Below are positions 1 to 64,000 of a DNA stretch of 64,000 nt, in pieces. Source of the DNA: Desulforamulus hydrothermalis Lam5 = DSM 18033 (GTDB lineage: Bacteria > Bacillota > Desulfotomaculia > Desulfotomaculales > Desulfotomaculaceae); the NCBI RefSeq assembly GCF_000315365.1, contig NZ_CAOS01000009.1, positions 62,001 to 126,000 on the forward strand. The letters are read 5' to 3'. Below the pieces are notes generated by a model. That model saw nothing but the letters and a program-made list of their open reading frames with translations. It was not told where the DNA came from and did not search any database. The position numbers were made by a program, and so were the translations under genes. Within the stretch, counting starts at the first letter, position 1. The number at the start of each line of letters is the position of its first letter.

Positions 1-254
1 CGGCGGCCACGGAAGAAAACATCATACAATATAAAAAGTGTATAAAAGATTATCTGACCTTTGTGTTAAAAAACTATCATAAACTTCGACATGACCGCAG
101 TGTTAATTACAGTACGGTATACACCCGGGTAGAGATAATAAATAAAGAGGTTGATGAGTTAACCAGGCGGCTGTTAAGTGAGGAGAAAACCAACATAGAT
201 ATTGTGGCTGAGGTTGACAGAATTGCCGGCCTGATTATTGATGTGTTCAGTTAG
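1..254 (+). CDS. hypothetical protein, 5' end outside window
   Basis: The frame is open from base 3 to the TAG at 252-254, so this is the C-terminal part of a longer gene; the GTG at 63 is an internal valine or at best a weak start. The visible part, about 84 residues, is charged and mostly helical with no Cys pair, membrane segment or motif I recognise. A strong hairpin with a T-rich tract follows at once, consistent with the end of a transcription unit. Function unknown. Confidence 0.5.
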   Translation, partial: AATEENIIQYKKCIKDYLTFVLKNYHKLRHDRSVNYSTVYTRVEIINKEVDELTRRLLSEEKTNIDIVAEVDRIAGLIIDVFS

Positions 255-260
255 GTGCTG

Positions 261-285
261 CCCCCGGCGGGGGTATTTTTATTTT
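261..285 (+). terminator. Rho-independent terminator after the first gene
   Basis: A CCCCC/GGGGG stem with a 3-base loop is followed by TATTTTTATTTT, just after the stop codon at 254 and before the pab cluster. Confidence 0.7.
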
Positions 286-330
286 GCTGCCGGTACAATG
301 CTATAGAAAACATTTGCGGGCGGAGGGACC

Positions 331-915
331 ATGGTAATTATCATCGATAACTATGATTCTTTTATTTATAACCTTTACCAGTATATAAAGGAACTGGGCC
401 ATGATGTAACAGTATTTCGCAATGACAAAATTTCCTGTGCAGAGTTGGCGGCTTTGGCGCCCACTCACCTTGTCATATCACCCGGGCCCTGTTCGCCCAA
501 GGAAGCGGGTATTTCAACAGAGGCAGTAAAATATTTTGCCGGCCGGATACCGGTGCTGGGTGTTTGTCTGGGGCATCAGTGCATCGGGGAGGCTTTTGGC
601 GGCAGAGTAGTACGAGCACCGCAGGTAATGCACGGCCAGAGCTCGCCTGTTTGGCATGACGGCAAGACCATTTATGCAGGTATTAGCAGCCCTTTTGCGG
701 CGGGCAGGTATCATTCGCTTGGTGTCGACAGGCAAAGCCTGCCGGATGATTTAGAAGTGTCGGCTTGGACCGGCAAAGGTGAAATTATGGGCTTGCGGCA
801 TAAGTTTTATACTGTGGAAGGGGTACAATTTCACCCGGAATCCGTGCTAACGCCCCGGGGAAAAGTTTTACTGGCAAATTTTTTAAATATTAAGGGCGGT
901 AAGTGGCATGATTAG
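331..915 (+). CDS. pabA: aminodeoxychorismate/anthranilate synthase glutaminase subunit
   Basis: Class I glutamine amidotransferase, 194 residues, the normal length. It releases ammonia from glutamine for the partner synthase. The nucleophile elbow GVCLGHQ (Cys near residue 79) and the C-terminal HPES give the Cys-His-Glu triad; SPGPCSP forms the oxyanion region. ATG 331 is preceded by GCGGAGGGACC. It overlaps pabB by 8 bases, which implies translational coupling. Because pabB carries the ADC-synthase signature, the main role is p-aminobenzoate for folate. In many Firmicutes such a subunit also serves anthranilate synthase; that cannot be judged here as no trp genes are visible. Confidence 0.92.
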   Translation: MVIIIDNYDSFIYNLYQYIKELGHDVTVFRNDKISCAELAALAPTHLVISPGPCSPKEAGISTEAVKYFAGRIPVLGVCLGHQCIGEAFGGRVVRAPQVMHGQSSPVWHDGKTIYAGISSPFAAGRYHSLGVDRQSLPDDLEVSAWTGKGEIMGLRHKFYTVEGVQFHPESVLTPRGKVLLANFLNIKGGKWHD

Positions 916-2347
916 AAAACCTTTACTGGTGGAATTTCACACAGATAAAACGGTTGACCAATTGTTTGCCAGCCTAAAAGAGTTGCCTTATAGTTTTCTG
1001 CTGGCTACCGGACAGCCCGCCGGAGAAGAACGGTTTTCTTTTTTGGGGGCTGACCCTTACGCTGTAATTGTTTCAAAAAACGGTTTAACTACTGTCCAGT
1101 GGCGGCATAAACCGGGGCAGACATCGGTAGCGGGCAACCCCCTGGATGTCATGAAAAACTGCTTGGCAAGGTTAGAGCCATTAGAGGTAATACCAGAAAT
1201 TCCATTCACCGGTGGGGCTGTGGGTTTTTTCAGTTACGACCTGGGGCGGCAATTAGAACAGGTGCCTGCTGCAGCGGCGGATGATCTGCAAACCCCGGAT
1301 CTTTGTTTTGGTTTATATGATGTGGTGCTGGTGGCGGATCACTTGACCGGGCAAAAAATTATCGTTTCTACCGGCCACCCGGCAGCAAGCGGAGCAAAGG
1401 CAGCAGTCCGGGCCAGGGCAAGGGCCGCTTGGCTGCGGGAGTTATTACAGTACAACAGCGGTGCGGCCGGCAAAGCAACCGGACAGCCGCCCGTCAACCT
1501 GCGGGCTAACTTTACCGGACAATCTTACCGGGAGCGGGTAAGGCAGGCTGTTGAACACATTTTAAACGGGGATATTTTTCAGGTCAATCTCTCCCAGCGT
1601 TTTGAGCTGCAATCAGCTATGGACAGCTGGCAATTATTTCAAGATCTTAAATCTATCAGTCCGGCTCCTCAGTCTGCCTACTTAAAGTTTCCGGCTATTG
1701 AAGTGGTATGTTCTTCACCGGAACGCTTTTTACAATTAAATCATCAGAGGCAGGTAATAACCTGTCCTATTAAAGGCACCCGGCCCCGGGGTGCCAATGA
1801 AGCAGAGGATTTGCAAAACTACCTGGCTCTTAAGCACAGTGACAAGGACCGGGCAGAGTTAACCATGATAGTGGATTTATCCCGAAGCGACCTGGGCAAA
1901 GTTTGCGAAATCGGATCGGTAGAGGCTGAAATGCCCTATCGAATAGAAACTTTTTCAACCGTCCACCATTTGGTTGCCGCTGTAAGGGGGCAGCTGCCCG
2001 GCAATAAAGGAATTTTCGATTTATTAAAGGCGGCCTTTCCCGGTGGTTCTATAACCGGTGCGCCCAAGATTAAAGCCATGGAAATTATTGACCGGTTGGA
2101 ACCGGTGCGCCGGGGCATTTATACCGGTTCCCTTGGTTATATCGGCCTGGACGGCAGGGCAGATTTGAACATTGTTATCAGAACCGTTATCAAAGTAAAA
2201 GGGCGCTACTATTTTCATGTGGGGGGAGGCATAACTGCCAAATCAGATGCCGCTGCCGAGTATTACGAAACCCTTGATAAGGCAAAGGCATTATTAAGGG
2301 CACTGCGGTTTGAAGGGAGCATTTATCATGGTCCTTACACTGATTGA
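908..2347 (+). CDS. pabB: aminodeoxychorismate synthase component I
   Basis: Chorismate-binding enzyme of 479 residues that aminates chorismate to 4-amino-4-deoxychorismate with PabA. Family signatures: PIKGTRPRG near residue 288 and PGGSITGAPKIKAMEIID near residue 377. The lysine in PIKGT is the catalytic lysine typical of PabB, whereas TrpE has alanine there, so this is folate rather than tryptophan synthesis. The start ATG lies inside the pabA stop region and the end overlaps pabC by 20 bases, so the three genes form a tight operon. Confidence 0.93.
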   Translation: MIRKPLLVEFHTDKTVDQLFASLKELPYSFLLATGQPAGEERFSFLGADPYAVIVSKNGLTTVQWRHKPGQTSVAGNPLDVMKNCLARLEPLEVIPEIPFTGGAVGFFSYDLGRQLEQVPAAAADDLQTPDLCFGLYDVVLVADHLTGQKIIVSTGHPAASGAKAAVRARARAAWLRELLQYNSGAAGKATGQPPVNLRANFTGQSYRERVRQAVEHILNGDIFQVNLSQRFELQSAMDSWQLFQDLKSISPAPQSAYLKFPAIEVVCSSPERFLQLNHQRQVITCPIKGTRPRGANEAEDLQNYLALKHSDKDRAELTMIVDLSRSDLGKVCEIGSVEAEMPYRIETFSTVHHLVAAVRGQLPGNKGIFDLLKAAFPGGSITGAPKIKAMEIIDRLEPVRRGIYTGSLGYIGLDGRADLNIVIRTVIKVKGRYYFHVGGGITAKSDAAAEYYETLDKAKALLRALRFEGSIYHGPYTD

Positions 2348-3182
2348 CGGGCGTCCGGTACATAATAACCGCCCGGGCGTTCTAACCTGGGGCTGTGCTT
2401 ATGGTTACGGTCTTTTTGAAACTATTTTAATTCAAAACAACCAAGCGCTGTTTCTTAAGCAACATCTGAGAAGAATGCGCGCTTCAGCGCGGTTTTTGCG
2501 TTTAGCCATGCCGCCGGATGAACAGTTAATTCAATGGGTGAAGTACCTGCTGGAAACCAACCGGCTGCCGGCGGGCAAACTGAAAATCACTTTGCTGGCC
2601 GATGAACCTGTACCGGGTGCGGCAAAAATTGCTTCTCGGGTAATTATCACTGTGCAGCCGGGACAACCCTACCCGGCGGAGTTTTATGAAACCGGTGTGG
2701 CGGTGGGGCTGTTAAAACAAATTAAAAATGAACAGTCAGAACTGGTGAAACACAAAACCTTAAACTATTTGGAAAATTTTTTGGGTAGGGAACAAGCCAG
2801 GAAAAATAACTGGTTTGAAGGGCTGTTTTGCAACACTAAGGGGCGGTTGTGTGAAGGGACGGTCAGCAACCTGTTTATTATTAAAGATCAAAACATAATT
2901 ACCCCCGGCGAAAGCGAGGGCTTGTTGCCGGGGGTTACCAGGGAATTTGTTATAAACTTGGCCAGAAAAAATAACCTACCTTTAACGGTGGGGCAGATAA
3001 CCATTCCCGAGTTTTTTGCCGCCGAGGAGATTTTTTTAACCAACTCTTTGTTTGGCATCATGCCTGTAACCCGCAGGGGAGAAATGCTTGTCGGCGACGG
3101 AAAGCCGGGCCGGCTAACCGGGCAATTGATTGTATTATACCGGACGTTCATAGAGGACAGCGTTAGTAATAAATGCTTATGA
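2328..3182 (+). CDS. pabC: 4-amino-4-deoxychorismate lyase
   Basis: Fold-type IV PLP enzyme, 284 residues, completing p-aminobenzoate synthesis by removing pyruvate from ADC. Visible marks are GYGLFETI near the N-terminus, the catalytic lysine in VKHKTLNYL, and EGTVSNLFI, a phosphate-binding stretch typical of BCAT-like enzymes. I place the start at ATG 2328, 7 bases after GAAGGGAG; an upstream TTG at 2310 lacks a ribosome binding site. The operon partners pabA and pabB favour PabC over branched-chain or D-amino-acid aminotransferase. The 3' end overlaps the convergent RDD gene by 6 bases. Confidence 0.9.
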   Translation: MVLTLIDGRPVHNNRPGVLTWGCAYGYGLFETILIQNNQALFLKQHLRRMRASARFLRLAMPPDEQLIQWVKYLLETNRLPAGKLKITLLADEPVPGAAKIASRVIITVQPGQPYPAEFYETGVAVGLLKQIKNEQSELVKHKTLNYLENFLGREQARKNNWFEGLFCNTKGRLCEGTVSNLFIIKDQNIITPGESEGLLPGVTREFVINLARKNNLPLTVGQITIPEFFAAEEIFLTNSLFGIMPVTRRGEMLVGDGKPGRLTGQLIVLYRTFIEDSVSNKCL

Positions 3183-3626
3183 TTCCCCGGTTGCAGCAAC
3201 AGGGTCCGTTTTTATTACCACGGTGCCGGCGGCATAGTCATGCAGACCTCTGCCGTACATAAGTATTAACACGATGGTGGTCAACATCCAAAACAACCAG
3301 CCGGTTTTAACTAAAGGATAGGTTAGCAAATAAACCGGGTAGAGAGTAAAGGCAAATTCCCGCAACAAGTAGCGGCCCGGGTGTAATTTTTTGCTGTTAT
3401 ATGCCTGTATACGGATTTTCATTACCCTTTTGCCTACCGTTTGACCGTGCCAAACTATGTTCAATAATACAATAGCTGCCAACAGAAAACCGCCGGCTAT
3501 GGTTTCAATGGTTTTTTGGTTGTTTTGCCAGCCAAGCCATAGGTAAATGGGTAAAGTAATAACCACTTTATCAATAATCCGGGCAATTAAACGCTCAAAA
3601 GGGCTGGCGTAGGGCAGTTCGCTCAT
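3177..3626 (-). CDS. RDD family membrane protein
   Basis: 149-residue integral membrane protein. The N-terminal FERLIARIIDKVVI has the Arg-Asp arrangement that names the RDD family, and GQTVGKRVMKIRIQ is the conserved cytoplasmic loop. About four hydrophobic segments follow, near residues 20-35, 45-60, 90-105 and 110-130. RDD proteins are poorly understood; some act in Na+/H+ exchange or compatible-solute transport. AGGAGG lies 6 bases before the ATG. It is monocistronic and convergent with pabC. Confidence 0.8.
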   Translation of the reverse strand: MSELPYASPFERLIARIIDKVVITLPIYLWLGWQNNQKTIETIAGGFLLAAIVLLNIVWHGQTVGKRVMKIRIQAYNSKKLHPGRYLLREFAFTLYPVYLLTYPLVKTGWLFWMLTTIVLILMYGRGLHDYAAGTVVIKTDPVAATGES

Positions 3627-3749
3627 ATGTACCTCCTAACGCTTGCATTTTTTACAAAAGTAACAAATTGTTTTAATATTTTCAACCATAATATTTTGAC
3701 AGACAAAGCCCGGCACCCCGGCCAGGTTTTTTGTTATATGCAGAGAAAT

Positions 3750-3758
3750 TTCGACAAA
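3750..3758 (-). promoter_or_regulatory. exact Spo0A box (0A box) between RDD and efflux genes
   Basis: TTCGACAAA is the exact complement of the 0A-box consensus TTTGTCGAA known from Bacillus. It lies in a 246-base divergent intergenic region, about 115 bases before the efflux operon and 124 before the RDD gene. The match is seen in the sequence; control by Spo0A is inferred. Confidence 0.4.
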
Positions 3759-3872
3759 GTATTATTTATTTAGAATTAAAAATATTTTTTGTGAGACAGA
3801 AGGAAGCTGTATGAACGTGGCGAATTAACTTTTGCATATTGAGTAGGAATATTGAATGGGGGTACATCACGG

Positions 3873-4721
3873 GTGGCAACAAGAAATGTTATAACCGCGC
3901 TTTTGTTGTCTGCGCTGGTATTTTTGTATGGGTGTAACCAGCCGGCAGGCACTAACCGGCAAGCGACCGGGGAAAAAGCACCGACCCAGGCTGCAGTTAC
4001 CGAAAAAAACAAACCAAAGGTCATCACTTTCAGCGGGAAAATTGAAGCGGTGCAGTGGGCTAACTTGGTAAGCAAAGTGGCCGGCAAGGTTGCTGCCGTT
4101 TATGTTGATATGGGCAGTTTTGTTAAAAAAGACCAGTTACTGGTCAGCCTGGCCGCGGAAGATAAGGCCGCCGAGGTAACAGAAGCAATTACCCAGGTGG
4201 ACAGCGCGAAGGTAGAATATGAGTTGGCCCAAAATAGCTACCGGCGGGGTAAGGAACTGCTGGCAGCCCAGGCAATTTCCCAGGCGGATTATGAAAACCT
4301 CTACGAGGGACCTTATAAAAAGGCAGAAGTAAAATTGAGATCGGCCCAGGCCGTCCTGCAAAAAAAGCAAATTGCTTATGACGACATGTTTATCAAAGCT
4401 CCCTTTGCCGGCGTTATTACGGCTAAAAACATTAACCCTGGCGAAATGGCAGGCACTCAAAATCCGGTTTTAACCCTGGTAAACCTTGACCAGGTGGTTA
4501 TCCGGGGGACGGTGGATGAACATCATATCAACAAACTTAAAGTGGGGCAGCAGGTTCAAGTGAAAGTGGCAGCTGTGTCAGAGCAGCCATTTACCGGTCA
4601 AATTAGTAACATTGCCATGGCTGCCGATTCTCAAACCAAGGCCTTTCCTGTCAAAATACAGGTGGCTAACCCCAATCATTTGTTAAAGCCGGGCATGTTT
4701 GCGGAAGTTACAATCCCCTGA
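3873..4721 (+). CDS. HlyD/RND-type efflux adaptor lipoprotein
   Basis: Membrane fusion protein, about 282 residues. A short basic N-terminus and hydrophobic stretch end in LVFLYGC, a plausible lipobox with Cys near residue 21. Then come a lipoyl half-motif (GKVAAVYVDMGSFVKKDQLL), a coiled-coil hairpin near residues 90-150, the second lipoyl half (IKAPFAGVI) and a beta-barrel domain. I choose GTG 3873 because GGGGGT sits about 9 bases upstream; the in-frame TTG 3852 has no such site. It leads an operon with a second adaptor and a DHA2 pump, so it probably assists drug or metabolite export. Confidence 0.8.
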   Translation: MATRNVITALLLSALVFLYGCNQPAGTNRQATGEKAPTQAAVTEKNKPKVITFSGKIEAVQWANLVSKVAGKVAAVYVDMGSFVKKDQLLVSLAAEDKAAEVTEAITQVDSAKVEYELAQNSYRRGKELLAAQAISQADYENLYEGPYKKAEVKLRSAQAVLQKKQIAYDDMFIKAPFAGVITAKNINPGEMAGTQNPVLTLVNLDQVVIRGTVDEHHINKLKVGQQVQVKVAAVSEQPFTGQISNIAMAADSQTKAFPVKIQVANPNHLLKPGMFAEVTIP

Positions 4722-4787
4722 TCATATTTAAACAAAAAGGTTTATAGTTGACTGTAACCCTGACCTGTTGCAGATGCGGAGGGAATT

Positions 4788-5441
4788 ATGAAAAAGAAAA
4801 ACATTTATCTGGTTTTGCTGGCCATGGTTGTTACACTGGCGGCGGTTTCTTTTTATTACTGGTATCAAAACGCACACTATGTAGCAACAGAAGACGCCCG
4901 GGTGGACGGTGAAATAATTAAAGTCAGCCCTCAGGTGGCCGGCCTGCTGGTTGAGTTGCCGGTGTACGAAGATCAGTATGTTGATCAGGGAGAAATGATT
5001 GCCAGGCTGTCGGACGTAACTTTAACACCGGGCGCCAACTTAGACCTGGCTGTCATCAAAGCACCCATTAGCGGGACAATTATTAAGAAGATCGGGCACG
5101 TCGGCGAAATAGCCTCGCCCGGCGTACCGGTGGTTATGATGGCAGACCTGCAAAACTTGTATATAACAGCCAACATTGAGGAGACCAGCCTCAACAAGGT
5201 AAGAGTTGGTCAGGCTGTTGACTATACTATCGACACTTTTCCTGGGGTGAGGTTTACAGGCAAGGTTGTTTCCATCGGCAATGCCGCTAACTCAGTTTTT
5301 TCTTTGTTGCCCCAGCAGAATACCGGCAATTCCTTTACCAAGGTAACACAAAGGATACCTGTAAAGATCAGCATTGATGATTACCGGCAATGCCGTTTGT
5401 TGCCGGGCATGAATGCTGTGGTTAAGATTCATATCAAATAG
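4788..5441 (+). CDS. short EmrA/HlyD-type efflux adaptor
   Basis: 217 residues with an N-terminal signal anchor (residues 6-25) followed by ATEDARVDGEIIKVSPQVAG, typical of EmrA-like proteins. The lipoyl halves around VYEDQYVDQGEMIARL and IKAPISGTII are separated by only about 15 residues, so the long coiled-coil hairpin of EmrA is absent. A beta-barrel follows. The shape fits a Gram-positive membrane with no outer-membrane channel to reach. AGGGAATT lies 5 bases before the ATG. The pump gene starts 3 bases after its stop codon. Confidence 0.8.
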   Translation: MKKKNIYLVLLAMVVTLAAVSFYYWYQNAHYVATEDARVDGEIIKVSPQVAGLLVELPVYEDQYVDQGEMIARLSDVTLTPGANLDLAVIKAPISGTIIKKIGHVGEIASPGVPVVMMADLQNLYITANIEETSLNKVRVGQAVDYTIDTFPGVRFTGKVVSIGNAANSVFSLLPQQNTGNSFTKVTQRIPVKISIDDYRQCRLLPGMNAVVKIHIK

Positions 5442-5444
5442 GGG

Positions 5445-7070
5445 GTGGTGGGGCTGCACAATCAGGATAACTCATCCCGCCGGCAAAATCAGCCGCCCCC
5501 GTATGCTGCTGAAGCAAAATCAATACCTTGGGGTGCCTTGTTGATCCTGGTCATCGGGGCCTTTATGGCCATCCTGGACAGCAGTATTGTAAACGTGGCG
5601 CTGCCCCGCTTTATGACCCTGTTTGGATCGTCAGCGGATGAAATTCAATGGATTCTTACCGGTTATATGCTTACTTCCGGTGTGGTAGTACCTATTACCG
5701 GCTATCTGGGAGACCGCTTTGGCAATAAGCGTATGTATATCTGGTCGGTGGCGGCTTTTACGCTGGGATCGTTGCTCTGCGGATTAGCCTGGAGCACCCA
5801 ATCACTGACGGTTTTCCGGGTAATTCAAGCCATTGGCGGGGGGATGATTATTCCCGTCAGCATGGCCATGATCTACCGTATTATCCCCCGAGAGAAAATA
5901 GGACTGGCTTTAGGTATCTGGGGTATTGCTGCCATTATGGCACCCGCTGTGGGGCCCACCCTGGGCGGTTACCTGGTAGATAATTACAGCTGGCATTGGA
6001 TTTTTACCATTAATATTCCCATCGGCATTGTGGCCATTATGTTGGCCATTGCTTATCTTGAGGAAACACCGGTGCAAAAGAACCTTAAACCCGACCTGGT
6101 TGGCATTTTGCTCAGTTCGGCCGGCTGTTTTGCATTGCTGCTGGCCCTCAGCGAAGGACAGGACAAGGGTTGGACATCGCAATATATTGTGACGCTGCTT
6201 GTTTTTTCAGGTTTTGTCCTCTGCCTGTTTGCCCTCTGGGAGTTGCAGGTGCCCAACCCGCTGATTGATATCAGGTTGCTAAAAAATCCTGTGTTGTCCG
6301 CCAGTTTGCTGGCTACCTGCCTGACAACCATTGGTTTGTTTTCAGCAGTGTTTTTAATACCCATTTATGCCCAGAACCTGCTTGGTTACACACCGATGGA
6401 AACAGGCTTGTTAATGATGCCCATGGCCCTGGTGACGGGTTTAATGATGCCCATTAGCGGTAAATTGTTTGATAAGTTCGGTGCCTTCTGGCTGGGTATG
6501 ATCGGGATGTCCCTGGTAGTGGCGGTTACTTATTACCTGCACACCTTAACGCTGGACACAAGTTATCGTCATTTGCAGGTTATCTTATCTTTGCGGGCGG
6601 TTGGTCTGGGGTTAGCCACCATGCCGTTGACCACTGCGGGCATGAACACTGTGCCGAGATTTTTGGTAGGCCGGGCCTCGGCCCTGAACAACACCGTCCG
6701 GCAGATTTCCGGCTCAATGGGCATTGCTTATTTAACCTATGTTATGCTGCAAAGACAGGCATATCATACCGCCGTTTTAAATGAAAGTGTCAGCCTGACA
6801 TCCCCGGTGGCCTCTTTAGCCCAGGCTCAAATAAAAGGTTATTTGGTTGGTTACGGATTAAACGGAGAAGCTGCCCGGCAGGGAAGCTATAGCGTGATCT
6901 CCGGTTTGCTGGCCCGGCAGTCCTTTATGAACGCCATCAGTGATACTTTCGTGGTAAGCGCTGTCATTATCGCCCTGGTATTGCCTTTGATGTTTTTGCT
7001 CAGCAAACAGCGAGTGGAGCAGGAAAGAATCAAACAACAAAATTTAAGTCAGGGGCGGCTGCCGGCTTAA
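5445..7070 (+). CDS. DHA2-family MFS drug efflux pump, EmrB/QacA type
   Basis: 541-residue, 14-segment transporter that exports drugs or metabolites in exchange for protons. ILDSSIVNVALP in the first segment is the DHA2 D1 motif, GYLGDRFGNKRMY is MFS motif A, and GIAAIMAPAVGPTLGGYL is antiporter motif C. Length and motifs match EmrB. It starts at GTG 5445 or GTG 5448 just after GGGG, directly behind its adaptor gene. Substrate unknown; the exact 0A box upstream of the operon hints at stationary-phase or sporulation control. Confidence 0.88.
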   Translation: MVGLHNQDNSSRRQNQPPPYAAEAKSIPWGALLILVIGAFMAILDSSIVNVALPRFMTLFGSSADEIQWILTGYMLTSGVVVPITGYLGDRFGNKRMYIWSVAAFTLGSLLCGLAWSTQSLTVFRVIQAIGGGMIIPVSMAMIYRIIPREKIGLALGIWGIAAIMAPAVGPTLGGYLVDNYSWHWIFTINIPIGIVAIMLAIAYLEETPVQKNLKPDLVGILLSSAGCFALLLALSEGQDKGWTSQYIVTLLVFSGFVLCLFALWELQVPNPLIDIRLLKNPVLSASLLATCLTTIGLFSAVFLIPIYAQNLLGYTPMETGLLMMPMALVTGLMMPISGKLFDKFGAFWLGMIGMSLVVAVTYYLHTLTLDTSYRHLQVILSLRAVGLGLATMPLTTAGMNTVPRFLVGRASALNNTVRQISGSMGIAYLTYVMLQRQAYHTAVLNESVSLTSPVASLAQAQIKGYLVGYGLNGEAARQGSYSVISGLLARQSFMNAISDTFVVSAVIIALVLPLMFLLSKQRVEQERIKQQNLSQGRLPA

Positions 7071-7110
7071 ATCAGCCTCGCCGGCCATGGGGATTACCTG
7101 TTTCACATAA

Positions 7111-7148
7111 CACACTGCGCTCCCCTAAAATTGGGGAGTGCAGTGTGT
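7111..7148. terminator. hairpin after the efflux operon
   Basis: Inverted repeat CACTGCGCTCCCC / GGGGAGTGCAGTG with one mismatch and a short AAAATT loop. It lacks an immediate T-run, so it may act as a transcript-end stabiliser rather than a strict intrinsic terminator. Confidence 0.5.
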
Positions 7149-7211
7149 AAACAAACCTTATATTTATCGACAGTCTGGCTCTCTTAAATGGGGGCGTTTT
7201 TTTTAGGCGGG

Positions 7212-7880
7212 TTAGATACCCAGCCTTTTTTTTGTGGTCACCGGCAGGTGCTGTTTTTTGAGCCGGGCCATAATATTTTCTTCATCAACGTAGCAAACCA
7301 GTTTAAAAATAATGTCAGCCAGCAAAATGGCAGCCAGTGCATCTAAAATTGCGTGCTGTTTGACAAATAAGGTAGATATAATGATCAGCACGCCGCAAAC
7401 GGTTACCCCACAGTAAAGAAATTTTGATTTGAAACTGGATTTGTTAATGGCTTTAATCATCAGATAACTGGTTAAACAATGAATGCTGGGAAAACAATTA
7501 TACGGCTGGTCTATTTTATAAAGTGTTAACACCAAATAGGTTAATATATCATCACCTGCCGGCTGCGGCCGGGGAACCGTTGTTTGGTATGTGAAGAAAA
7601 AAAGATAACAGACAACCAGCCCCAGGTTGTAGCTTAGGAGTGTTTTGTAGTATGTTTTTTTATCCTTTAAGCACAGGTATAGCAGGACATAAAGTATAAA
7701 AAAGTACCAGCCCAGATAGGGTATAATAAATGCTTTAATAAAGGGGATTTCCCGATCCAGGTGAGTAACCAGACTGTTTACCTCCCGGCCTGGATTATTT
7801 AAGATTTTGTAAAAAATACTTACGGCCGGGATTGATAACATCAGACTAATGGAGGCTGCCTGCCCTTTAAAGGTATTCAT
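7212..7880 (-). CDS. PAP2 family membrane phosphatase
   Basis: 222-residue membrane protein of the phosphatidic acid phosphatase type 2 superfamily. PRPQPAG marks the first motif region, CFPSIHC the second (catalytic His) and KQHAILDALAA the third (HxxxD). Such enzymes act on lipid phosphates, for example undecaprenyl pyrophosphate or phosphatidylglycerophosphate, on the outer membrane face. About six hydrophobic segments are visible. The start is ATG 7880 behind GGTGGTGAA. Monocistronic; substrate unknown. Confidence 0.8.
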   Translation of the reverse strand: MNTFKGQAASISLMLSIPAVSIFYKILNNPGREVNSLVTHLDREIPFIKAFIIPYLGWYFFILYVLLYLCLKDKKTYYKTLLSYNLGLVVCYLFFFTYQTTVPRPQPAGDDILTYLVLTLYKIDQPYNCFPSIHCLTSYLMIKAINKSSFKSKFLYCGVTVCGVLIIISTLFVKQHAILDALAAILLADIIFKLVCYVDEENIMARLKKQHLPVTTKKRLGI

Positions 7881-8133
7881 TTCACCACCCATCCTTTTGC
7901 CTGAAATGACATGGTCTATAATAATTGACAGGATAAATTGTCTTTTGTTTCAGTATTTTATTATACAACTTTATATTTTATATCTTGTAGTGTTGGCGGT
8001 AAATTTTATTCTTTAGATAAATTGCCGTTTTTTTATTGTATTATGGCACCGGGATTTTAAAAATAACAGGAAAACCAAAGGGAATGGTGGAATATACAAA
8101 AACAATTAACACAAACGGTGGGAGGTTTTGCCC

Positions 8134-8247
8134 ATGAAATGTATTTACGAGGATGTTCCGTGCCGATGCAATACTTCCTGTCAAGACGAATGTGAGGACT
8201 GTTACTGCCTTAAGTGCCCGCTCAGGGAAAGGCCGCCTCATTATTAA
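8134..8247 (+). CDS. 37-residue cysteine-rich small protein
   Basis: ATG 8134 is preceded by GGTGGGAGG at a good distance. The product has 8 Cys in 37 residues (positions 3, 10, 12, 16, 20, 23, 25 and 28) and ends RERPPHY. The regular Cys spacing suggests a metal-binding knuckle or a disulfide-rich peptide. There is no signal sequence, so it should stay in the cytoplasm. I do not recognise a family. Confidence 0.55.
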   Translation: MKCIYEDVPCRCNTSCQDECEDCYCLKCPLRERPPHY

Positions 8248-8394
8248 AAAATTAAAAAGGGGAAAGCCAACCCTTTAAGCTGCGGCTTTATTAAGGGAGA
8301 TGAGTGAAGTTGCAGACCTGGGTACAGCATTATCGTTCATCAGTAGGAAGGTTGATCTTAATAACATTATTATTAATTAATGGGGGGGCAACGG

Positions 8395-8769
8395 ATGGAC
8401 AGGGAGGTTCCCAAGGTAAAACTGGAAACTGTAATTAAACTATGTACAGAGGGCATTGAGATGCTCAGCCAGGGCAAGGTCCAGGAGACTGTCAACGGTT
8501 TAATGCACACCTTGGAGATGGCCAGGCAGATGATGGCCGTACATAAGGCCAGGGGTGAGGTCTGGGTAAGGGCTAAAGTTAAACTGGGGGATGTGCCACC
8601 GGGTACCCGCGGCTGGTTGCTGAGGAACGACGAGGGCGGTATGCTGATATTTTGGGAGGTGCCGGACAGCCCGCGGCCCCTGGTAGATCTGTTTTGGCGG
8701 GATAGCTTTCAAGAGTATATTGAATTAGAGGACCGGTGTAACCACCGGCATGACCACTGGCACCAGTAA
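8395..8769 (+). CDS. hypothetical protein, 124 residues
   Basis: Soluble protein with a helical N-terminal half (to about residue 55) and a beta-rich C-terminal half containing VWVRAKVKLGDVPPGTRGWLLRND and LIFWEVPDSPRPLVDLFWRD. The latter resembles the small beta folds in which a conserved 'PGTRG' turn precedes a strand. The tail is His-rich (CNHRHDHWHQ) and might bind metal. I prefer ATG 8395, which has GGGGGG 5 bases upstream, over ATG 8380. Not recognised; transcribed alone. Confidence 0.6.
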   Translation: MDREVPKVKLETVIKLCTEGIEMLSQGKVQETVNGLMHTLEMARQMMAVHKARGEVWVRAKVKLGDVPPGTRGWLLRNDEGGMLIFWEVPDSPRPLVDLFWRDSFQEYIELEDRCNHRHDHWHQ

Positions 8770-8873
8770 GAAAACTATTTGCATCTTGTAGAAGGTTGCT
8801 TGTTCGCTAATTGTTGTTGGCAAAGGGTAAAAGCACAAAACTATTTACAGGCCTCTGACCAAAGTTTAGCCAT

Positions 8874-8902
8874 GTATAATTTTGACAGATACCGCGCATA
8901 CT
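8874..8902 (+). promoter_or_regulatory. sigma-F-like promoter of spoIIR
   Basis: GTATA at 8874-8878, a 15-base spacer, then GCGCATACT at 8894-8902. This matches the Bacillus sigma-F pattern (GYATA, about 15 bases, GGnnAnAnT) with one mismatch in the -10 element, and lies 36 bases before the spoIIR start. spoIIR is sigma-F dependent in Bacillus, so placement and gene agree. Confidence 0.5.
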
Positions 8903-8937
8903 TATGGTAGTTGATTAGCGTATGTGAGGTGTCTGTT

Positions 8938-9525
8938 TTGTTTAAAGGCATATACAAAAATTACCATTTGGCTTGTCTGATACTTGTATGCATAAGTTTT
9001 GCCTTTATTTCTTATCGTATTTATATTCAACAGGAATTTGCGGGCCAACTGATTCGTTTTCATGTGATAGCCAACAGTAATAGCTGGGAAGATCAAAAAC
9101 TAAAACTCATGGTAAGAGATGTCATTGTTAACGAAATGAAAGATCGTTTTCGTTCTGCTTCCACCAGGCAAGAGGCAGAACAAATCGTGCAGGATAATAT
9201 CCGGGAGATTAAGGAATTAGCTCAACGACAGGTTAACAGTGTGGGAAAAGACTATCCGGTGGAAGTTATGGTGGGTGATTTTGCTTTTCCCACCAAAAGC
9301 TATGGCAACTTAACTCTGCCGGCGGGAAATTATCATGCCGTACGTATTATTATTGGTGAAGGAAAAGGAGAAAACTGGTGGTGCGTTTTATTTCCCCCCC
9401 TTTGTTTTGCAGACAGCGTAGAGACCCTGCCGGAGGATGTCAAAGGCAAGGGATTAAAGGTTTTTGAAAAGGATCAGGTGGAATTTAGATTAAAATGTAC
9501 AGACTTTCTGAACATCTTTAGTTAG
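8938..9525 (+). CDS. spoIIR: stage II sporulation protein R
   Basis: SpoIIR is the forespore signal that crosses to the mother-cell side and triggers SpoIIGA to process pro-sigma-E. About 195 residues: an N-terminal membrane or signal segment (residues 10-25), then the family hallmark LIRFHVIANSNSWEDQKLKLMVRD and, near the C-terminus, NWWCVLFPPLCFAD. I pick TTG 8938, 6 bases after GAGGTG; TTG 8911 lacks a ribosome site. A sigma-F-like promoter precedes it. No downstream partner is co-transcribed. Confidence 0.92.
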   Translation: MFKGIYKNYHLACLILVCISFAFISYRIYIQQEFAGQLIRFHVIANSNSWEDQKLKLMVRDVIVNEMKDRFRSASTRQEAEQIVQDNIREIKELAQRQVNSVGKDYPVEVMVGDFAFPTKSYGNLTLPAGNYHAVRIIIGEGKGENWWCVLFPPLCFADSVETLPEDVKGKGLKVFEKDQVEFRLKCTDFLNIFS

Positions 9526-9682
9526 ATTTAGCAAACTAAATTATTTAGTGGAAATTATAAATTTTTATGCAAATTAGAACAATGCTCTACACTAAACTTA
9601 ATAAATATAGTAAAATAAAACCAACTTATACGAACTGTTATTTTCCTAAATATTTAAGTTGTTATTGGAAAGGATTGAGACT

Positions 9683-9919
9683 TTGCAGAATAAGAATCCT
9701 GCTCCCAAAGCCAATTATTTTATTTTCATGGTGCTGATTTTATATGTTATGATTGCATCTTCTGCTTTAAAAAATTTTAACGTTTATTTGCAGGGTTTGC
9801 CCTTAAGCCCCGGTTGGCACCTGGCGGCTTCTCTGGCAGCCTTAGGGTTACTGGGGGCCGGTCTTGTTTTACTTAACAAGTGGCTGCAGAATTGGCTGTC
9901 AAAGAAAGTGGACAAATAA
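9683..9919 (+). CDS. small two-segment membrane protein
   Basis: About 78 residues with two hydrophobic helices (near residues 13-30 and 46-65) and a basic tail. TTG 9683 follows GGAAAGGA by 9 bases; an in-frame TTG at 9659 lies further upstream without a site. The next gene starts 30 bases downstream and probably shares the transcript. No family recognised. Confidence 0.5.
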   Translation: MQNKNPAPKANYFIFMVLILYVMIASSALKNFNVYLQGLPLSPGWHLAASLAALGLLGAGLVLLNKWLQNWLSKKVDK

Positions 9920-9949
9920 TAAATTAACAATAACAGGAGGTATGGCAAC

Positions 9950-10231
9950 ATGCAGCATCCAACCAATACGAGAATTATTTTTGCTGACAGTGTGGCGGAA
10001 GCCAGGGAGAAATATTTGGCGCTCAACATTAAGACGAAAGACCCTAACCCCGGCGTAGAGGTGCTTAAACCTATCGAAGATGAAGAGTTTGACATTAATT
10101 CTGACATCAATTTGATTGGCGAGGTTTCGGTAGGGCCTTCAATCATGGAGGAGATTCGGAAAGACCCGGCAAGGGCCTTTGTGGTATACTTCCTGGAGGA
10201 TCCCCAGAATTTTGTCGAGTCAGCATCTTAA
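9950..10231 (+). CDS. hypothetical protein, 93 residues
   Basis: ATG 9950 is preceded by AGGAGG. The protein is acidic and soluble: a possible beta-alpha start (RIIFADSVAEAREKYLAL), an acidic middle and a helical C-terminus. No motif identified. An intrinsic terminator follows about 65 bases after the stop. Confidence 0.6.
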   Translation: MQHPTNTRIIFADSVAEAREKYLALNIKTKDPNPGVEVLKPIEDEEFDINSDINLIGEVSVGPSIMEEIRKDPARAFVVYFLEDPQNFVESAS

Positions 10232-10297
10232 ATCTTAACAGTTGACGGTGTAAAAACTAAAGCTCAAAGGTTTTAGAACCCGGTTTGTCAATGGTTT

Positions 10298-10326
10298 GCC
10301 CGCTGTTTTTGCATGCGGGCTTTTTT
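10298..10326 (+). terminator. Rho-independent terminator
   Basis: GCCCGC (10298-10303) pairs with GCGGGC (10315-10320), followed by six T. Confidence 0.8.
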
Positions 10327-10458
10327 ATGGGTTAATAATTTAGACTATTCAAAAAATTAAATTAATATAGATTGTTTTCTGTTAGTAAGGCAGGTTAAAT
10401 TTAATCAGCGTAGAACTTTAGAGTAAATAAACCTATCGGGCGGAGGGGGGTACTTTGG

Positions 10459-11610
10459 TTGCAATCACTTAAACAACAAATCACTATTTTGGTTGTCGTC
10501 GTAACCTTAGTGCTTGCCGTTTGTTTTATGATAGCAGTGGGCTTACAGATAAAAAAGTCCTCAGAGCTGGCAGCTATAACAAAGGCAAAAAGTGATATAG
10601 CTACAGCCAAAACCATTATCGATTTAAAGTATCCCGGGCCTTGGCATGTGGTGGATGGGTACCTTTATAAGGGCGAGGTCAAAATGAATAATAATTTTGA
10701 GGTTGTTGATTATATCAGCAGTCTTACGGGAGATACCTGCACCCTGTTTCTTGGCAATACCCGGGTAGCCACAACCATAAAAAAAGCCGACGGTCAAAGA
10801 GCGGTGGGTACCCACTCTTCGGATGTGGTGGCCAAAAAGGTGCTGACCGAAGGCAAAGATTATCTTGGAGAAGCAGAAGTGGTGGGGGAAAAGTATCAAA
10901 CAGCCTACAGTCCGATTTACGATCACAGGGGAAATATCATAGGCATGTTTTATGTTGGTATTTCCAAAAAGTTTTATGACCAACTGCTGTATGAATCCCT
11001 TTGGCGTATGGCCTTGATTGGAACTGCTTTAACGCTGCTGGTTTTTGGGGGAACGCTTTATTTTACTCAGAAATTTATCATTGAACCGCTCAAATTGATT
11101 CAGGCGGAAACCCAAAAGGTTGCTGCCGGTAATATTTCGGCCTCAGTGGCTATAGGTTATAAAAATGAGATCGGGGAACTGGCTCATTCATTTAACCAGC
11201 TGGTAGAATTAATCCAAGGTTTAACACAACAAATCAGTAAAAACGCAGGTGCCGTATTACCCCCGGCAAACCATGCTGTTATTGCCGATGGTGTCATTGC
11301 CGATACTGAAAACCATGAAGCGACGGTCTGTGAGCAATTAAAGGAGGTTAAAGAAATTAAAGAAGATTGGGGGGAGTTACCCAAAGGTTTAAATGAAACA
11401 ACTTTGCAGCAAATTCTTAATTATTTAAAAAGTCGGCAAGGTCATTTATCAGTGTCTGAAATTGCCGAAGAAGTTAAACTGACCAAAGTAACTGTACGTC
11501 GTTATCTTGATTTTATGGAAAAGTGCGGCAGGGTAAAAGTAGAAATGCAATACGGCCCTATTGGCAGGCCGTTAAAATTGTATACATTATTAAGTAATTA
11601 CCGTCAGTAG
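10459..11610 (+). CDS. membrane-bound Cache-HAMP sensor with CitB/DcuR-type winged HTH
   Basis: 383 residues with an unusual architecture. TM1 (about 8-30) leads an extracytoplasmic single-Cache domain of the sCache_3 kind (about 35-172; WHVVDGYLYKG, TLFLGNTRVATT, RAVGTHSSDVV, YSPIYDHRGNIIGMFYVGIS). TM2 (about 178-200) is followed by a HAMP linker (to about 255), a linker and then a C-terminal HTH (about 315-375; HLSVSEIAEEV, TVRRYLDFME, YGPIGRP). That HTH type is normally the output of CitB/DcuR response regulators. There is no kinase, receiver or chemotaxis domain. I infer a one-component, membrane-tethered transcription regulator for a small carboxylate-like ligand. Start TTG 10459 follows GGAGGGGGG. 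Transcribed alone between two terminators. Confidence 0.8.
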   Translation: MQSLKQQITILVVVVTLVLAVCFMIAVGLQIKKSSELAAITKAKSDIATAKTIIDLKYPGPWHVVDGYLYKGEVKMNNNFEVVDYISSLTGDTCTLFLGNTRVATTIKKADGQRAVGTHSSDVVAKKVLTEGKDYLGEAEVVGEKYQTAYSPIYDHRGNIIGMFYVGISKKFYDQLLYESLWRMALIGTALTLLVFGGTLYFTQKFIIEPLKLIQAETQKVAAGNISASVAIGYKNEIGELAHSFNQLVELIQGLTQQISKNAGAVLPPANHAVIADGVIADTENHEATVCEQLKEVKEIKEDWGELPKGLNETTLQQILNYLKSRQGHLSVSEIAEEVKLTKVTVRRYLDFMEKCGRVKVEMQYGPIGRPLKLYTLLSNYRQ

Positions 11611-11625
11611 TTATATGGTTTCACT

Positions 11626-11657
11626 GGTTTAAGGCAGCTCCTTAAACCGTTTTTATT
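11626..11657 (+). terminator. Rho-independent terminator of the Cache-HTH gene
   Basis: Nine-base stem GGTTTAAGG/CCTTAAACC with a CAGCT loop, then GTTTTTATTTT, 16 bases after the stop codon. Confidence 0.85.
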
Positions 11658-12024
11658 TTAACACGGTGGCAAACGAGAATGGTCGCTTTACTAAGCCAGG
11701 AGCGGCCAATTTTATATTAACAATTACAAACCCACATCTCGAAAGGCAGTTACTTAATTAATTTAATTAACTTAATTTTATAAAAAATGAGTAAAGCAGG
11801 GCAATTGATTAAGCACCAGCAAATATTTATTTGAAAATTTTAAATATACAAATAAATTTTATGTTTCATATTTACATAAAGTTGCACGCCGTTGGCTAAT
11901 GACATACAATTTTTATTGTAATCGTTCTGTGCACGTTATTTAAAAATGTCCAGGTGAATATAAATAAAGAGAAAAGCCCACCAAAGGGTTATATGGGAAA
12001 ATGCAGGCGCGGTGTTTTAATATT
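11658..12024. other. AT-rich intergenic stretch, no gene seen
   Basis: About 370 bases rich in ATTAATT-type runs. Reading frames here are short, lack ribosome binding sites and look random. No promoter or RNA gene is convincing. Confidence 0.5.
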
Positions 12025-12055
12025 AAAGGTGGTGGCCGGTTGCAACACCACCTTT
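12025..12055. repeat. hairpin 3 downstream of the hydrogenase operon
   Basis: Perfect 10-base inverted repeat AAAGGTGGTG/CACCACCTTT with an 11-base loop. No T-run follows on either strand; it may be an RNA stabiliser or a protein site. Confidence 0.5.
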
Positions 12056-12073
12056 CACCTGGACAAAAGAAAA

Positions 12074-12094
12074 AACCCGACTAGGTATCGGGTT
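12074..12094 (-). terminator. second terminator of the hydrogenase operon
   Basis: AACCCGA/TCGGGTT stem; on the minus strand it runs straight into TTTTTCTTTT. Confidence 0.65.
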
Positions 12095-12135
12095 ATACAG
12101 AAAAATAAAGCAGGCGCGATTTATAACTATTATAA

Positions 12136-12172
12136 AAGAAGGGCGGGGTATATTTCAACCACCGCCCTTCTT
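12136..12172 (-). terminator. first terminator of the hydrogenase operon
   Basis: Perfect 11-base stem AAGAAGGGCGG/CCGCCCTTCTT, 18 bases beyond the stop of the NrfD-like gene, followed by TTATAATAG on the minus strand. Confidence 0.75.
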
Positions 12173-12190
12173 ACCTAGCACAAAATTTCT

Positions 12191-13336
12191 TTAGGCGGCA
12201 TGACTGTGATGCTCGTCGTCTTCCAAAATGCGGAAGTTTTCAACAATGAAGCAGTAAGCCAGTACGCCCATGGCTACCAGGCCGGCGCTGACAGTAAATT
12301 CAGCTAAGGAAGGAACATAAGATACCCCGGTGGAACGGATCATACCGGTAATTACCACGTTCATGCGGTTCAATACGACGCCCAGGCTTACCAGTAAACC
12401 AAAGATAAACAAACCGCTGCGAGAACTGCTGAAATTACTGAAGCAAATAAAAATGGGGATAATGATACCGAAAATCATTTCAATTAAGAACATATTAGCT
12501 TCAAAGGTACCGGAAAATACCAGATTAAATACACCACGGTTCATTAAATCAAAGATTTTCAGTACCAGATATATAATCATGGCATATCCGGAAACTCTTA
12601 TCAACTTACGCAACACAGGAATAGGAATCCAGTGGTTGTAAGCCTTGCCGGCCAGGGTGGTTTCCACGCAAATCATGGCAGGACCCACGAAGAAAGATGA
12701 CATTAAGAAAAATAAGAAGATAATGGGCGACCACCATAACGGGTACAGCTTGTCAACCATCAGCAGGTAAAGGGCACCCAGCGAAGATTGGTGCAGGGTG
12801 GGGAAAATGATACCAACAATCATTAACACGGGAAGGGCGGCCTTGAAAATATTGTGGAACCTTTTCCCGATACGCTCGGTGGCAATTTCACCAAACTCCA
12901 GAATTTGCACAGTTGTATAGCAGGAAACGCACCAGAAAACTTCAAACAGAACCGAGGAATGACCCCAGGATACAAAGGGGCGCCAGAAATTAAACCACTG
13001 GCCAATATCAAGGAACAGTCCGGCCATAACCAGCAGGTAACCAAGTAATGAAGTCAGCATTGCACTGCGGGCGATGGGATGGAAATAATCCCGGTGTAAA
13101 ACGTGTACAATTAAAGCTGTACCATAACCGCCACCGGCCAGGGCAACACCGCAGAGAACGTCAAAGCCGATCCACAGGCCCCAGGGCCATTCATCGCTCA
13201 AGTTGGTAACAATCCCCAGACCGGTAACTAAACGAAAAATAATGATGGCAGTGGCCACTGCGGATAACAGCAGCAGTAATACACGTATGGGAGTAATTCG
13301 AAAACTCCACTTCTGGGCTTGGGCGTGAGACGCCAT
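12191..13336 (-). CDS. NrfD/HybB-type quinone-interacting membrane subunit
   Basis: 381-residue integral membrane protein with about nine or ten hydrophobic helices, of the NrfD/PsrC/HybB superfamily, which pass electrons between a periplasmic or exported iron-sulfur protein and the quinone pool. Typical stretches are LSDEWPWGLWIGFDVLCGVALAGGGY near the N-terminus and the central conserved helices. I choose ATG 13336, 5 bases after GGGGGGATC, rather than the longer frame starting at 13405. It is the last gene of the hydrogenase operon and should be the membrane anchor. The C-terminus is His-rich (DDEHHSHAA). Confidence 0.82.
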   Translation of the reverse strand: MASHAQAQKWSFRITPIRVLLLLLSAVATAIIIFRLVTGLGIVTNLSDEWPWGLWIGFDVLCGVALAGGGYGTALIVHVLHRDYFHPIARSAMLTSLLGYLLVMAGLFLDIGQWFNFWRPFVSWGHSSVLFEVFWCVSCYTTVQILEFGEIATERIGKRFHNIFKAALPVLMIVGIIFPTLHQSSLGALYLLMVDKLYPLWWSPIIFLFFLMSSFFVGPAMICVETTLAGKAYNHWIPIPVLRKLIRVSGYAMIIYLVLKIFDLMNRGVFNLVFSGTFEANMFLIEMIFGIIIPIFICFSNFSSSRSGLFIFGLLVSLGVVLNRMNVVITGMIRSTGVSYVPSLAEFTVSAGLVAMGVLAYCFIVENFRILEDDEHHSHAA

Positions 13337-13370
13337 AGTGATCCCCCCAATTCTCTGGATATTTAAACTG

Positions 13371-14156
13371 TTAGGCTTTAATATTTTTATTGTTTTCCTT
13401 GGCAATTTGGTTGCGCCGCTTGGTATAGTGGTAAAGACCGGTTAAAACAACGCCCCACGCAATGCCCACAAAGGGAGTGGCGTGCATGTAAGCCTCGGTA
13501 TAGCTGGGCAGCGGACGCTTGGTAACATTGGTTTTAAAACCTAATTGCTCAAAGGGGATATCAGAAATATAAATCCACTCAGTGCCGCCAACTTCTGTTT
13601 CGCCAAAAATGTGTTTTACATATTTAGGATCCTTGGCAATTATGGCCTTGGCTTCTTTTAACAGTTCTTCCCGGTCTCCGTATTTAAATACGCCGGCCGG
13701 GCAAACAGACACACAGGCAGGTGCTTCGCCTTTAGCTACTTTATTGCTGCACATCATACACTTTGTTACCAGCGGGAAAGATTTTTCCCACTCGTATTTA
13801 GGAACATTGAAGGGACAGGCCACCATGCAGTAACGGCAACCAACGCACAAATGCGGATAATAAATTACCGGGCCTTCTTTGGTTTTTTGGAACGCCTTAG
13901 CAAAGCAGGCAGAAGCGCAGGCAGGTTCCTTGCAGTGGAAGCACTGCTGCTTGACAAAACGCCAGACAGGTTGTCCTTCTTTATTTTTGATTTCGTGAAA
14001 CTTAACCACAGTCCAGTTTTTATCTGAAAGTTTAACGTCAGGGCCCACGGTGGGCTGTTTTTCATCCCACTTGGTGTCGTTATATAGCTTGCAGGCAACG
14101 GTACAACTGCCGCAGCCTACACATTTGGTAATATCGACCAGAACGCCTTTTGCCAT
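13371..14156 (-). CDS. HybA/DsrO-like 4-cluster ferredoxin subunit with C-terminal anchor
   Basis: 261 residues. Cys motifs at CVGCGSCTVACK (about 11-22), CFHCKEPACASACF, CVGCRYCMVACPFNVP and the CMMC...CVSVCP pair fit four [4Fe-4S] clusters, as in DmsB/HybA electron-transfer subunits. One hydrophobic helix (about 226-242) is followed by a basic tail, so the Fe-S domain probably lies outside with the tail inside. It has no Tat signal, so it may be exported together with the Tat-signal hydrogenase. ATG 14156 follows GGGAGGTGA by 8 bases. It should wire the catalytic subunit to the NrfD-like protein. Confidence 0.85.
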   Translation of the reverse strand: MAKGVLVDITKCVGCGSCTVACKLYNDTKWDEKQPTVGPDVKLSDKNWTVVKFHEIKNKEGQPVWRFVKQQCFHCKEPACASACFAKAFQKTKEGPVIYYPHLCVGCRYCMVACPFNVPKYEWEKSFPLVTKCMMCSNKVAKGEAPACVSVCPAGVFKYGDREELLKEAKAIIAKDPKYVKHIFGETEVGGTEWIYISDIPFEQLGFKTNVTKRPLPSYTEAYMHATPFVGIAWGVVLTGLYHYTKRRNQIAKENNKNIKA

Positions 14157-14185
14157 GGGCTTTTCACCTCCCAATTAATCCAGAG

Positions 14186-15742
14186 TTATGCTTCTTTCTT
14201 AACAGTTAAAGTTTTGCTGCGATCGGTATAATGGGTGTGCAGCAATTCGTGCGCCAGGTGACTGTTAGGGTTTTCCAGGAATTTTTCGTAGAGGGCCAGC
14301 ACTTCCTTGTTTTCATGGCTCTTGCGTTTGACATAAATGTGAGCATCAGCATTGTAAATGCTGTTAATACGGGCTTGCCGCACCTGGTCAGAGGGCGGCA
14401 GTGAGGTGCGGGGTTGGCCGCCGCCGCTAATGCAACCACCAGGACAGCACATAAATTCGATAAAGTGCCAAGGGGCTTCTTTTTTGCGCACAGCCTCCAG
14501 AATAGGACGGGCGTTGCTCAGACCATGGACGACAGCAACTTTTATGGTGCCTACACCGGGGATGTCGACAGCAGCCTCCTTACAACCCTTCAGGCCGCGG
14601 ATGGGAGTCAAGTTCAGTAATGCTTCCGGCGGTTCCTGTTTAGTGATAAGGAAGTAGGCAGAACGAATGGCTGCTTCCATCACGCCGCCGGTAGCGCCAA
14701 AGATTAAACCGGCACCGGAGCTTTCGCCCATTAAAGAGTCATATTTTTCGTCCGACAGTGAGTTCAAATCAATGCCTTTGCTCTTAATTAAACGGGCCAA
14801 TTCCCGGGTGGTGAGAACCACGTCAACATCTCTCATCTGTGGTTTGCCGTTGTACTTGCCGGCACTGTTCATTTCCGGGCGAGCTGCCTCAAACTTTTTG
14901 GCTGTACAAGGCATAATGGAAACCGAGAAGATTTTTTCGGGGTTGATACCCTTTTCCTTAGCATAGTAAGTTTTAATTAAAGCGCCAAGCATCTGTTGGG
15001 GCGACTTACAGGTTGACATGTGAGACAACAGGTCCGGATAATAATATTCACAGAACTTAACCCAACCGGGGCTGCAGGAGGTAAACTGCGGCAGCGGTTC
15101 GTGAATTTGGCCGGTAATCCTTTTAATTAATTCTGTACCTTCTTCAAAAATGGTCAGGTCGGCGGAAAAGTTAGTATCGAAAACAGCATCAAAGCCCAGT
15201 TTTTTCAGGGCGGCAACCTGTTTGCCTTCTACGAAAGTACCGGGTGCCATACCAAATTCCTCACCCAAAGCAACCCTGGTGGCGGGAGCGGTTTGTACAA
15301 CCACATGAATATTTTTGTCTGCCAGTGCTTGGACAACTTTGTCAATGTCATCACGCTCAGTAATAGCAGCGGTGGGGCACCATAATGTACACTGCCCGCA
15401 GTTAACACAGGTAATGTCATTTTTAATCGGGAGTTCATAGTACCCAAAAACTGTTTGCACCCTCTGGCAAACCTCTATGCACTGACCGCACAGGATGCAT
15501 TTTTTATCATCCCGGGTAATAGAAGGGTTAGCCGGATCAATGGGTACACGCCCCTTAACTTGAATGGGGTAAGAACTGGCCACTTGATACTGCTGCGGCA
15601 TCCAGCCTTTGCCCCCGGCGGGATCTGTACTGCAACCGGCAATGGTTGCAGTGATTCCGGCAAGACCAATACCCCCCATCATTTTGAGGAAGCCCCGCCT
15701 GGTCAGTTGCCTTTCTTTTTCTCTGGCTTCTTGGTTCTGCAT
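14186..15742 (-). CDS. Tat-exported [FeFe] hydrogenase, large and small subunit fused
   Basis: 518 residues. A twin-arginine signal LTRRGFLKMMGG (about 13-24) is followed by an apolar stretch ending near GCS. Two [4Fe-4S] motifs follow (CILCGQCIEVCQ about 79; CVNCGQCTLWCP about 111). The H-cluster motifs are complete: L1 TSCSPGW (about 222), L2 MPCTAKK (about 276), L3 EFMCCPGGCISGGG (about 428). The C-terminal part (about 465 on) resembles the iron-hydrogenase small subunit (ALYEKFLENP...HELLHTHY). It catalyses reversible H2 oxidation outside the membrane. It leads the operon with the ferredoxin and NrfD-type subunits, so electrons probably reach or leave menaquinone. H-cluster maturases HydEFG are not in the window. 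Confidence 0.92.
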   Translation of the reverse strand: MQNQEAREKERQLTRRGFLKMMGGIGLAGITATIAGCSTDPAGGKGWMPQQYQVASSYPIQVKGRVPIDPANPSITRDDKKCILCGQCIEVCQRVQTVFGYYELPIKNDITCVNCGQCTLWCPTAAITERDDIDKVVQALADKNIHVVVQTAPATRVALGEEFGMAPGTFVEGKQVAALKKLGFDAVFDTNFSADLTIFEEGTELIKRITGQIHEPLPQFTSCSPGWVKFCEYYYPDLLSHMSTCKSPQQMLGALIKTYYAKEKGINPEKIFSVSIMPCTAKKFEAARPEMNSAGKYNGKPQMRDVDVVLTTRELARLIKSKGIDLNSLSDEKYDSLMGESSGAGLIFGATGGVMEAAIRSAYFLITKQEPPEALLNLTPIRGLKGCKEAAVDIPGVGTIKVAVVHGLSNARPILEAVRKKEAPWHFIEFMCCPGGCISGGGQPRTSLPPSDQVRQARINSIYNADAHIYVKRKSHENKEVLALYEKFLENPNSHLAHELLHTHYTDRSKTLTVKKEA

Positions 15743-16400
15743 AGGTTTTCCCCCTTTGCTAAAAGCTGCTTTTGCATATGCATGCTAACAACTCCGCTAA
15801 TAATAATAAAACTTAAGAATTGTTAGCTAGTTGCCTAATTATTCGACATAAAACATCTAATGTTCTATTTGTCACAAAATTTAAAAAACCTTCTTTTTTA
15901 GAAAAAATATTAAATATGAAATTTTTAGCAAAAGAATATAACCTGGTGTTTAAATTAAGAAAATTTAAAATATAAATACTAATTAAAATAATTGCAAAGT
16001 AAAGTTTGAATTGTTTAATGGTCATAAAGCAATTTTTAAAAGCAATATAAATTATAAAACCAACAATTTTTTCTGTTCGCTATAATATATTAATATTAAT
16101 CCCGACACAAAATTTTACATTATTAGCAAGCAAAAATGAAGAGTTAGTGAAATAGAACACAAAATAAACCTCAAAAGATTAATTTCAAGATTTGTCACCG
16201 GCTGAATTTTGTTTTCAGTATATCACGCCGGCAAATGAAAAATTTAACAGTTCAAATATTTTTAATAAAGTTTTCATACATAGTAAATAATAAGCTTTTA
16301 GAGGAAATGGTTGGCTTAGTTTTTGCCTTCGGCAGGATTTTGCTTTTGGGTAGGGAATTCTTTTTATGTGTTAGTTATTTATCTTGCAGGCAAGGGGGGA
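15743..16400. other. long AT-rich intergenic region upstream of the hydrogenase operon
   Basis: About 650 very AT-rich bases between the divergent hydrogenase operon and the next gene. No coding frame has a usable start with a ribosome site, and no RNA gene is recognisable. It must contain the hydrogenase promoter; ATGCATGC-like alternation occurs near 15774-15786. Confidence 0.5.
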
Positions 16401-17000
16401 TTGTCGATTATCCCAAATAAAATAAAAAGCAGGAAATACGGGGAATATTATATCTTTTATTTTAACAACATTAAGGTGCTAAGAATTAAGTGTGAGTTGG
16501 GCCCCCCTGAGATTATTACCAATATAAACAGTAAAGGAACAGTCAGTTCGTTAGGCCAGAAACGCATACGGGAATTTTTTGAGGGAACCGGTTTTGAAAA
16601 AGGTAATGTAGCCAATTGCCAGGTCCATTATTATAAGGAAGGCAAGCCGGTTTTAGAAAGCCTGCCCACCAACGAGCGCAAAAAATTTTTAGATTACTGT
16701 TTGGAAACCGCCCTGCAGGGAGTGCTGGGCGAATTAAATGATATTGTCAGCTATTTCAGCGGCTTAGAAAAGCAGTTTAATGCATCTATTGAAGAGGGTG
16801 CGGAAATTTTTTGCTCAAAGGAGTTTGAAGAAAAATACGACATCAGAGAAATGATTACCGAAGTATCTTATGAACTGGCCCGCATTTACAAAGGTAAACC
16901 TAACCCTAAAGTTATTCAATGGGCAGAAATAATGATACATAATTTATTAAAGGACATCTTTAGTTTAGGCTATGCCATCGGTAAAGAAGACATAGAATAG
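16401..17000 (+). CDS. hypothetical protein, about 199 residues
   Basis: Coding character begins near SIIPNKIKSRKYGEYYIFYF and continues with a soluble, mixed alpha/beta sequence. A long helical C-terminal half contains FLDYCLETALQGVLGELNDIVSYFSGLEKQF and ends YAIGKEDIE. Start uncertain: TTG 16401 is close behind GGGGGGA, and GTG 16476 is an alternative; no ATG is available. The upstream in-frame extension to 16323 looks non-coding. No family recognised. A small membrane protein gene follows 37 bases later and may be co-transcribed. Confidence 0.55.
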   Translation: MSIIPNKIKSRKYGEYYIFYFNNIKVLRIKCELGPPEIITNINSKGTVSSLGQKRIREFFEGTGFEKGNVANCQVHYYKEGKPVLESLPTNERKKFLDYCLETALQGVLGELNDIVSYFSGLEKQFNASIEEGAEIFCSKEFEEKYDIREMITEVSYELARIYKGKPNPKVIQWAEIMIHNLLKDIFSLGYAIGKEDIE

Positions 17001-17037
17001 AAAAAGGTAGATTTTACCGTAGAAAAGGGTGTGCTAT

Positions 17038-17259
17038 ATGACTGAAAGAGGCAAAGCTACGGGAAAAGTCATTCCATTTACACCAAGAGAGAAACCCAAA
17101 TTAAAAAAACTGCCTTATACTGATCCAGCCATAAAGCAATTAAGAAGGGAACGGGAGAAACAACAGCAGGAGATGCTGGTGCGCAGCAAAGTGGTAAAGA
17201 ACGTGGGGATATTTATTTGCCTTTGCCTGGTGGTTTATTTAATTAAAACATTTTCCTAA
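17038..17259 (+). CDS. small C-terminally anchored protein
   Basis: 73 residues: a basic, Gln/Glu/Arg-rich helical region (LRREREKQQQEMLVRSK) followed by one hydrophobic helix (about 54-70) ending at the C-terminus, a tail-anchor or septum-protein-like layout. ATG 17038 follows AAAAGGG; GTG 17029 is possible. Function unknown. Confidence 0.5.
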   Translation: MTERGKATGKVIPFTPREKPKLKKLPYTDPAIKQLRREREKQQQEMLVRSKVVKNVGIFICLCLVVYLIKTFS

Positions 17260-17294
17260 CGAGCAAGCGCTCTGCCGGCAGGTGGAGCGTTTTC

Positions 17295-17534
17295 CTATTT
17301 ATAGCGAAGCGAATGTTTATGAGATTTGCTAATATCATAAATTCGTTTGGCACCCCACAGCAGTACAACCAAATCATCCCCTTTGCCGGTTAAGGGAATG
17401 AAATCGGGAATAAAATCAATGGGACTGATAATGTAAAGCAGGCAGACACCCAGTTCGTATTTTAATCGGCTGGGGACCGCAGGGTTAAGTAACGCCTGCA
17501 CAAAAAAACTTATTTTTTTAACAAAATTAAACAT
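17295..17534 (-). CDS. DUF1232 (YkvA-like) small membrane protein
   Basis: 79 residues with the family core YIISPIDFIPDFIPLTGKGDDLVVLLWG, which forms two adjacent short hydrophobic helices around the P-x-D-x-I-P-D motif. The function of the DUF1232 family is not established. ATG 17534 follows GGAGCGG. No operon partner on this strand. Confidence 0.82.
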   Translation of the reverse strand: MFNFVKKISFFVQALLNPAVPSRLKYELGVCLLYIISPIDFIPDFIPLTGKGDDLVVLLWGAKRIYDISKSHKHSLRYK

Positions 17535-17641
17535 TTTACCGCTCCTTTGGCTTAATGGTAATTATAAATTCTCTGTTATTGCAGCAACTCCTTGATCTCG
17601 CCTTCTTATTCTGTGATGTTTTATAAAAAAATAAATATTTA

Positions 17642-17664
17642 GGGGACGTTATTATAACGTCCCC
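17642..17664 (-). terminator. terminator of the ferredoxin gene
   Basis: Perfect 11-base stem GGGGACGTTAT/ATAACGTCCCC with one-base centre. On the minus strand it lies 15 bases beyond the ferredoxin stop and is followed by a T-rich TAAATATTTATTTTTTT tract. Confidence 0.8.
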
Positions 17665-17678
17665 TTTGCCGGCAAAAA

Positions 17679-17867
17679 CTACATTTCGGTTACAGTGAAG
17701 GCTTCGCTGGGGCAGATGCCGACACAGGTTTCGCAGCCCAGGCAATCTGCAGCATCACCGGTTATTTCTGCTTTATCGCCTTCCATACCGAGAATTTTGG
17801 CAGGGCAAGCATCTACGCAGGAACCACAGCCTACACATTTGTCTTGATCGATGGTGACAATATACAT
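17679..17867 (-). CDS. 2[4Fe-4S] ferredoxin
   Basis: 62-residue bacterial-type ferredoxin. CVGCGSCVDACP (about 11-22) and CLGCETCVGICP (about 43-54) each give the CxxCxxCxxxCP pattern, so the protein carries two low-potential clusters and acts as a soluble electron carrier. It is monocistronic with its own terminator. Partners could be hydrogenase, pyruvate:ferredoxin oxidoreductase or others; the context does not decide. Confidence 0.93.
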   Translation of the reverse strand: MYIVTIDQDKCVGCGSCVDACPAKILGMEGDKAEITGDAADCLGCETCVGICPSEAFTVTEM

Positions 17868-18040
17868 GTTTCAATACCCTCCCTTGTGCATAAAAATAGG
17901 TAAGCTAATTAGAGCACAAAAAAATTATATACGAACCAATCAGTTAGTGCAAGAATAATAAATTGCTGCTGTTGCCGTTACTTTACAAACTGTTGAATCA
18001 TAAAACTTGGGGATTATTTAACCTTTGGCTAAAAACTGAA

Positions 18041-18068
18041 ACGACGGGAAAATTATATTTCCCGTCGT
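18041..18068 (-). terminator. terminator of the SASP gene
   Basis: Perfect 11-base stem ACGACGGGAAA/TTTCCCGTCGT, followed on the minus strand by TTCAGTTTTT. It lies 60 bases beyond the SASP stop. Confidence 0.75.
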
Positions 18069-18127
18069 CGGTGAGGGCTAAACCGGCACCTGTACTAATA
18101 CTGTGACGGTTTCCCTGCCGTTATTAA

Positions 18128-18391
18128 TTAAGATCTTTGACCGATTTGTTCGGTAGGAGCAGCTTGCAGAATTTGTGCAGTGTTACCACTGGACAAAGCC
18201 TGTTCAGCATAGGCTACCAGTTTCTTGGTCATGTTGCCCCCTACATAACCGTTTACCCGGCTGGGCAGAGAACCTTTATCCATTTGTTGATAATTGGCAA
18301 GACCAAGTTCGCTGGCAATTTCATACTTCATTTGATCCAATGCGCTGCTGGCACCAGGGGTAACAGGCTGATTGGTATTGCGGCTTGTCAT
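18128..18391 (-). CDS. alpha/beta-type small acid-soluble spore protein
   Basis: 87-residue DNA-coating protein of dormant spores. Helix 1 carries ALDQMKYEIASELGL and helix 2 GYVGGNMTKKLVAYAEQAL, with the family GxVGGxMTKKLV motif; the E|IA site in helix 1 is the usual GPR protease cleavage position. ATG 18391 follows AAGGAGGG. A sigma-G-like promoter precedes it. The C-terminal tail (LQAAPTEQIGQRS) is a little longer than in many SASPs. Confidence 0.94.
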   Translation of the reverse strand: MTSRNTNQPVTPGASSALDQMKYEIASELGLANYQQMDKGSLPSRVNGYVGGNMTKKLVAYAEQALSSGNTAQILQAAPTEQIGQRS

Positions 18392-18437
18392 GTTAATTCC
18401 CTCCTTGATTTTTTCTGTATGATGTGGGTCTATCTTT

Positions 18438-18465
18438 AGTATGATCAAAGAGGGATATGAAATAC
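18438..18465 (-). promoter_or_regulatory. sigma-G-like promoter of the SASP gene
   Basis: On the minus strand GTATT (18465-18461), a 16-base spacer, then CATACTA (18444-18438). CATACTA fits the Bacillus sigma-G -10 pattern CATnnTA exactly. The element lies about 47 bases before the start codon of a gene class known to be sigma-G dependent. Confidence 0.55.
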
Positions 18466-18585
18466 CAGATAAATTATGACAGCATTTATATTATTAGGGA
18501 TGTTTTCCATTGGCTTAAAAAACATTTACACTTGATGTTGTTTTTTGTTATTATTTATATTTGAAAGAGTTGCTATTTAGAGTTG

Positions 18586-18927
18586 TTAACGGTTATTGAA
18601 AATTGCATTTAGTATCCAACTTGTAAGCCCTGTAATAATAGCTCCTGCAAAGGCACCGCCAAAGCTGTAAATATGAAATCCGGGAATAAACCAGGACACA
18701 AGACTAAAGGTAATTGCGTTAATAATAAGAATAAACAAGCCCAAGGTTAAAACAGTTAAAGGAAACGTTAAAAAAACCAGTACAGGTCTGACAAAAGTAT
18801 TAACAAACCCAAGCAACAGGGCAGCCAGTGCGGCAGAGGCAAACCCGTCAATTTTGATACTGTCAATTAAATAATCCGCTGCCAGCAGGGCAGCACTGTT
18901 TAATAATAAACTCACAAGCCAACTCAT
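18586..18927 (-). CDS. YvlD-like four-helix membrane protein (phage holin IV superfamily fold)
   Basis: 113 residues with four hydrophobic helices. The pattern ALLLGFVNTFVRPVLVFLTFPLTVLTLGLFILIINA is typical of the family annotated 'phage holin, superfamily IV', which is chromosomal and widespread in bacteria and has no proven holin role (compare Bacillus YvlD). There are no phage genes near it, so I do not take it as a lysis protein. The ATG follows AGAGGTGATATTTC. Confidence 0.8.
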   Translation of the reverse strand: MSWLVSLLLNSAALLAADYLIDSIKIDGFASAALAALLLGFVNTFVRPVLVFLTFPLTVLTLGLFILIINAITFSLVSWFIPGFHIYSFGGAFAGAIITGLTSWILNAIFNNR

Positions 18928-19023
18928 GAAATATCACCTCTTTTCCATCATAAATTGCCTTGCTGTTTTGTGTCAATGCAATAGCAGGATAATGCCAAAA
19001 TAAAGAGAAAAAATAAACTTGTT

Positions 19024-19216
19024 CAGACTGTAGACAAAGGTTGTAAAACAAAGTGAGGTGGGTTTTATGATTCCCTGTCAGCGGCCCACAGGATGTGGGC
19101 GCCAGCCGAACCGGGCCAGGAGGGGCTGTTTGAGACGACCCCAATGGCGAATGTTGTCGGTGGGTAGACCGGAGCCAAAGGGGATCATAAACCACCGATA
19201 GTATTTGTCAACACTC
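19024..19216 (-). mobile_element. palindromic MITE-like element, copy 1
   Basis: Related along its length to the elements at 24857 and 27270 but in the opposite orientation and shorter (about 193 bases). Shared blocks include GTAGACAAAGGTTGT, CAAAGTGAGGTG, GGATGTGGGCGCCAGCCG and GGAGCCAAAGGGGATCATAA. It is flanked by a 10-base direct repeat TAAACTTGTT (19014-19023 and 19217-19226); the right copy lies in the small palindrome CTAAAC-TT-GTTTAG. No open frame of its own. It fills the 310-base gap between the holin-like gene and the gene at 19238. Confidence 0.7.
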
Positions 19217-19237
19217 TAAACTTGTTTAGCTTTAGTA

Positions 19238-19453
19238 ATGGAAAGGGGGCGGGCTTTTTTGGCATCGTTGCAGGAATGTTTGAAGAAGTGGGAAAAAAGC
19301 ACGATTATTTATTTGCATTATATTCAGGGTATGTCCGCCAGTGAATATAATAGCGGTTTTGCTGACGGGTTGGAAATGGCCTTAAAGTCATTCCGGGAAC
19401 ATTTGAAAAATTGTCCGGATTATCAAATTACTGAGGAGGTGACGGCAGAATGA
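19238..19453 (+). CDS. hypothetical protein, about 71 residues
   Basis: Helical, soluble sequence with SEYNSGFADGLEMALKSFREHLKNC, an arrangement seen in small Firmicute proteins whose 'GYxDGL' helix has no assigned role. ATG 19238 has no site in front of it; TTG 19259, behind AAGGGGGCGGG, is a good alternative start giving 64 residues. Overlaps the next gene by 4 bases, so the genes are coupled. Confidence 0.5.
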   Translation: MERGRAFLASLQECLKKWEKSTIIYLHYIQGMSASEYNSGFADGLEMALKSFREHLKNCPDYQITEEVTAE

Positions 19454-19659
19454 ACATGAATGTTTATTCGGTAGTAAAAGTGTTAAATGGCCAGTGCGAT
19501 GAAATTTCCTGCTTCGACAGTGAGGAAGCTGCTTTAGCCTATGCTCAGCAGACAGTGGCAAATGAACCATATGATATTGTGTCAATATTTCGGGTGATTC
19601 TAAATAACCCGAATGTCCAATTAACTATTAAGGAGTTCCGAAGGGGAACCTGCAGTTAA
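19450..19659 (+). CDS. hypothetical protein, 69 residues
   Basis: ATG 19450 overlaps the preceding stop and is preceded by GAGGAGGTGACGG. Small alpha/beta sequence (VYSVVKVLNGQCDEISCFDSEEAALAYAQ) with the look of a short ferredoxin-like fold; the 'F(D)SEEAALAYA' helix occurs in many small proteins of unknown function. Second gene of a three- or four-gene unit. Confidence 0.6.
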   Translation: MNMNVYSVVKVLNGQCDEISCFDSEEAALAYAQQTVANEPYDIVSIFRVILNNPNVQLTIKEFRRGTCS

Positions 19660-19696
19660 TTTTAAGGTAGGGATGTGTTTGGGAGGGAGAGGGCTA

Positions 19697-20044
19697 ATGG
19701 CGGAAATTGCAGACTTAATCAATGATGAAATGGAAGTGAAGGGCAGGGTAGAGTTTGCTCTGGAAGATCCTGCTTTATTAAACAGTGACCTAAAAGAATA
19801 TACCGTGTTTTATAAAATTGTTGGTGCATCCAGGATGAAATTGTTTAGAAATAACCGCAATGAACTGGTGTTTGTACGCTTAAATGATGATTGGATGCGT
19901 CAGGCTAAACTGGATATTTCCCACGCCGCTTTGCCGCTGGAGGTAAAACTTAGTTGGGATAACGGGTCGGTGGATGAACTTGCCGTAAAAATACCCGGTG
20001 AAACGGATTTTTGCAAGGTTACCGCGGTGCAAATGGATAATTAA
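19697..20044 (+). CDS. hypothetical protein, 115 residues
   Basis: Soluble, beta-rich and acidic. ATG 19697 lies behind GGGAGGGAGAGGG, so the TTG-type start at 19673 is less likely. The C-terminal half repeats strand-like patterns (LPLEVKLSWDNGSVDELAVKIP). Not recognised. Follows the 69-residue gene by 37 bases. Confidence 0.6.
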   Translation: MAEIADLINDEMEVKGRVEFALEDPALLNSDLKEYTVFYKIVGASRMKLFRNNRNELVFVRLNDDWMRQAKLDISHAALPLEVKLSWDNGSVDELAVKIPGETDFCKVTAVQMDN

Positions 20045-20141
20045 ATTTTTTGCCAAATCTAAGAATTAATTGGAGGAACTTAGCGGTCTTTGGCGAAAAA
20101 AAGTAGAGAAGAAATAGGGCTTTTTGGGGGTTTTATGGGCG

Positions 20142-20318
20142 ATGAAAAAGGTGCTGTTTCCTCTACTTGGCGCCGTATATTTGGGTTTGACAACAATAGG
20201 CAACAAAGTTTACCGATTCCTTTATGAAGAAGAAACAAATTTGGGAGTCTGCATAGAAATGTGCCGCCCGTGGGAGCGCAGGCGGGCGAATTATCATTAT
20301 CAAAATCCACTGAACTAA
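20142..20318 (+). CDS. possible small membrane-associated protein
   Basis: 58 residues from ATG 20142: MKKVLFPLLGAVYLGLTTIG forms one hydrophobic helix, then a charged tail. It is preceded by GGGGG at a rather long distance. A second frame starting near 20091 overlaps it, so which frame is coding is unclear. A terminator follows directly, which supports some transcript here. Confidence 0.35.
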   Translation: MKKVLFPLLGAVYLGLTTIGNKVYRFLYEEETNLGVCIEMCRPWERRRANYHYQNPLN

Positions 20319-20320
20319 AA

Positions 20321-20344
20321 AGCAGCCTTACCGGCTGTTTTTTA
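20321..20344 (+). terminator. Rho-independent terminator
   Basis: CAGCC/GGCTG stem flanked by A-rich and T-rich arms (AAAAAGCAGCC...GGCTGTTTTTT), just before typA. Confidence 0.75.
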
Positions 20345-20462
20345 TTTTGGATATTTGTGTAATTTTGTTATATTATGCATAGCTGCCTACGCAATTTAAC
20401 AAAGCTGTTATATAATAAATCTTTGGTTAAAATTAATTAAACACAGTCCTGAGGAGGAACTT

Positions 20463-22295
20463 ATGACAACAATCAGCAAGATCAGGAATATTGCTATTAT
20501 CGCCCACGTCGATCATGGCAAAACAACCCTGGTGGACGGTATGTTAAAACAAAGCGGCATCTTTCGCGAAAACCAGGTGGTTCAAGAAAGAGTTATGGAT
20601 TCCAACGATTTAGAAAAGGAGCGGGGTATCACTATCCTGGCCAAGAATACTTCGGTTCGCTATCAAGGATATAAAATAAATATTGTAGATACGCCAGGCC
20701 ACTCGGATTTTGGCGGTGAGGTGGAACGGGTTCTGAAAATGGTGGATGGTGTTCTGCTGCTGGTGGATGCCGCAGAAGGGCCTATGCCACAAACCCGGTT
20801 TGTCCTGCGCAAAGCCCTGGAACTAAATTTGGTACCGGTGGTGGTAGTAAATAAAATTGACCGGCCGGATGCACGCATTAATGAAGTGGTGGACGAGGTA
20901 TACGAGTTGTTTTTTGAATTGGGGGCAAATGATGAACAATTGGAGTTTCCCGTAGTTTACGCGGTTGCCCGCCAAGGCGTTGCCACCATGGACCCGGATG
21001 AGCCCGGTCAGAACTTAAAACCTCTGTTTGAAACGATTATCAGTCATTGCCCGGCACCCCAGGGGGACCCGGCGGCGCCCCTGCAGTTGTTGGTAAACAA
21101 CACAGAATACGATCCCTACATCGGGCGCATAGCTATCGGCAGGGTTTGGCAGGGAAGTATTGCCGGCGGCCAAACGGTGGCGGTAATTGACCATGAGGGT
21201 AATATAAAAAATTTCCGTGTGGGACGGATCTATGTTTTTGAAGGATTAGAGAGGTTAGAAGTACCCCGGGCATCCTGCGGGGAAATAGTTGTGGTATCCG
21301 GCCTGGAAGATATTAAGATTGGGGAAACCATTGCTGATAAGGATTTACCGGTGGCTCTGCCGGCCATTACGGTAGATGAGCCCACCCTGGAAATGACTTT
21401 TATGGTCAATGACAGTCCCTTTGCCGGCCAGGAAGGAGAGCATCTAACCTCCCGCAAACTAAGGGCCAGATTGTATAAAGAAATGGAGCGTAATGTCAGC
21501 TTGCGGGTGCAAGATACTGATTCGCCGGATGTCTGGAAGGTAGCCGGCCGGGGCGAGTTGCACTTGTCCATATTAATTGAAACCATGCGGCGGGAAGGAT
21601 TTGAACTGCAGGTATCAAAACCCGAGGTTATTTATAAGCGGGGAGATAACGGCCAACTGCTGGAACCCATGGAATTGCTGTTAGTGGATATCCCCGAGGA
21701 TAAAATGGGTCCGGTGATGGAGATCTTGGGCAACCGTCGGGGAGAGATGATTAATATGGGCCCCAACGGTCCGGGCCAGTTAAGATTGGAGTTTAAAGTA
21801 CCGGCCCGGGGTTTGATTGGTTTCCGTTCTCAATTATTATCCGAAACACGAGGACATGCGGTAATGAACCACACCTTTTTGGGTTATGAGCCCTATAAAG
21901 GGGAGATTAAACGGCGCTATCAGGGGGTACTAATTGCCTTTGAAGCAGGCGAAGCCACCTTTTATGGGCTGTATTCGGCACAGGATCGGGGGACATTGTT
22001 TGTTACCCCGGGCACCAAGGTTTATGAGGGCATGGTGGTGGGCGAGCATGTGCGGGAACAAGATATTGAAGTAAACGTTTGTAAGAAGAAACAGTTAACC
22101 AACTTCCGTTCCAGTACCGCTGAGGCCACTGTAAAACTGGAAGAACCACGCCTTATGAGTTTGGAAGAGGCTCTGGAATATTTAAGTGATGATGAATTGC
22201 TGGAAGTGACTCCTAAAAGTTTGAGAATACGAAAGAAAATACTGGACAAGAATGAACGAGCCCGGGCCAAAAAACTGGCATCCGTAGAAAAATAA
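20463..22295 (+). CDS. typA: ribosome-associated GTPase TypA/BipA
   Basis: 610-residue translational GTPase related to EF-G that acts on the ribosome, especially in large-subunit assembly under stress. G1 AHVDHGKTT, the switch region [17 protein letters not shown]3 DTPGHSDF and G4 NKIDRPDA are present. Domain V and the TypA-specific C-terminal domain follow ([19 protein letters not shown]...). Length is normal. The ATG follows GAGGAGG. fni starts 13 bases later, so they are probably co-transcribed. Confidence 0.96.
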
Positions 22296-22308
22296 GGGGG
22301 GCTGCTAT

Positions 22309-23364
22309 TTGCGGCTGAACCGAAAATTAGAGCATATTGAGTTTTCCTTAAGACAAAAGAATAATGAAGGGGCCACCGGGTTCAGTGATATAACCCTGCT
22401 GCATAACCCGTTGCCGCAGTTGAATTGGGATGAGGTGGATACTTCCTGTGCTTTTTTGGGTCAAAGGCTTAAAGCACCTCTTTTAATTAACGCTATGACC
22501 GGCGGCCATCCACAGTTAGAAAGCATTAACCGCAGCTTGGCTGCGGCAGCTGCCGCAGCGGGGGTAGCACTGGCGGTGGGGTCCCAGCGGGCGGCCCTGG
22601 AGGATTGCTCCACCAGGTCCAGCTTTACCGTGGTACGGGAAGTTAACCCGCATGGGGTTATTCTGGCCAATTTGGGTGCCGGTTGCACTTTAGCTGAGGC
22701 CAAAGAAGCAGTAGACATGATTAAGGCTGATGCCATCCAGCTGCACCTGAATGCTCCTCAGGAACTGGCCATGGAAGAGGGAGATAGAAAATTCAGGGGC
22801 GTATTAGAAAATATCCGGCTCTTGGCACAGAACTTGGAAGTTCCTGTAATAGTTAAGGAAGTGGGCTTTGGTATGCCCAAAGAAACCATCCGGCGGCTTG
22901 TTCAAGCGGGGGTTCGCCATATTGATATCGGGGGGGCCGGGGGAACCGATTTTATTGCCATCGAACAGGCCCGAGCCGGTAAAGAAGCGGTTTACAGTTG
23001 GGGGATTCCGACGGCGGTCAGTCTGCTGGAAGGACTGGCAGAGGGGAATCATGATATTCAGCTAATAGCTTCCGGTGGTATCCGGAACGCTATTGATTCC
23101 GTCAAGGCGCTGGTTTTGGGTTGTTTTTTAGTGGGGATGGCGCGTCCGCTGCTTGAAATAGTAATTCAGGAATCTGAACGGAGCCTGATCCAATACCTGA
23201 AAAAATACATTGAAGAAATCCGTCGTTTAATGCTGATGCTGGGAGCCAGGACAGTTCAGGACCTGAAAAAAGTTCCTGTTGTCATTAACGGTCCCACCTA
23301 TCACTGGATGTGCCGTCGCGGTATTCCGGTTGATCACTATGCCAGGCGTCAGGGCTTACTGTAA
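22309..23364 (+). CDS. fni: type 2 isopentenyl-diphosphate delta-isomerase
   Basis: 351-residue FMN- and NADPH-dependent enzyme interconverting IPP and DMAPP for isoprenoid and menaquinone side chains. TIM-barrel signatures: INAMTGGHP near residue 63, SQRAALED, HLNAPQELAMEEGDR, VKEVGFGMPK, DIGGAGGTDF, IASGGIRNAID and the C-terminal LMLMLGARTVQDLKKVPVVI. TTG start 22309 lies behind GGGGGG. Sits behind typA. Confidence 0.94.
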   Translation: MRLNRKLEHIEFSLRQKNNEGATGFSDITLLHNPLPQLNWDEVDTSCAFLGQRLKAPLLINAMTGGHPQLESINRSLAAAAAAAGVALAVGSQRAALEDCSTRSSFTVVREVNPHGVILANLGAGCTLAEAKEAVDMIKADAIQLHLNAPQELAMEEGDRKFRGVLENIRLLAQNLEVPVIVKEVGFGMPKETIRRLVQAGVRHIDIGGAGGTDFIAIEQARAGKEAVYSWGIPTAVSLLEGLAEGNHDIQLIASGGIRNAIDSVKALVLGCFLVGMARPLLEIVIQESERSLIQYLKKYIEEIRRLMLMLGARTVQDLKKVPVVINGPTYHWMCRRGIPVDHYARRQGLL

Positions 23365-23456
23365 GGAATAAGCAGCCCGGTTAAAGACAATAAAATATCT
23401 GCATAATCTCACTGACCTGCCATATTATGTGTTAGATAGTTTTGGGGGGCGGGTCG

Positions 23457-24404
23457 GTGAAAAGTTCTGTGTTTGTCATCATCAAACCGCGTCAGTTAGT
23501 CAGACTGCTGGTGGTGCTGGCGTGTTTCATTGCCATTGTTAACGTGATATGGGAAAATATCAAACAACCCGGCATTAATTTACAGCCCCACAACGAACCG
23601 CCGGAGATTGAACGGGGAGAGTATTTGAGCTGGGATGAGGTAGATCAGATTTTCCGCCGGTACACCAATGCCACAGTGGTAGATGTGGATACCGGCTTGA
23701 GTTTTCGCGTACAACGTCGTGGCGGCACTTACCATGCGGATGTGCAGCCGCTTACCGCCAAGGATACGGCGGTTATGAAGGTAATTTACGATGGCAAGTG
23801 GAGCTGGAAACGCAAAGCGGTAGTGGTAGAAGTCGGCGGCCGGCGTATTGCTGCTTCGATGAATGGTATGCCCCATGGCTCAGGCGCCATCAGGGGCAAT
23901 AATTTTAACGGCCATTTTTGCATACACTTTCGGGACAGCAAGGTACATCAGTCCGGTCAGGAAAACCTGGCCCATCAAATGATGGTGTGGAAGGCCGCCG
24001 GCAGGTTTAAACAAATTATTAGCGCTATGGGACCCCAGGAAGTAATTGAGGTATTCATTACTGCTTTGGATCAGGAGGATGTTGCACTGGCACTCAAAAC
24101 ACTGCATCATCCCACCGAACAACAGCGTGCCTGCTTAACGGAAATTGTTTCTCAAGTTGCCGGACTCAAGGTGCAGCGAATCCGTTCTGAAGGCGGCAGC
24201 CCGGAAATCTTCCGGGTGTACCTGGTGATTCGTTACCTGGAAAGTCCCCGTGATGTTGAAAAGAAGATTGAACTGCAGGTGGTCGATGAGGGGGAACGGG
24301 GTTATCGAATTATAGCTGACGGGATGGGAGAAATATTAAACCGCAAGGCTACGGTTGAGCTGCCGGATACAAAGTTATGGGAAGAAGCGGATCATTGTGA
24401 GTAA
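23457..24404 (+). CDS. exported/anchored protein with L,D-transpeptidase-like motif
   Basis: 315 residues from GTG 23457 (GGGGGGCGGG upstream). One N-terminal signal anchor (about 10-29), then an extracytoplasmic part. Residues about 135-165 carry MPHGSGAIRGNNFNGHFCIHFRDSK; the 'HG...GHxCIHF' pattern recalls the catalytic HG...S-H-G-C-I-x-(M) stretch of YkuD L,D-transpeptidases, but the rest does not clearly match. I therefore call it only YkuD-like. The C-terminal 110 residues are alpha/beta without a known motif. A cell-wall or spore-wall role is plausible. Confidence 0.55.
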   Translation: MKSSVFVIIKPRQLVRLLVVLACFIAIVNVIWENIKQPGINLQPHNEPPEIERGEYLSWDEVDQIFRRYTNATVVDVDTGLSFRVQRRGGTYHADVQPLTAKDTAVMKVIYDGKWSWKRKAVVVEVGGRRIAASMNGMPHGSGAIRGNNFNGHFCIHFRDSKVHQSGQENLAHQMMVWKAAGRFKQIISAMGPQEVIEVFITALDQEDVALALKTLHHPTEQQRACLTEIVSQVAGLKVQRIRSEGGSPEIFRVYLVIRYLESPRDVEKKIELQVVDEGERGYRIIADGMGEILNRKATVELPDTKLWEEADHCE

Positions 24405-24513
24405 AGACGGTTCCTGGTTAATGACATTCTTACCACCATTTGCATGAAGGTCAAAACAACTCTTTGTTGAATAAACATAGGGTAAGCATGTTAAGAAAGG
24501 AGTTCTGACAAAA

Positions 24514-24798
24514 GTGCGATCTTATCTGTATCCGGCCTTCACTATGGAACCCGATGAATTTGAACGGGCGCTGCCTGCAGCGGTTAAGTTTTCGCAAACA
24601 TATCATATTCCCTGCCGGGTCTTGAAGCAAGGAGATCTTTATACCCTTTGCTTTGAAGATAAAGCAGTTGCCAAAGGTATTGTTTACGGTCACCGATACG
24701 AGGTGGAAATGGACCGTACCTTTCGCAAATACGCCATAGAGGATGTTGTTTACCTGAAAAAAGAGGAATTTGAAAAGGGCTGCCTGTGTAATCAATAA
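24514..24798 (+). CDS. hypothetical protein, 94 residues
   Basis: Soluble alpha/beta protein starting at GTG 24514 (AAGGAG about 11 bases upstream). Short strands alternate with helices (CRVLKQGDLYTLCFEDKAVAKGIVYG). No family recognised. A palindromic terminator follows at 24834. Confidence 0.5.
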   Translation: MRSYLYPAFTMEPDEFERALPAAVKFSQTYHIPCRVLKQGDLYTLCFEDKAVAKGIVYGHRYEVEMDRTFRKYAIEDVVYLKKEEFEKGCLCNQ

Positions 24799-24830
24799 AT
24801 GAGTGCCTGCTTGCTGTAAAAAAGCAGTAA

Positions 24831-24856
24831 TTAACCCGTATCAAAGTGATACGGGT
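24831..24856. terminator. terminator-like palindrome, left copy of a 26-base direct repeat
   Basis: TTA followed by the palindrome ACCCGTATC-AAAGT-GATACGGGT. The identical 26 bases occur at 25085-25110 on the other side of the MITE-like element. Confidence 0.75.
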
Positions 24857-25084
24857 CAGAGTGTCGCCAAACATTATCGGTGGTTTATGATCCCCTTTGG
24901 CTCCGGTCTACGCACCGACAGCACTATGATTCGCTCCGGTGGCCCTTGGGGTGGCGCCCACGTCCTGTGGGCGCCACCCCAAGGGCTCCTTTCGCTCATC
25001 AAGTGCTGTTACCGGTGCTTCGACAAGTCGCCGACAGGGGATCATAAAAGCACCTCACTTTGTTTCACAACCTTTGTCTACAGT
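24857..25084 (+). mobile_element. palindromic MITE-like element, copy 2
   Basis: 228 bases without a gene of its own. Ends are CAGAGTGTCG... and ...TTTGTCTACAGT, imperfect inverted repeats of each other. The centre has a perfect 20-base stem (24942-24961 with 24967-24986, loop GTCCT), nested in further pairing arms such as CAGCACT/AGTGCTG, so the whole element can fold into one long hairpin. It is about 80-90% similar to the 27270 copy outside the central arm. It is flanked by exact 26-base direct repeats. Confidence 0.78.
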
Positions 25085-25110
25085 TTAACCCGTATCAAAG
25101 TGATACGGGT
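25085..25110. terminator. terminator-like palindrome, right copy of the direct repeat
   Basis: Exact duplicate of 24831-24856, here followed by TTTTG. It can serve as terminator in the plus direction. Confidence 0.75.
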
Positions 25111-25132
25111 TTTGTATTGTGTTGGAGAGTTA

Positions 25133-25426
25133 TTATAGTTGAATATATATGCTTTTTTCGGACTCGGCAAAAGTAGCCGGAAATTTCCCTCTGCTTTCAA
25201 TAGCAAAATACTGTAGGAAACCTTTGGCACCAATGCGGGTTTTATTTAATACCAGGCCGCTGTCTTGTGCTGCTGCCGTAATGCGAATAATTTTCTTTTC
25301 TCTGTCATATGCAAGCTCAACATGATCGGCATTAAGCTTTGATGCAAGGTTTCTGTTTAAGGTAATGTGATTTTTCGATACGGAAACAAAATTTTCTGAA
25401 CGAGGATAATATACTTCAAAGGGCAT
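25133..25426 (-). CDS. hypothetical protein, 97 residues
   Basis: ATG 25426 is preceded by AGGAGGTATGCTAA. Soluble mixed alpha/beta protein with KNHITLNRNLASKLNADHVELAYDREKKIIRI, a pattern resembling small beta-barrel DNA- or ligand-binding proteins of AbrB-like size, but without a clear match. The C-terminal half carries IGAKGFLQYFAIESRGKFPATF. No neighbour on the same strand. Confidence 0.6.
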   Translation of the reverse strand: MPFEVYYPRSENFVSVSKNHITLNRNLASKLNADHVELAYDREKKIIRITAAAQDSGLVLNKTRIGAKGFLQYFAIESRGKFPATFAESEKSIYIQL

Positions 25427-25680
25427 TTAGCATACCTCCTGTTTTTTGATGATTATACTTCTATTAACAGAAAATGTCAATTATATTATTGTGTTTTTGA
25501 TTGAGATTTAATAACTTAATATTTAACTTAAAGTTGCAAAGCCTTGGTTTGAATTATACATCTAGATAAAGAATTGAGTAACATAACGGTTGGTAAATTT
25601 AATTTTAAAGAAACTTGGGTGAAACTGCATTGTCAATGGTCGGCTTGTGATTTAGAATGAGAGTGAAAGGAGAGGGGTGT

Positions 25681-26775
25681 ATGAAAGTTGGCAGGTATTT
25701 TATTTTTCTTTTAATACCCCTTTTGTTTTGGCAATCTTTTTTTTCTGCTGCTGCTTCGGCAAGCACGGCAGAGGTATTAAAGCAGCATCAGATGTTAAAA
25801 CATAGAGAACAACAGATAATAGCTGAACTGGTTAAGACAGAGTTGGCTCTGGACAGGTTGAATACGGCATACAGCCGACTGCAAGCCGAGTTGTTGCAGG
25901 TAAGATCAACTATACCGGCGGCCAGGCGGCAGCTTGACGGGGCTCAAGAGCGGTTGCGGCAGTGCCGTAAAAAATTAGGCCTGTGGCTGAGGTATTTTTA
26001 TATAGAAGGGCGTACCAACTTTATTTTTATGCTTTTGGGTGCTGTCAATACAGGAGATTTTTTTAACAGGTTAGCCCTGGTAGGGGTATTGGTATCACGG
26101 GGCATGGCGGATTTTCAGCAAACCCTGGCGGCGGTGGAAGAAGTAAAACAGCGGACGGCGGCCCTGGATCAACTGGAGAAAAAGCTGGCAGACAGGCAAA
26201 GGGAACTGGCCGGGATGCTGGAACAAGCCAAATTGCTGCAGTTAACCAGGCAGCATTTGCTGTCGGATACCAGGCAGGAGCTGGGGAAGCACCAAGAAAA
26301 AGTGCTGGCAGTGGTGGATGGTTTGCATACAACCCTGAAGCCTCTGGAAACTATACTGGACAGGTTTAAAAATGCTCCCTGGCATAAATACCGCCCTGAC
26401 CGCATGCAGTGGCTGGGTGCCGGAGTCAAAGCCGAATACAGTGAACAAACCTTGTCAAAATTGTTGTTTGCCGGGACAGGTTTAAACCAACCGGCAGAAA
26501 TTTGTTTATCTGATCAGTTGTTTATTATAAAAGGAACTAACCAAGATCAAACCCCTTTTACGATTGCCGGTGAGCTTAAAGTTATTGATAATGATAAAGT
26601 ATGTTATAAAATCAAGTCCATCCGGGTGGGGGAAGTGGTCTTTGATAAGGAACTGGTAGAATTGATTTCAGGTAAAGAAGGATTAACTTACCCTGTAGGA
26701 CTGTTAATGGGCTGGCGGCTGCGTGATATACAAATTGAGGACGGCAAAGCCTTTTTTGCCCTGGAGCCGGCATAA
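25681..26775 (+). CDS. secreted coiled-coil protein, PcsB/CwlO-like N-terminal region without hydrolase domain
   Basis: 364 residues from ATG 25681 (GGAGAGGGG upstream). A signal peptide ends near SAAASAS (residue 27). Residues about 30-230 form two long coiled coils separated by GLWLRYFYIEGRTNFIFMLLGAVNTGDFFNRLALV. That layout matches the coiled-coil domain of PcsB/CwlO-type peptidoglycan hydrolases, but no NlpC/P60, CHAP or peptidase M23 domain follows. The C-terminal 110 residues are beta-rich and unassigned. It may be a regulatory scaffold for a hydrolase or for a spore-septum process. Confidence 0.65.
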   Translation: MKVGRYFIFLLIPLLFWQSFFSAAASASTAEVLKQHQMLKHREQQIIAELVKTELALDRLNTAYSRLQAELLQVRSTIPAARRQLDGAQERLRQCRKKLGLWLRYFYIEGRTNFIFMLLGAVNTGDFFNRLALVGVLVSRGMADFQQTLAAVEEVKQRTAALDQLEKKLADRQRELAGMLEQAKLLQLTRQHLLSDTRQELGKHQEKVLAVVDGLHTTLKPLETILDRFKNAPWHKYRPDRMQWLGAGVKAEYSEQTLSKLLFAGTGLNQPAEICLSDQLFIIKGTNQDQTPFTIAGELKVIDNDKVCYKIKSIRVGEVVFDKELVELISGKEGLTYPVGLLMGWRLRDIQIEDGKAFFALEPA

Positions 26776-26867
26776 AAAAAACCAAGGCAGCCGGTTCCCG
26801 GGCAGCTTGAGAGGAAAAGCCCGGCCCAGGAAAGAGCTCCTTGAGTTTAATACCCGAGAATAATTTT

Positions 26868-27110
26868 TTAAGAAATTTTTTGAATGGGGTCTACCACCGC
26901 TTTGCGGCGGGACGATTGATCGTCGGCATAATCGCTGGAGATCAAGTAAAGGCTTACCCAGAGGTCATGTTCATTGGGTTTGCCTTCCAGTTCTTTAGCA
27001 ACTTCTTTAAATTTTTTTTCTACCCTGTCTTTAAAGGCTGAAAACTCCACCAGCATATCGATAACGTCCCTCTGATTGTAGGCAGCTCCTTCTTTAAGCA
27101 CTTTTGCCAA
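26868..27110 (-). CDS. hypothetical protein, 80 residues
   Basis: TTG 27110 follows GGGGGTG. Charged helical protein (VIDMLVEFSAFKDRVEKKFKEVAKELEG) with a basic, Arg-Lys-rich C-terminus. No motif recognised. Confidence 0.5.
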   Translation of the reverse strand: MAKVLKEGAAYNQRDVIDMLVEFSAFKDRVEKKFKEVAKELEGKPNEHDLWVSLYLISSDYADDQSSRRKAVVDPIQKIS

Positions 27111-27250
27111 AATTTACACCCCCTGTAAATAATTACCGTAATATGTATGATAATTATAAAACTGCTGCAATGCTTCTGTTAAGGGGGAAATATTGTCTAA
27201 TCTTTTGTGGTTTTGTAAAAGTATTCTAATTTGATACAGCCCAAAATAAT

Positions 27251-27269
27251 AAGGCCTAAAACAGGCCTT
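27251..27269. terminator. terminator-like palindrome beside MITE copy 3, left
   Basis: AAGGCCT-AAAAC-AGGCCTT. Its inner 17 bases (27253-27269) are repeated exactly at 27536-27552. Confidence 0.7.
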
Positions 27270-27530
27270 CAGAGTGTCGACAAACATTAGCGGTGGTTTA
27301 TGATCCCCTTTGGCTCCGGTCTACGCACCGACAGCACTATGATTCGCTCCGGTCGCCCTTGGGGTCGCCTCAACCGGGCCATCCTGGCCCGGTTCGGCTG
27401 GCGCCCACATCCTGTGGGCGCCCCCCAATGGCTCCTTTCGCTCATCAAGTGCTGTGACCGGTGCTTCGACAAGTCGCCGACAGGGGATCATAAAACAACC
27501 TCACTTTGTTTTGCAGCCTTTGTCTACAGT
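27270..27530 (+). mobile_element. palindromic MITE-like element, copy 3
   Basis: About 261 bases in the same orientation as copy 2, with the same ends (CAGAGTGTCG... and ...TTTGTCTACAGT) and the shared blocks CGGTGGTTTATGATCCCC, CTACGCACCGACAGCACT and CGACAAGTCGCCGACAGGGG. The centre differs: an extra hairpin CCGGGCC-ATCCT-GGCCCGG and a GCGCCCAC/GTGGGCGC stem. No gene of its own. Flanked by 17-base direct repeats of a terminator. Confidence 0.78.
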
Positions 27531-27535
27531 CTGAC

Positions 27536-27552
27536 GGCCTAAAACAGGCCTT
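27536..27552 (-). terminator. terminator-like palindrome beside MITE copy 3, right
   Basis: GGCCT-AAAACA-GGCC duplicate of the left palindrome, just beyond the stop of the Gln-rich gene on the minus strand, for which it may act as terminator. Confidence 0.6.
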
Positions 27553-27565
27553 ATGCTTAAAAAAT

Positions 27566-28045
27566 TTACTGAGATTGCTGATACTGCTGATACTGCTGTT
27601 GATATGGGAAGGGTTGAGCAGTTTGTGCCATTAATCCCGGCTGGCCGCTGAGGTAAGCTGCCTGGGCCGAGCTCAGGCCATAGGTGCTTAGGTGTTGGCC
27701 GGTTTGCTGCTGGGCCAAGAGCTGACTTGGGTTGCCGTAGCCGCCCGTTTGCTGACCCTGGCTGAACTGCCCGGGGGCAGTAAACTGGGCTGTGTATGGG
27801 ACATATTGAGGAGTCTGATAACTCTGGGTGGTTATTTGGCTGACTTCCTGTCCCATATGGTGTGCTGTTTGAGCCACTTGCTGCAGCTGCTGGACAGCAT
27901 TGGCTTCCCGCTGGGCTATTTGCTGCAATTGCTGACTGTTTTGCTGTTCCTGCTGCTGCAGTTGCTTGCAGATTTGTTCAATTTGGTTAATATCATTGCG
28001 CAGGTGAGCAATTTTTTGTTGGAGCTGCATGATACTCTGGTTCAA
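27566..28045 (-). CDS. Gln-rich coiled-coil protein
   Basis: About 159 residues from TTG 28045, which lies 7 bases after GGAGGT. The first 80 residues form a coiled coil (MQLQQKIAHLRNDINQIEQICKQL...) with poly-Gln stretches. The rest is low-complexity, rich in Gln, Tyr, Pro and Gly, ending QQQYQQYQQSQ. About a quarter of the residues are Gln. This composition resembles spore-coat or spore-associated proteins; that is inference from composition only. No signal peptide. Confidence 0.6.
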   Translation of the reverse strand: MNQSIMQLQQKIAHLRNDINQIEQICKQLQQQEQQNSQQLQQIAQREANAVQQLQQVAQTAHHMGQEVSQITTQSYQTPQYVPYTAQFTAPGQFSQGQQTGGYGNPSQLLAQQQTGQHLSTYGLSSAQAAYLSGQPGLMAQTAQPFPYQQQYQQYQQSQ

Positions 28046-28120
28046 ATGGCATGACCTCCTGTAGATATTGCAGTTTCCAATGCACAATTATATTCTTTGC
28101 CAAAAATTTAAACATATACA

Positions 28121-29695
28121 TCAGTGTTTAATAAAAGCATGAAAAAATAAAGGTATGCCGTAAGGGTTTACTTCTACACCCTGCAGGTTTTTGGTGACGC
28201 CCAGACAACTTTGGCCATAATTAAGAAAAACCAGCGGGGTTTCCTGTAAAATAATTTGCTGAGCATGGTAATATAATCTTTGTCTGGTTTTCTCGTCGTA
28301 TTCCTGCTGGGCAGCAGCGATTAATCGATCAACTTCGCTGTTTTTGTAAAAAGAAAGATTGGTTTGCGGCACAGCATCCGATGACAACAGGGTAAATAAA
28401 AAGTTATCCGGGTCCAGGTTGTCACCTACCCAGCCAAACAAATAGGCATCTCCTTCCTGCCTTTTGAGGGCCGATTTAAATTCATGCCAGGGATAGGCTT
28501 TTACGGTCACCCTGATGTTGGCCGGTGCCAACTGTTTTTTTATCAGGTTGGCCAAAGCCTCACCTCCCAACGGATTGTAAGGTCTTTCCGATTGATAGGT
28601 GATGAGAGTAACGGATATGCCGTCCGGATAGCCGCAGGTTTTAAGCAAACTTTTGGCCCTGGCAGCTCCGCCTGAGTAGGGCGTTAAATCTTTATAATGG
28701 CCGGGCAGGGCCGGCGGCAAAATGCTGTTGGCAGCCAGCGAAGAATCGGCAAACATGGCTGAGGCAACGGCTTCCCGATCAACGGCCATACAAACTGCCC
28801 GACGTACAAGATGATTATTAAAGGGCGGCCGGTTGTTAAACATGCCCAGATAGCCCAGGGATGCCGTAGGGCTGCAAATCAAAGATATGTGGTCTTGCTT
28901 TAGATGTTCTTTCTGGCTGGGCAACAGATCAGCAACGCCGCAATGGCTGCTGTTTAAATCAATTAAACGCTGCTCATGGTCGGCAGGACGAAAAGCCAGA
29001 TAGGAAATGCGGGGGCGGTTTCCCCAGTAACGTTCGTTTGCCTTTAAAACCGGAGTTCCGTTACGCCACTCAGACAAGCGGTAAGGGCCGGTGCCCACCG
29101 GATTTTTGGCAAAATCATGACCAAACTTTTTGACAGCTGACGGGCTTACCACCGGTGCTGCCCAGGGCATGGCCAGATTACGCAGTAAAGGGGCGTAGGG
29201 AGCACGCAGGTTAAAAGCAACGGTGTAATCATCAACGATCTCAACCGATTCCACCATGCCGAAAGCAAAGCTGCCGTAGGTCATGTAATCTTTTTTATTA
29301 GGCGGCAACTGTCTTTCAACAGAAAATTTTACAGCCTCGGCATTTAAAGGGGTGGTGTCGTGGAAATACACGCCTTGTCTTAAATAAAAGATCCAGCGGC
29401 GCCCGTCCGGCGAAATCTGCCAGTGGGTAGCCAAGCAGGGTTCGATCCGGGCGGAATTTCCTTGAAAACGAACTAACCCTTCAAAAATATGGCTGAGCAC
29501 CTTTGCTTCGGATAGATTGTTGGCAGCTGCCGGATCAAGGCTTTTAATCGGCTCGGCCACCTCATAAGTGAGGCTGTTATCGGGTAAGGCAGTTACTTGT
29601 GGGGGAGCCGAAACCGGGATTTCCTTGTTAACCAGCAGTGCAAGCAAACTTAAAAATAACAATAAAAAGGCTGTTCGATAAAGCCTGCTGCGCAT
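28121..29695 (-). CDS. family 5 extracellular solute-binding protein (oligopeptide/nickel type), orphan
   Basis: 524 residues, the normal size for SBP_bac_5. An N-terminal hydrophobic segment (about 8-24) lacks a lipobox Cys, so it is a signal anchor or plain signal peptide. Family marks: SLDPAAANNLSEAKVLSHIFEGLVR, WIFYLRQGVYFHDTTPLNAEAVKFSVER, NPVGTGPYRLSEW and the C-terminal YYHAQQIILQETPLVFLNY. It should bind peptides, Ni or a similar ligand for an ABC importer, but no permease or ATPase gene is adjacent. ATG 29695 follows GGAGGT by 7 bases. Confidence 0.87.
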   Translation of the reverse strand: MRSRLYRTAFLLLFLSLLALLVNKEIPVSAPPQVTALPDNSLTYEVAEPIKSLDPAAANNLSEAKVLSHIFEGLVRFQGNSARIEPCLATHWQISPDGRRWIFYLRQGVYFHDTTPLNAEAVKFSVERQLPPNKKDYMTYGSFAFGMVESVEIVDDYTVAFNLRAPYAPLLRNLAMPWAAPVVSPSAVKKFGHDFAKNPVGTGPYRLSEWRNGTPVLKANERYWGNRPRISYLAFRPADHEQRLIDLNSSHCGVADLLPSQKEHLKQDHISLICSPTASLGYLGMFNNRPPFNNHLVRRAVCMAVDREAVASAMFADSSLAANSILPPALPGHYKDLTPYSGGAARAKSLLKTCGYPDGISVTLITYQSERPYNPLGGEALANLIKKQLAPANIRVTVKAYPWHEFKSALKRQEGDAYLFGWVGDNLDPDNFLFTLLSSDAVPQTNLSFYKNSEVDRLIAAAQQEYDEKTRQRLYYHAQQIILQETPLVFLNYGQSCLGVTKNLQGVEVNPYGIPLFFHAFIKH

Positions 29696-29790
29696 AACCA
29701 ATACCTCCGCATGTAAATAGTATTAAATAATCATTCTTCCAAAAAATGTAAATACCTCCAAGGTTATTTAAAATATGAAAGGGGAATTTT

Positions 29791-30654
29791 ATGTCTGTTA
29801 AATTTGGCAGTGCCGGAGCACCTGATGCATTTTATGCCCAAGGTTATAAAAGTTCCCTGGACATGCCCGGGTGGTTAGCGGCCATGGGTTTAACCGCTTA
29901 TGAATATCAATGCAGTCGTGGGGTAAAAATCAAAGAAGAACGTGCCAGGGAACTGGGGGAAAGGGCCCGGCGGCATGGGGTAGCGCTGTCTATCCATGCG
30001 CCGTATTACATTAATTTGAGTACCCAGGAACCTGAAAAAAAGTTAAAAACTAAGGGCTATATACTGGACTCGCTGCGGGCAGCCCGCTGGATGGGAGCCA
30101 CTACCGTGGTGTTTCATCCCGGGGGCGGACCCGGCGCAGACAGGCGGCAAACCTTTGGGCGAGCCAAAGCATTGTTTGAGGAAATTTTAGAGGAAGCAGC
30201 TCGGTTAGGGTTGGATGATATACTGCTGGCTCCGGAAACCATGGGGAAAATTAATCAAATTGGTTCCCTGGAGGAAATACTGGAACTATGCAAAATGGGC
30301 CGCCAGGTGGTGCCCTGTGTTGATTTTGGACATTTAAACGCAGTAACCCAGGGAGGGCTGAAAAATAAGGAGGACTACGCCCGGGTTTTGGATGAAATTG
30401 CCCGGGTGCTGGGCGAAGAAACGGTTAAAGGTTTGCATATTCATTTTAGCCCGGTGGAATACACCAAGGCAGGTGAAAAAAAGCACTGGACGTTGCAGGA
30501 AAGTCATCTGTACGGGCCGGATTTTGCGCCGTTGGCCGAGTTAATTTGGGAGCGGCAAATGCAGCCGGTAATCATCTGTGAGTCTGCCGGCACCCAGGCA
30601 GCAGATGCCCTGGTGTATAAACAAATTTATGAGGGCCTAAAACCGCAGAGTTAA
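29791..30654 (+). CDS. endonuclease IV/xylose-isomerase-type TIM-barrel protein
   Basis: 287 residues of the AP-endonuclease-2 fold. Candidate metal ligands in order: His in SIHAPY (about 69), His in VVFHPGG (about 109), Glu in LAPETMGK (about 148), Asp/His in CVDFGHLNA (about 182), His in LHIHFS and Glu in IICES. This set matches endonuclease IV, which cleaves abasic DNA with Zn, but also sugar-phosphate epimerases; the APETMGK and DFGHLNA stretches favour the endonuclease IV branch. The ATG follows GAAAGGGG. Transcribed alone. Confidence 0.72.
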   Translation: MSVKFGSAGAPDAFYAQGYKSSLDMPGWLAAMGLTAYEYQCSRGVKIKEERARELGERARRHGVALSIHAPYYINLSTQEPEKKLKTKGYILDSLRAARWMGATTVVFHPGGGPGADRRQTFGRAKALFEEILEEAARLGLDDILLAPETMGKINQIGSLEEILELCKMGRQVVPCVDFGHLNAVTQGGLKNKEDYARVLDEIARVLGEETVKGLHIHFSPVEYTKAGEKKHWTLQESHLYGPDFAPLAELIWERQMQPVIICESAGTQAADALVYKQIYEGLKPQS

Positions 30655-30828
30655 GGTGCCGGCAGCTTTCGGTTGCTATTTTGGTAAATTTGGCAGGTTG
30701 TAACGAACATTGTAATAAAATTTTTAATCTGGCAAAAAACAGTTTATTTTTCCATGGAGTTTTCGTATAATATGTTTTGTGTTTAGAGAAAATGATTTAA
30801 AACAACAAAAATGGAAGGAGAACTGTGA

Positions 30829-31290
30829 ATGCTACCGACCCCTAAGAAATATTTCGTTACAGCTGCGTCTTCTGAGGGCAGAAGCAAGTTAACGGCATTT
30901 GACAATGCTTTATTAAAAGCTCGTATAGGCAACGTCAACCTGTTAAGGGTGTCCAGCATTCTGCCTCCGGGCTGCCAACACGACCCCGGTCTGATACTGC
31001 CTCCCGGTTCCCTGGTTCCCACAGCCTATGGTTATATTGTCAGCGATGTACCCGGAGAAGTCATTTCTGCCTGTGTAGGTGTAGGCATTAACTCAAGCGA
31101 TACCTTTGGTGTTATTATGGAGTTTTCCGGAAAATGCAGTAAGCAAGAAGCAGAGCAAGCCATTACCAACATGGTTAAGGAAGCTTTTGAAACACGCGGC
31201 ATGGAACTGAAAGAAATTAAGCTTGCTTCCACGGAACACAAGGTTGAAAAGATTGGTTGCGCACTGGCGGCAGTTCCCCTCTGGTATTAA
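30829..31290 (+). CDS. pdaD: pyruvoyl-dependent arginine decarboxylase
   Basis: 153-residue proenzyme that cleaves itself to form a pyruvoyl cofactor and then decarboxylates arginine to agmatine. The cleavage site is in LLRVSSILPPGC (Ser-Ser near residues 43-44). GVGINSSDTFGVIMEF and LPPGSLVPTAYGYI are also family features. It leads a three-gene polyamine operon; speE starts 33 bases after its stop. The ATG follows GGAAGGAG. Confidence 0.93.
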   Translation: MLPTPKKYFVTAASSEGRSKLTAFDNALLKARIGNVNLLRVSSILPPGCQHDPGLILPPGSLVPTAYGYIVSDVPGEVISACVGVGINSSDTFGVIMEFSGKCSKQEAEQAITNMVKEAFETRGMELKEIKLASTEHKVEKIGCALAAVPLWY

Positions 31291-31322
31291 AAGGTACTTA
31301 AAATTAAGGAGGCTTGGCATTC

Positions 31323-32156
31323 ATGGAATTATGGTATACAGAAAGAGGGATTGTTCCCGGCCTTGCTTTAAGTGTAGAGGTAAGCAAGGTACTGCATGAA
31401 GAACAAACAGAATTTCAGCATCTGGCCATAGTGGATACCCCCCTGTATGGCCGCATGCTGTGGCTGGACAACATTATCATGACCAATATTAAGGATGAGT
31501 TTGTTTACCATGAAATGATCAGTCATGTGGCATTAAATACCCATCCCAACCCGAAAAAGGTACTGGTTATCGGTGGTGGTGACGGCGGTGCCATCCGGGA
31601 AATTATTAAGCACCCCAGCGTAGAAAAGGCTGTACTGGTTGAGATTGATCGCCGGGTGGTGGAAACCAGCAAAGAGTACCTGCCGGAAATAGCCGGTGCT
31701 TTGGACGATCCCAAGGTAGAAGTGCATTATGAAGACGGCATAAAATATGTGAAAGAGCACCAGAATGAATTTGACATTATTATCGTTGACTCCACTGACC
31801 CCATTGGCCCGGCTGTCGGGTTGTTTGAGGGTGATTTTTACAAAAGTTGTTACCAGGCCCTTAAAGAGGACGGTATTTTTGTAGCACAGACTGAGTCGCC
31901 TTATTATAATGAAGAACTGATACCCAAGGTGCAAAAGGATATTCGGTCACTTTATCCCATTACCAAGCTCTATTTAGCTTTTATTCCTACCTATCCGGGC
32001 GGTTGCTGGAGTTTTACCATGGGATCCAAAAAATATGATCCGGAAACAGCGGATTTAAACAGTCGGCCTGTTTATCCCACCCGTTACTATAACCACGGCA
32101 TTCACAAAGCAGCCTTTATATTGCCTAATTTTGTGCAAGAATTAATTAATAAATAA
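31323..32156 (+). CDS. speE: spermidine synthase / aminopropyltransferase
   Basis: 277 residues. It transfers the aminopropyl group of decarboxylated SAM to putrescine or a related amine. [11 protein letters not shown] (about 80) is the nucleotide-binding loop, EIDRRVVE binds the ribose, and DSTDPIGPA (about 155) is the gatekeeping and catalytic loop. I use ATG 31323, 9 bases after AGGAGG. It lies between pdaD and speB. No SAM decarboxylase is in the window. With agmatine made by PdaD, this enzyme could act on putrescine or on agmatine itself. Confidence 0.93.
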
Positions 32157-32178
32157 TAAATAATTAGGAGATTAAACC

Positions 32179-33054
32179 ATGTTTAACCTTCTGGATGCCG
32201 GCAGCGGTTTTCTGGGGGCTTCCCGTGATTACCGGAATGCCGGGGTTGTTTTGGTAGGAGCACCAATGGATTTTACTGTCAGTTTTCGGCCGGGGACCCG
32301 CCAAGGTCCCCAGGCCATTCGCCAGGTGTCAGTAGGTCTGGAAGAATACAGCGTTATGCTGGACAGGGATCTGGCAGATTATAATTATTATGATGCCGGC
32401 GATGTTTCTCTTCCTTTCGGACATGTCACAGAAAGCTTGCGTCGTATTGGACAGGTGGTAAACGGTATTCTGAAGGATGACAAATTCCCTTTGGTATTGG
32501 GCGGGGAACACTTAATCAGCTTACCGGTAATAGAGCAGGTAGCAGCCAAATATCCCGGACTTAAAATCCTGCATTTCGACGCTCATGCCGACTTGCGTGA
32601 GGATTACATGGGTCAAGCCCTTTCTCATGCGTCAGTAATACGGCGGGCTGCAGATTTGGTAGGAGGAAAAAATATTTATCAATTTGGCATTCGCTCAGGC
32701 ACCAGGGATGAGTTTGTATATGCCAAACAAAATACCCATATGTTTGTGGGGAAGGTATTGGAACCATTAAAGCAGGTGCTGCCTGAGCTGGCAGGACATC
32801 CGGTGCATATTACCCTGGATATCGACGTGGTAGATCCGGCCTTTGCCCCGGGTACCGGAACGCCTGAGCCGGGGGGATGTTCGGCTGCGGAAATACTGGA
32901 AGCCCTTTACGCTTTACGGGATCTCCGGGTGGTAGGATTTGATCTGGTTGAAATCAGTCCGGCCTACGACCATTCGGAGCGGACTGCCATACTGGGTGCC
33001 AAACTGGTAAGAGAAGCAATCTTAGCCTTTGGCAAACCGGAGAAGCAAAGTTAA
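32179..33054 (+). CDS. speB: agmatinase-type ureohydrolase
   Basis: 291-residue Mn2+ enzyme hydrolysing agmatine (or aminopropylagmatine) to the amine and urea. Metal ligands are visible: GGEHLIS (His about 115), FDAHADLRED (Asp, His, Asp about 136-140) and DIDVVDPAFAPGTGTPEPGG (two Asp about 216-218), plus DLVEISPAYD. ATG 32179 follows AGGAG. Last gene of pdaD-speE-speB, which together turn arginine into putrescine and spermidine. Confidence 0.92.
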   Translation: MFNLLDAGSGFLGASRDYRNAGVVLVGAPMDFTVSFRPGTRQGPQAIRQVSVGLEEYSVMLDRDLADYNYYDAGDVSLPFGHVTESLRRIGQVVNGILKDDKFPLVLGGEHLISLPVIEQVAAKYPGLKILHFDAHADLREDYMGQALSHASVIRRAADLVGGKNIYQFGIRSGTRDEFVYAKQNTHMFVGKVLEPLKQVLPELAGHPVHITLDIDVVDPAFAPGTGTPEPGGCSAAEILEALYALRDLRVVGFDLVEISPAYDHSERTAILGAKLVREAILAFGKPEKQS

Positions 33055-33099
33055 GTAAAGCGGCGGTTAAAATTTCCTAAAGAAACGCAAAAAATATAT

Positions 33100-33128
33100 T
33101 TGACTTCCGTAGTCAGTTTTTGTATACT
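33100..33128 (+). promoter_or_regulatory. sigma-A promoter of the first tRNA cluster
   Basis: TTGACT, 17-base spacer, TATACT; 27 bases before tRNA-Asp. Confidence 0.8.
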
Positions 33129-33155
33129 TATCATTGTCAGTGGCGAAACTGACAT

Positions 33156-33232
33156 GGAGCTGTGGTGTAGAGGCCTAACATGCCTGCCTGTCACGCAGGA
33201 GATCGCGGGTTCGACTCCCGTCAGCTCCGCCA
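33156..33232 (+). tRNA. tRNA-Asp (GTC)
   Basis: Acceptor GGAGCTG/CAGCTCC, anticodon loop CTGTCAC, T-loop TTCGACT and encoded CCA end. An identical gene lies at 36707. Confidence 0.96.
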
Positions 33233-33239
33233 GTTATTT

Positions 33240-33315
<76 letters not shown>

Positions 33316-33331
33316 TATTTCAGTAGTTAGT

Positions 33332-33406
33332 GCGGAAGTGGCTCAGTGGTAGAGCATCGCCTTGCCAAGGCGAGGGTCGCGGGTTCGAATCCCGTCTTCC
33401 GCTCCA
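33332..33406 (+). tRNA. tRNA-Gly (GCC)
   Basis: Acceptor GCGGAAG/CTTCCGC, anticodon loop TTGCCAA, T-loop TTCGAAT, encoded CCA. Identical copies at 35250 and 36624. Confidence 0.96.
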
Positions 33407-33414
33407 TTTTATAT

Positions 33415-33489
33415 GGCGGCATAGCCAAGTGGTAAGGCAGAGGACTGCAAATCCTCCATTCCCCAGTTCAAATCTGGGTGCCGCCTCCA
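33415..33489 (+). tRNA. tRNA-Cys (GCA)
   Basis: Acceptor GGCGGCA/TGCCGCC, anticodon loop CTGCAAA, T-loop TTCAAAT, encoded CCA. Identical copy at 35333. Confidence 0.95.
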
Positions 33490-33495
33490 GTAAGA

Positions 33496-33526
33496 AAACC
33501 CCATGCTGGTTTGCATGGGGTTTTTT
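33496..33526 (+). terminator. terminator of the first tRNA cluster
   Basis: AAACCCCATGC/GCATGGGGTTT stem and TTTTTT, 6 bases after tRNA-Cys. Confidence 0.9.
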
Positions 33527-33551
33527 GATGCAGGACAATCAAGGGATAAAC

Positions 33552-33590
33552 ATAAACCCGTACCACTTTAATAGTGATACGGGTTTATTT
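33552..33590 (-). terminator. bidirectional terminator, probably for the NapH-like gene
   Basis: ATAAACCCGTA/TACGGGTTTAT outer stem with an inner CACT/AGTG pair. It lies beyond the stop of the minus-strand gene at 33637. The core resembles the palindrome duplicated around MITE copy 2. Confidence 0.65.
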
Positions 33591-33636
33591 TTGCAAACTT
33601 TGTTAGCGTTTCAGGTGGGGATCAAAGGTCGGCTTA

Positions 33637-34314
33637 TTAGGCTGCTTTGTGTGACACTGCTGTTTCGTTGAAACTTAAGGCATTACGCGGGCAAACGGCG
33701 GTGCAGCTGCCGCATTTGATGCAATCAGCATCAAGGAAAAGGCCGGTTTGTTTGTCCAGGTGAGGGGTTAGACCCATGGGACAGGCTTTGGCACAAAGAC
33801 CGCAGCCGGTGCACTTTTCGCCAATAAACAGAGGGCGCTTGCCTTGGCCAAACCAGCCGGCCATGGTACCCATCGGGCAAATATGACACCACCCTCTGGG
33901 GTGAACTTTTACCGCCAGAACAATACCTGCCAGGGTGGTTAAGGTGAGCAGGCGTACAAAGGCTAAGCCCATACCATATAAATCACCCCAGGACAAATAC
34001 AGCTGGCTTCCCAGGACTACAATAATCAAACCCAGCATAAACACCTTCAGCTTCTTGGAGCGCAGCCAGGCAGGAACGGGTTTGGTTTGCTGCGGGTTTT
34101 GAAACAACAAGTCAAAAAAGGCACCGCGCGGACACATCCAGTCGCACCAGGAACGGCCGCTGAAGAATGATAAGCCTACCGCCCCAAACATACATAACAG
34201 CAGCAGAAAACCGGCCGGTGGGTAAAGCCAGCCGGCAACAATTACTGCGGGCAAAATAAACCACGTTAAGGCTTGTTTTCGGTAACGACTAAACAACAGT
34301 AAGTTTTTTTTCAT
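33637..34314 (-). CDS. NapH/CcoG-like membrane polyferredoxin
   Basis: 225 residues: four hydrophobic helices (about 14-30, 34-50, 90-108, 120-138) with the cytoplasmic CDWMCPRGAFFDLL and CHICPMGTMAGW motifs of NapH-type proteins (CxxxCP). Two [4Fe-4S] motifs follow, CTGCGLCAKACP and CIKCGSCTAVCP, at the C-terminus. Such proteins pass electrons from quinol to soluble or exported redox partners. ATG 34314 follows AAGGAGGTAA. There is no nap or other reductase gene nearby, so the partner is unknown. Confidence 0.85.
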   Translation of the reverse strand: MKKNLLLFSRYRKQALTWFILPAVIVAGWLYPPAGFLLLLCMFGAVGLSFFSGRSWCDWMCPRGAFFDLLFQNPQQTKPVPAWLRSKKLKVFMLGLIIVVLGSQLYLSWGDLYGMGLAFVRLLTLTTLAGIVLAVKVHPRGWCHICPMGTMAGWFGQGKRPLFIGEKCTGCGLCAKACPMGLTPHLDKQTGLFLDADCIKCGSCTAVCPRNALSFNETAVSHKAA

Positions 34315-34515
34315 AAATATATTACCTCCTTCTGAATGATCATGTTGACTTATTCTAATATAATTAATAATAATTACGCTGTCAATATATTTTTAATAAA
34401 ATTAAATGCTTGTCAAAAAAATGACAAAAAAAATAAAGCAGTAGCAGGGAAAGCGGATATGGTGTGTCGAAGTGATAATAATCACAAATTATATACTTTT
34501 AGGGGTGTTAGCAGC

Positions 34516-35085
34516 ATGCTGGAAACCTGTAACCGTTGTCGGTACGGTGTTGAAATTATTCGCGGGGATTATAAATGTGAAAAACAAGAAATAAAGATTC
34601 CCAGGGATGAAGCACTGTACCCCTTTAGGCGTTGTAACTGGTTTGTGTTTAAAAACAGTTTAATTAAAGTTAAGAGAGTTCACGAAAATGCGGAACTTCC
34701 TAAGCGGGCCACCCCTGAAAGTGCCGGCTTTGATTTGCATACTGTTGAAGATTTTTCACTTGAGCCGGGGGAACATAAGGCGGTGCGGACAGGGTTGGCT
34801 TTTGAAATTCCGGCGGGATACGCCATGTTTATATTCCCGCGTAGCGGCTTGGCAAAAAATCACGGGCTTACCTTGAGTAATGCTGTTGGTGTGGTGGACT
34901 CAGATTACCGGGGCGAAGTTATGGTGCTGCTGCATAATGCAGGAGAATATAAAGTATCCTTCCGTTCTGGTGAGCGAATTGCCCAGGCGGTTATTCAAAC
35001 CCTGCCGGATATTGAACTGGTTGAGTGCGAGGAATTAAGTGAAACGGCCAGGGGTAAAAGTGGCTTTGGCAGCACCGGTTTATAA
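34516..35085 (+). CDS. dut: dUTPase with an extra N-terminal Cys-containing domain
   Basis: 189 residues. From about residue 48 it is a trimeric dUTP diphosphatase with all five motifs: ESAGFDLH, PRSGLAKNHG, GVVDSDYRGEVMVLLHN, ERIAQAVI and GKSGFGSTG. It hydrolyses dUTP to dUMP and pyrophosphate. The first about 45 residues (MLETCNRCRYGVEIIRGDYKCEKQEI...RRCNWF) add CxxC, C and C, a likely small zinc-binding knuckle absent from standard dUTPases of about 145 residues. ATG 34516 follows AGGGGTG by 9 bases; the frame is open upstream, but those codons look non-coding. A 0A-box core TGTCGAA lies at 34465-34471. Confidence 0.85.
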   Translation: MLETCNRCRYGVEIIRGDYKCEKQEIKIPRDEALYPFRRCNWFVFKNSLIKVKRVHENAELPKRATPESAGFDLHTVEDFSLEPGEHKAVRTGLAFEIPAGYAMFIFPRSGLAKNHGLTLSNAVGVVDSDYRGEVMVLLHNAGEYKVSFRSGERIAQAVIQTLPDIELVECEELSETARGKSGFGSTGL

Positions 35086-35111
35086 ATTCATATAAAAATT
35101 GCAATTACCTC

Positions 35112-35140
35112 TTGCCAGAGGGTAAAACTTATGCTAAAAT
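35112..35140 (+). promoter_or_regulatory. promoter of the second tRNA cluster
   Basis: TTGCCA, 17 bases, TAAAAT, with an extended-10-like ATGC before the hexamer; 17 bases before tRNA-Phe. Confidence 0.6.
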
Positions 35141-35157
35141 TCATAATTGCCAACAGT

Positions 35158-35233
<76 letters not shown>

Positions 35234-35249
35234 TATTTCAGCATTTAGT

Positions 35250-35324
35250 GCGGAAGTGGCTCAGTGGTAGAGCATCGCCTTGCCAAGGCGAGGGTCGCGG
35301 GTTCGAATCCCGTCTTCCGCTCCA
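35250..35324 (+). tRNA. tRNA-Gly (GCC), second copy
   Basis: Same sequence as the gene at 33332, with encoded CCA. Confidence 0.96.
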
Positions 35325-35332
35325 TTTTATCT

Positions 35333-35407
35333 GGCGGCATAGCCAAGTGGTAAGGCAGAGGACTGCAAATCCTCCATTCCCCAGTTCAAATCTGGGTGCC
35401 GCCTCCA
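35333..35407 (+). tRNA. tRNA-Cys (GCA), second copy
   Basis: Same sequence as the gene at 33415, with encoded CCA. Confidence 0.95.
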
Positions 35408-35416
35408 TAGGGAAAG

Positions 35417-35454
35417 ATAAGTCACCTGCCGGTAAACAGGTGACTTATTTTGTT
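35417..35454 (+). terminator. terminator of the second tRNA cluster
   Basis: ATAAGTCACCTG/CAGGTGACTTAT stem, then TTTGTTT. The following 195 bases to 35649 hold no gene that I can support. Confidence 0.85.
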
Positions 35455-35649
35455 TATTATTGCTTTTAACAGTATTGCCGACCTGGTTGTCAAATCTTGA
35501 CGGCGGTTCATATGCGTTCAACCGGGGGCCGTACCCCTTCCTGATTCTACGTTATTTGTATGGACGCTGCCACGATTGCTTTTTGCTTACTAAGAAGCGA
35601 TGCTGCAGGTATTTTGCCAGATACCTGCCGGATTAATCTTTAAAATATT

Positions 35650-36267
35650 TTATCGTTTTTTCTTTTTAGCCGGTCGATTTTTTTGACTGGTAATGCGGGG
35701 TTGGTTAAACACTTCCGGTAAATAGGCGGGGGCAGCGGCTACCACAGATTCGCTGATTTCTGCTAAAACTTTATTAATAACTTGTTCCGGCTCAGAATCA
35801 TCCATATCAATAGCAGAAACTACCATAGGCAGAGAAGATTTTATCTGTTCTTTATTATTGACAGGGTGTGGCTGCTCGGCTGCAAAATTAGAGTTAGCCG
35901 GCGGGTTGTCTGCTTTTATTTGATTGCCGGGGGAATAATCAGCCAGGGTTAATGCTGCAATCTGGGCGTTAAGTGAACCGGCCTGGGCAAGGGTTTCTTC
36001 CAGTGCCAGCACTTCTTCGGGTGTTCCTTCAATCCCCAGAGCTTTAATGGCTTCTTCTTGCATTAAACGCACCCATTCAGCCACCAGGTCGAGACCTTCT
36101 TGCAGCTCTTTGAAACTTTGACGAACTGCGTCGCCGATCTGTTTTTCCAGCTCTTCCTGGCGAATAGTAAGGTTTAACAGTTCGTTTCTTTGCGATCTGG
36201 TCAGTGACGCCAGTGGTTTATCCAGGCCATTTATTTTATTTACAATTTGCCGGTATTCACTAAACAC
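35650..36267 (-). CDS. hypothetical coiled-coil protein, 205 residues
   Basis: GTG 36267 follows GGGAGGTATAACT. The N-terminal 110 residues are helical and charged (LTRSQRNELLNLTIRQEELEKQIGDAVRQSFKEL...), followed by a low-complexity Pro/Asn-rich linker, an acidic helix, and a very basic C-terminus PAKKKKR. It may bind nucleic acid or a protein partner; not recognised. Monocistronic. Confidence 0.6.
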   Translation of the reverse strand: MFSEYRQIVNKINGLDKPLASLTRSQRNELLNLTIRQEELEKQIGDAVRQSFKELQEGLDLVAEWVRLMQEEAIKALGIEGTPEEVLALEETLAQAGSLNAQIAALTLADYSPGNQIKADNPPANSNFAAEQPHPVNNKEQIKSSLPMVVSAIDMDDSEPEQVINKVLAEISESVVAAAPAYLPEVFNQPRITSQKNRPAKKKKR

Positions 36268-36429
36268 AGTTATACCTCCCAGGTTGTTTTTTAATAATAT
36301 TTCTAGGCCATAAAGGAAAATCCTTCCAAATATTAAAAATTAAGTTAATTTTTTGATGCAATAATCTGCTGTTATGCTGTTTTTAGCAATTATTGGTTAT
36401 GGTATACTGGATATCAGGAGAGTGATAAA

Positions 36430-36552
36430 GTGGAAGCATTATTGTCATTTTACAGCAGTTTGCCACGAACCCAACTTTTTATTATGTTTATTGCTGTTAC
36501 AGCGGCACTGGTTGCCATAATAATCGGCTTTAACCGTAAATATGGCGATTAA
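36430..36552 (+). CDS. 40-residue single-span membrane protein
   Basis: GTG 36430 is preceded by CAGGAGAGTGATA. The product is VEALLSFYSSLPRTQL followed by one 22-residue hydrophobic helix and a short basic tail FNRKYGD, typical of real bacterial small membrane proteins. Function unknown. Confidence 0.5.
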   Translation: MEALLSFYSSLPRTQLFIMFIAVTAALVAIIIGFNRKYGD

Positions 36553-36571
36553 GTACGCTACAATTTAGATA

Positions 36572-36601
36572 TTGACTTATCTTCCTTATCTGTGGTATAT
36601 T
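36572..36601 (+). promoter_or_regulatory. promoter of the third tRNA cluster
   Basis: TTGACT, 18 bases, TATATT; 22 bases before tRNA-Gly. Confidence 0.6.
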
Positions 36602-36623
36602 ATTAACCGTCGGTTGACGTTTT

Positions 36624-36698
36624 GCGGAAGTGGCTCAGTGGTAGAGCATCGCCTTGCCAAGGCGAGGGTCGCGGGTTCGAATCCCGTCTTCCGCTCCA
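36624..36698 (+). tRNA. tRNA-Gly (GCC), third copy
   Basis: Identical to the genes at 33332 and 35250, with encoded CCA. Confidence 0.96.
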
Positions 36699-36706
36699 GC
36701 AATTGC

Positions 36707-36783
36707 GGAGCTGTGGTGTAGAGGCCTAACATGCCTGCCTGTCACGCAGGAGATCGCGGGTTCGACTCCCGTCAGCTCCGCCA
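36707..36783 (+). tRNA. tRNA-Asp (GTC), second copy
   Basis: Identical to the gene at 33156, with encoded CCA. Confidence 0.96.
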
Positions 36784-36794
36784 AATTTTGTTTA

Positions 36795-36823
36795 TTGACA
36801 AAAATCAATATAATTGTTATACT
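36795..36823 (+). promoter_or_regulatory. sigma-A promoter of tRNA-Leu
   Basis: TTGACA, 17 bases, TATACT; 24 bases before the tRNA. Confidence 0.8.
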
Positions 36824-36847
36824 GTTTAAGCTAAGGTATAAATATTT

Positions 36848-36936
36848 GCCCGGGTGGCGGAATAGGCAGACGCACAGGACTTAAAATCCTGCGGGTAGCG
36901 ATACCCGTGCCGGTTCGACCCCGGCTCCGGGCACCA
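36848..36936 (+). tRNA. tRNA-Leu (TAA)
   Basis: 89-base class II tRNA: acceptor GCCCGGG/TCCGGGC, anticodon loop with TAA (ACTTAAAAT), variable arm CGGGTAGCGATACCCG, T-loop TTCGACC and encoded CCA. It is the likely attachment target: the prophage integrase gene begins within 50 bases of its 3' end. Confidence 0.95.
36910..36936 (+). other. probable attL core within the tRNA-Leu 3' end
   Basis: Tyrosine integrases of this type usually recombine in the T-arm/3' end of a tRNA, which the phage att site restores. The matching attR is outside the window, so the exact core cannot be fixed. Confidence 0.4.
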
Positions 36937-36941
36937 AAATA

Positions 36942-36972
36942 AAGGCCTCCAGGCTATTAACCTGGAGGCCTT
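36942..36972. terminator. bidirectional terminator between tRNA-Leu and integrase
   Basis: Perfect 12-base stem AAGGCCTCCAGG/CCTGGAGGCCTT, placed to stop both the tRNA and the integrase transcripts. Confidence 0.85.
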
Positions 36973-36977
36973 GAAAT

Positions 36978-38069
36978 TTAATTTTGCTTTTGACCAGCGT
37001 TTTGACCACCGCGAAGGTACTGGTCTATTTTTTCTACTACTGCTACATCTCCCTTTGGACGTATATGTTGGTATTTTGATGTCATTGTAATATTGCTGTG
37101 GCCAAGCCTATTTTGTACATGCCGTATATCTATATCTGCATCTAACATTAGTGTTGCATGGAAGTGTCTTAAATCATGGAACCTTATATGTGGGAGCTTG
37201 TTAGAAGCTAGGAAGTTTTTAAAGCGGTGAGAATAATTACCTGGATGACTAGGGTTGCCGTCGTTTGATATTACATAACCTATGGATTTTTTAACAGCTA
37301 AAACTTTTAAAACATCAGCAGGGACCGAAATGGTTCTTGCTGACTTTTTTGTTTTTGGTGGTTTTACTTCTAGGCCGCCAGAGACAGGAACAACAACCTG
37401 TCGAATGGTTAAGGTAGAATTTTTAAAGTCAATATCATTCCATGTGAGTCCGAATACTTCTTCCCTTCGAAGGCCACACATGCCAGCCAAAAGAACAGGT
37501 ATTTCGTGCTCAGTATTTCTTGCTGCATCTAATATTGCATAAAACTGTGACACATCAGGCACGGTTATTTCAAAATCATCAGGGCTAGGTGGATCTACTA
37601 AGGAGCATGGGTTAGTAGGTATTAACCCGTTTTTTACTGCATGCTTCAAGGCCCTTGAAAAGATTCGATGTATCTGCAATATTGTTTTCTCTGAATATTC
37701 CTTCTCTCTTTCGTAATTATAAAATTCCTCGATGTGTATTGGTCGGAGGTTTTTAAGTTTTTTGCCCTTGAAATATGGGATAATATGATTGTCAATGTAT
37801 CTTTTATATCCTTCTTTAGTAGTTGTTTCTAATTTTTTGCAATATACCGAGAACCATTGCTCTAAATATGCGTCAATTGTGAGCTTCCCTGCATCAGCAA
37901 ATGTTCCAGTTTGAAGTTGATATATTATATCGTTTACTAGCTTTTGACATTCTTGCCTCTTGCTAGCATATACATATTTCTGTCTACGCTTCCCAGTAAT
38001 AGGGTCTGGTGGTAACTCTACTCGGCCTTCCCATCTTCCATCTTTCCGTTTACGAACCAATCCTTTCAT
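36978..38069 (-). CDS. int: phage tyrosine integrase
   Basis: 363 residues. The N-terminal Arm-binding domain (GLVRKRKDGRWEGRVELP) is followed by a SAM-like core-binding domain (about 60-160, TIDAYLEQWFSVYC). The catalytic domain has Arg in LAGMCGLRREEVFGLTWND (about 198), the H-x-L-R box HDLRHFHATLML (about 298-309) with His in LGHSNITMTSKYQH (about 325) and the nucleophile Tyr in that stretch. It catalyses site-specific recombination at the adjacent tRNA-Leu. It abuts the repressor gene (one-base overlap), so both may be expressed from the lysogenic promoter. Confidence 0.93.
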   Translation of the reverse strand: MKGLVRKRKDGRWEGRVELPPDPITGKRRQKYVYASKRQECQKLVNDIIYQLQTGTFADAGKLTIDAYLEQWFSVYCKKLETTTKEGYKRYIDNHIIPYFKGKKLKNLRPIHIEEFYNYEREKEYSEKTILQIHRIFSRALKHAVKNGLIPTNPCSLVDPPSPDDFEITVPDVSQFYAILDAARNTEHEIPVLLAGMCGLRREEVFGLTWNDIDFKNSTLTIRQVVVPVSGGLEVKPPKTKKSARTISVPADVLKVLAVKKSIGYVISNDGNPSHPGNYSHRFKNFLASNKLPHIRFHDLRHFHATLMLDADIDIRHVQNRLGHSNITMTSKYQHIRPKGDVAVVEKIDQYLRGGQNAGQKQN

Positions 38070-38395
38070 TAATGCTCCTCCTTATTAAGCAAGTATTGAG
38101 CATAAGAATACAGTTCTTTCCTTTTATCAGGTGAAAGTGAGTTAAAAATTTCCAATAATTCATTAGATGTTAACTCAGGGTATCTTTCGTCACTATACCC
38201 TATGAGCCAGTTAAAGTCGCAATTAAAAAACTTTGCAATAGCCTTTACATTAGAGAGTTTTGGTTCCCTTAGGCCGTTTTCGTATTTGTGTATAGTCCCT
38301 TTGGTTGTTCCTGTGCCTTGGGCAACCTCTTCTAGGGTAAGTTTCTTCTCCTCGCGGAGCAAACGGAGTCTTTGTCCAAACTTTTCTTTCAACAT
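38069..38395 (-). CDS. CI-like repressor, XRE family, no peptidase domain
   Basis: 108 residues from ATG 38395 (GGAGAG upstream). HTH_3 domain at residues 6-62 (LRLLREEKKLTLEEVAQGTGTTKGTIHKYENG). The short C-terminal region (SNELLEIFNSLSPDKRKELYSYAQYLL) could mediate dimerisation. It lacks an S24 peptidase domain, so it should not be cleaved by RecA; induction must use another route, such as an anti-repressor or proteolysis. It is divergent from the cro-like gene. Confidence 0.85.
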   Translation of the reverse strand: MLKEKFGQRLRLLREEKKLTLEEVAQGTGTTKGTIHKYENGLREPKLSNVKAIAKFFNCDFNWLIGYSDERYPELTSNELLEIFNSLSPDKRKELYSYAQYLLNKEEH

Positions 38396-38445
38396 TTTAC
38401 TCTCCAAAGCAATATACCACCTTTCGAAATCAGTATATCAATAGT

Positions 38446-38539
38446 GTAGCCAAAAAGCAATAATTTGTATCCAAAAAGACAAAAAAATAATTGACACAAA
38501 TAGGTGCCCGTGTTACCCTATAAGTATCCAAAAGGAAAC
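38446..38539. promoter_or_regulatory. phage switch region: operators and early promoter
   Basis: The palindrome GTATCC-AAAA-GGAAAC lies at 38524-38539. Half or degenerate copies occur as GTATCCAAAAAGAC at 38467 and GTAGCCAAAAAGCA at 38446. TTGACA at 38491-38496, 17 bases, TACCCT at 38514-38519 makes a candidate rightward promoter overlapping the operator. Binding by the CI- and Cro-like proteins is inferred. Confidence 0.55.
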
Positions 38540-38569
38540 AGGCAAAATGGTGCGAGGGGAGGAAAAGTA

Positions 38570-38782
38570 ATGGCAAAAAAACAAAGGAAACCGCATCTTA
38601 AACTGAAGGCGTTTAGAGTAGAAAGAGCTCTGACGCAAGAAGATATGGCTAAAAGAATAGGAATATCCATCAATGCCTATATCCTAAAGGAAAACGGATA
38701 TCGGGATTTTACCCTTTCAGAGGTTGCAGCTATGGTTAATGAGTTTTCTTTGGATCCTAATAAGATATTTTTTTGTGATTAA
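38570..38782 (+). CDS. Cro-like XRE regulator
   Basis: 70 residues from ATG 38570 behind GAGGGGAGG. One HTH_3 domain (FRVERALTQEDMAKRIGISINAYILKENG...SEVAAMVNEFSLDPNKIFF). First rightward gene of the prophage. Small size and divergent position fit Cro. Confidence 0.85.
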   Translation: MAKKQRKPHLKLKAFRVERALTQEDMAKRIGISINAYILKENGYRDFTLSEVAAMVNEFSLDPNKIFFCD

Positions 38783-38783
38783 A

Positions 38784-38799
38784 GTATCCGATTGGAAAC
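38784..38799. promoter_or_regulatory. second operator palindrome after the cro-like gene
   Basis: GTATCC-GATT-GGAAAC, same half-sites as 38524-38539 but a different centre, beginning two bases after the cro-like stop codon. Confidence 0.5.
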
Positions 38800-38831
38800 A
38801 AATTTTGATGCCAAGAAGAGAGGTGTAACCA

Positions 38832-39203
38832 TTGGCAACAGTCCACCCGTTTCCTAATCAGTCAGTCCGGGCTTTAGTCCATTCGGTTATCCAGATGTAT
38901 GCCGCTGGGAAATGGACCCGGCAGCAAATGATGAGCCAGGTCCATGACACGCTCCGGCAGTATGGTATTTCCAGGCTCAACATCAACAACTACAACGTCC
39001 GGATTGTAGAACCAGTTATCACCAGTGCCGGAGTATTCCCGGTGGTCATCATCGAAGGCGGGGAGGTTTCTGCCAGCATCGGTTGCCCGGCCTGCCACTC
39101 CCGGGAGGCCGGTTATCTGGCCGGGGACTCAACAGTGACAGTGATGTGTAGGAGCTGTGGGTGTATTTATCAGTTCAGGGAGAGAAAGGAGGGCTTGAAA
39201 TGA
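38832..39203 (+). CDS. phage early protein with C-terminal zinc ribbon
   Basis: 123 residues from TTG 38832 (GAGAGGTG upstream). The helical N-terminal half contains VRALVHSVIQMYAAGKWTRQQMMSQVHDTLRQYGI. A hydrophobic strand region follows, then CPACHSREAGYLAGDSTVTVMCRSCGCIYQF (about 85-116), a four-Cys zinc ribbon. Probably a nucleic-acid-binding or protein-binding early factor. The next small ORF overlaps its stop by 4 bases. Confidence 0.65.
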   Translation: MATVHPFPNQSVRALVHSVIQMYAAGKWTRQQMMSQVHDTLRQYGISRLNINNYNVRIVEPVITSAGVFPVVIIEGGEVSASIGCPACHSREAGYLAGDSTVTVMCRSCGCIYQFRERKEGLK

Positions 39204-39274
39204 CAGTGTTCGTAGCTTGCGTTATTTTATCGGCAGTACTCTGGTTTACCTTTCACGGCAAGGCAAACAAGTAA
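39200..39274 (+). CDS. 24-residue membrane peptide
   Basis: ATG 39200 overlaps the preceding stop codon and is preceded by AAAGGAGGG. The product is one hydrophobic helix (VFVACVILSAVLWFTF) with a basic tail HGKANK. The coupling and ribosome site make real translation likely; role unknown. Confidence 0.45.
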   Translation: MTVFVACVILSAVLWFTFHGKANK

Positions 39275-39288
39275 AGGAGGTGAGTAAG

Positions 39289-39741
39289 ATGCAAGTTAAC
39301 ACATTAGAAACCATGGAAAATCTAAAGGATTTAGCCGAAAGGTTCTTAACTATTTACCCGCAGTTAAAGGCCGCTTTGACTGGCCAAACACAACAAACTC
39401 AGACTGCGGAACCTCAGTACGCGAACCCCGACCAGCAAATTTCTCAGTTTCTTCGGGAGCTCGGCACCCCAATGCATGTAAAAGGCTTTGGTTACCTCAA
39501 AACAGCCATAAAGTTACTGCAGGAAAATGAATCGCTGCTGTTTGCTGTCACCAAAGAACTTTACCCAGCCATTGCCAAGCTACACGATACCACCCCAAGC
39601 CGAGTAGAACGAGCCATTAGGCACGCTGTAGAATTGATGGCTGAAAGATGTAGCCCGTTGTATGCTAAATCGTTTACTGACCAACCAACTAACTCGGAGT
39701 TTCTGGCCTGGTGCGTGGAAAATCTCAAATTTCGAGCATAA
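39289..39741 (+). CDS. stand-alone Spo0A C-terminal DNA-binding domain protein (phage-encoded)
   Basis: 150 residues from ATG 39289 (GGAGGTGAGTA upstream). The N-terminal 50 residues are helical with a Gln/Thr-rich linker; no receiver domain. Residues about 60-148 match the Spo0A effector domain: ISQFLRELGTPMHVKGFGYLKTAI, the recognition region YPAIAKLHDTTPSRVERAIRHAVE and PTNSEFLAW. TTxSRVERAIRHA, the 0A-box-reading helix of Spo0A, is essentially intact. The segment between this helix and PTNSEF is shorter than in host Spo0A as I know it and differs in sequence; in Spo0A this region contacts sigma-A. I infer phosphorylation-independent binding at 0A-like boxes, either regulating phage genes or interfering with host sporulation. 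Confidence 0.85.
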   Translation: MQVNTLETMENLKDLAERFLTIYPQLKAALTGQTQQTQTAEPQYANPDQQISQFLRELGTPMHVKGFGYLKTAIKLLQENESLLFAVTKELYPAIAKLHDTTPSRVERAIRHAVELMAERCSPLYAKSFTDQPTNSEFLAWCVENLKFRA

Positions 39742-39748
39742 AAAAAGA

Positions 39749-39764
39749 GCCGTTTTAAAACGGC
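39749..39764. terminator. terminator-like palindrome after the Spo0A-like gene
   Basis: GCCGTTTTAAAACGGC with A-rich flank on the left and ATAAAG on the right; a weak T-run, so possibly attenuating. Confidence 0.45.
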
Positions 39765-39834
39765 CATAAAGAAAATACCTCACGTTAAACTTATCACCTT
39801 GACTGTAAAGTGTCAAGAAGGAGAGTGATTAATA

Positions 39835-39921
39835 ATGCGTAGTCCTTTCAGGATTGCCACGTTCCGGGGGACGGTAGCCGAATTCCGGGAGTGGTTGCGC
39901 CGGATGTGCCAGTCATGCTAA
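39835..39921 (+). CDS. 28-residue small phage protein
   Basis: ATG 39835 behind AAGGAGAGTG. Basic sequence ending RRMCQSC. It overlaps the next gene by 7 bases. Possibly a leader ORF. Confidence 0.4.
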   Translation: MRSPFRIATFRGTVAEFREWLRRMCQSC

Positions 39922-40109
39922 TCCCGCAATGTCTCTGCGGTCGAGATATCACTTTCAGACAAGGCCACAAGGAAAACCATTGTCCGAGGTGCGGGGCCAG
40001 ATGGCTCCGGGATCGTAGCGGATTTTGGGCCTTCGGGCTTAATAAGGTTTGTTTTACACCAAAACAAAAATGGCTTAGGAAGGCAAGGAGGGGCGGTGCG
40101 CATGCCTGA
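39915..40109 (+). CDS. small phage zinc-ribbon protein
   Basis: 64 residues from ATG 39915. CLCGRDITFRQGHKENHCPRCGARW gives a CxC...CxxC zinc ribbon (residues about 6-30), then a very basic C-terminus (KQKWLRKARRGGAHA). Probably binds nucleic acid. Confidence 0.5.
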   Translation: MLIPQCLCGRDITFRQGHKENHCPRCGARWLRDRSGFWAFGLNKVCFTPKQKWLRKARRGGAHA

Positions 40110-40422
40110 ATTAGTAACCTGCTGGAAGCAATATGGTTTAATTCCTTGCTCAGCTACCGACCCCAATTATGACTCTGCTGTAACGAGGATCTCTGACGAG
40201 AGATTGATATATAACCTCATGTATGAAGGCAGGAAATCTGCTTGGAAGAAGCTCCGAAAAGAAGCCGAAAAACGAGGGATCCAGAGACCGTTTGAAGTGC
40301 GTATGAAAGACGGTTCCAGCGAAGTGCTTATGGCCCAATCAAAACAAAGTGCAAAGAAATTGGCCCGAGAACTTGGATATGAAGTTTTAGAAATAATAGA
40401 CAAATGGGAACCAAGGTGGTAG
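40096..40422 (+). CDS. hypothetical phage protein, 106-108 residues
   Basis: Basic protein with YNLMYEGRKSAWKKLRKEAEKRG and MKDGSSEVLMAQSKQSAKKLARELGYEVLEII. GTG 40096 and ATG 40102 both lie behind AAGGAGGGG; the ATG has the better spacing. Overlaps the previous gene's end. No known family recognised. Confidence 0.55.
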   Translation: MRMPELVTCWKQYGLIPCSATDPNYDSAVTRISDERLIYNLMYEGRKSAWKKLRKEAEKRGIQRPFEVRMKDGSSEVLMAQSKQSAKKLARELGYEVLEIIDKWEPRW

Positions 40423-40427
40423 CCGAA

Positions 40428-40829
40428 ATGAAAGTTTCAGGACTAATTTCAGAACTAATCACTCAAGCCCAGCAAATGGGCATCACCGTATATCACCACC
40501 AGGGGCAGGTTCAGGTTAAGATTCCCTGGCCAGTTGAGCGAATACCGGATCCTGCCCGGGCAATCCTTGGGGCTATCAGGGAACTGAAGCCAGAGGTGCT
40601 GGCATACTTCGCGCTCACAGAACCATTTAATGCCCAGTTGGTACTCGCAGCATTAGAGGCCCAGGGAGTTAGATTAGTCCCGGACCAATTGCAAGGATTC
40701 AGGATTTTTATTAACCCAAAAGCTCCGGGTAGGTGCGAGGGAACGGCTATAAAGTTGATTAACAAACTCAACGACCATCGATCTGCTATCATACCGTACC
40801 TATCCGGTCAGCAGGCACCGCCCGGGTGA
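40428..40829 (+). CDS. phage protein with TubC-docking-like repeats
   Basis: 133 residues from ATG 40428. Residues about 1-55 (LISELITQAQQMGITVYHHQGQVQVKIPW...ELKPEVLAYF) resemble the small TubC N-terminal docking-like fold common in phage and plasmid proteins (helix, beta-hairpin, helix ending in 'L.lL'). Residues about 65-130 look like a second, diverged copy (LVLAALEAQGVRLVPDQLQGFRIFI...DHRSAIIPYL). Role unknown. Confidence 0.5.
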   Translation: MKVSGLISELITQAQQMGITVYHHQGQVQVKIPWPVERIPDPARAILGAIRELKPEVLAYFALTEPFNAQLVLAALEAQGVRLVPDQLQGFRIFINPKAPGRCEGTAIKLINKLNDHRSAIIPYLSGQQAPPG

Positions 40830-40991
40830 ACTCCATTGGAGTTATCACGCAAGGAGTGTTATCTGGCAAAACATTGCTTGATGCATTGATGACTGTGATT
40901 TATATCCCGTCGACATTGGGCTTTGCCGAAAGCGCAGTGGCATTAGTCCTAAAGAGGACCAACCTACCAAGGGTAAAGGAGGTCGCAAACA

Positions 40992-41087
40992 TTGATTTTA
41001 AGATGTGCGCTAAATGGCCAAGAGTGCCTTAATTGTACGCCAGACTGTGAACTGATTAAGAACGGCATAGAGGAGGATGCAGAATGA
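40992..41087 (+). CDS. 31-residue Cys-rich phage peptide
   Basis: TTG 40992 is 8 bases after AAAGGAGGT and the stop overlaps the Gp157 start as ATGA. Sequence MILRCALNGQECLNCTPDCELIKNG: four Cys as C-x7-C-x2-C-x3-C, a likely metal knuckle. The longer overlapping frame 40826-41032 has no ribosome site, so I prefer this one. Confidence 0.5.
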   Translation: MILRCALNGQECLNCTPDCELIKNGIEEDAE

Positions 41088-41572
41088 AGCTTTACGAAAT
41101 GACCGGTGCTTTCAATGAGATTTTTGCCATGATGGAAGATGGTGAAGAACTAAATTACTCTACCCTGGAGGATACTCTCCAAGCCCTGGAGGGAGCCATT
41201 GAAGAAAAGGTCGGTAATATTGCCAAGATGATTAAATCACTAGAAGTTCAGGCAGAAGGCTTTGATAAAGAAGCTAAGCGCCTTACTGATAAAAAACGGA
41301 CAATTGAAAACAAGATTAAATGGCTCAAAGAGTACCTGCTTCAAGCCATGGAGGCTACAGCAAAGGATAAGATTCTTACCGATATTGGTACTGTCCGCCG
41401 CCAGAAGTCCCCGGCCGGTGTTTCTGTGACAGATCCAGATGAAATCCCGCAAAATTATTGGTTTACCCCGGAGCCGGAGCTAGATAAAAAGTTGATACTA
41501 GCTGATTTAAAGAGTGGTGTTAACATCCCGGGTGTTCAACTACGCCAGGGCTACCACATCCGTATTCAGTGA
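41084..41572 (+). CDS. Siphovirus Gp157 family protein
   Basis: 162 residues. The N-terminal helices (LYEMTGAFNEIFAMMEDGEELNYSTLEDTLQALEGAIEEKVGNIAKMIKSLE), the coiled coil DKEAKRLTDKKRTIENKIKWLKEYLLQAM and the C-terminal FTPEPELDKKLILADLKSGVNIPGVQL match Gp157. The family is linked to phage resistance in Streptococcus but its biochemical role is unclear. ATG behind GAGGAGG. First gene of the recombination module. Confidence 0.85.
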   Translation: MKLYEMTGAFNEIFAMMEDGEELNYSTLEDTLQALEGAIEEKVGNIAKMIKSLEVQAEGFDKEAKRLTDKKRTIENKIKWLKEYLLQAMEATAKDKILTDIGTVRRQKSPAGVSVTDPDEIPQNYWFTPEPELDKKLILADLKSGVNIPGVQLRQGYHIRIQ

Positions 41573-41580
41573 GGTGGACC

Positions 41581-42240
41581 ATGTCAATTTTAAATCCCGA
41601 AAGAAAAAACATTGCAGCAAAGCTAGTTCAGGTAGCAAAGGCCTGCGGCTATGTACAAAAAGACAGCGAAAACAAGGAGCAAAGATATAAGTATGTTTCA
41701 GCAGCCGCAGTAATGGAAAAGGTTAACCCTGCCCTTGTAGAGGCACGCCTGATTAGTGTTCCTAAATTTTCGGTAGTTAGTGAAAAAGAAAAATCAACAA
41801 CCAAGGGTGCTGTATGGCAGTTGGTGACGGTTGAATGCCAACTAACCATCATTGACGCTGATTCAGGCGAGTTTGTAAGCGTGATCAGTTTGGGTACCGG
41901 TACTGACCCTGGAGATAAAGCAGTGGCCAAAGCACAGACCATGGCCCTTAAATATGCCTGGTTGACAGCTTTAAACATTGAAACAGGTGACGAACCTGAG
42001 GCTGACGAGCGGACAGATAAGACTGAGTTTACGGTTCATCAACCGGTTAATGGTGGTATCCCTAATTCACCCAGATACCAGGAGCTTATCGGCCTCTGGA
42101 GACAGATGGGATGGGATATTAATTCTCTCCCTGGATACCTGGAGCAGCGTTTTCATAAACCACTTAGCCATTTGACTGAACCAGAACTTTCAGCAATGGT
42201 ACATGAAGCCCAGGGATACTTACAACAAAGGATGGTGTAG
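41581..42240 (+). CDS. erf: ERF family single-strand annealing protein
   Basis: 219 residues from ATG 41581 (GAGGTGG). The ERF core is visible: YVQKDSENKEQRYKYVSAAAVMEKVNPALVEA, GTGTDPGDKAVAKAQTMALKYAWLTALNIETGDEPE. It anneals complementary single strands in phage recombination. Placed before ssb and a helicase gene. The C-terminal 70 residues differ from the core and may bind the SSB. Confidence 0.9.
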   Translation: MSILNPERKNIAAKLVQVAKACGYVQKDSENKEQRYKYVSAAAVMEKVNPALVEARLISVPKFSVVSEKEKSTTKGAVWQLVTVECQLTIIDADSGEFVSVISLGTGTDPGDKAVAKAQTMALKYAWLTALNIETGDEPEADERTDKTEFTVHQPVNGGIPNSPRYQELIGLWRQMGWDINSLPGYLEQRFHKPLSHLTEPELSAMVHEAQGYLQQRMV

Positions 42241-42243
42241 CTA

Positions 42244-42906
42244 GTGTTAAATAATGTCGTGCTAATTGGTCGCCTGACCCGTGACCCGGAGCTTAGATAT
42301 ACAACAAATGGCACTGCGGTTGGTAGCTTTAATATCGCAGTTGACCGCCCGCAATCTAAAGATAGGGAAAAGGAAACGGATTTTATTGACATCGTAGTTT
42401 GGCAAAAAACAGCTGAGGCTTGTGCAAATAATCTAGGCAAGGGTCGGCTAGTGGCAGTTAGAGGTCGCCTGCAGATACGTTCCTACGATGATAATCAAGG
42501 GATTAGGCGTAAAACTGCTGAGGTTGTGGCTGATGAAGTTAAATTCCTAGATTGGCCAAGCGACAAAGGCCAGCAATCAACTCAACACCCGCCTCAAGCA
42601 CCTCCACAGGGCTATCCGCAACAGCAACCGCCTTATGGTCAGCCACCCGGTTACCCAGGGCAGCAGTCTCCCCATGGGCAACCACCGGGGTTTATACCGC
42701 CTAACCAAGGATTTCCGCCACAGCAACCAGGCGGGTACCCACAACAGCCAAATGGCTATCCGCAACAACAAGGACAACCAAACCAGTGGCAGCCGCCAGC
42801 TGCACCACCCAATAGCCAGCCACCACAGGGACAGCAAATCGGCTTTCAGCACCCAGGGCAGCAACCCCCAGTTGGCGGCTACAACATAGATGATATCCCA
42901 TTCTAA
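42244..42906 (+). CDS. ssb: single-stranded DNA-binding protein, phage copy
   Basis: 220 residues. The OB-fold occupies residues 1-105 (MLNNVVLIGRLTRDPELRYT, FIDIVVWQKTAEACANNLGKGRLVAVRGRL). A 100-residue Pro/Gln/Gly tail with repeated YPQQQP/GQPPG units follows, ending in the acidic tip DDIPF that recruits partner proteins. The tail is longer than in most host SSBs. GTG start overlapping ERF spacing by 3 bases. Confidence 0.95.
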   Translation: MLNNVVLIGRLTRDPELRYTTNGTAVGSFNIAVDRPQSKDREKETDFIDIVVWQKTAEACANNLGKGRLVAVRGRLQIRSYDDNQGIRRKTAEVVADEVKFLDWPSDKGQQSTQHPPQAPPQGYPQQQPPYGQPPGYPGQQSPHGQPPGFIPPNQGFPPQQPGGYPQQPNGYPQQQGQPNQWQPPAAPPNSQPPQGQQIGFQHPGQQPPVGGYNIDDIPF

Positions 42907-42908
42907 TT

Positions 42909-44276
42909 ATGTTCCAACTTAGACCATACCAAGAATTGCTAATCGAAGGCGTCCGGGATGAGTTCCGTTCCGGACGCCGCAAAACCTGTATAGTTGCCCC
43001 CTGTGGTGCTGGTAAGACAGTAATCATGGCGTGGATGGCGGCTCAAACCGCCACTAAAGGTAACAATGTTTTGTTTGCCGTCCATCGTCAGGAGCTTATA
43101 GAGCAATCTAGTAATACTTTTGCAGCCATGGGCATACAGCATGGAATTATTGCCCCTGGGTGTATAGCCACCGGTGACCAAATACAGATCGGTAGTATTT
43201 TCACCATTGCCCGCCGGCTGGATAAGATACAGCCACCGAATTTGATTATTTTTGACGAAGCCCATCACTGCAAGGCAAATACATGGATTAAGTTGATACA
43301 AGCATTTCCTAACGCCTACGTGATCGGCCTTACAGCTACCCCGGCCAGGACCAACGGTGACGGGTTAGGAGATATATTTAACTCCCTGGTGCTGGGGCCC
43401 AGTGTTAAGCAACTAATTGAATGGGGCAATTTATCCCCTTATAAATATTTTGCTCCACCAGTTAAAGCAAACCTGGACGGCCTACGGGTTAAGTATGGGG
43501 ACTATGTTAAGTCAGATATCACCTTAGCCATGGACAGGTCAGAGATTATTGGGGATGCCATTGAGCAATACAAAAAGCTGGCTGATGGCAAAAGGGCCAT
43601 AGCCTATTGTGTGAGCCGGGCCCATTCCGAACACACGGCAGAAATGTTTAGAGCGGCCGGTATCCCAGCGCAGCACATCGATGGCGAGACAGACCACGGA
43701 GTCCGTAAGGCCGCCATTGAGCAATTCCGCACCGGACAAATTAAGGTGCTCTGTAATGTGGATTTAATTTCCGAGGGTTTTGATGTGCCGGCCATGGAGG
43801 CGGTGTTGTTGTTGAGACCCACACAGTCATTGACACTGCATATCCAACAATCCATGCGCCCTATGCGGCCGGATAAAGATAACCCGGGTAAAGTGGCCAT
43901 CATCATTGACCATGTGGGAAATTGCTACCGCCACGGGCTACCAGATGAGGATCGGGTTTGGAGCCTGGAAGGTAGGAAGAAAAGCAGTACTGGTCATCGT
44001 GAGATATCCCTAAGGCAGTGCCCCAAGTGTTATGCCGCCCATAGGCCTGCACCTGTCTGCCCTCTATGTGGTTATCAGTACGCTCCTACGGAAAGGGCAG
44101 AGCCGGAACAGAAAAAGGGTGAGCTGGTTAAGATTGACGAGATTGAGCGCCAGCGAAGGAAACAAGAAATTAGGCAGGCCAAAAACATAACGGATTTGGA
44201 GCAAATTGCGCTCCGGCGTGGGTACAAGCTTGGTTGGATTAATAAGATGGCTGAGTTAAAGAGGATTAAGAGATAG
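42909..44276 (+). CDS. RadD-like SF2 helicase with zinc finger
   Basis: 455 residues. Motif I CGAGKTV (about 36), motif II DEAHH (about 116), motif III TATPAR, and RecA domain 2 with QSMRPMRPD (motif VI). A C-terminal CPKC...CPLCGYQY zinc finger and basic helices follow. The order and the zinc finger resemble RadD/YejH, which acts with SSB in double-strand break repair. It starts 3 bases after ssb, which fits an SSB-guided helicase of a strand-annealing system. Confidence 0.87.
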   Translation: MFQLRPYQELLIEGVRDEFRSGRRKTCIVAPCGAGKTVIMAWMAAQTATKGNNVLFAVHRQELIEQSSNTFAAMGIQHGIIAPGCIATGDQIQIGSIFTIARRLDKIQPPNLIIFDEAHHCKANTWIKLIQAFPNAYVIGLTATPARTNGDGLGDIFNSLVLGPSVKQLIEWGNLSPYKYFAPPVKANLDGLRVKYGDYVKSDITLAMDRSEIIGDAIEQYKKLADGKRAIAYCVSRAHSEHTAEMFRAAGIPAQHIDGETDHGVRKAAIEQFRTGQIKVLCNVDLISEGFDVPAMEAVLLLRPTQSLTLHIQQSMRPMRPDKDNPGKVAIIIDHVGNCYRHGLPDEDRVWSLEGRKKSSTGHREISLRQCPKCYAAHRPAPVCPLCGYQYAPTERAEPEQKKGELVKIDEIERQRRKQEIRQAKNITDLEQIALRRGYKLGWINKMAELKRIKR

Positions 44277-44291
44277 CAAGAGGTGTTGCTT

Positions 44292-44834
44292 ATGTCGTCT
44301 GACAATAGCCGCATTGTTGTGGTAGATGAATGGAATGGCAAATACGTTATCAACGATGCCTATAGACCAATTGCTGAGGCACTTGTATGTAAATTCGAGG
44401 AACTAAAGCATGTGCCTGTTAAGGCTATTCTGTTCATTGACAATACAGAGGGCACCGGGAAATCAATGAACAAAATCAAATATGCTCAGATCGGCAAGGT
44501 CCCTGAAAAGTGGCAGGAGATTATTTATCAGGTTACCGGGCGAACATTTCAGTATTTTATGGAGATTTTTAAAAGGAATATCCGGGAAATGAGCCGTGAG
44601 CAAATTATTGCCCTGGTATATCACGAACTGAGGCATATCGACTATGACGGTGGCCTTAAGCATCATGACATAGAGGACTGGAGTGAGATGGTTTACGGCC
44701 TGGGTCTTAACTGGTCAAGTACAAAGACAGTTATTCCGGATCTCTTGGCTGAGGGCATTGATTGGAGCAACATTAACGAGATGGGACAGCAGAAATTGTT
44801 TAAGGATAACAGGACGCTGAGAGTTATTAAATAA
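44292..44834 (+). CDS. putative phage metallopeptidase
   Basis: 180 residues from ATG 44292 (AGAGGTG upstream; TTG 44283 is too close to the site). LVYHELRHIDYDGGLKHHDIEDW has the zinc HExxH plus further His/Asp, matching the small phage metallopeptidase family often found near recombination genes. The role of the proteolysis is unknown. Confidence 0.75.
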   Translation: MSSDNSRIVVVDEWNGKYVINDAYRPIAEALVCKFEELKHVPVKAILFIDNTEGTGKSMNKIKYAQIGKVPEKWQEIIYQVTGRTFQYFMEIFKRNIREMSREQIIALVYHELRHIDYDGGLKHHDIEDWSEMVYGLGLNWSSTKTVIPDLLAEGIDWSNINEMGQQKLFKDNRTLRVIK

Positions 44835-44847
44835 TCGGAGGTGCGGC

Positions 44848-45120
44848 ATGAGTACCTGTTATGTGGATGTTGACCCGCAAGTGGTCAAGGAGGTTATTTC
44901 TCATCTTAAAGATAAAAACCCTGATAGTATTATTGTTTTACCAGTAGTGCAAGCATTAGAAACATATTCTCCTACTAAAAAGAAAGATTATTTCAGAATC
45001 AAATATGAGGCCATCATTCCGAAAGATGCAATCATTGGTGGAAGTTGTTTGACTGATTTTGGAGCTTTAATTGTTATGCGAGTTCCAAAGAACCGGATTA
45101 AACCGGGTAAACAACTTTGA
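44848..45120 (+). CDS. hypothetical phage protein, 90 residues
   Basis: ATG 44848 behind GGAGGTG. Small alpha/beta protein (VVKEVISHLKDKNPDSIIVLPVVQAL) without known motif. An 18-base direct repeat with one mismatch (AACAACTTTSATGGTGGTTT) follows at 45112 and 45165. Confidence 0.5.
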   Translation: MSTCYVDVDPQVVKEVISHLKDKNPDSIIVLPVVQALETYSPTKKKDYFRIKYEAIIPKDAIIGGSCLTDFGALIVMRVPKNRIKPGKQL

Positions 45121-45218
45121 TGGTGGTTTACAAAAATAAGCATAAAAATTATACAGCATTTCAAACAACTTTCATGGTGGTTTGTATTTAAGATTTGAGG
45201 AAAGTGAGGTCGAACACG

Positions 45219-45335
45219 ATGCCGTGTTGTGAAGATTGTCCATGTGTTAACTATTGTGACGGCTCAATGATAGAAGCCTGCATGGATGACTGGAGAAAAA
45301 GAAAACAAAAGGAAAGCGAGGTTGAGAAAGGATGA
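45219..45335 (+). CDS. 38-residue Cys-rich phage protein
   Basis: ATG 45219 (GAGGAAAGTGAGG upstream). MPCCEDCPCVNYCDGSMIEACMDDW has six Cys in the first 21 residues, then a charged helix. The stop overlaps the next gene as ATGA, so both are translationally coupled. Confidence 0.5.
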   Translation: MPCCEDCPCVNYCDGSMIEACMDDWRKRKQKESEVEKG

Positions 45336-45553
45336 CATGCAAAGAATGTCTATATTACGAGCCTGATTATGGCACGTGGGGAGTTTTTGGGTGGTCTGAA
45401 GATGGTTCAAAAGGATATTGTTGTGTTGAGCCAAAACGAGTATTTGTTGACGGTAATCGTATAAAGTGTAGATACTTTCTGTCAAAAGCGGAAAGTGATG
45501 TCAAACACGATGGGATTACCATCACATTACATAGCAGAAAAGGAGATGATTGA
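45332..45553 (+). CDS. small Cys-containing phage protein
   Basis: 73 residues. MTCKECLYYEPDYGTWGVFGWSEDGSKGYCCVEPKRVFVDGNRIKCRYF has CxxC, CC and C in a pattern typical of small phage 'C-x2-C-x2-Y/F' zinc-binding proteins. Coupled to the previous gene. Confidence 0.6.
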   Translation: MTCKECLYYEPDYGTWGVFGWSEDGSKGYCCVEPKRVFVDGNRIKCRYFLSKAESDVKHDGITITLHSRKGDD

Positions 45554-45626
45554 AATTAATGAACAAACCACTACGAAAGTTAAATACCCATTAAACCAGA
45601 ACTTCTAAAGCAGGAGGAGTCTGCAG

Positions 45627-46010
45627 ATGAATAAACCTAAGTCGGAAGCCAACATTCAAAGCCAAATTCGTTCCTTTGTATCTATAGAAAAACTGGGCGT
45701 ACTCTTCCGGGCCAACGTTGGCGAGGCATGGACTGGTGAGCGCATCGAAAAAAATGCTGACGGCAGTATTACTATTCATAATCCCCGGAGGTTTAAATCC
45801 GGCCTTCCTATGGGATTCTCCGATCTATTTGGTGTGGCCGAGATGGGAAGAGCAGTGTTTATTGAGGTTAAATCACCCACAGGTCGGCTCCGTCCGGATC
45901 AGGAAAACTTCCTCCGAGAGATGGCCAAGCGGGGAGCATTCGCTGGGGTAGCCAGGAGTCCGGAGGATGCGGAAAAAATATTCCGTGGGGCATTGGTGGG
46001 GTTAAAGTGA
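45627..46010 (+). CDS. VRR-NUC nuclease
   Basis: 127-residue PD-(D/E)xK nuclease. E in KSEANIQSQIR, D in GFSDLFGVAEMGRAVFIEVKSPTGRLRPDQENFL with the E-x-K core (IEVKS) and the trailing Gln (Asp-Gln) of the VRR-NUC family. Phage versions probably resolve branched DNA or cut DNA during replication. ATG 45627 follows CAGGAGGAG. Overlaps the next gene by 4 bases. Confidence 0.9.
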   Translation: MNKPKSEANIQSQIRSFVSIEKLGVLFRANVGEAWTGERIEKNADGSITIHNPRRFKSGLPMGFSDLFGVAEMGRAVFIEVKSPTGRLRPDQENFLREMAKRGAFAGVARSPEDAEKIFRGALVGLK

Positions 46011-46234
46011 TGGAAACGATGATAAAACTTGGAGATAACTGTATATTGCCATCCCAGGTAGATGGTAACGAATCTAACGGCTACACTAGCCCCAGTAATT
46101 TAAAAGAGTACACATTAAACCAGGAAGAACTGGCAGAGATTCATAAAAAGTATGGCCCTCCCGGTCAGAAGCTTAAGAAAGAGAATTTTTTTGTATCAGC
46201 GAAAAGAAGCGTCCCTTTGATTGGGGCTAGGTAA
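46007..46234 (+). CDS. hypothetical phage protein, 75 residues
   Basis: Starts at GTG 46007 overlapping the nuclease stop, or ATG 46010. Polar sequence with EYTLNQEELAEIHKKYGPPGQKLKK, reminiscent of small DNA-binding stretches but unassigned. Confidence 0.45.
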   Translation: MMETMIKLGDNCILPSQVDGNESNGYTSPSNLKEYTLNQEELAEIHKKYGPPGQKLKKENFFVSAKRSVPLIGAR

Positions 46235-46410
46235 TGGGTGGTGATATTGCAGTGATTGGTTTTACCGCTGGTATTTTTACCGGATTCATGTTTTGTTTGT
46301 TTGCTTTGTCGGTGTTTAATATGAAACGTAATGAAAACATGGAAAATGAGTATTATCAATGTCCTCATGGTTATGATGATTGGGATGATTGTCCAGATTG
46401 TTGTCATTGA
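46234..46410 (+). CDS. 58-residue membrane protein with Cys/His tail
   Basis: ATG 46234. One hydrophobic helix (IAVIGFTAGIFTGFMFCLFAL, about 5-27), then a cytoplasmic tail with CPHGYDDWDDCPDCCH. The Cys/His/Asp-rich end could bind metal. Start and stop sit exactly between the flanking genes. Confidence 0.5.
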   Translation: MGGDIAVIGFTAGIFTGFMFCLFALSVFNMKRNENMENEYYQCPHGYDDWDDCPDCCH

Positions 46411-46456
46411 GTAAGTTAGATCCACTTAACTAACTATCAAAGGAGGGAGGAAATTT

Positions 46457-49390
46457 TTGAATAAAATACAGGACTTCTTATCCTCCCTGTACGGATATTT
46501 TGATCCTGGAAGTGTCCTTTACCTGTGGACACTGCCGGATAAACAAACTCACCCGTTTACAGCCGGTACGTTGGCTGAAATGGCAACTGCAGCCGGTCGC
46601 CTAACTCCTAGCTATGATGTGTATTTTGGGGTAGGTGCCACCGTCCACTCTCTAGGCCAATATGAGCGACCGAAAAACGAAGATATCATGGCCATCCCTG
46701 GGCTGTGGGTGGATATTGATGTTTACCACCCTGTAGCACACAAGAGCAAGGCATTGCCGCCTGACATAAATGCGGCCATGGAGTTGCTGCCTAATGATTT
46801 GCCGCCATCCATCATAACCTGGAGTGGGTATGGCATCCATGCTTACTGGCTATTTCGTGAGCCCTGGGAGTTTAATGCTCCGGAGGAACGGGCGAGGGCC
46901 GCTAAATTACTGCAGTCCTTACAAGCGGTCGTTAAACAAAACGCAGCAGCCCGTGGCTGGAGAATAGATCCCACAGCAGACCTTGCCCGGGTGCTGCGGC
47001 TCCCCGGAACACTAAACAAGAAGATTCCGGACAGTCCCGTCCAGTGCCGGGTTATTGAGCGTTCAGAACTGCGATATAACCCGTCTGACATCGAAGATTT
47101 ATTGCCACCGGTACCGGATAATCCCGTCCACCACCGGACAGAGAAGTTTGAGCGTCGGCCAACGGATGGACCGGCGGAGCTGATGCTTAGGAATTGCCGG
47201 TTTTTGCAGCACTGCCAGCTGAACGCCAAAGATATTACATATGCGGAATGGCTGGCAATGCTCACAAATGTAGCCCGGGCCAGTGACGGGATCCATGCCG
47301 CTCACCAGATTTCTGCCCTGGATCCGGAGCGCTACCGGCCGGAGGATACGGACAAAAAGCTGGCAGAGGCCCTGGCTATGAACCCTCAGACGTGTGAATA
47401 TATTCGCACTGTCGTAGGCTTCCCGGGCTGTCCCCAAGGAGGATGTGGAGTGCAGGCTCCGTGCAGTTGGAGCTTGTCCAAGGTTGGCAAGGCCCGGGCG
47501 GTTGTGCGTGGGATTTCTATACCAACACCTGAAACCGTACTTACTCAAGAAGTGCTTGGTGCCTTGGCGCTGCTCAAAAAAGAAGACCAAATTGAATATG
47601 CCAAATTCAAAGCCACCTGTAAGGGCCGTGTAAATTTGAATGACCTAGAAAAAATGGTTAAACAATACAAAAAACAGGTGCGTCAAGAAAGCCATTTACA
47701 TGTGGTCCAGGATGGGGAGAAACCCGGCACCAGGATGCTTAGTAATACGGTACCTGAAATCCCTCTTGATCTAGTATTGCCGCCAAACTTTCGTTTTGAG
47801 AAATCAGGTATTTTATATGTCAGGGAGACAAGCTCTGGGGATATTCAAGCATATAAGGCCGTTGGTACCCCAGCGATTATATCAGAACGACTCTTCAACG
47901 TGGACACAGAAACAGAAAAGCTGGAGATCTGTTTCCAGTACTTGAACGGTTGGCGCAAAGTATTGTTTCCCCGTTCCACGGTAATGGATTCTCGGAAAAT
48001 ATTGCGCCTGGCCGATTTTGGTGTGGCTATATCATCTGAGTCAGCAAAGTATACAGTCAAGTGGTTTGATGTTCTCCTGGATGTCAACCAGGATCGAATA
48101 CCAGTTACTCAGGCTGTATCAAAGCTAGGCTGGCGAGGCGACAGGGAATTTGTGCTACCAAACTTTAGCCCACACTATCGAATCGACATTGATGACGACG
48201 GCAGCCAGCGGACCATATCCGGATTTACTACGGTTGGCGACCGGTCGGAATGGATTGCCAGGATGCAGTATCTACGACAATCACCGAAGGCCCGTTTTAT
48301 CCTGGCGGCCAGCTTTGCTGCGCCGCTGCTCCGGATCCTGGGGCAGCGCAACTTTATTATCCACAACTGGGGTAACTCCCAAGACGGGAAAACTGCCACA
48401 CTATGGGCGGCCATGTCCGTTTGGGGCAACCCTGACCGATTGATTAGTACATTCGATACCACCACTACAGCTATGGAACGCAAGGCAGCCCTTCATTCCG
48501 ACCTGCCCTTGGCCATAAATGAACGGGAAGTTCTAAGTCGAGGTAAAAAGGATGATATAAACCCGTTGCTTTACACTCTGGGTGAAGGCCGGGGACGCAA
48601 CCGAGCCGACAAGAAAGGTCTCCAGATAACCGCTACATGGCGCACTATAGCCCTATCAACTGGAGAAGGAACCCTTTCAAATACAGGTTCTTTTGACGGG
48701 GTGATGACTCGTGTACTGGAGATATCCGACGGCCCACTTGCCCATGACCGTGACTTTGCCCGCAATCTGTATTACTTCCTGCCTAGGAACCATGGCCATG
48801 CTGGTCCGGAATTTCTGTCACAGCTATTGGCTGCTGACTATGGCACCATCTTCGCTACCTACAGGGAATTCCAATCTGTATTCCGGGCGAGTTATCAGGA
48901 CCGAATAGATTCCCATATTGATGCCGTGGCATGTGTAGCCACTGCTGATTATCTGACTTCTGCATGGGTATTTGGTGAGCCATGGGAACAGGCCAAGGCA
49001 GGAGCAATGGCTACCGGTGGGCACATATTGACTGGGCTGATTACCAAAAAAGAGGCCAGCGAATCAGAACGAGCATGGGAAGCGTTCAAGGATTGGATAG
49101 CTGAAAATCAAGCCATGTTCAAAGAACGTACTAATGGTCCCTGCTTTGGATATATCGAAAAGGGAGATATGCCCTTTGATAAGCCTGATTTTTATGTAAT
49201 CCGTAGTGTTGTAGATCAGTTTTTGTCAGAACGGTTTTCAAGCAGCCGGAAAATCATTCGTGAGTGGGCTTTGACCGGGAAAATAGAGTCCTATAATCAC
49301 GGTGGAAAGATTAGGTATGATGCCCCAGGAAGGGTATTAGAGAGCGGTGTTAGGGCAAGGGTAATAAAAATAAGGGAAGTCAATCTCTGA
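46457..49390 (+). CDS. phage primase/DUF927 helicase
   Basis: 977 residues. The N-terminal AEP-type primase region (about 1-240) has LWVDIDVYHPVAHKS with the D-x-D metal pair, TWSGYGIHAYWLF and DPTADLARVLRLPGTLNKK. A middle region (about 270-400) has Cys pairs (CPQGGCGVQAPC). The C-terminal DUF927-type ATPase (about 480-830) carries the Walker A NWGNSQDGKTA (about 636) and NEREVLSRGKKDD. It should prime and unwind phage DNA. The ribosome site is AGGAGGGAGG; TTG start. The repeat-rich putative origin follows it at once. Confidence 0.88.
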   Translation: MNKIQDFLSSLYGYFDPGSVLYLWTLPDKQTHPFTAGTLAEMATAAGRLTPSYDVYFGVGATVHSLGQYERPKNEDIMAIPGLWVDIDVYHPVAHKSKALPPDINAAMELLPNDLPPSIITWSGYGIHAYWLFREPWEFNAPEERARAAKLLQSLQAVVKQNAAARGWRIDPTADLARVLRLPGTLNKKIPDSPVQCRVIERSELRYNPSDIEDLLPPVPDNPVHHRTEKFERRPTDGPAELMLRNCRFLQHCQLNAKDITYAEWLAMLTNVARASDGIHAAHQISALDPERYRPEDTDKKLAEALAMNPQTCEYIRTVVGFPGCPQGGCGVQAPCSWSLSKVGKARAVVRGISIPTPETVLTQEVLGALALLKKEDQIEYAKFKATCKGRVNLNDLEKMVKQYKKQVRQESHLHVVQDGEKPGTRMLSNTVPEIPLDLVLPPNFRFEKSGILYVRETSSGDIQAYKAVGTPAIISERLFNVDTETEKLEICFQYLNGWRKVLFPRSTVMDSRKILRLADFGVAISSESAKYTVKWFDVLLDVNQDRIPVTQAVSKLGWRGDREFVLPNFSPHYRIDIDDDGSQRTISGFTTVGDRSEWIARMQYLRQSPKARFILAASFAAPLLRILGQRNFIIHNWGNSQDGKTATLWAAMSVWGNPDRLISTFDTTTTAMERKAALHSDLPLAINEREVLSRGKKDDINPLLYTLGEGRGRNRADKKGLQITATWRTIALSTGEGTLSNTGSFDGVMTRVLEISDGPLAHDRDFARNLYYFLPRNHGHAGPEFLSQLLAADYGTIFATYREFQSVFRASYQDRIDSHIDAVACVATADYLTSAWVFGEPWEQAKAGAMATGGHILTGLITKKEASESERAWEAFKDWIAENQAMFKERTNGPCFGYIEKGDMPFDKPDFYVIRSVVDQFLSERFSSSRKIIREWALTGKIESYNHGGKIRYDAPGRVLESGVRARVIKIREVNL

Positions 49391-49394
49391 TTAG

Positions 49395-49685
49395 TTGTAC
49401 CACTAAAGTGGTACAAAAACACATTAGTGGTACAACTAGTGGTACAGAGAAAACCCTTGAATGGTAAGGGTTGAGGGGCATTTATATATATAATGTACCA
49501 CTGTACCACTAAATATTATATATATCTATAGCAAATATACCCTACCCCTTAAGGTATAAGGTATAAGGGGGTATAAAAAATATATCATACCCTCTGCAAA
49601 TTAGTGGTACAGTGTACAACGCACTCTGAACCCCAGTAAAATCAAGGCCTCACGTGTTCTAATCTTGTACCACTAATAGTGGTAC
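49395..49685. repeat. iteron-like array, candidate phage replication origin
   Basis: Nine copies of GTACCACTA or its complement TAGTGGTAC (some lacking the last base): at 49397, 49406 (reverse), 49425 (reverse), 49437 (reverse), 49495, 49503, 49602 (reverse), 49667 and 49677 (reverse). Several form inverted pairs, others direct pairs. Between the clusters lies a strongly AT-rich stretch (49478-49590) with GGTATAAGGTATAAGG. The whole 340-base gap between primase and sigma factor genes is non-coding. Iterons plus an AT-rich segment next to the primase fit an origin; a transcription-regulator array is the alternative. Confidence 0.6.
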
Positions 49686-49730
49686 AGAAAAAATAGACAA
49701 GAAAAATCCAAAAGGGAGGGCTTAACATAA

Positions 49731-50342
49731 GTGGTTACAACATCCATAAAAGAGCCGGCCCAAAACGAAGCAGAATTACTTGAGCAACACATTAGACTAG
49801 TCCATTACATCGTCAGAAAATTAAACCTCAATTACGAATACGATGAATTAGTCCAAGTTGGAACCTTGGCTCTGTTAAAAGCAATACGGACATTTGACAA
49901 TACCAAGGCTGCCTTTGCTACTTACGCCTCACGCTGTATCACCAACCAACTGTTAATGCACCACCGAAGGAATAGTAAGCATATCCCGGTATTATCGCTA
50001 GATGGCGAACCAACTAACGACAATGGTGATAGTTTTAGTCGCTACGATATCCTGGATGCTGCAGCCTCTGACGAGACCGGAGCTGTTGAGACTAAGATTG
50101 TTTTTCAGCAGGTTGTCAAAAAACTTAGTCCCAGGGAGCTTAAGATATTACAGCTTAGACTTAACGGCAAAGGGCAGAAGGAGATAGGGCAGCTACTAAA
50201 TATTTCTCAGGGTTACGTTAGTAGAATTGAAAAACGAGTCCCTAAAAGGCTTTCAGTGCATTTAGAGCCCTATAAGGGGGATGGATTTATGGGATGTCAC
50301 CGCCGGGATATAATTGACCCAGGTTCGCCGGAAAGAAAATGA
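49731..50342 (+). CDS. phage sigma-70 family factor, ends at an IS21 junction
   Basis: 203 residues from GTG 49731 (AGGGAGGG). Region 2: LEQHIRLVHYIVRKLNLNYEYDELVQVGTLALLKAIRTFDNTKAAFATYASRCITNQLLMHHR. Region 4: LSPRELKILQLRLNGKGQKEIGQLLNISQGYVSRIEKR. It resembles the sporulation-type sigma factors (SigK/SigE class). It probably directs late phage promoters. The final TGA is formed by the first bases of the inserted element; removing the element and one AAA would give AAA-TAA at the same place, so the protein appears unaltered. Confidence 0.88.
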   Translation: MVTTSIKEPAQNEAELLEQHIRLVHYIVRKLNLNYEYDELVQVGTLALLKAIRTFDNTKAAFATYASRCITNQLLMHHRRNSKHIPVLSLDGEPTNDNGDSFSRYDILDAAASDETGAVETKIVFQQVVKKLSPRELKILQLRLNGKGQKEIGQLLNISQGYVSRIEKRVPKRLSVHLEPYKGDGFMGCHRRDIIDPGSPERK

Positions 50343-50406
50343 CCCACCCTTAGCGAATATATCCCCTTCGTAATTAACGGCCAAGTTAATCTTCGGAGGG
50401 AGACAC

Positions 50407-51630
50407 ATGCTAAGGAGTGGGATAGTGATATCGTTACATACCATGAGGGCAGAAGGCAAGAGTATTCGTGAAATTGCCCGTCTAACGGGGCATTCTCGAA
50501 ATACAGTTCGCCGATATCTCCGGGGTGAATTCTCCCCCGAAAAGGGAACCCGTAAATCTCGTGGTTCCAAGCTTGATCCGTATAAACCGTTCCTGCAGGA
50601 ACGTCTTCAAGAAGGTATCTATAACTGCGAGGTTTTATTCGATCTTCTACGAGAAAAGGGGTATACCGGGGGACGTACCATCTTGAAAGACTATGTGAAG
50701 GACTTCCGTCCTCCCAAACAAGTTCCCGCTGTTCTTCGTTACGAGACGAAACCTGGTGAATATGCACAGGTCGACTGGGGACTGTGTGATTACGTAGATT
50801 TGGACGGTACAGTCCGAAAAGTGCCGGTATTTGTCATGGTATTGGGGTACTCTCGTTCCACCTATATAGAGTTCACTAAGCGTTGTGACATTCACAGCTT
50901 TCTTCGTTGCTTGATTCATGCTTTTGAATATTTTGGGGGCATCCCAAAGGTAATGCTGACCGACCAGATGAAAACCGTCGTACTGGGCATGGGAGATGAT
51001 CGAAAACCTCGCTGGCATCCGCTTTTTGCCGACTTTGCTGCAGCGATTGGGCTTGTTCCAAAAGTATGCAAAGTTCGACGCCCCGAAACAAAGGGAAAAG
51101 TGGAACGAGGCGTTCAATACGTAAAAAACAACTTTCTTCCTGGCAAACGCTTCGTTGATTTACAGGATCTCAATCAACAAGCCCTACACTGGTGCGAGCG
51201 GATTAACCGCCGTATTCATGGAACAACCGGCGAACGTCCCATCGACCGACTCCGTGAGGAAAATCTGTCGCCTATCCCTTCAGCTGAACGATGGGAAAAA
51301 TACTTGCATGAACCAAGACAGGTCAGCCGAGACGGATTTGTTAGCTACGATGGTGTACGATATGGGGTTCCATGGAGGTACAGTGGACGTGAGGGTACCG
51401 TGCGAGAAGTGAATGGGTGGGTGGAAATCTGGGCCGACGGCACATGTATTGCTCGACACCAAAAGGTCTATCGATCCCGTGCAACTGTTTTTTGTGAAAA
51501 CCAGTATGCAGGTCTTACGACTGCTCAAGGATATGCCTATCCACGTCCGCAAGCCCGACAGATTTCATCGCAGCAAGTGGAAGTGCGTTCGCTGGATGTC
51601 TATGAGCAGCTGACGGGGGTGGGAGCATGA
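50407..51630 (+). CDS. istA: IS21 transposase IstA
   Basis: 407-residue DDE transposase. HTH at the N-terminus (KSIREIARLTGHSRNTVRRYLRG, about 18-40). Catalytic triad in VDWGLCD (about 119), LTDQMKT (about 184) and PETKGKVERGV (Glu about 230). IS21 type C-terminal half is present. Overlaps istB by 4 bases (ATGA). No internal stop, so the element looks intact. Confidence 0.93.
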   Translation: MLRSGIVISLHTMRAEGKSIREIARLTGHSRNTVRRYLRGEFSPEKGTRKSRGSKLDPYKPFLQERLQEGIYNCEVLFDLLREKGYTGGRTILKDYVKDFRPPKQVPAVLRYETKPGEYAQVDWGLCDYVDLDGTVRKVPVFVMVLGYSRSTYIEFTKRCDIHSFLRCLIHAFEYFGGIPKVMLTDQMKTVVLGMGDDRKPRWHPLFADFAAAIGLVPKVCKVRRPETKGKVERGVQYVKNNFLPGKRFVDLQDLNQQALHWCERINRRIHGTTGERPIDRLREENLSPIPSAERWEKYLHEPRQVSRDGFVSYDGVRYGVPWRYSGREGTVREVNGWVEIWADGTCIARHQKVYRSRATVFCENQYAGLTTAQGYAYPRPQARQISSQQVEVRSLDVYEQLTGVGA

Positions 51631-52394
51631 TTGAACTGGAACAAGCACGGCTACGTCTCGAGGAACTTGGGCTTCAGCAAGCGGCTCTACTCTTGGATGC
51701 CCATTTGGAAGCGGCAAGTCATGGACAGCCCACCTATCTGTCCTTTCTCAACATGCTTCTAGATGCAGAGATAGCGGAACGTCAAAAACGGAATATGGAG
51801 GTACGCACCAAACTCGCACACTTGCCTTACCGAAAAACGCTGGAGGAGTTCGATTTTGCTTTCCAACCCAGCATTGACGAACGGTTGATTCGAGAGCTGG
51901 CCACGATGACTTTTGTAACCCGACACGAGAATGTCTTGTTCTTAGGGCCTCCCGGAGTAGGAAAAAGTCATCTGGCGGTGGCGTTGGCTGTAGAAGCCAT
52001 CTCGCAAGGGATATCCGTTTACTTTGTCAGTCTCTCGCAACTCATCGAAGATCTGCGAAAAGCTTACACGGAAAACAGGCTGGATAAACGCCTACGCATC
52101 TATATTCGACCAAAGCTCCTGATTATTGACGAAATTGGTTACTTACCGTTTGACAGTTTGGCAGCTAACCTCTTTTTCCAGGTAGTAAGTGCAAGATACG
52201 AGAGAGGGAGTATTCTGTTGACCAGCAACAAGAGTTTCGGTGAATGGGGGGAACTGATGGGCGATCCGATACTTGCTACGGCTATCCTGGATCGGCTCTT
52301 ACACCATTCCCACATCGTCAATATTAGGGGGAATAGTTACCGACTTCGTGAGAAGATGAGGACTGGAGCCTACGGCTCCCCCTCTACCACCTAA
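51627..52394 (+). CDS. istB: IS21 helper ATPase IstB
   Basis: 255-residue AAA+ ATPase of the DnaC/IstB type. Walker A GPPGVGKSH (about 107), Walker B LLIIDEIGYLPFD (about 168), sensor SNKSFGEWGE. It assembles on target DNA and stimulates IstA. Confidence 0.93.
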   Translation: MIELEQARLRLEELGLQQAALLLDAHLEAASHGQPTYLSFLNMLLDAEIAERQKRNMEVRTKLAHLPYRKTLEEFDFAFQPSIDERLIRELATMTFVTRHENVLFLGPPGVGKSHLAVALAVEAISQGISVYFVSLSQLIEDLRKAYTENRLDKRLRIYIRPKLLIIDEIGYLPFDSLAANLFFQVVSARYERGSILLTSNKSFGEWGELMGDPILATAILDRLLHHSHIVNIRGNSYRLREKMRTGAYGSPSTT

Positions 52395-52464
52395 CCAACA
52401 AAAAATCGCCGGGTGGGTCAATTCTAAACCGGCGATGGTGGGTCAAAATAAAGTCGGCGTTGAC

Positions 52465-53160
52465 ATGGGAAGAGGAACCGGCAGAAATGTTAGAGTTGGG
52501 CCGCGCAAATCAACCGAAAGCGAGGAACCGGTAAGCAGCCCAGTAATCACTTACACTTTGACCCCAGAGGAACTTGAGAAATACCGAAATCCAAATAATT
52601 CACCACAAGGAGGTCTGGATATGGAGGGTAGAAGAACCCGTCTGGATATTGCCAGGGAAAAATTAACCCAAGAGGTTTACATTGAGCTTAAGTCCCAGGG
52701 TCTTAAAGATACGGAAATAATTAAGCAGCTTGGAATAGCCACTGATGTGTTTTATAAGCTTAAGAAGAAATTTGATTTAAGCAAATTATCCCAACAGGAC
52801 AAGCCAGTCCAAGTATCTACCGCTGAGATTGTGTGGATAGATAAACGTCCAGGCGCATCAAATAACAGTGAGCCCTTAGTGATTATTGGCAAAAGGTTTG
52901 TAGTCAATGCAGCTGCAAGAGAGTTACTTGGATCAAATGGTGTCAAGATAGGGGTTATGAAGCAAAAGGTAGTTCTGGCTCCTTGTGATGGGGAAAATTG
53001 CTACAAGGTAAGTGGTAAAAAGAGCGCAAGTATTGGTGGCAATGGACTAATTAAGTCATTATTGGGATTAGGGCTTACAGAGGGCACTTATCGGATATCA
53101 AAGGATGATAATGGTTACCTGGTTGGCTGTAAGGAGGTTAGCAATGGCAACACTCTGTGA
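52465..53160 (+). CDS. phage DNA-binding-type protein, start uncertain
   Basis: About 231 residues from ATG 52465, 20 bases beyond the IS21 end; ATG 52621 behind AAGGAGGT is a good alternative start (180 residues). An HTH-like stretch TQEVYIELKSQGLKDTEIIKQLGIATDVFYKLKKKFDL (about 70-108) is followed by a beta-rich domain. The N-terminal part contains TYTLTPEELEKYRNPN, a stretch seen in phage proteins. Its C-terminus overlaps the next gene by 17 bases. The insertion may have separated it from its natural promoter region. Confidence 0.55.
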   Translation: MGRGTGRNVRVGPRKSTESEEPVSSPVITYTLTPEELEKYRNPNNSPQGGLDMEGRRTRLDIAREKLTQEVYIELKSQGLKDTEIIKQLGIATDVFYKLKKKFDLSKLSQQDKPVQVSTAEIVWIDKRPGASNNSEPLVIIGKRFVVNAAARELLGSNGVKIGVMKQKVVLAPCDGENCYKVSGKKSASIGGNGLIKSLLGLGLTEGTYRISKDDNGYLVGCKEVSNGNTL

Positions 53161-53344
53161 GATATGTGCCAAGGCCACGCCTATGCTTTGTCCATGGATT
53201 GATAAAGGCGACCGTACTGGCTTAGAGTACAAGGTCAAGTCTGTTCCTGCTCCCTTTAATAGCACAAGAAAGTATGAAATTGTGACAGTATTAGGGTGTG
53301 AGCGGTTTAAAAGAGGACCGTTGCCACCTTTAGGTAGGAGGTAG
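53144..53344 (+). CDS. small Cys-rich phage protein, 66 residues
   Basis: ATG 53144 behind AAGGAGG. CEICAKATPMLCPWI and a later ...VLGCERF give CxxC, C and C. Resembles small phage proteins that bind one metal ion. Confidence 0.55.
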   Translation: MATLCEICAKATPMLCPWIDKGDRTGLEYKVKSVPAPFNSTRKYEIVTVLGCERFKRGPLPPLGRR

Positions 53345-53347
53345 CCT

Positions 53348-53716
53348 ATGGCTGAGCTCAACAGTTACGATATGACGCCAACCGAGAAAAAACTATTAAA
53401 GACCATGCGAACAAAACTGGGCACAAAGAACCTGTATCAGTTTAGCAAAAAGGTTTTGGAGCTTTCAGAACGTGAGCAAGGCTTGTATAAACCTGAAGAA
53501 GTTGATAAGGTTGTTTTCTCGGTAGTTAACGAAGTTTACAGAGCCAGAAGCCTATATCCAAGGTTTGCATCAGCCCATGAAGGTTATGCAGTAATCCTGG
53601 AGGAACTGGATGAAGCTTGGAATGAAATTAAGGTTAATAATACTAAGCGGGCAAAAGCAGAAATGGTACAGGTGGCTGCTATGGCAATAAGGTTTTTACT
53701 GGATATAACAGACTAG
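53348..53716 (+). CDS. hypothetical phage protein with MazG-like helix
   Basis: 122 residues. The C-terminal half has PRFASAHEGYAVILEELDEAWNEIKVNNTKRAKAEMVQVAAMAIRFLLDI. The EELDE...R..A...VQVAAMA pattern recalls phage relatives of all-alpha NTP pyrophosphatases (MazG type: ExxE...D), but the metal residues are not fully convincing. Starts 3 bases after the previous gene, behind TAGGAGG. Confidence 0.5.
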   Translation: MAELNSYDMTPTEKKLLKTMRTKLGTKNLYQFSKKVLELSEREQGLYKPEEVDKVVFSVVNEVYRARSLYPRFASAHEGYAVILEELDEAWNEIKVNNTKRAKAEMVQVAAMAIRFLLDITD

Positions 53717-53731
53717 GGGGGGTGACATGGA

Positions 53732-54250
53732 TTGGGGAAATCAAAAGTAAATACCCACGAAATAGCCAAGATAGCAGCAAGGGAAGCGTTGAAAGAGTTC
53801 AAAGAAGAAGAACGCCAGCGGGTTAAAAGGACCAGATACCAGAATACTGAGTTATTGCTTAAGAATTACCTGAGCCTGCTGGATCACTACGAAAACTCCA
53901 AGGACAAGGCATCCGATATCATGGAATTAGATGACGATATGGACGAAGTAATAGTGAAGGCAATCAAAAAAAGCCGTATCCGGACTGCAATTATGATTAC
54001 CCAAATTGAAACCTGCCTGGAGATACTAAGACTGAGGATGTCTGCCAAGGGGCAGCCGGAAAAGTATCAGGTAATTAAAAGTTTGTACCTTGACAAGGCG
54101 AGAAGGGATATGCCATATGGTGAGTTGGTAAAGGTAGTGGCAGAGGAAATCCATTGCGGGGAGGCTACAGTAAGACGGTGGAAAAAAGAAATGATCACCG
54201 AATTGAGCGTCTTAATATTCGGTGTAGATGGCCTTAAGCTAGATATTTAA
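53732..54250 (+). CDS. ArpU/RinA-like late transcription regulator
   Basis: 172 residues from TTG 53732 behind GGGGGGTGA. A charged helical N-terminus (EIAKIAAREALKEFKEEERQRVKRTRYQNTELLLKNY) is followed by a C-terminal sigma-region-4-like HTH (MPYGELVKVVAEEIHCGEATVRRWKKEMITELSVLIFG). Size and position just before HNH/terminase match the ArpU/RinA family that controls late genes. A terminator follows. Confidence 0.72.
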   Translation: MGKSKVNTHEIAKIAAREALKEFKEEERQRVKRTRYQNTELLLKNYLSLLDHYENSKDKASDIMELDDDMDEVIVKAIKKSRIRTAIMITQIETCLEILRLRMSAKGQPEKYQVIKSLYLDKARRDMPYGELVKVVAEEIHCGEATVRRWKKEMITELSVLIFGVDGLKLDI

Positions 54251-54346
54251 AGGCCTCAGGGCTTTGATTAAACCGTGATTAAAAGATGGTTTTTACATGG
54301 TAATTCAAACGTGGTAAAATGGTACTGTAAAATATTGTGTTTAGAA

Positions 54347-54374
54347 AAAACCGCCTAGAGATGGGCGGTTTTTG
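54347..54374 (+). terminator. Rho-independent terminator before the packaging module
   Basis: AAAACCGCC/GGCGGTTTT stem and TTT. Confidence 0.85.
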
Positions 54375-54420
54375 TGTTACGCCCGGAATGACTGTGACAG
54401 GTTTATTGGAGTGAGTATAA

Positions 54421-54726
54421 ATGGCCAAGCCTTTCTATAAATCCAGACGATGGCAGAGCAAACGCGCAAACATCCTGCGGCGAGATGAATACCTCTGCCG
54501 GGAGTGCAGGCGGTACGGCAAGACTACAGCGGCAACGACAGTACACCATGTATTCCCTTTAGAACAACGGCCTGACCTCGGTTTGGTTAGCGATAACCTG
54601 ATTAGTTTGTGTAACGAACATCACGACAAGATGCACGATAGGACTAATGGCGAATTGACAGACCTTGGCAAACAGTGGGAGCAAAGGGTATCCCCCCTCC
54701 TTCAAACTAGAGGATTCAAAGTCTAG
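54421..54726 (+). CDS. phage HNH endonuclease
   Basis: 101 residues. CRECRRYGKTTAATTVHHVFPLEQRPDLGLVSDNLISLCNEHHDKMH: the Cys pairs (CxxC...C) and the His-Asn-His order fit the HNH_5 class. It is next to the terminase genes; in HK97-type phages such nucleases stimulate terminase cutting at cos. So cos is probably nearby, around 54250-54420. Confidence 0.9.
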   Translation: MAKPFYKSRRWQSKRANILRRDEYLCRECRRYGKTTAATTVHHVFPLEQRPDLGLVSDNLISLCNEHHDKMHDRTNGELTDLGKQWEQRVSPLLQTRGFKV

Positions 54727-54793
54727 GGACCGGGCAGGGGGAACCTTTTCCAATAGAGCGAGTCTCAAAAACTTTTTTCCGGGAGGTGAGGGT

Positions 54794-55141
54794 ATGGCAA
54801 AAAATACCAAGTCAGCAATTAAGCGAGCAACCATTAGAGCAATGAAAGAGCTCGGGACTTACAAGAAAGAATTCGACCCACTGATTGAGATTTATGCTGA
54901 ACTAAGGGAACAGTACGCCGTGTTGTCCGGCCGGTTCGCAGCTGGGGGGTACCCGTTCGAGGTTTCAACAGCGGACGGTGGATCGAAGAAAGCACCAATT
55001 GTCGCCACGCTCGAATCCCTCCGCAAAGACATACTGGCGTACACAGACCGGTTGTGTCTGAATCCGAAAACCATCGACGGCATCACCGTCGAGACTAAAA
55101 AACAATCTGTGCTGGCCGCAGCGCTGAGGCAACTTGAGTGA
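54794..55141 (+). CDS. terS: terminase small subunit, P27 family
   Basis: 115 residues from ATG 54794 behind GGGAGGTGAGG. LIEIYAELREQYAVLSGRFAAGGYPFEVSTADGGSKKAPIVATLESLRKDILAYTDRLCLNPKT matches the P27-type small subunit, which recognises the packaging site. Ends 8 bases inside terL. Confidence 0.82.
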   Translation: MAKNTKSAIKRATIRAMKELGTYKKEFDPLIEIYAELREQYAVLSGRFAAGGYPFEVSTADGGSKKAPIVATLESLRKDILAYTDRLCLNPKTIDGITVETKKQSVLAAALRQLE

Positions 55142-56864
55142 TGCTAAAAACCTTGACATTGTTTTGGAGTACGCCAGGAGCATAGTCGAGGGTAAAAAGG
55201 TTGCAGGCCAAGAAATAATCCAGGCCTGTCAGCGCTTTTTGGACGACCTGGAAAATCCGGAATATGAATTTCGTACCAAAGATCCAGAGTTCGTAATCCA
55301 AATCATTGAGCGTACCTTTGTTCACGACAAAGGCGAAGCGCTCGATGGCACACCACTCCGAGGGAAACCGTTCCTGCTGGAACCTTGGCAAAAGTTTATA
55401 ATCTATAACCTGCTTGGCTTTTGGAAAGCTGGTACTAATGAGCGCCGCTATAAAGAGGCGTTTATTTTTATTCCCCGGAAGAATGGCAAGACCAGATTTG
55501 TAGCTGCATTGGCTTGGGCTCTGGCACTTCTCAGCCGGAAGTCCGGCGCGACAATCTACATCACGGCACACGCTCTCAAGCAATCAAAGCAGGCGTTCGA
55601 GTTCATTCTTTTTAACCTCAAACGCATGGGCGAGGAAGATAATTTCCGCATCTTGAATAACAACCAGGAACATTCTATTAGTGGCGACCTGGGTGACGGT
55701 TCAATTTACATCGAGGCCCTGGCCGCCAATCCTGACCGTCAAGATTCGCTAAATTGCAATATCGCCATAGCCGACGAGCTGCATGCCTACACCAGACCGA
55801 AGCAGTACAACATCATCAAAGAGGCCATGAAGGCCTATACCAATAAATTGATGATTGGCATTACCACGGCCGGCGATGATATGACCAGCTTTTGTTACCA
55901 GCGTTTGCAGTATTGCAAAAAAGTTCTGGATGGCACGGCTCGGGATGAAACGTATTTTGTGTTCATATCCAAAGCTGACGAGGACGAAAAAGGAAATGTC
56001 GACTATACGAATCCGGTCCAGCATGAAAAGGCTAACCCAAACTATGGGGTGACCATCCGGCCGGAGGACATTCTAAATGATGCACTGCAGGCGCAGAACG
56101 ATCCTCAACAGCGAAAGGACTTTCTAGCGAAGTCACTCAATGTCTACACTTCCGCTATGAATGCATATTTTGACATCCATGAGTTCAGATTGTCTGACCG
56201 TAAATATAACTGGACCCTGGAAGAACTGGCAAAACTGCCGATTAACTGGTATGGTGGTGCTGACTTAGCTAAATTGCACGACCTGACTGCTGCTGCTCTG
56301 TATGGCGAATATCAGGATGTTGGTATTATTATCTCTCACGCCTGGTTCCCGGTTGTAGCTGCAACTGCCAAAGCCGAAGAGGACGGCATTCCACTGTTTG
56401 GCTGGATGGATGATGGCTGGCTGACCATGACAAATTCGGCGGTGACTAACATTGCTGAAGTGGTCGAGTGGTTCAAGCGCATGAAGCGCATGGGCTTCCG
56501 AATCAAACAGATTGGCTTTGACCGGAAATTCAGTCATGACTTTTTCCGGGGTGCCAAAAAAGCCGGTTTCAAGCTGATAGATGAGCCACAATATTTCTGG
56601 CGCAAGTCACAGGGATTCCGTCGGATTGAGCAAAAAGCAAAACTTGGGAAACTCTATTATTTACACTCAGATGCATTTGAATATTGTGTTCAGAACGTCC
56701 ATGGGATTGAGAAAACAGACGGCCTGATTCAGTATGAAAAAATCGATGAGAACCGACGCATTGACATATTTGATGCGTCTGTTTTTGCTTGTGTCCGATA
56801 TCTAGAGGACACAGACCAAGCGAAGGCACAAAGCGAATGGCTAAAGGGCGGTGATAGTGCTTGA
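55134..56864 (+). CDS. terL: terminase large subunit
   Basis: 576 residues. The ATPase domain has Walker A FIPRKNGKTRF (about 111) and Walker B NIAIADELHAY (about 212). The nuclease domain has Asp in GGADLAKLHDLTA (about 379), GFDRKFSHDF (about 462) and FDASVFACVRYLE (about 552). It is the packaging motor and cuts concatemers. TTG start overlapping terS, TTG start of the portal gene overlapping its end. Confidence 0.95.
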   Translation: MSDAKNLDIVLEYARSIVEGKKVAGQEIIQACQRFLDDLENPEYEFRTKDPEFVIQIIERTFVHDKGEALDGTPLRGKPFLLEPWQKFIIYNLLGFWKAGTNERRYKEAFIFIPRKNGKTRFVAALAWALALLSRKSGATIYITAHALKQSKQAFEFILFNLKRMGEEDNFRILNNNQEHSISGDLGDGSIYIEALAANPDRQDSLNCNIAIADELHAYTRPKQYNIIKEAMKAYTNKLMIGITTAGDDMTSFCYQRLQYCKKVLDGTARDETYFVFISKADEDEKGNVDYTNPVQHEKANPNYGVTIRPEDILNDALQAQNDPQQRKDFLAKSLNVYTSAMNAYFDIHEFRLSDRKYNWTLEELAKLPINWYGGADLAKLHDLTAAALYGEYQDVGIIISHAWFPVVAATAKAEEDGIPLFGWMDDGWLTMTNSAVTNIAEVVEWFKRMKRMGFRIKQIGFDRKFSHDFFRGAKKAGFKLIDEPQYFWRKSQGFRRIEQKAKLGKLYYLHSDAFEYCVQNVHGIEKTDGLIQYEKIDENRRIDIFDASVFACVRYLEDTDQAKAQSEWLKGGDSA

Positions 56865-58102
56865 GTAAAAAACAAAAGAGAGCAAGGCAACCGACTGAGA
56901 AGCGAAGTGTTTCTGGTGGAGAAAACACTCTGTTAGGATATTGGCTTAAGGGTGAAGATTTATCCCTTCCTTCCAGTTACGTCAGATTGTCTGAAAATCC
57001 CGAGGTCCGTATGGCTATCGACCGCATTTCTGACCTTATTAGCAGCATGACCATTCATCTTATGAGAAATACGGATAACGGGGATATCCGAGTACGGAAC
57101 GAACTGGCAAAGAAAATAGATATTAGCCCGTACAGTCTAATGACTCGCAAAGACTGGATGTATTTTATTGTCCATACAATGCTTCTTGAAGGTGATGGCA
57201 ACTGCATAGTGTTTCCGACAACTTCGGATGGGCTCATTGATGAATTAATTCCAATTCCACCGAGCGCAGTATCTTTCCCATCACCGAAACAAAACGGCAT
57301 CGGAGCGGCAATTGGGTACCAGATATCTATTCGAGGACGCGATTTTAACCATGATGAAGTGTTACATTTTAGAATTAACCCAGATCCTGATGAACCGTGG
57401 AAAGGACGTGGATATCGCTTTATCCTCAAGGATATTGTTGGGAATCTCAAACAAGCTGCAGCTACCAAAAAAGCATTTATGGGAGACAAGTGGCGCCCGG
57501 GTATCATTGTCATGGTTGATGCTGACACATCTCAGCTTTCAAATGATGAAGAAAGGGAGAAGTTAATCCAGCGGTATATTGGCGATGGAAAGAGCGGCAA
57601 ACCATGGATTCTACCAGAGGGAATCATCCGAGTGGAGACGGTTAAACCCCTTAGTTTACAGGATATTGCAATTCATGAATCAGTCCAAATTGATAAAAGG
57701 TCGGTTGCAGCCATGCTCGGTGTTCCGGCTTTTTTTGTTGGTGTTGGTGATTTTAAGAAGGACGAATATAACGCATTTATCCAGACACGCATCCTACCGC
57801 TTGCTAAAGGTATTGAGCAGGAACTGACGCGGAAATTGCTCTATGCACCGGACATGTTCTTTAGGTTTAATTCCCGTTCTCTCTATGCCTATAGTTTGGT
57901 TGATTTGGTTACTGCTGGCACGGCTCTCGTGGATCGGAACACACTTCGCCGGAATGAACTTCGCGACTGGATTGGCATGAGTCCAGACCCGGAAATGAAT
58001 GAATTAATTGTCCTGGAAAACTATATCCCAGCTGATTTGTTGGGTGAGCAAAACAAACTAAAGGATATTAAAAAGGCTCTTGAAGGGGGTGAGGGGAATT
58101 GA
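56861..58102 (+). CDS. HK97-family portal protein
   Basis: 413 residues. VRMAIDRISDLISSMTIHLMRN, the central LLEGDGNCIVFP, DEPWKGRGYRFILKDIVGNLKQAAATKKAFMGDKWRPGIIVM and the C-terminal NTLRRNELRDWIGMSPDPE are family features. It forms the dodecameric vertex ring through which DNA enters. TTG start overlapping terL; ends overlapping the protease gene. Confidence 0.95.
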   Translation: MSKKQKRARQPTEKRSVSGGENTLLGYWLKGEDLSLPSSYVRLSENPEVRMAIDRISDLISSMTIHLMRNTDNGDIRVRNELAKKIDISPYSLMTRKDWMYFIVHTMLLEGDGNCIVFPTTSDGLIDELIPIPPSAVSFPSPKQNGIGAAIGYQISIRGRDFNHDEVLHFRINPDPDEPWKGRGYRFILKDIVGNLKQAAATKKAFMGDKWRPGIIVMVDADTSQLSNDEEREKLIQRYIGDGKSGKPWILPEGIIRVETVKPLSLQDIAIHESVQIDKRSVAAMLGVPAFFVGVGDFKKDEYNAFIQTRILPLAKGIEQELTRKLLYAPDMFFRFNSRSLYAYSLVDLVTAGTALVDRNTLRRNELRDWIGMSPDPEMNELIVLENYIPADLLGEQNKLKDIKKALEGGEGN

Positions 58103-58698
58103 GCAGAGACACAAGACAAACTCGGTGCATGAAAACTGAACTTAAAACCAGAGCCGAAGGAGACAACGGAGACCTGATTATTGAGGGTTATTTTGCGGTA
58201 TTTAACCGGGAAACAGAACTATGGAAGGGCGCATTTGAAGAAATTGCACCGGGTGCGTTTGATAACACGCTCAACAACGATATCCGTGCGTTGATTAATC
58301 ATGAGCCCCGGCTAGTGCTTGGTAGGAATAAGTCCGGCACATTAGAACTTCACACAGATTCACGCGGCCTTTGGGGACGAATCAAAATTAATCCGAATGA
58401 CACTGATGCCATGAACCTTTACGAAAGGGTAAAACGTGGCGACGTTGACCAGTGTTCGTTCGGATTTAATATTGTGCGGGAAGATACCGAGTGGCGTGAG
58501 GATGGTTCAGTTAAATGGACCATCAGAGAATTTGACTTACACGAGGTCAGCGTCGTCACCTTCCCAGCTTATGAAGATACCTGCGTTGCTGCCAGACAAA
58601 AGCAGGTTGAGGAACACCGGGAACGCCTGCTGCAGGCTAAACGCCAAAAATTAATTGAAAGGGTGAAAAAAATTGCTGAGACAGCTGGTAATCAGTAA
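58099..58698 (+). CDS. HK97-family prohead protease
   Basis: 199 residues. Serine protease of the assemblin-like type: catalytic His in ALINHEPRLVLGR (about 67) and Ser in CSFGFNIV (about 118), GYFAVFNRETEL at the N-terminus. It cleaves the delta domain from the capsid protein and other scaffold parts. Overlaps the capsid gene by 26 bases. Confidence 0.93.
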   Translation: MSRDTRQTRCMKTELKTRAEGDNGDLIIEGYFAVFNRETELWKGAFEEIAPGAFDNTLNNDIRALINHEPRLVLGRNKSGTLELHTDSRGLWGRIKINPNDTDAMNLYERVKRGDVDQCSFGFNIVREDTEWREDGSVKWTIREFDLHEVSVVTFPAYEDTCVAARQKQVEEHRERLLQAKRQKLIERVKKIAETAGNQ

Positions 58699-59953
58699 AA
58701 AAATCGAGCAGCGCAAAAATGCACTGGCTGAGCTTATGATCCAGGAAGAAGAAATTCAGAAGCGCAGCACCGAGTTTGAAGCGGCTGCTAACGAGGCAAA
58801 AACCGATGAAGAAATTGCTGTCGTTGAGGAAGAAGTCACCAAGCTCGAAGCCCAAAAGGATGAACTTGAACAGAAAAAGTCCAAGCTCCAGGGCGAGATT
58901 GCTGAACTCGAAAGCGAATTGGAGCAGCTTAACGCTAAATCGCCGACTGGTGAGCAACGGTCGGTAAACCAACAAAAACGAGGTGAAGTCCAAATGGCAA
59001 AAGAATATCATATTTCACAAGTCCGCAGGATGCTGGAAACTGGTGAATACTATAACCTTCCTGAGGTTCGTGAATTCTATGAAAAATTCAAGAACCTTCG
59101 TGCTGTCTCCGGTGGTGAACTGACCATTCCTAATGTCATTATCAACCGTATCCTGGATATCGTTGGTGACTACACTACCTTATATCCTCGCGTAGAAAAA
59201 ATCCGCGTTAGCGGTACTGCCCGAATTTTGATAGATACTGATACATCAGCAGCCTCTTGGATCGAGATGGCTAGTTCTATCCCGACTGGTGATGTTGGAA
59301 CAATCACCAAAGTTGATTTTGACGGCTTCAAGGTTGGCAAGGTCACTTTCGTTGACAACTACCTGCTTCAAGATTCCATTATCAACATTGATGATTACGT
59401 TGTCAGAAAGATAGCCCGCGCTATTGCAAAGGCGCTGGATCTTGCAATCTTAAAAGGAGAAGGAGCAAGCCAAAAGCAACCGGAGGGTATCATACCAAAG
59501 ATTCCTGCAGGCAATCAAAAAACCGTAGAGGCTGACGAAAAGCTACTCGTTAATCTATTGAAAAATGTAGGTCTAATTGACACTGGCGATGACAGTGTGG
59601 GTGAAATTGTCGCAGTAATGAAGCGGCAGACATATTATAACCGCCTGTTGGAGTACACCATCAATGTAAATAGCGAGGGCAATGTCGTTGGCAAGCTGCC
59701 CAACCTGACCCAGCCTGATTTGTGCGGCCTGCCGGTTGTTTTTAACCAGAACATGGACGTTGATAAAGTCCTATTCGGAGTGCTTGACCAATATACTATG
59801 GTTATTCGCGAGGACATCAGTATAGACCGGTCCGAGCATGTGAAGTTTGTTGAAGATCAAATGGCTTTCCGTGGCAAAGGCCGCTTCGATGGCAAACCGG
59901 TCCGGCCAGCAGCGTTTGCCCTTGTCACTATTACCGATCCGGCAGGTGAATAA
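58673..59953 (+). CDS. HK97-family major capsid protein with N-terminal delta domain
   Basis: 426 residues. Residues 1-105 are a charged coiled coil (EEEIQKRSTEFEAAANEAKTDEEIAVVEEEVTKLEAQKDELEQK...), the scaffold delta domain removed by the protease. The mature shell part follows, with LTIPNVIINRILDIVGDYTTLYPRVEKIRVSGTARI, WIEMASSIPTGD and the C-terminal RFDGKPVRPAAFALVTI. The TTG start overlaps the protease gene. It is complete; an IS110 element lies just behind it. Confidence 0.95.
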   Translation: MLRQLVISKKIEQRKNALAELMIQEEEIQKRSTEFEAAANEAKTDEEIAVVEEEVTKLEAQKDELEQKKSKLQGEIAELESELEQLNAKSPTGEQRSVNQQKRGEVQMAKEYHISQVRRMLETGEYYNLPEVREFYEKFKNLRAVSGGELTIPNVIINRILDIVGDYTTLYPRVEKIRVSGTARILIDTDTSAASWIEMASSIPTGDVGTITKVDFDGFKVGKVTFVDNYLLQDSIINIDDYVVRKIARAIAKALDLAILKGEGASQKQPEGIIPKIPAGNQKTVEADEKLLVNLLKNVGLIDTGDDSVGEIVAVMKRQTYYNRLLEYTINVNSEGNVVGKLPNLTQPDLCGLPVVFNQNMDVDKVLFGVLDQYTMVIREDISIDRSEHVKFVEDQMAFRGKGRFDGKPVRPAAFALVTITDPAGE

Positions 59954-60035
59954 GTCTGAAACCAGCTCCACGGGGGCACAAACTAAAAAAGAGCATAGCA
60001 AACAGACCATCCATGGGATGATCTTTAAAAAGTGA
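59946..60035 (+). CDS. short ORF behind the capsid gene, possibly cut by IS110
   Basis: GTG 59946 overlaps the capsid stop (GTGAATAA). 29 residues, polar and basic (NKSETSSTGAQTKKEHSKQTIHGMIFKK), ending at or inside the IS110 left region. It may be a complete small protein or the first part of a disrupted gene. Confidence 0.35.
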   Translation: MNKSETSSTGAQTKKEHSKQTIHGMIFKK

Positions 60036-60059
60036 AAAGTGATAACTTGTGTATTTCCA

Positions 60060-61298
60060 TCAATCCTTAACTACAGAGTACCCGTGCCTCCGAGCTATAA
60101 GAATAGCCTGTTCTACTGTGATTTCACGAGATGCAGGAAAAGGTTGCGCTTTCTTATAAAGTTCTGGGTTGTAAGGTTCACCTTTTTTAAGGATGTGATA
60201 AATGGCAGTAAGCAACATTCGTGCAATAGCTATAATAGCACGCTTATGGCCACGCCGCTTTTTGATGGATAAATAGCGGCCCTTGATTTCAGGGTGTTTA
60301 TCACTTTTAACAACAGCGTTGGCGCACTGTACTAAAAGTGGCTTGATATAAACACCGGCACGGGATATGCGAACAGAATGTTTTTTGCCCGCACTCTCGT
60401 TGTTTTGAGGAGTCACTCCTGCCCAGGAACACAAGTGTTTGGCTGTAGGGAACACAGACATATCAGCACCGATTTCTGAAATTATAGCGATTGCAGAAAA
60501 GGGATTTTTGATACCTGGTACAGTGGACACTAAAGTACGTTCCTTGGCATAAGGCTCTGAGAGCGATAGAATTAAGGATTCAAGGTTGGACTTGCACTTT
60601 CCTAATTCGCCATAATGCTGAAGAATAATATTCATTTTTTGCCGCTGTTCCGGTGTAATCATTCCGTCCAGGGCAAGACGGATATCGTCCACTTTATGCA
60701 GCATGGATGAGTGAAGAAGAGGAACAAAATCGAAATCCTTATCATCGGGATTTTCAAGCAAGTAGTCAATGATTCTCATTGAACTCTTACCGAAAGTATC
60801 AGATACCACGTTGGCGAGCTGGATATTTGATACAGTAAGACAATTTTGAATCCGGTTCTTCTCGCTGGAACTAAAGTTTGTGAGCTTAAAACGATAACGC
60901 ATCAAGTCACGCAATTGACGAATTGGAAGGGGTGGCATAAAGCTTCCGGCAACAAGGTCGTGCTTAAACAGGTCGGCAATCCACTTGGCATCCTTTTTAT
61001 CGGTTTTCTTACCGCGAATCGCTTTGACATACTTTGGATGAGCCAGTGTAATTTTACAGGTGGCTTCCAAAATATTGTACACAGGTACCCAATACTTGCC
61101 GGTGGATTCCATGCAAACATGTGTGCAGGAATTGGAGGAAAGCCACTCCGACAGCTTTCGCAAATCGTTTGTGAAGGTAGAAAAGCGTCTGGACTTGTAA
61201 GTGGTAACACCTTTGTCATTGGTAAAGGCAATACAAGCAACAAGAAACTTTTTGTGGACATCAATTCCACAACAGATGGGGTAAACGATTTTTAACAT
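60060..61298 (-). CDS. IS110-family transposase
   Basis: 412 residues from ATG 61298 (GAAGGGAGAC). The RuvC-like DEDD domain has GIDVHKKFLVACI (Asp about 11), CMESTGKYW (Glu about 59) and KTDKKDAKWIADL (Asp pair about 100). The C-terminal Tnp domain has VPGIKNPFSAIAIISEIG and CSWAGVTPQNNESAGKKHSVRISRAG with the catalytic Ser. No frameshift. IS110 recombinases use a bridge RNA from the element itself. Confidence 0.93.
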   Translation of the reverse strand: MLKIVYPICCGIDVHKKFLVACIAFTNDKGVTTYKSRRFSTFTNDLRKLSEWLSSNSCTHVCMESTGKYWVPVYNILEATCKITLAHPKYVKAIRGKKTDKKDAKWIADLFKHDLVAGSFMPPLPIRQLRDLMRYRFKLTNFSSSEKNRIQNCLTVSNIQLANVVSDTFGKSSMRIIDYLLENPDDKDFDFVPLLHSSMLHKVDDIRLALDGMITPEQRQKMNIILQHYGELGKCKSNLESLILSLSEPYAKERTLVSTVPGIKNPFSAIAIISEIGADMSVFPTAKHLCSWAGVTPQNNESAGKKHSVRISRAGVYIKPLLVQCANAVVKSDKHPEIKGRYLSIKKRRGHKRAIIAIARMLLTAIYHILKKGEPYNPELYKKAQPFPASREITVEQAILIARRHGYSVVKD

Positions 61299-61545
61299 TA
61301 AAGTCTCCCTTCGCAAAAAATTATTGAGAAAAGCAGGCATTGACTGACTGTCCAGCTATAAACGAGTTGTTTATACAAAGATAAGTCTTCGTACTCTGAA
61401 GGCACACTTATTTGTGCTTGAAAGGACAGTCTACACATATAAAAATACGGTCTGCTCCCAAAGGAACAGCGCACTCACCTCCACGTGATTTGTAGTTGCC
61501 TGTTATCTCAATAAGATAGTTTTAAAACAAAACAAGCTCATAGGC
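61299..61545 (-). ncRNA. candidate IS110 bridge RNA region
   Basis: About 247 non-coding bases between the transposase start and the element edge. In the IS110 group the bridge RNA is encoded in this place. Short pairing arms are visible, for example CAAAGATAAGTCTTCG and AAGTGTGCCTTCAGAG-type segments around 61377-61410, and GGACAGTC at 61433 against GACTGTCC at 61343-61351. Exact RNA ends and guide loops cannot be set by eye. Confidence 0.4.
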
Positions 61546-61597
61546 AATGTTTCATTCCGTTTTGTGCCTTGAGCTTGCGAAAGGAATGGTTATAAAA

Positions 61598-61885
61598 ATG
61601 AACGAGGTACAAATCCTCGCTCTAGTCAAAGCACGATTAGGAATTACAACGGCGGTCAGGGATGAATACCTGGCCGCCATTATTTCCGGCGTGATTGACG
61701 AGCTGGAAAAGGAAAAGGGCATTGTGCTAAATGCTAACAATGCCCACCATCTGATGTTTGTCGTGGATTATGCTACCTGGCGGTATCAGTCTAGGGACAG
61801 TGATGGGGCTATGCCCAGACACCTGCAGTACCGGTTGCGCAATCTGATTATATCTGCCGGTGGAGGTGCTACCAGTGACCTATGA
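61598..61885 (+). CDS. phage head-tail connector protein (gp6-like)
   Basis: 95 residues from ATG 61598 (GAAAGGA upstream; ATG 61586 is too close to it). NEVQILALVKARLGITTAVRDEYLAAIISGVIDELEKEKG...VDYATWRYQSRDS...LQYRLRNLII matches the HK97 gp6-type DNA-packaging/connector fold. It normally follows the capsid gene directly; here IS110 lies between. Confidence 0.82.
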   Translation: MNEVQILALVKARLGITTAVRDEYLAAIISGVIDELEKEKGIVLNANNAHHLMFVVDYATWRYQSRDSDGAMPRHLQYRLRNLIISAGGGATSDL

Positions 61886-62180
61886 CCACGAGTTAACCCT
61901 GGTTAAGCAAACGTTTGTTAGTGATGAGATTGGCAACCAGATACCAGTGGAAACTGAAATCACTGTCCTTTGCGGCATTAAGTCTGTGGCAAGAAATGAA
62001 TTTTACAGTGCTGCCACGACTGGGATAAAACCGTCCATAGTCTTTATAATCCATGGCTATGAGTACAATGGTCAGCAAATTGTGGAATTTGAAGGGGTTA
62101 GGTATAGGGTAATTCGTACCTATGCCACCAGTTTTGAGGAACTGGAACTGACCTGCGAAAGGGTGGCTGCCGATGGCTAG
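61875..62180 (+). CDS. phage head closure protein
   Basis: 101 residues from GTG 61875, 7 bases after GGAGGTG. Small beta-barrel sequence (TLVKQTFVSDEIGNQIPVETEITVLCGIKSVARNEFYSA...GVRYRVIRTYATSFEELELTCER), typical of SPP1 gp16/HK97 gp7-like stoppers. Overlaps both neighbours. Confidence 0.75.
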   Translation: MTYDHELTLVKQTFVSDEIGNQIPVETEITVLCGIKSVARNEFYSAATTGIKPSIVFIIHGYEYNGQQIVEFEGVRYRVIRTYATSFEELELTCERVAADG

Positions 62181-62562
62181 GAACGATGTCAGTATTGACC
62201 AACTAGCCAGTGCCATCACACGGGCGGTGCGTGATTATACCGGGGACGTAAAAGTGGGTATTGAGGCAGAAGTAAAATCAACCGCCGATAAGGTGCTCAA
62301 AGAGGTTAAGCGGTTAGCCCCGAAGCGTACCGGCGAATATGCCCGGACGTTTGTCAAAACTAATAAGTCACTCCCTGGTAAACAGCGTTACGTTGTTTGG
62401 AATAAGAAACACTACCGCCGGGTGCACCTTTTGGAATTTGGTCATGCCAAGGTAGATGGTGGCAGGGTACAGGCCTATCCTCATCTGAGGCCGGCCCATG
62501 ATAAATACACCAAAGAGATGCTTGAGAATATCAAGCAGATTATAAGGAGTGGTGGCAGATGA
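62173..62562 (+). CDS. HK97 gp10-family neck/tail protein
   Basis: 129 residues. VKSTADKVLKEVKRLAPKRTGEYARTFVKTN...VWNKKHYRRVHLLEFGHAKVDGGRVQAYPHLRPAHDKY contains the family 'aP..TG....' and 'lEfGh....v...PhlrpA' signatures. Connects head and tail. Confidence 0.9.
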   Translation: MARNDVSIDQLASAITRAVRDYTGDVKVGIEAEVKSTADKVLKEVKRLAPKRTGEYARTFVKTNKSLPGKQRYVVWNKKHYRRVHLLEFGHAKVDGGRVQAYPHLRPAHDKYTKEMLENIKQIIRSGGR

Positions 62563-62879
62563 CCCAAGCTGAGCTATATGCAGCCCTCAAAACTTTAGAT
62601 CTACCAGTGGCCTATGGAGAGTTTACCAACCCCCAAGTTCCTCCGTTCATCACCTACCACCACGCCTACAGCAACGACATGATGGCCGATAACCACAACT
62701 ACCTAGATGTTGCAAACTACCAGATTGAGCTCTACACCACAAAAAAAGACCCTGCCACCGAAAAGAAGGTGCAGGATTTACTTAAATCACTTCGCCTGCC
62801 ATATAGCAAGGTCGAGGCTTATATTGAGTCCGAGGGCCTACGGCAGGTAATCTATGAAATTCAACTGATTGGAGGGTAA
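62559..62879 (+). CDS. phage tail terminator-like protein
   Basis: 106 residues. LPVAYGEFTNPQVPPFITYHHAYSNDMMADNHNYLDVANYQIELYTTKKDPATEKKVQDLLKSL matches the fold and position of tail-terminator or tail-completion proteins. It overlaps the gp10 gene by 4 bases. Confidence 0.75.
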   Translation: MTQAELYAALKTLDLPVAYGEFTNPQVPPFITYHHAYSNDMMADNHNYLDVANYQIELYTTKKDPATEKKVQDLLKSLRLPYSKVEAYIESEGLRQVIYEIQLIGG

Positions 62880-62884
62880 ACCAT

Positions 62885-63463
62885 ATGCCTAAAAATAAAG
62901 TCACTTATGGCCTTGAGAAAGTCCATATTGCTTTTGCCGATACGGAATCCCAAACCCAACCGGCCTGGGAGACTCCCGTAGAGATCCCTGGAGCTGTTAG
63001 GTTCACCCCGACCGCACAAGGGCAGGAGTCAACCTTTTACGCAGACAATGGACCTTACTTTGTTGCCACAAGCAATAATGGCTATACCGCTGAACTGGAG
63101 ATGGCCTTGGTGCCTGATGATATCCTCGCTGAAATGCTTGGCTGGGAAATTGATGCCAACGGCATGCTAGTTGAGATTGCTGACGGGCAGCCTAAGGAAT
63201 TTGCCTTGATGGGGCAGGTACTAGGCGACCAAAAGAATCGGCGATTTGTGTACTATCGCTGCAAGGCAAGCCGCCCTGCTAAGGAGCACACCACTAAAGG
63301 CGAAACCATTGAGCCTAAAACTGATGTGCTGTCCTTGACCATTCTGCCTATTGAGTACAACGGTAAACGGATTGTGAAAAGCGTTATGGAATTAAACGAT
63401 ACCAACGCTACAGCCTACAATGCGTTCTTTAACGCAGTAACTTTACCGGGAGCGGGGGCGTAA
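62885..63463 (+). CDS. major tail protein, phi13/TP901-1 type
   Basis: 192 residues. KNKVTYGLEKVHIAFADTESQ...PWETPVEIPGAVRFTPTAQGQESTFYADNGPYFVATSNNGYTAELEMALVPDDILAEMLGWE is the conserved N-terminal part. The beta-sandwich forms the tail tube. ATG behind GGAGGGTAAACC. Confidence 0.92.
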   Translation: MPKNKVTYGLEKVHIAFADTESQTQPAWETPVEIPGAVRFTPTAQGQESTFYADNGPYFVATSNNGYTAELEMALVPDDILAEMLGWEIDANGMLVEIADGQPKEFALMGQVLGDQKNRRFVYYRCKASRPAKEHTTKGETIEPKTDVLSLTILPIEYNGKRIVKSVMELNDTNATAYNAFFNAVTLPGAGA

Positions 63464-63466
63464 GAA

Positions 63467-63793
63467 ATGAGAGAGCTTAACATTGGTGGTCAAGTTGTGA
63501 GAGTCAGGGCTACGCCCCTGGCTCTCTTGTATTATCGGCAGGAGTTTGGAACAGCATTACTTTCGGACATGGCTAAAATCAAAACCGGAATTTCTGGATT
63601 TGACCATGTTTTATGTTTGCAAATAATTTGGGCTATGGCAAAAGCCGAAAATGGACCTGGAAAGCAGTTTCCTAGCTTTGAAACATGGTTATCTTCTTTT
63701 GACGAAATAAACCTCTTTGACACTACCTTTGTAACGGCAGCTCTAGAGGAAGCTGCCCGTGGGTTTCTTGGTACAAAATCTTCGCAAGAGTAA
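63467..63793 (+). CDS. tail assembly chaperone, G-type
   Basis: 108 residues between major tail protein and (off-window) tape measure. RELNIGGQVVRVRATPLALLYYRQEFGTALLSDM...PSFETWLSSFDEINLFDTTFVTAALEEAARGFLG is typical of the first chaperone. The second chaperone frame overlaps its 3' end in the +1 frame. Confidence 0.82.
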   Translation: MRELNIGGQVVRVRATPLALLYYRQEFGTALLSDMAKIKTGISGFDHVLCLQIIWAMAKAENGPGKQFPSFETWLSSFDEINLFDTTFVTAALEEAARGFLGTKSSQE

Positions 63794-63983
63794 CGAACAA
63801 CAAAAAATAAAGTGGTTAGATATTGAGTTATTAGTTATTGGTAAGCGGTTAGGGTTAACTTTTACTGAAATTAATGAATTAAGGTGTCAGGACTTGTTAG
63901 ACTTTGTTGACGCATACACCAGAAAAAAAGATGACGAACCAAGGATGGCTACACAGGAAGATATAGACAAGTTTTTTGCATAA
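63759..63983 (+). CDS. tail assembly chaperone second frame (T part)
   Basis: 74 codons from GTG 63759 to TAA 63983, overlapping the G gene by 35 bases in the +1 frame. KIKWLDIELLVIGKRLGLTFTEINELRCQDLLDFVDAYTRKKD...ATQEDIDKFFA is typical of GT extensions. It may be made as a G-T fusion through a frameshift at GGG-TTT-CTT (63761-63769), or from its own GTG, since AGAGGA lies about 9 bases before it. Confidence 0.7.
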   Translation: MGFLVQNLRKSNEQQKIKWLDIELLVIGKRLGLTFTEINELRCQDLLDFVDAYTRKKDDEPRMATQEDIDKFFA

Positions 63984-64000
63984 ATCTCCTAAAGCTACAA

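Follow-up and report, generated by a model that had tools for sequence, protein, structure and literature searches.

The regulator gene in the window, by which we mean the whole 64-kb stretch of DNA analysed here, probably encodes a formate-responsive, membrane-tethered one-component transcription activator (Table 1). This reading rests on the architecture, single origin, residue conservation, neighbour association and operator, all of which were obtained by computation. We infer formate binding, dimerisation, DNA binding from the membrane and activation, not repression, along the following route. External formate would bind to R102, T105 and T118 of the sCache_3_3 domain, and the signal would be relayed via TM2 and the HAMP domain to a cytoplasmic winged HTH on a flexible linker. 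A regulator dimer would bind a tandem repeat with a period of about 10 bp abutting the -35 box of the target promoter, where RNA polymerase would be recruited in the manner of a class II activator. The next operon, encoding a formate dehydrogenase, a formate/nitrite-family transporter (FNT) or an [FeFe]-hydrogenase, would be the target in most relatives.

The gene is a single intact ORF of 383 amino acids with a TTG start, preceded by the ribosome-binding site GGAGGGGG at approximately 10442-10450. The layout of the protein runs from TM1 through the sCache_3_3 domain to TM2-HAMP, a disordered linker and the C-terminal winged HTH; the sensor and the DNA-binding domain are joined in one protein, whose membrane location is predicted. 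The first-pass annotation had described a Cache-HAMP sensor fused to a CitB/DcuR-type winged HTH, with kinase and receiver missing, and the Pfam and NCBIfam profile matches bore this out. In particular, the Pfam sCache_3_3 score was 131 bits against a cut-off of 28.8, and neither a kinase nor a receiver domain with a phosphoacceptor was detected by Pfam or NCBIfam, nor a C-terminal MCP signalling domain by Pfam. The Cache assignment stood; its subtype was found to be sCache_3_3 and not sCache_3_2, the subtype of CitA and DcuS. The profile search proposed as a check on the C-terminal HTH also came out in favour of this domain: Pfam HTH models matched residues 315-363, with HTH_11 over its cut-off (E 7.8e-08), and NCBIfam matched residues 293-380 to the DcuR output domain (E 1.8e-11). 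HTH_64, the CitB/DpiA-specific Pfam model, scored 16 bits against a cut-off of 27 in the regulator and exceeded its cut-off in two homologues, L099 and L119. The AlphaFold model (mean pLDDT 70.8) revealed a long helix 1 at residues 2-57, a Cache fold at 62-169, a TM2 continuous with HAMP, a low-confidence segment at 263-303 and a winged HTH at 313-377. This low-confidence segment agreed with the flexible linker that had been placed before the HTH. The position of the HTH was likewise as described, C-terminal in a protein with two TMs and the sensor between them, unlike ToxR/CadC. Taken as sequence and model evidence, these data support a membrane sensor of the one-component kind whose C-terminal CitB/DcuR-type HTH follows a HAMP domain.

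Table 1. Features of the regulator locus (positions in the window)
Feature	Position	Strand	Basis
Membrane one-component regulator gene	10459..11610	+	ORF and ribosome-binding site; full length kept in ~30 other loci
sCache_3_3 extracytoplasmic sensor, residues 75-177	10681..10989	+	PF17202 E 2.4e-38; best PDB matches 8py0/8py1
Predicted formate-contact residues R102, T105, T118 (R, +3, +16)	10762..10812	+	PacF spacing; 31/34 fusions
HAMP domain, residues 206-251, after TM2	11074..11211	+	PF00672 E 3.2e-10
Variable low-confidence linker, residues 263-303	11245..11367	+	pLDDT <50; gapped in alignment
CitB/DcuR/DpiA-type winged HTH, residues 306-377	11374..11589	+	Pfam, NCBIfam, AlphaFold model, homologue comparison
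Predicted operator TTTATGTTTCATATTTACATAAAGTTGCAC (last 6 = -35 box), 17-bp spacer, -10 TACAAT	11858..11910	+	28.0 bits
119-bp element, terminal inverted repeats TGTCCAGGTGAA/TTCACCTGGACA	11947..12065		Sequence; right end where regulator-less sisters resume similarity
Tat-type [FeFe]-hydrogenase operon (HydA, HmcB-like, NrfD/HmcC-like), convergent neighbour	12191..15742	-	Profile matches; in five sister genomes without the regulator

At least one full-length fusion was present in 15 of 399 genomes drawn across the phylum. Within the order (113 genomes), three families contained full-length fusions; a search of the class returned the same set, and a peptide-pattern scan found complete fusions in Bacillota only. 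The scores formed two groups, with full-length fusions at or above about 300 bits and sensor-only relatives scoring less than about 290 bits. The latter were chemoreceptors, apart from a small number of GGDEF and other proteins, and their matches ended near residue 300-340. In a tree of the sensor and HAMP regions, all 32 of the 32 HTH fusions formed one clade (support 100/98), which argues for one fusion event as the probable origin, joining a chemoreceptor-type sensor to a CitB-type HTH. All other rows of the tree were GGDEF proteins or chemoreceptors; the relatives recovered included no histidine kinase. The regulator HTH was 47-54% identical to the closest response-regulator-sized matches in related genomes, one of which (L017) carries a receiver and HTH_64. 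The phylum survey that the first-pass annotation had called for also bore on its fear of an artefact: a sequencing error is excluded because the full-length fusions of these 15 genomes form one clade, and a frameshift joining two genes is ruled out by the same undivided architecture in about 30 other loci. Elsewhere in the host genome, a similar sensor and HAMP are joined to GGDEF/EAL domains (L003, G000:C8:110115-110900), which suggests a possible input of the same signal into c-di-GMP signalling as well.

The genes 3' of the fusions were formate dehydrogenase operons, FNT genes or [FeFe]-hydrogenase operons. Within 8 kb of the 34 fusion loci, we found FNT at 9, formate dehydrogenase at 15 and FeFe-hydrogenase at 9, with at least one of the three at 29; none of them occurred within ~8 kb of 20 control chemoreceptor genes with the same sensor. 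An FNT or formate dehydrogenase neighbour was present at 22 of 34 fusions and 0 of 20 controls (Fisher p ~1e-6, a value that treats related loci as independent and overstates the independence of the data, as some fusion loci come from related species). The one formate dehydrogenase operon checked contained an in-frame TGA readable as selenocysteine.

A composite operator model, comprising a 30-bp block, a spacer of 16-19 bp and a -10 box, was learned from 19 intergenic sequences that separate regulator and target in other genomes. The block consensus, TTtAtTTTa.ttATTTaCAtAAaattGaCa, is AT-rich and has two units about 10 bp apart abutting the -35 box; the spacer is mostly 17 bp and the -10 box is TAaAaT. 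An operator of that kind was found in most fusion loci, abutting the -35 of the downstream promoter. Upon leave-one-out analysis, 15 of the 19 training promoters, a set not fully independent and partly drawn from related species, scored above all 200 null sequences, and a related composite model gave 169 against 93-98 in Markov controls. When all fusion loci were scanned (589 kb, both strands), nearly all matches of at least 14 bits lay between regulator and target. In L106, which is outside the training set, a 19.8-bit site lies directly upstream of an FNT gene 2.2 kb away, past an intervening gene. Chance matches occurred in 2 of the 20 control loci (331 kb), the best at 17.7 and 15.4 bits, and in view of these control matches of 15-18 bits a score is safe alone only above ~20 bits. 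We also observed that in D. aquiferis (L047) the operator is located upstream of the regulator itself (L047:96-1238), divergent from a hydrogenase operon, which suggests that the regulator may control its own gene there.

The operator predicted in the window was the sole outlier in the 64 kb on both strands, at 28.0 bits against 14.3 for the next best site, under a model trained without the window. No other place in the genome matches the pattern without a mismatch, and its D. putei counterpart scored 28.2 bits. The genome contains 44 pattern matches with at most one mismatch (28 with a reversed control pattern); among the 25 examined, only the site at 11858 was high-scoring. This site begins 248 bp 3' of the regulator, where relatives place the promoter of their formate operon. 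No ORF was found after this promoter, including none conserved with D. putei. The formate dehydrogenase operon of this genome was rejected as a target, as no operator site is present there.

The hydrogenase operon was likewise rejected as the direct target in the window, given that its promoter lacks the operator and that the operon is present in sisters without the regulator. Five sister genomes carry spoIIR, a 93-aa ORF and the hydrogenase operon in the same neighbourhood without the regulator, with similarity resuming at 12065; because of this shared neighbourhood, having the hydrogenase next door is by itself weak evidence in the window. The regulator-promoter unit would be a lineage-specific gain or else have been lost in the sisters. 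The functional assignment is strong at the family level and weaker for the local target. As further observations on this neighbourhood, the 93-aa ORF (9950-10231, MQHPTNTRIIFA...) has no Pfam match and is conserved as the neighbour of spoIIR across the related genomes examined, and a Tat-signal [FeFe]-hydrogenase with HmcB-/NrfD-like subunits was found in all nine Desulforamulus genomes searched (9/9), often with a second copy 75-79% identical. The 119-bp element, whose terminal inverted repeats are 12-13 bp long, is a single genomic copy, and its outline is kept in D. putei.

The promoter without an ORF, the empty site in the five sisters and the right edge at the inverted-repeat element would fit a relic, in which the regulator and its promoter were left beside the hydrogenase operon after the formate cargo was lost. 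We regard this as unlikely, if still credible, for this organism, a Desulforamulus close to D. putei (81-84% protein identity): the regulator ORF is intact and 84% identical to its D. putei counterpart, and D. putei keeps the sensor residues as well as the operator with its -10 box. In a further, very improbable reading, the product of the promoter is a structured non-coding RNA that runs counter to the hydrogenase operon at its 3' end; if true, an antisense or small RNA would let the membrane formate sensor adjust the expression of the hydrogenase. The region 11915-12190 folded better than shuffles on both strands, and an Rfam scan of it gave no match near threshold. A functional RNA is not claimed here, since part of this region is the hydrogenase 3' region kept in the regulator-less sisters and part is the inverted-repeat element.

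The regulator may instead be a repressor or a dual regulator. A site abutting the -35 can block polymerase as well, and sequence does not reveal the direction of control. We nevertheless think this reading improbable: the operator keeps a constant position upstream of the -35 box, and that box frequently deviates from TTGACA, an arrangement typical of class II activators.

As to the signal for the proposed activator, the best solved matches to its sensor by sequence were 8py0 (Oscillibacter ruminantium) and 8py1 (Asticcacaulis benevestitus), described as formate-complexed chemoreceptor sensor domains. Apart from one WalK model, they were also the best fold matches, with CitA and DcuS sensors weaker. 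PMC12501870 reports that R142, T145 and T158 of PacF affect formate binding. The spacing of R102, T105 and T118 is exactly that of these residues, the PDB sequences 8py0 and 8py1 have the same spacing in alignment, and all three residues are kept in 31 of 34 fusion genes. Additionally, PMC12415202 describes formate binding by an sCache_3_3 chemoreceptor domain of gut origin that has the reported formate residues. Counting against this assignment, the R115A variant of Atu0526 still bound formic acid and lost chemotaxis (PMC8698456).

The same protein could respond to another signal, either another small carboxylate or, indirectly, H2 or redox, with formate genes as part of a wider regulon. Some fusion members adjoin hydrogenase or hydrogenase-maturation genes, and a derived subclade of three proteins, one in L119 and two in L120 (L119:5916-7040, L120:2546-3670 and L120:6104-7249), has a cysteine in place of the formate arginine and other neighbours, so specificity can shift. 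None of these three has formate dehydrogenase, FNT or [FeFe]-hydrogenase neighbours, and arginine loss and the absence of formate neighbours thus go together; a UGSC-family gene adjoins one of the L120 proteins. This subclade has probably changed its ligand. For the regulator in the window, a different signal is decidedly improbable, given that the residue set is that of experimentally studied formate sensors and that formate dehydrogenase or FNT genes are neighbours at the 22 loci noted above.

The first-pass annotation had seen a collapsed two-component system. A sensor of CitA/DcuS type, derived from a kinase and recognising citrate or a C4-dicarboxylate, would fit the CitB/DcuR-type output HTH and the weaker CitA/DcuS fold matches, but we consider this reading extremely improbable: the sensor is of the sCache_3_3 subtype with HAMP, which CitA and DcuS lack, no kinase turned up among its closest sensor-HAMP relatives, which are chemoreceptors, and the residues, the formate-bound top structures and the neighbour genes all indicate formate.

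The proposed formate regulator was compared with known systems. The formate chemoreceptors (PacF, 8py0 and 8py1; sCache_3_3 / Cache_3-Cache_2 type) have the sensor domain, the R/T/T residues and the TM-HAMP layout in common with it, whereas their output is chemotaxis signalling and that of the regulator is a DNA-binding HTH. The C-terminal winged HTH with the LPKGLN...TVRRYL...YG.xGRP signature is shared with the CitB/DcuR/DpiA response regulators, but here it has no receiver domain or phosphorylation and is joined to a membrane sensor. ToxR and CadC are known membrane one-component regulators (PMC5936718), and the likeness is that sensing on the outside and DNA binding from the membrane are combined in a single protein; in contrast, they have an N-terminal wHTH, one TM and a C-terminal periplasmic sensor, and the regulator has two TMs, HAMP and a C-terminal HTH of another family. 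In the accessible text of PMC6396743, ArnR/ArnR1 of Sulfolobus is a membrane-bound one-component regulator with an HTH and a putative HAMP; it differs in being archaeal, with the HTH N-terminal and the TMs C-terminal, and that text reports no Cache sensor or formate link.

The earlier statement that no example had been described holds in part. In the open literature, with most subscription papers outside the coverage, we found no functional account of a Cache-HAMP-HTH architecture or of an external-formate one-component regulator. Upadhyay et al. (2016), however, had counted 14 of 276 sCache_3_3 proteins as sCache_3_3-TF (PMC4822843, Table 1); this is the same sensor-output pairing as a table count, and the accessible part of that paper gives no ligand, target, operator or function. 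The fusions look like a family of formate switches that has apparently gone undescribed.

Anaerobes exchange formate as one of their main currencies. FhlA of enterobacteria, the best-known formate regulator to us, resembles the proposed regulator as a formate-responsive transcription activator of formate/hydrogen genes; it is cytosolic and sigma-54 dependent and senses internal formate. A widespread protein that leads from external formate to DNA in a single step would explain how formate dehydrogenase and formate transport are switched in many acetogens, sulfate reducers and their kin. With a defined ligand, residues and operator, it would also be ready for use in formate biosensors and offer a route to studying how a HAMP relay can control a DNA-binding domain.

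Follow-up and report, generated by a model that had tools for sequence, protein, structure and literature searches.

Phage homologues of spo0A reduced to the effector domain were described by Schwartz et al. 2023 in mBio (PMC10294663). In the sections of that paper considered here, gut and environmental phages are named as sources, and it is suggested that phage spo0A may act independently of host signals. The isolated DNA-binding domain of Spo0A was found to bind its true targets without phosphorylation (PMC3485338). A literature search, conducted mostly outside subscription journals, revealed no paper with an experimental test of any phage Spo0A. Such fragments are already catalogued, and the subfamily described below bears on whether they promote or block sporulation.

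The gene under study is located in a 64,000-nucleotide stretch of the Desulforamulus hydrothermalis genome (hereafter, the window). Like the genes described by Schwartz et al., it encodes an effector domain without a receiver; it is surrounded by prophage modules.

A Spo0A DNA-binding domain in an early prophage operon

The gene encodes a protein of 150 aa (Table 1). The start at ATG 39289, chosen in the initial annotation, is preferred over the mechanically called TTG 39217 because it is preceded by the strong Shine-Dalgarno sequence AAAGGAGG. The search with the Spo0A_C profile (PF08769) that had been proposed at that stage was positive, and residues 51–146 matched profile positions 1–104 of 104 with 94.6 bits (E = 4.4e-27; curated cut-off, 25 bits). 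The TIGR02875 model, an equivalog of full Spo0A, was matched by its C-terminal half alone (model positions 129–257), and the score of 105.9 bits is below the cut-off of 200 bits. No receiver domain with a phosphorylatable Asp, as in the Spo0A response regulator, was found in the 150-aa protein, and the description of the product as a Spo0A DNA-binding domain without a receiver was therefore retained. Among solved structures, the best matches are PDB entries 1LQ1 and 1FC3, both Spo0A DNA-binding domains (E = 7e-21).

Modeling using AlphaFold2, with rows from annotated records left out of the input, led to a model with a mean pLDDT of 85.1 and values mostly above 90 in the DNA-binding domain. 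The model consists of a helix (residues 5–31), a low-confidence linker (about 32–46) and the Spo0A domain. A Foldseek search with this model found 1lq1_D (E = 8e-8, TM by target 0.91, rmsd 1.8). The PTNSEF end is kept, and the recognition-helix stretch TTPSRVERAIRHA is identical to that of the host's own full-length Spo0A (L001), which is encoded elsewhere, on contig C13; the retention of the helix and of the PTNSEF end had been pointed out in the initial annotation. The N-terminal helix carries residues conserved in three prophage copies (K13, A16, E17, F19, L20, Y23 and P24). No other convincing match to it was found in nine genomes of the genus, and it is private to these three Desulforamulus prophages. 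Its role is possibly in oligomerisation.

The surrounding region is a tailed prophage. An integrase and a CI-like repressor on the minus strand are followed on the plus strand by a cro-like XRE gene, a gene for a zinc-ribbon protein, the Spo0A-like gene, small ORFs, and the Gp157 and ERF genes. After ERF, SSB-like and helicase-like genes (both named from sequence) were found, and the terminase, portal, protease and capsid genes lie further on. The Spo0A-like gene is the third in the rightward early operon, behind the cro-like gene, so its placement among the first early genes of a prophage in a sporulating host was confirmed. The 16-bp repeat GTATCCNNNNGGAAAC occurs twice in the control region; it would naturally be read as a repressor/Cro site, but the motif was picked from its own two exact copies and its significance is post hoc. 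The Spo0A-like gene was also found in the IMG/VR contig 2585428063_000002.

Table 1. Features of the prophage early region and of the Spo0A-like gene (window coordinates).
Feature	Position	Strand	Evidence or remark
Prophage tyrosine integrase	36978..38069	-	PF00589 E=6e-24; beside three tRNA genes
Divergent XRE repressor (CI-like)	38069..38407	-	HTH_3 E=6e-17; PHROG transcriptional regulator
Cro-like XRE regulator, early operon gene 1	38504..38782 (start possibly ATG 38571)	+	HTH_3 E=5e-7
Operator-like repeat GTATCCNNNNGGAAAC, copy 1	38524..38539	.	exact repeat
Operator-like repeat GTATCCNNNNGGAAAC, copy 2	38784..38799	.	just 5' of the 38832 / Spo0A_C gene pair
Upstream neighbour with C-terminal zinc ribbon	38832..39203	+	no Pfam/PHROG match
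Receiver-less Spo0A-like protein, 150 aa	39289..39741	+	Shine-Dalgarno; Spo0A_C E=4.4e-27; AF2; 1LQ1
N-terminal helix, residues 5-31	39301..39381	+	AF2; conserved residues
Spo0A_C DNA-binding domain, residues 51-146	39439..39726	+	Pfam profile; Foldseek
Recognition-helix stretch TTPSRVERAIRHA (B. subtilis 207-219)	39589..39627	+	alignments; identical to host Spo0A
Shortened loop RCSPLYAKSFTDQ (B. subtilis ~226-246, sigma-A activating region)	39646..39684	+	alignments
Codon for Val143 (A257 of B. subtilis Spo0A)	39715..39717	+	alignment

Several further elements were noted in the prophage. Genes for tRNA-Gly, tRNA-Asp and tRNA-Leu (36624–36936) directly adjoin the integrase gene, and this cluster is a likely attachment site. 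An IS21-like element (rve/Mu C-terminal; 50407–52394) and an IS110-family transposase gene (60060–61340) are located inside the prophage, which may therefore be defective. The small zinc-ribbon protein occupies the same early slot in several prophages of the order, with or without a Spo0A-like gene (L131–L133).

The activating loop and position 257

In B. subtilis Spo0A, mutations at positions 227–240 reportedly abolish sigma-A activation, a result attributed to Hatt and Youngman and to Buckner et al., 1998. The corresponding loop RCSPLYAKSFTDQ of the prophage protein is eight residues shorter than in the host Spo0A; G227 is replaced by Cys, positions 237–240 are missing, and the sigma-A activating loop is thus not preserved. 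This agrees with the earlier statement that the sigma-A-contacting region is shortened and changed. Across 30 host Spo0A sequences from the order, the stretch from G227 to PTNSEF hardly varies, the loop itself (B. subtilis ~227–245) is intact, and the eight-residue loss was seen in none of them. The two intact prophage copies share the same loss, and the frameshifted third copy (see below) is one residue shorter still. Among the other receiver-less phage Spo0A_C proteins that include the loop region, all but one keep FGY, FGN or FGG; the exception, L082, has lost more of the stretch. Since most of these proteins keep the loop, a loss of activation would not be general to receiver-less phage Spo0A_C.

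All three prophage copies have Val at position 257, where every host sampled has Ala. In B. subtilis, the A257V substitution in Spo0A leads to the loss of sporulation while abrB repression is kept (PMC9195935, PMC10782996). A257V is reported to be suppressed by H162R; in Paenibacillus, sporulation is not abolished by A257V. The prophage protein also has Arg at position 162, and V257 was therefore rejected as a stand-alone mark of loss of function. All five aligned sequences with a residue other than Ala at 257 also have a residue other than His at 162, which hints, in these few sequences, that the two positions may be coupled.

Copies in related prophages, constraint and origin

A search for homologues at the same position in other prophages, suggested in the initial annotation, revealed the gene in the matching interval of early genes in two of the eight other genomes of Desulforamulus (presumably a genus of sulfate reducers), i.e., in three of nine species. 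The copy in G004 (3,969,014 bp), which we take to be D. ruminis DSM 2154, shows 59% identity along the whole protein, N-terminal helix included, and has the same zinc-ribbon gene as its upstream neighbour. The copy in G006 (3,608,104 bp), presumably D. reducens MI-1, is located on the minus strand (L036:9471–9936). It is split by a 2-nt deletion among the recognition-helix codons, so the protein would no longer bind DNA and the gene appears to be dispensable there. Among 113 genomes from the order and 399 from the phylum, no further intact member of the subfamily was found, and scans of genome contigs with the chosen peptide patterns revealed no further relative.

Comparison of the two intact copies gave a saturated synonymous difference (about 0.84–0.85) and a nonsynonymous difference of 0.26 for the whole protein and 0.20 for the DNA-binding domain; therefore, the protein has been kept by selection. 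In the phylogenetic tree, the prophage copies have a long branch and fall outside the clade of the host order (support 96/98). This placement disfavours capture from the present host, and the prophage lineage appears to be old or fast-changing and not a recent acquisition, subject to the usual caveats for long branches.

A separate observation concerns the host spo0A of another genome of the genus, G007. The last 125 bp of this gene are repeated with 96% identity about 19 kb downstream (L037:1808–3715, L038:2414–2538), and part of a tyrosine recombinase gene lies just past the complete 3' end. It seems that a genomic island inserted into the 3' end of spo0A, which was regenerated in the process. 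The upstream spo0A contains a frameshift near L037:2317, possibly an error of assembly (the genome is 72% complete).

Proposed role and comparison with known systems

The reading that we prefer, with a probability of about 0.5, is that the protein is a phosphorylation-independent, activation-defective binder of 0A boxes, which would compete with host Spo0A~P and prevent an infected or induced cell from entering sporulation during phage replication. Judging by the gene order, the domain would be produced early in lytic growth. It would bind host 0A boxes without being phosphorylated, and TTTGTCGAA is a candidate probe sequence for such binding. The specificity of the host's own Spo0A is expected because the recognition helix is identical, and recruitment of sigma-A RNA polymerase is not expected because the activating loop has been cut away. 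Competition could take place at sporulation promoters, perhaps including the promoter of host spo0A itself, and, more speculatively, the N-terminal helix may stand in for the receiver as a dimerisation aid. It is put forward only tentatively, as possible rather than probable, that the protein is a natural dominant-negative form of a master regulator, a DNA-binding domain minus its phosphorylation switch and polymerase-activating loop that holds 0A boxes early in infection and prevents the host from sporulating. The frameshift in the recognition helix of the G006 copy and the presence of the gene in a minority of the species count against the preferred reading.

The initial annotation had allowed the protein either to interfere with the sporulation decision or to tie the entry of the phage into spores to the state of the host. 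The second option fits less well, because a gene that follows a cro-like gene and a predicted operator for the repressor would be expected to be silent in a lysogen. Blocking the decision seems to fit the anatomy best.

The distribution of candidate targets was also evaluated. A single TGTCGAA, the 0A core, was counted in the prophage portion of the window, against 2.3 expected, and no excess was found in the other prophage stretches (three in all). A search for a 0A-box regulon inside the prophage was negative. Two TGTCGAA motifs are present in the host spo0A promoter, at -150 and -81, and both are kept in a sister species (-150 and -82). Together with the lack of enrichment in the prophages, this slightly favours host promoters as the putative targets. 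Unlike the prophage, the chromosomal stretch of the window (1–36900) contains seven TGTCGAA motifs, with 2.3 expected.

The absence of 0A-box enrichment from all three prophage stretches, despite an unchanged recognition helix, also speaks against a captured helix-turn-helix domain that regulates the phage's own operators and is unrelated to sporulation. The GTATCCNNNNGGAAAC repeat of the control region differs from the 0A box as well and is more readily attributed to the XRE regulators. This explanation is unlikely, even though it would agree with the location among early regulatory genes, with the frequency of captured domains of this type among phage regulators, with the long-branched, old phage lineage and with the occurrence of the zinc-ribbon neighbour in prophages that have no Spo0A-like gene. 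A constitutively active Spo0A that drives sporulation, bringing phage DNA into spores or altering host physiology, would be plausible for the loop-retaining relatives (L081, L084–L097). Loss of the receiver removes an inhibitory contact (PMC3485338), and action without host signals was suggested in the considered sections of PMC10294663. However, this subfamily has no activating loop, position 257 is changed and the gene sits in an early lytic operon, which makes such a role improbable here.

We give as little credence to a decaying leftover without a present role. The frameshifted G006 copy, the two IS elements within the prophage and the patchy presence of the gene would be consistent with decay, but the reading frame in the window is intact with a good ribosome-binding site, the N-terminal helix is conserved and the excess of synonymous over nonsynonymous difference is strong. 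Host Spo0A binds near oriC in B. subtilis, and the protein might silence replication of the host chromosome by occupying such sites. Although the gene belongs to an operon of recombination and replication genes, no cluster of 0A boxes was found near the phage replication genes, and a replication target is considered very improbable.

If the preferred reading is true, a small genetically encoded inhibitor of sporulation would be gained. The subfamily offers a clean test because the DNA-reading helix is intact while the activating surface is gone, and a comparison with the loop-keeping phage proteins would show whether both blockers and drivers have evolved from one domain. IMG/VR contains roughly a dozen other receiver-less Spo0A_C proteins, and their N-termini vary. 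In two of them (L084:4776–5351 and L085:4806–5351), the receiver is replaced by a cysteine-rich N-terminal segment, possibly a metal-binding sensor. The same domain occurs in viral proteins annotated in BFVD as "Spo0A C terminal" (e.g., A0A8S5NMK9 and A0A8S5TVN9) and in PHROGs 24603 and 37855, at 17–30% identity to the prophage protein in structural alignment. The six matches from a tblastn search of INPHARED in which this region was read out (MT835504, MT836727, MT835781, MT835715, MT835718 and MT836771) encode both the receiver and the DNA-binding domain and were rejected as phage relatives. These unverified fecal scaffolds, named "Bacteriophage sp.", look bacterial because they encode full-length Spo0A, and surveys of phage spo0A should leave them out. 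Four plasmid matches were also set aside; the three that were examined are annotated as full-length Spo0A.

The prophage protein shares the DNA-binding fold and the identical recognition helix with host Spo0A (TIGR02875, 1LQ1/1FC3) but differs from it in lacking the receiver and the hinge and in its shortened activating loop. With the B. subtilis A257V mutant it shares Val at 257, whereas it also has R162, the reported suppressor, and has lost the loop. Phage sigF/sigG-like sporulation sigma factors lower spore yield when expressed (Schwartz 2022, as cited in the considered sections of PMC10294663). They too are phage-carried copies of sporulation regulators, but as described there they activate sporulation transcription, while the protein described here would block Spo0A-dependent entry. 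The closest match is the truncated spo0A of Schwartz et al. 2023 (PMC10294663), which, in the sections considered, is likewise phage-borne, limited to the effector domain and associated with spore-forming hosts. The novelty of a receiver-less phage Spo0A therefore does not stand, while the loop loss, V257 and the N-terminal helix were not found in those sections. Thus, the protein belongs to an already published kind, from most members of which found here, with their FGYT loop kept, its subfamily is set apart by the missing eight loop residues, V257 and the private N-terminal helix; the loop loss and this helix make it a distinct variant.
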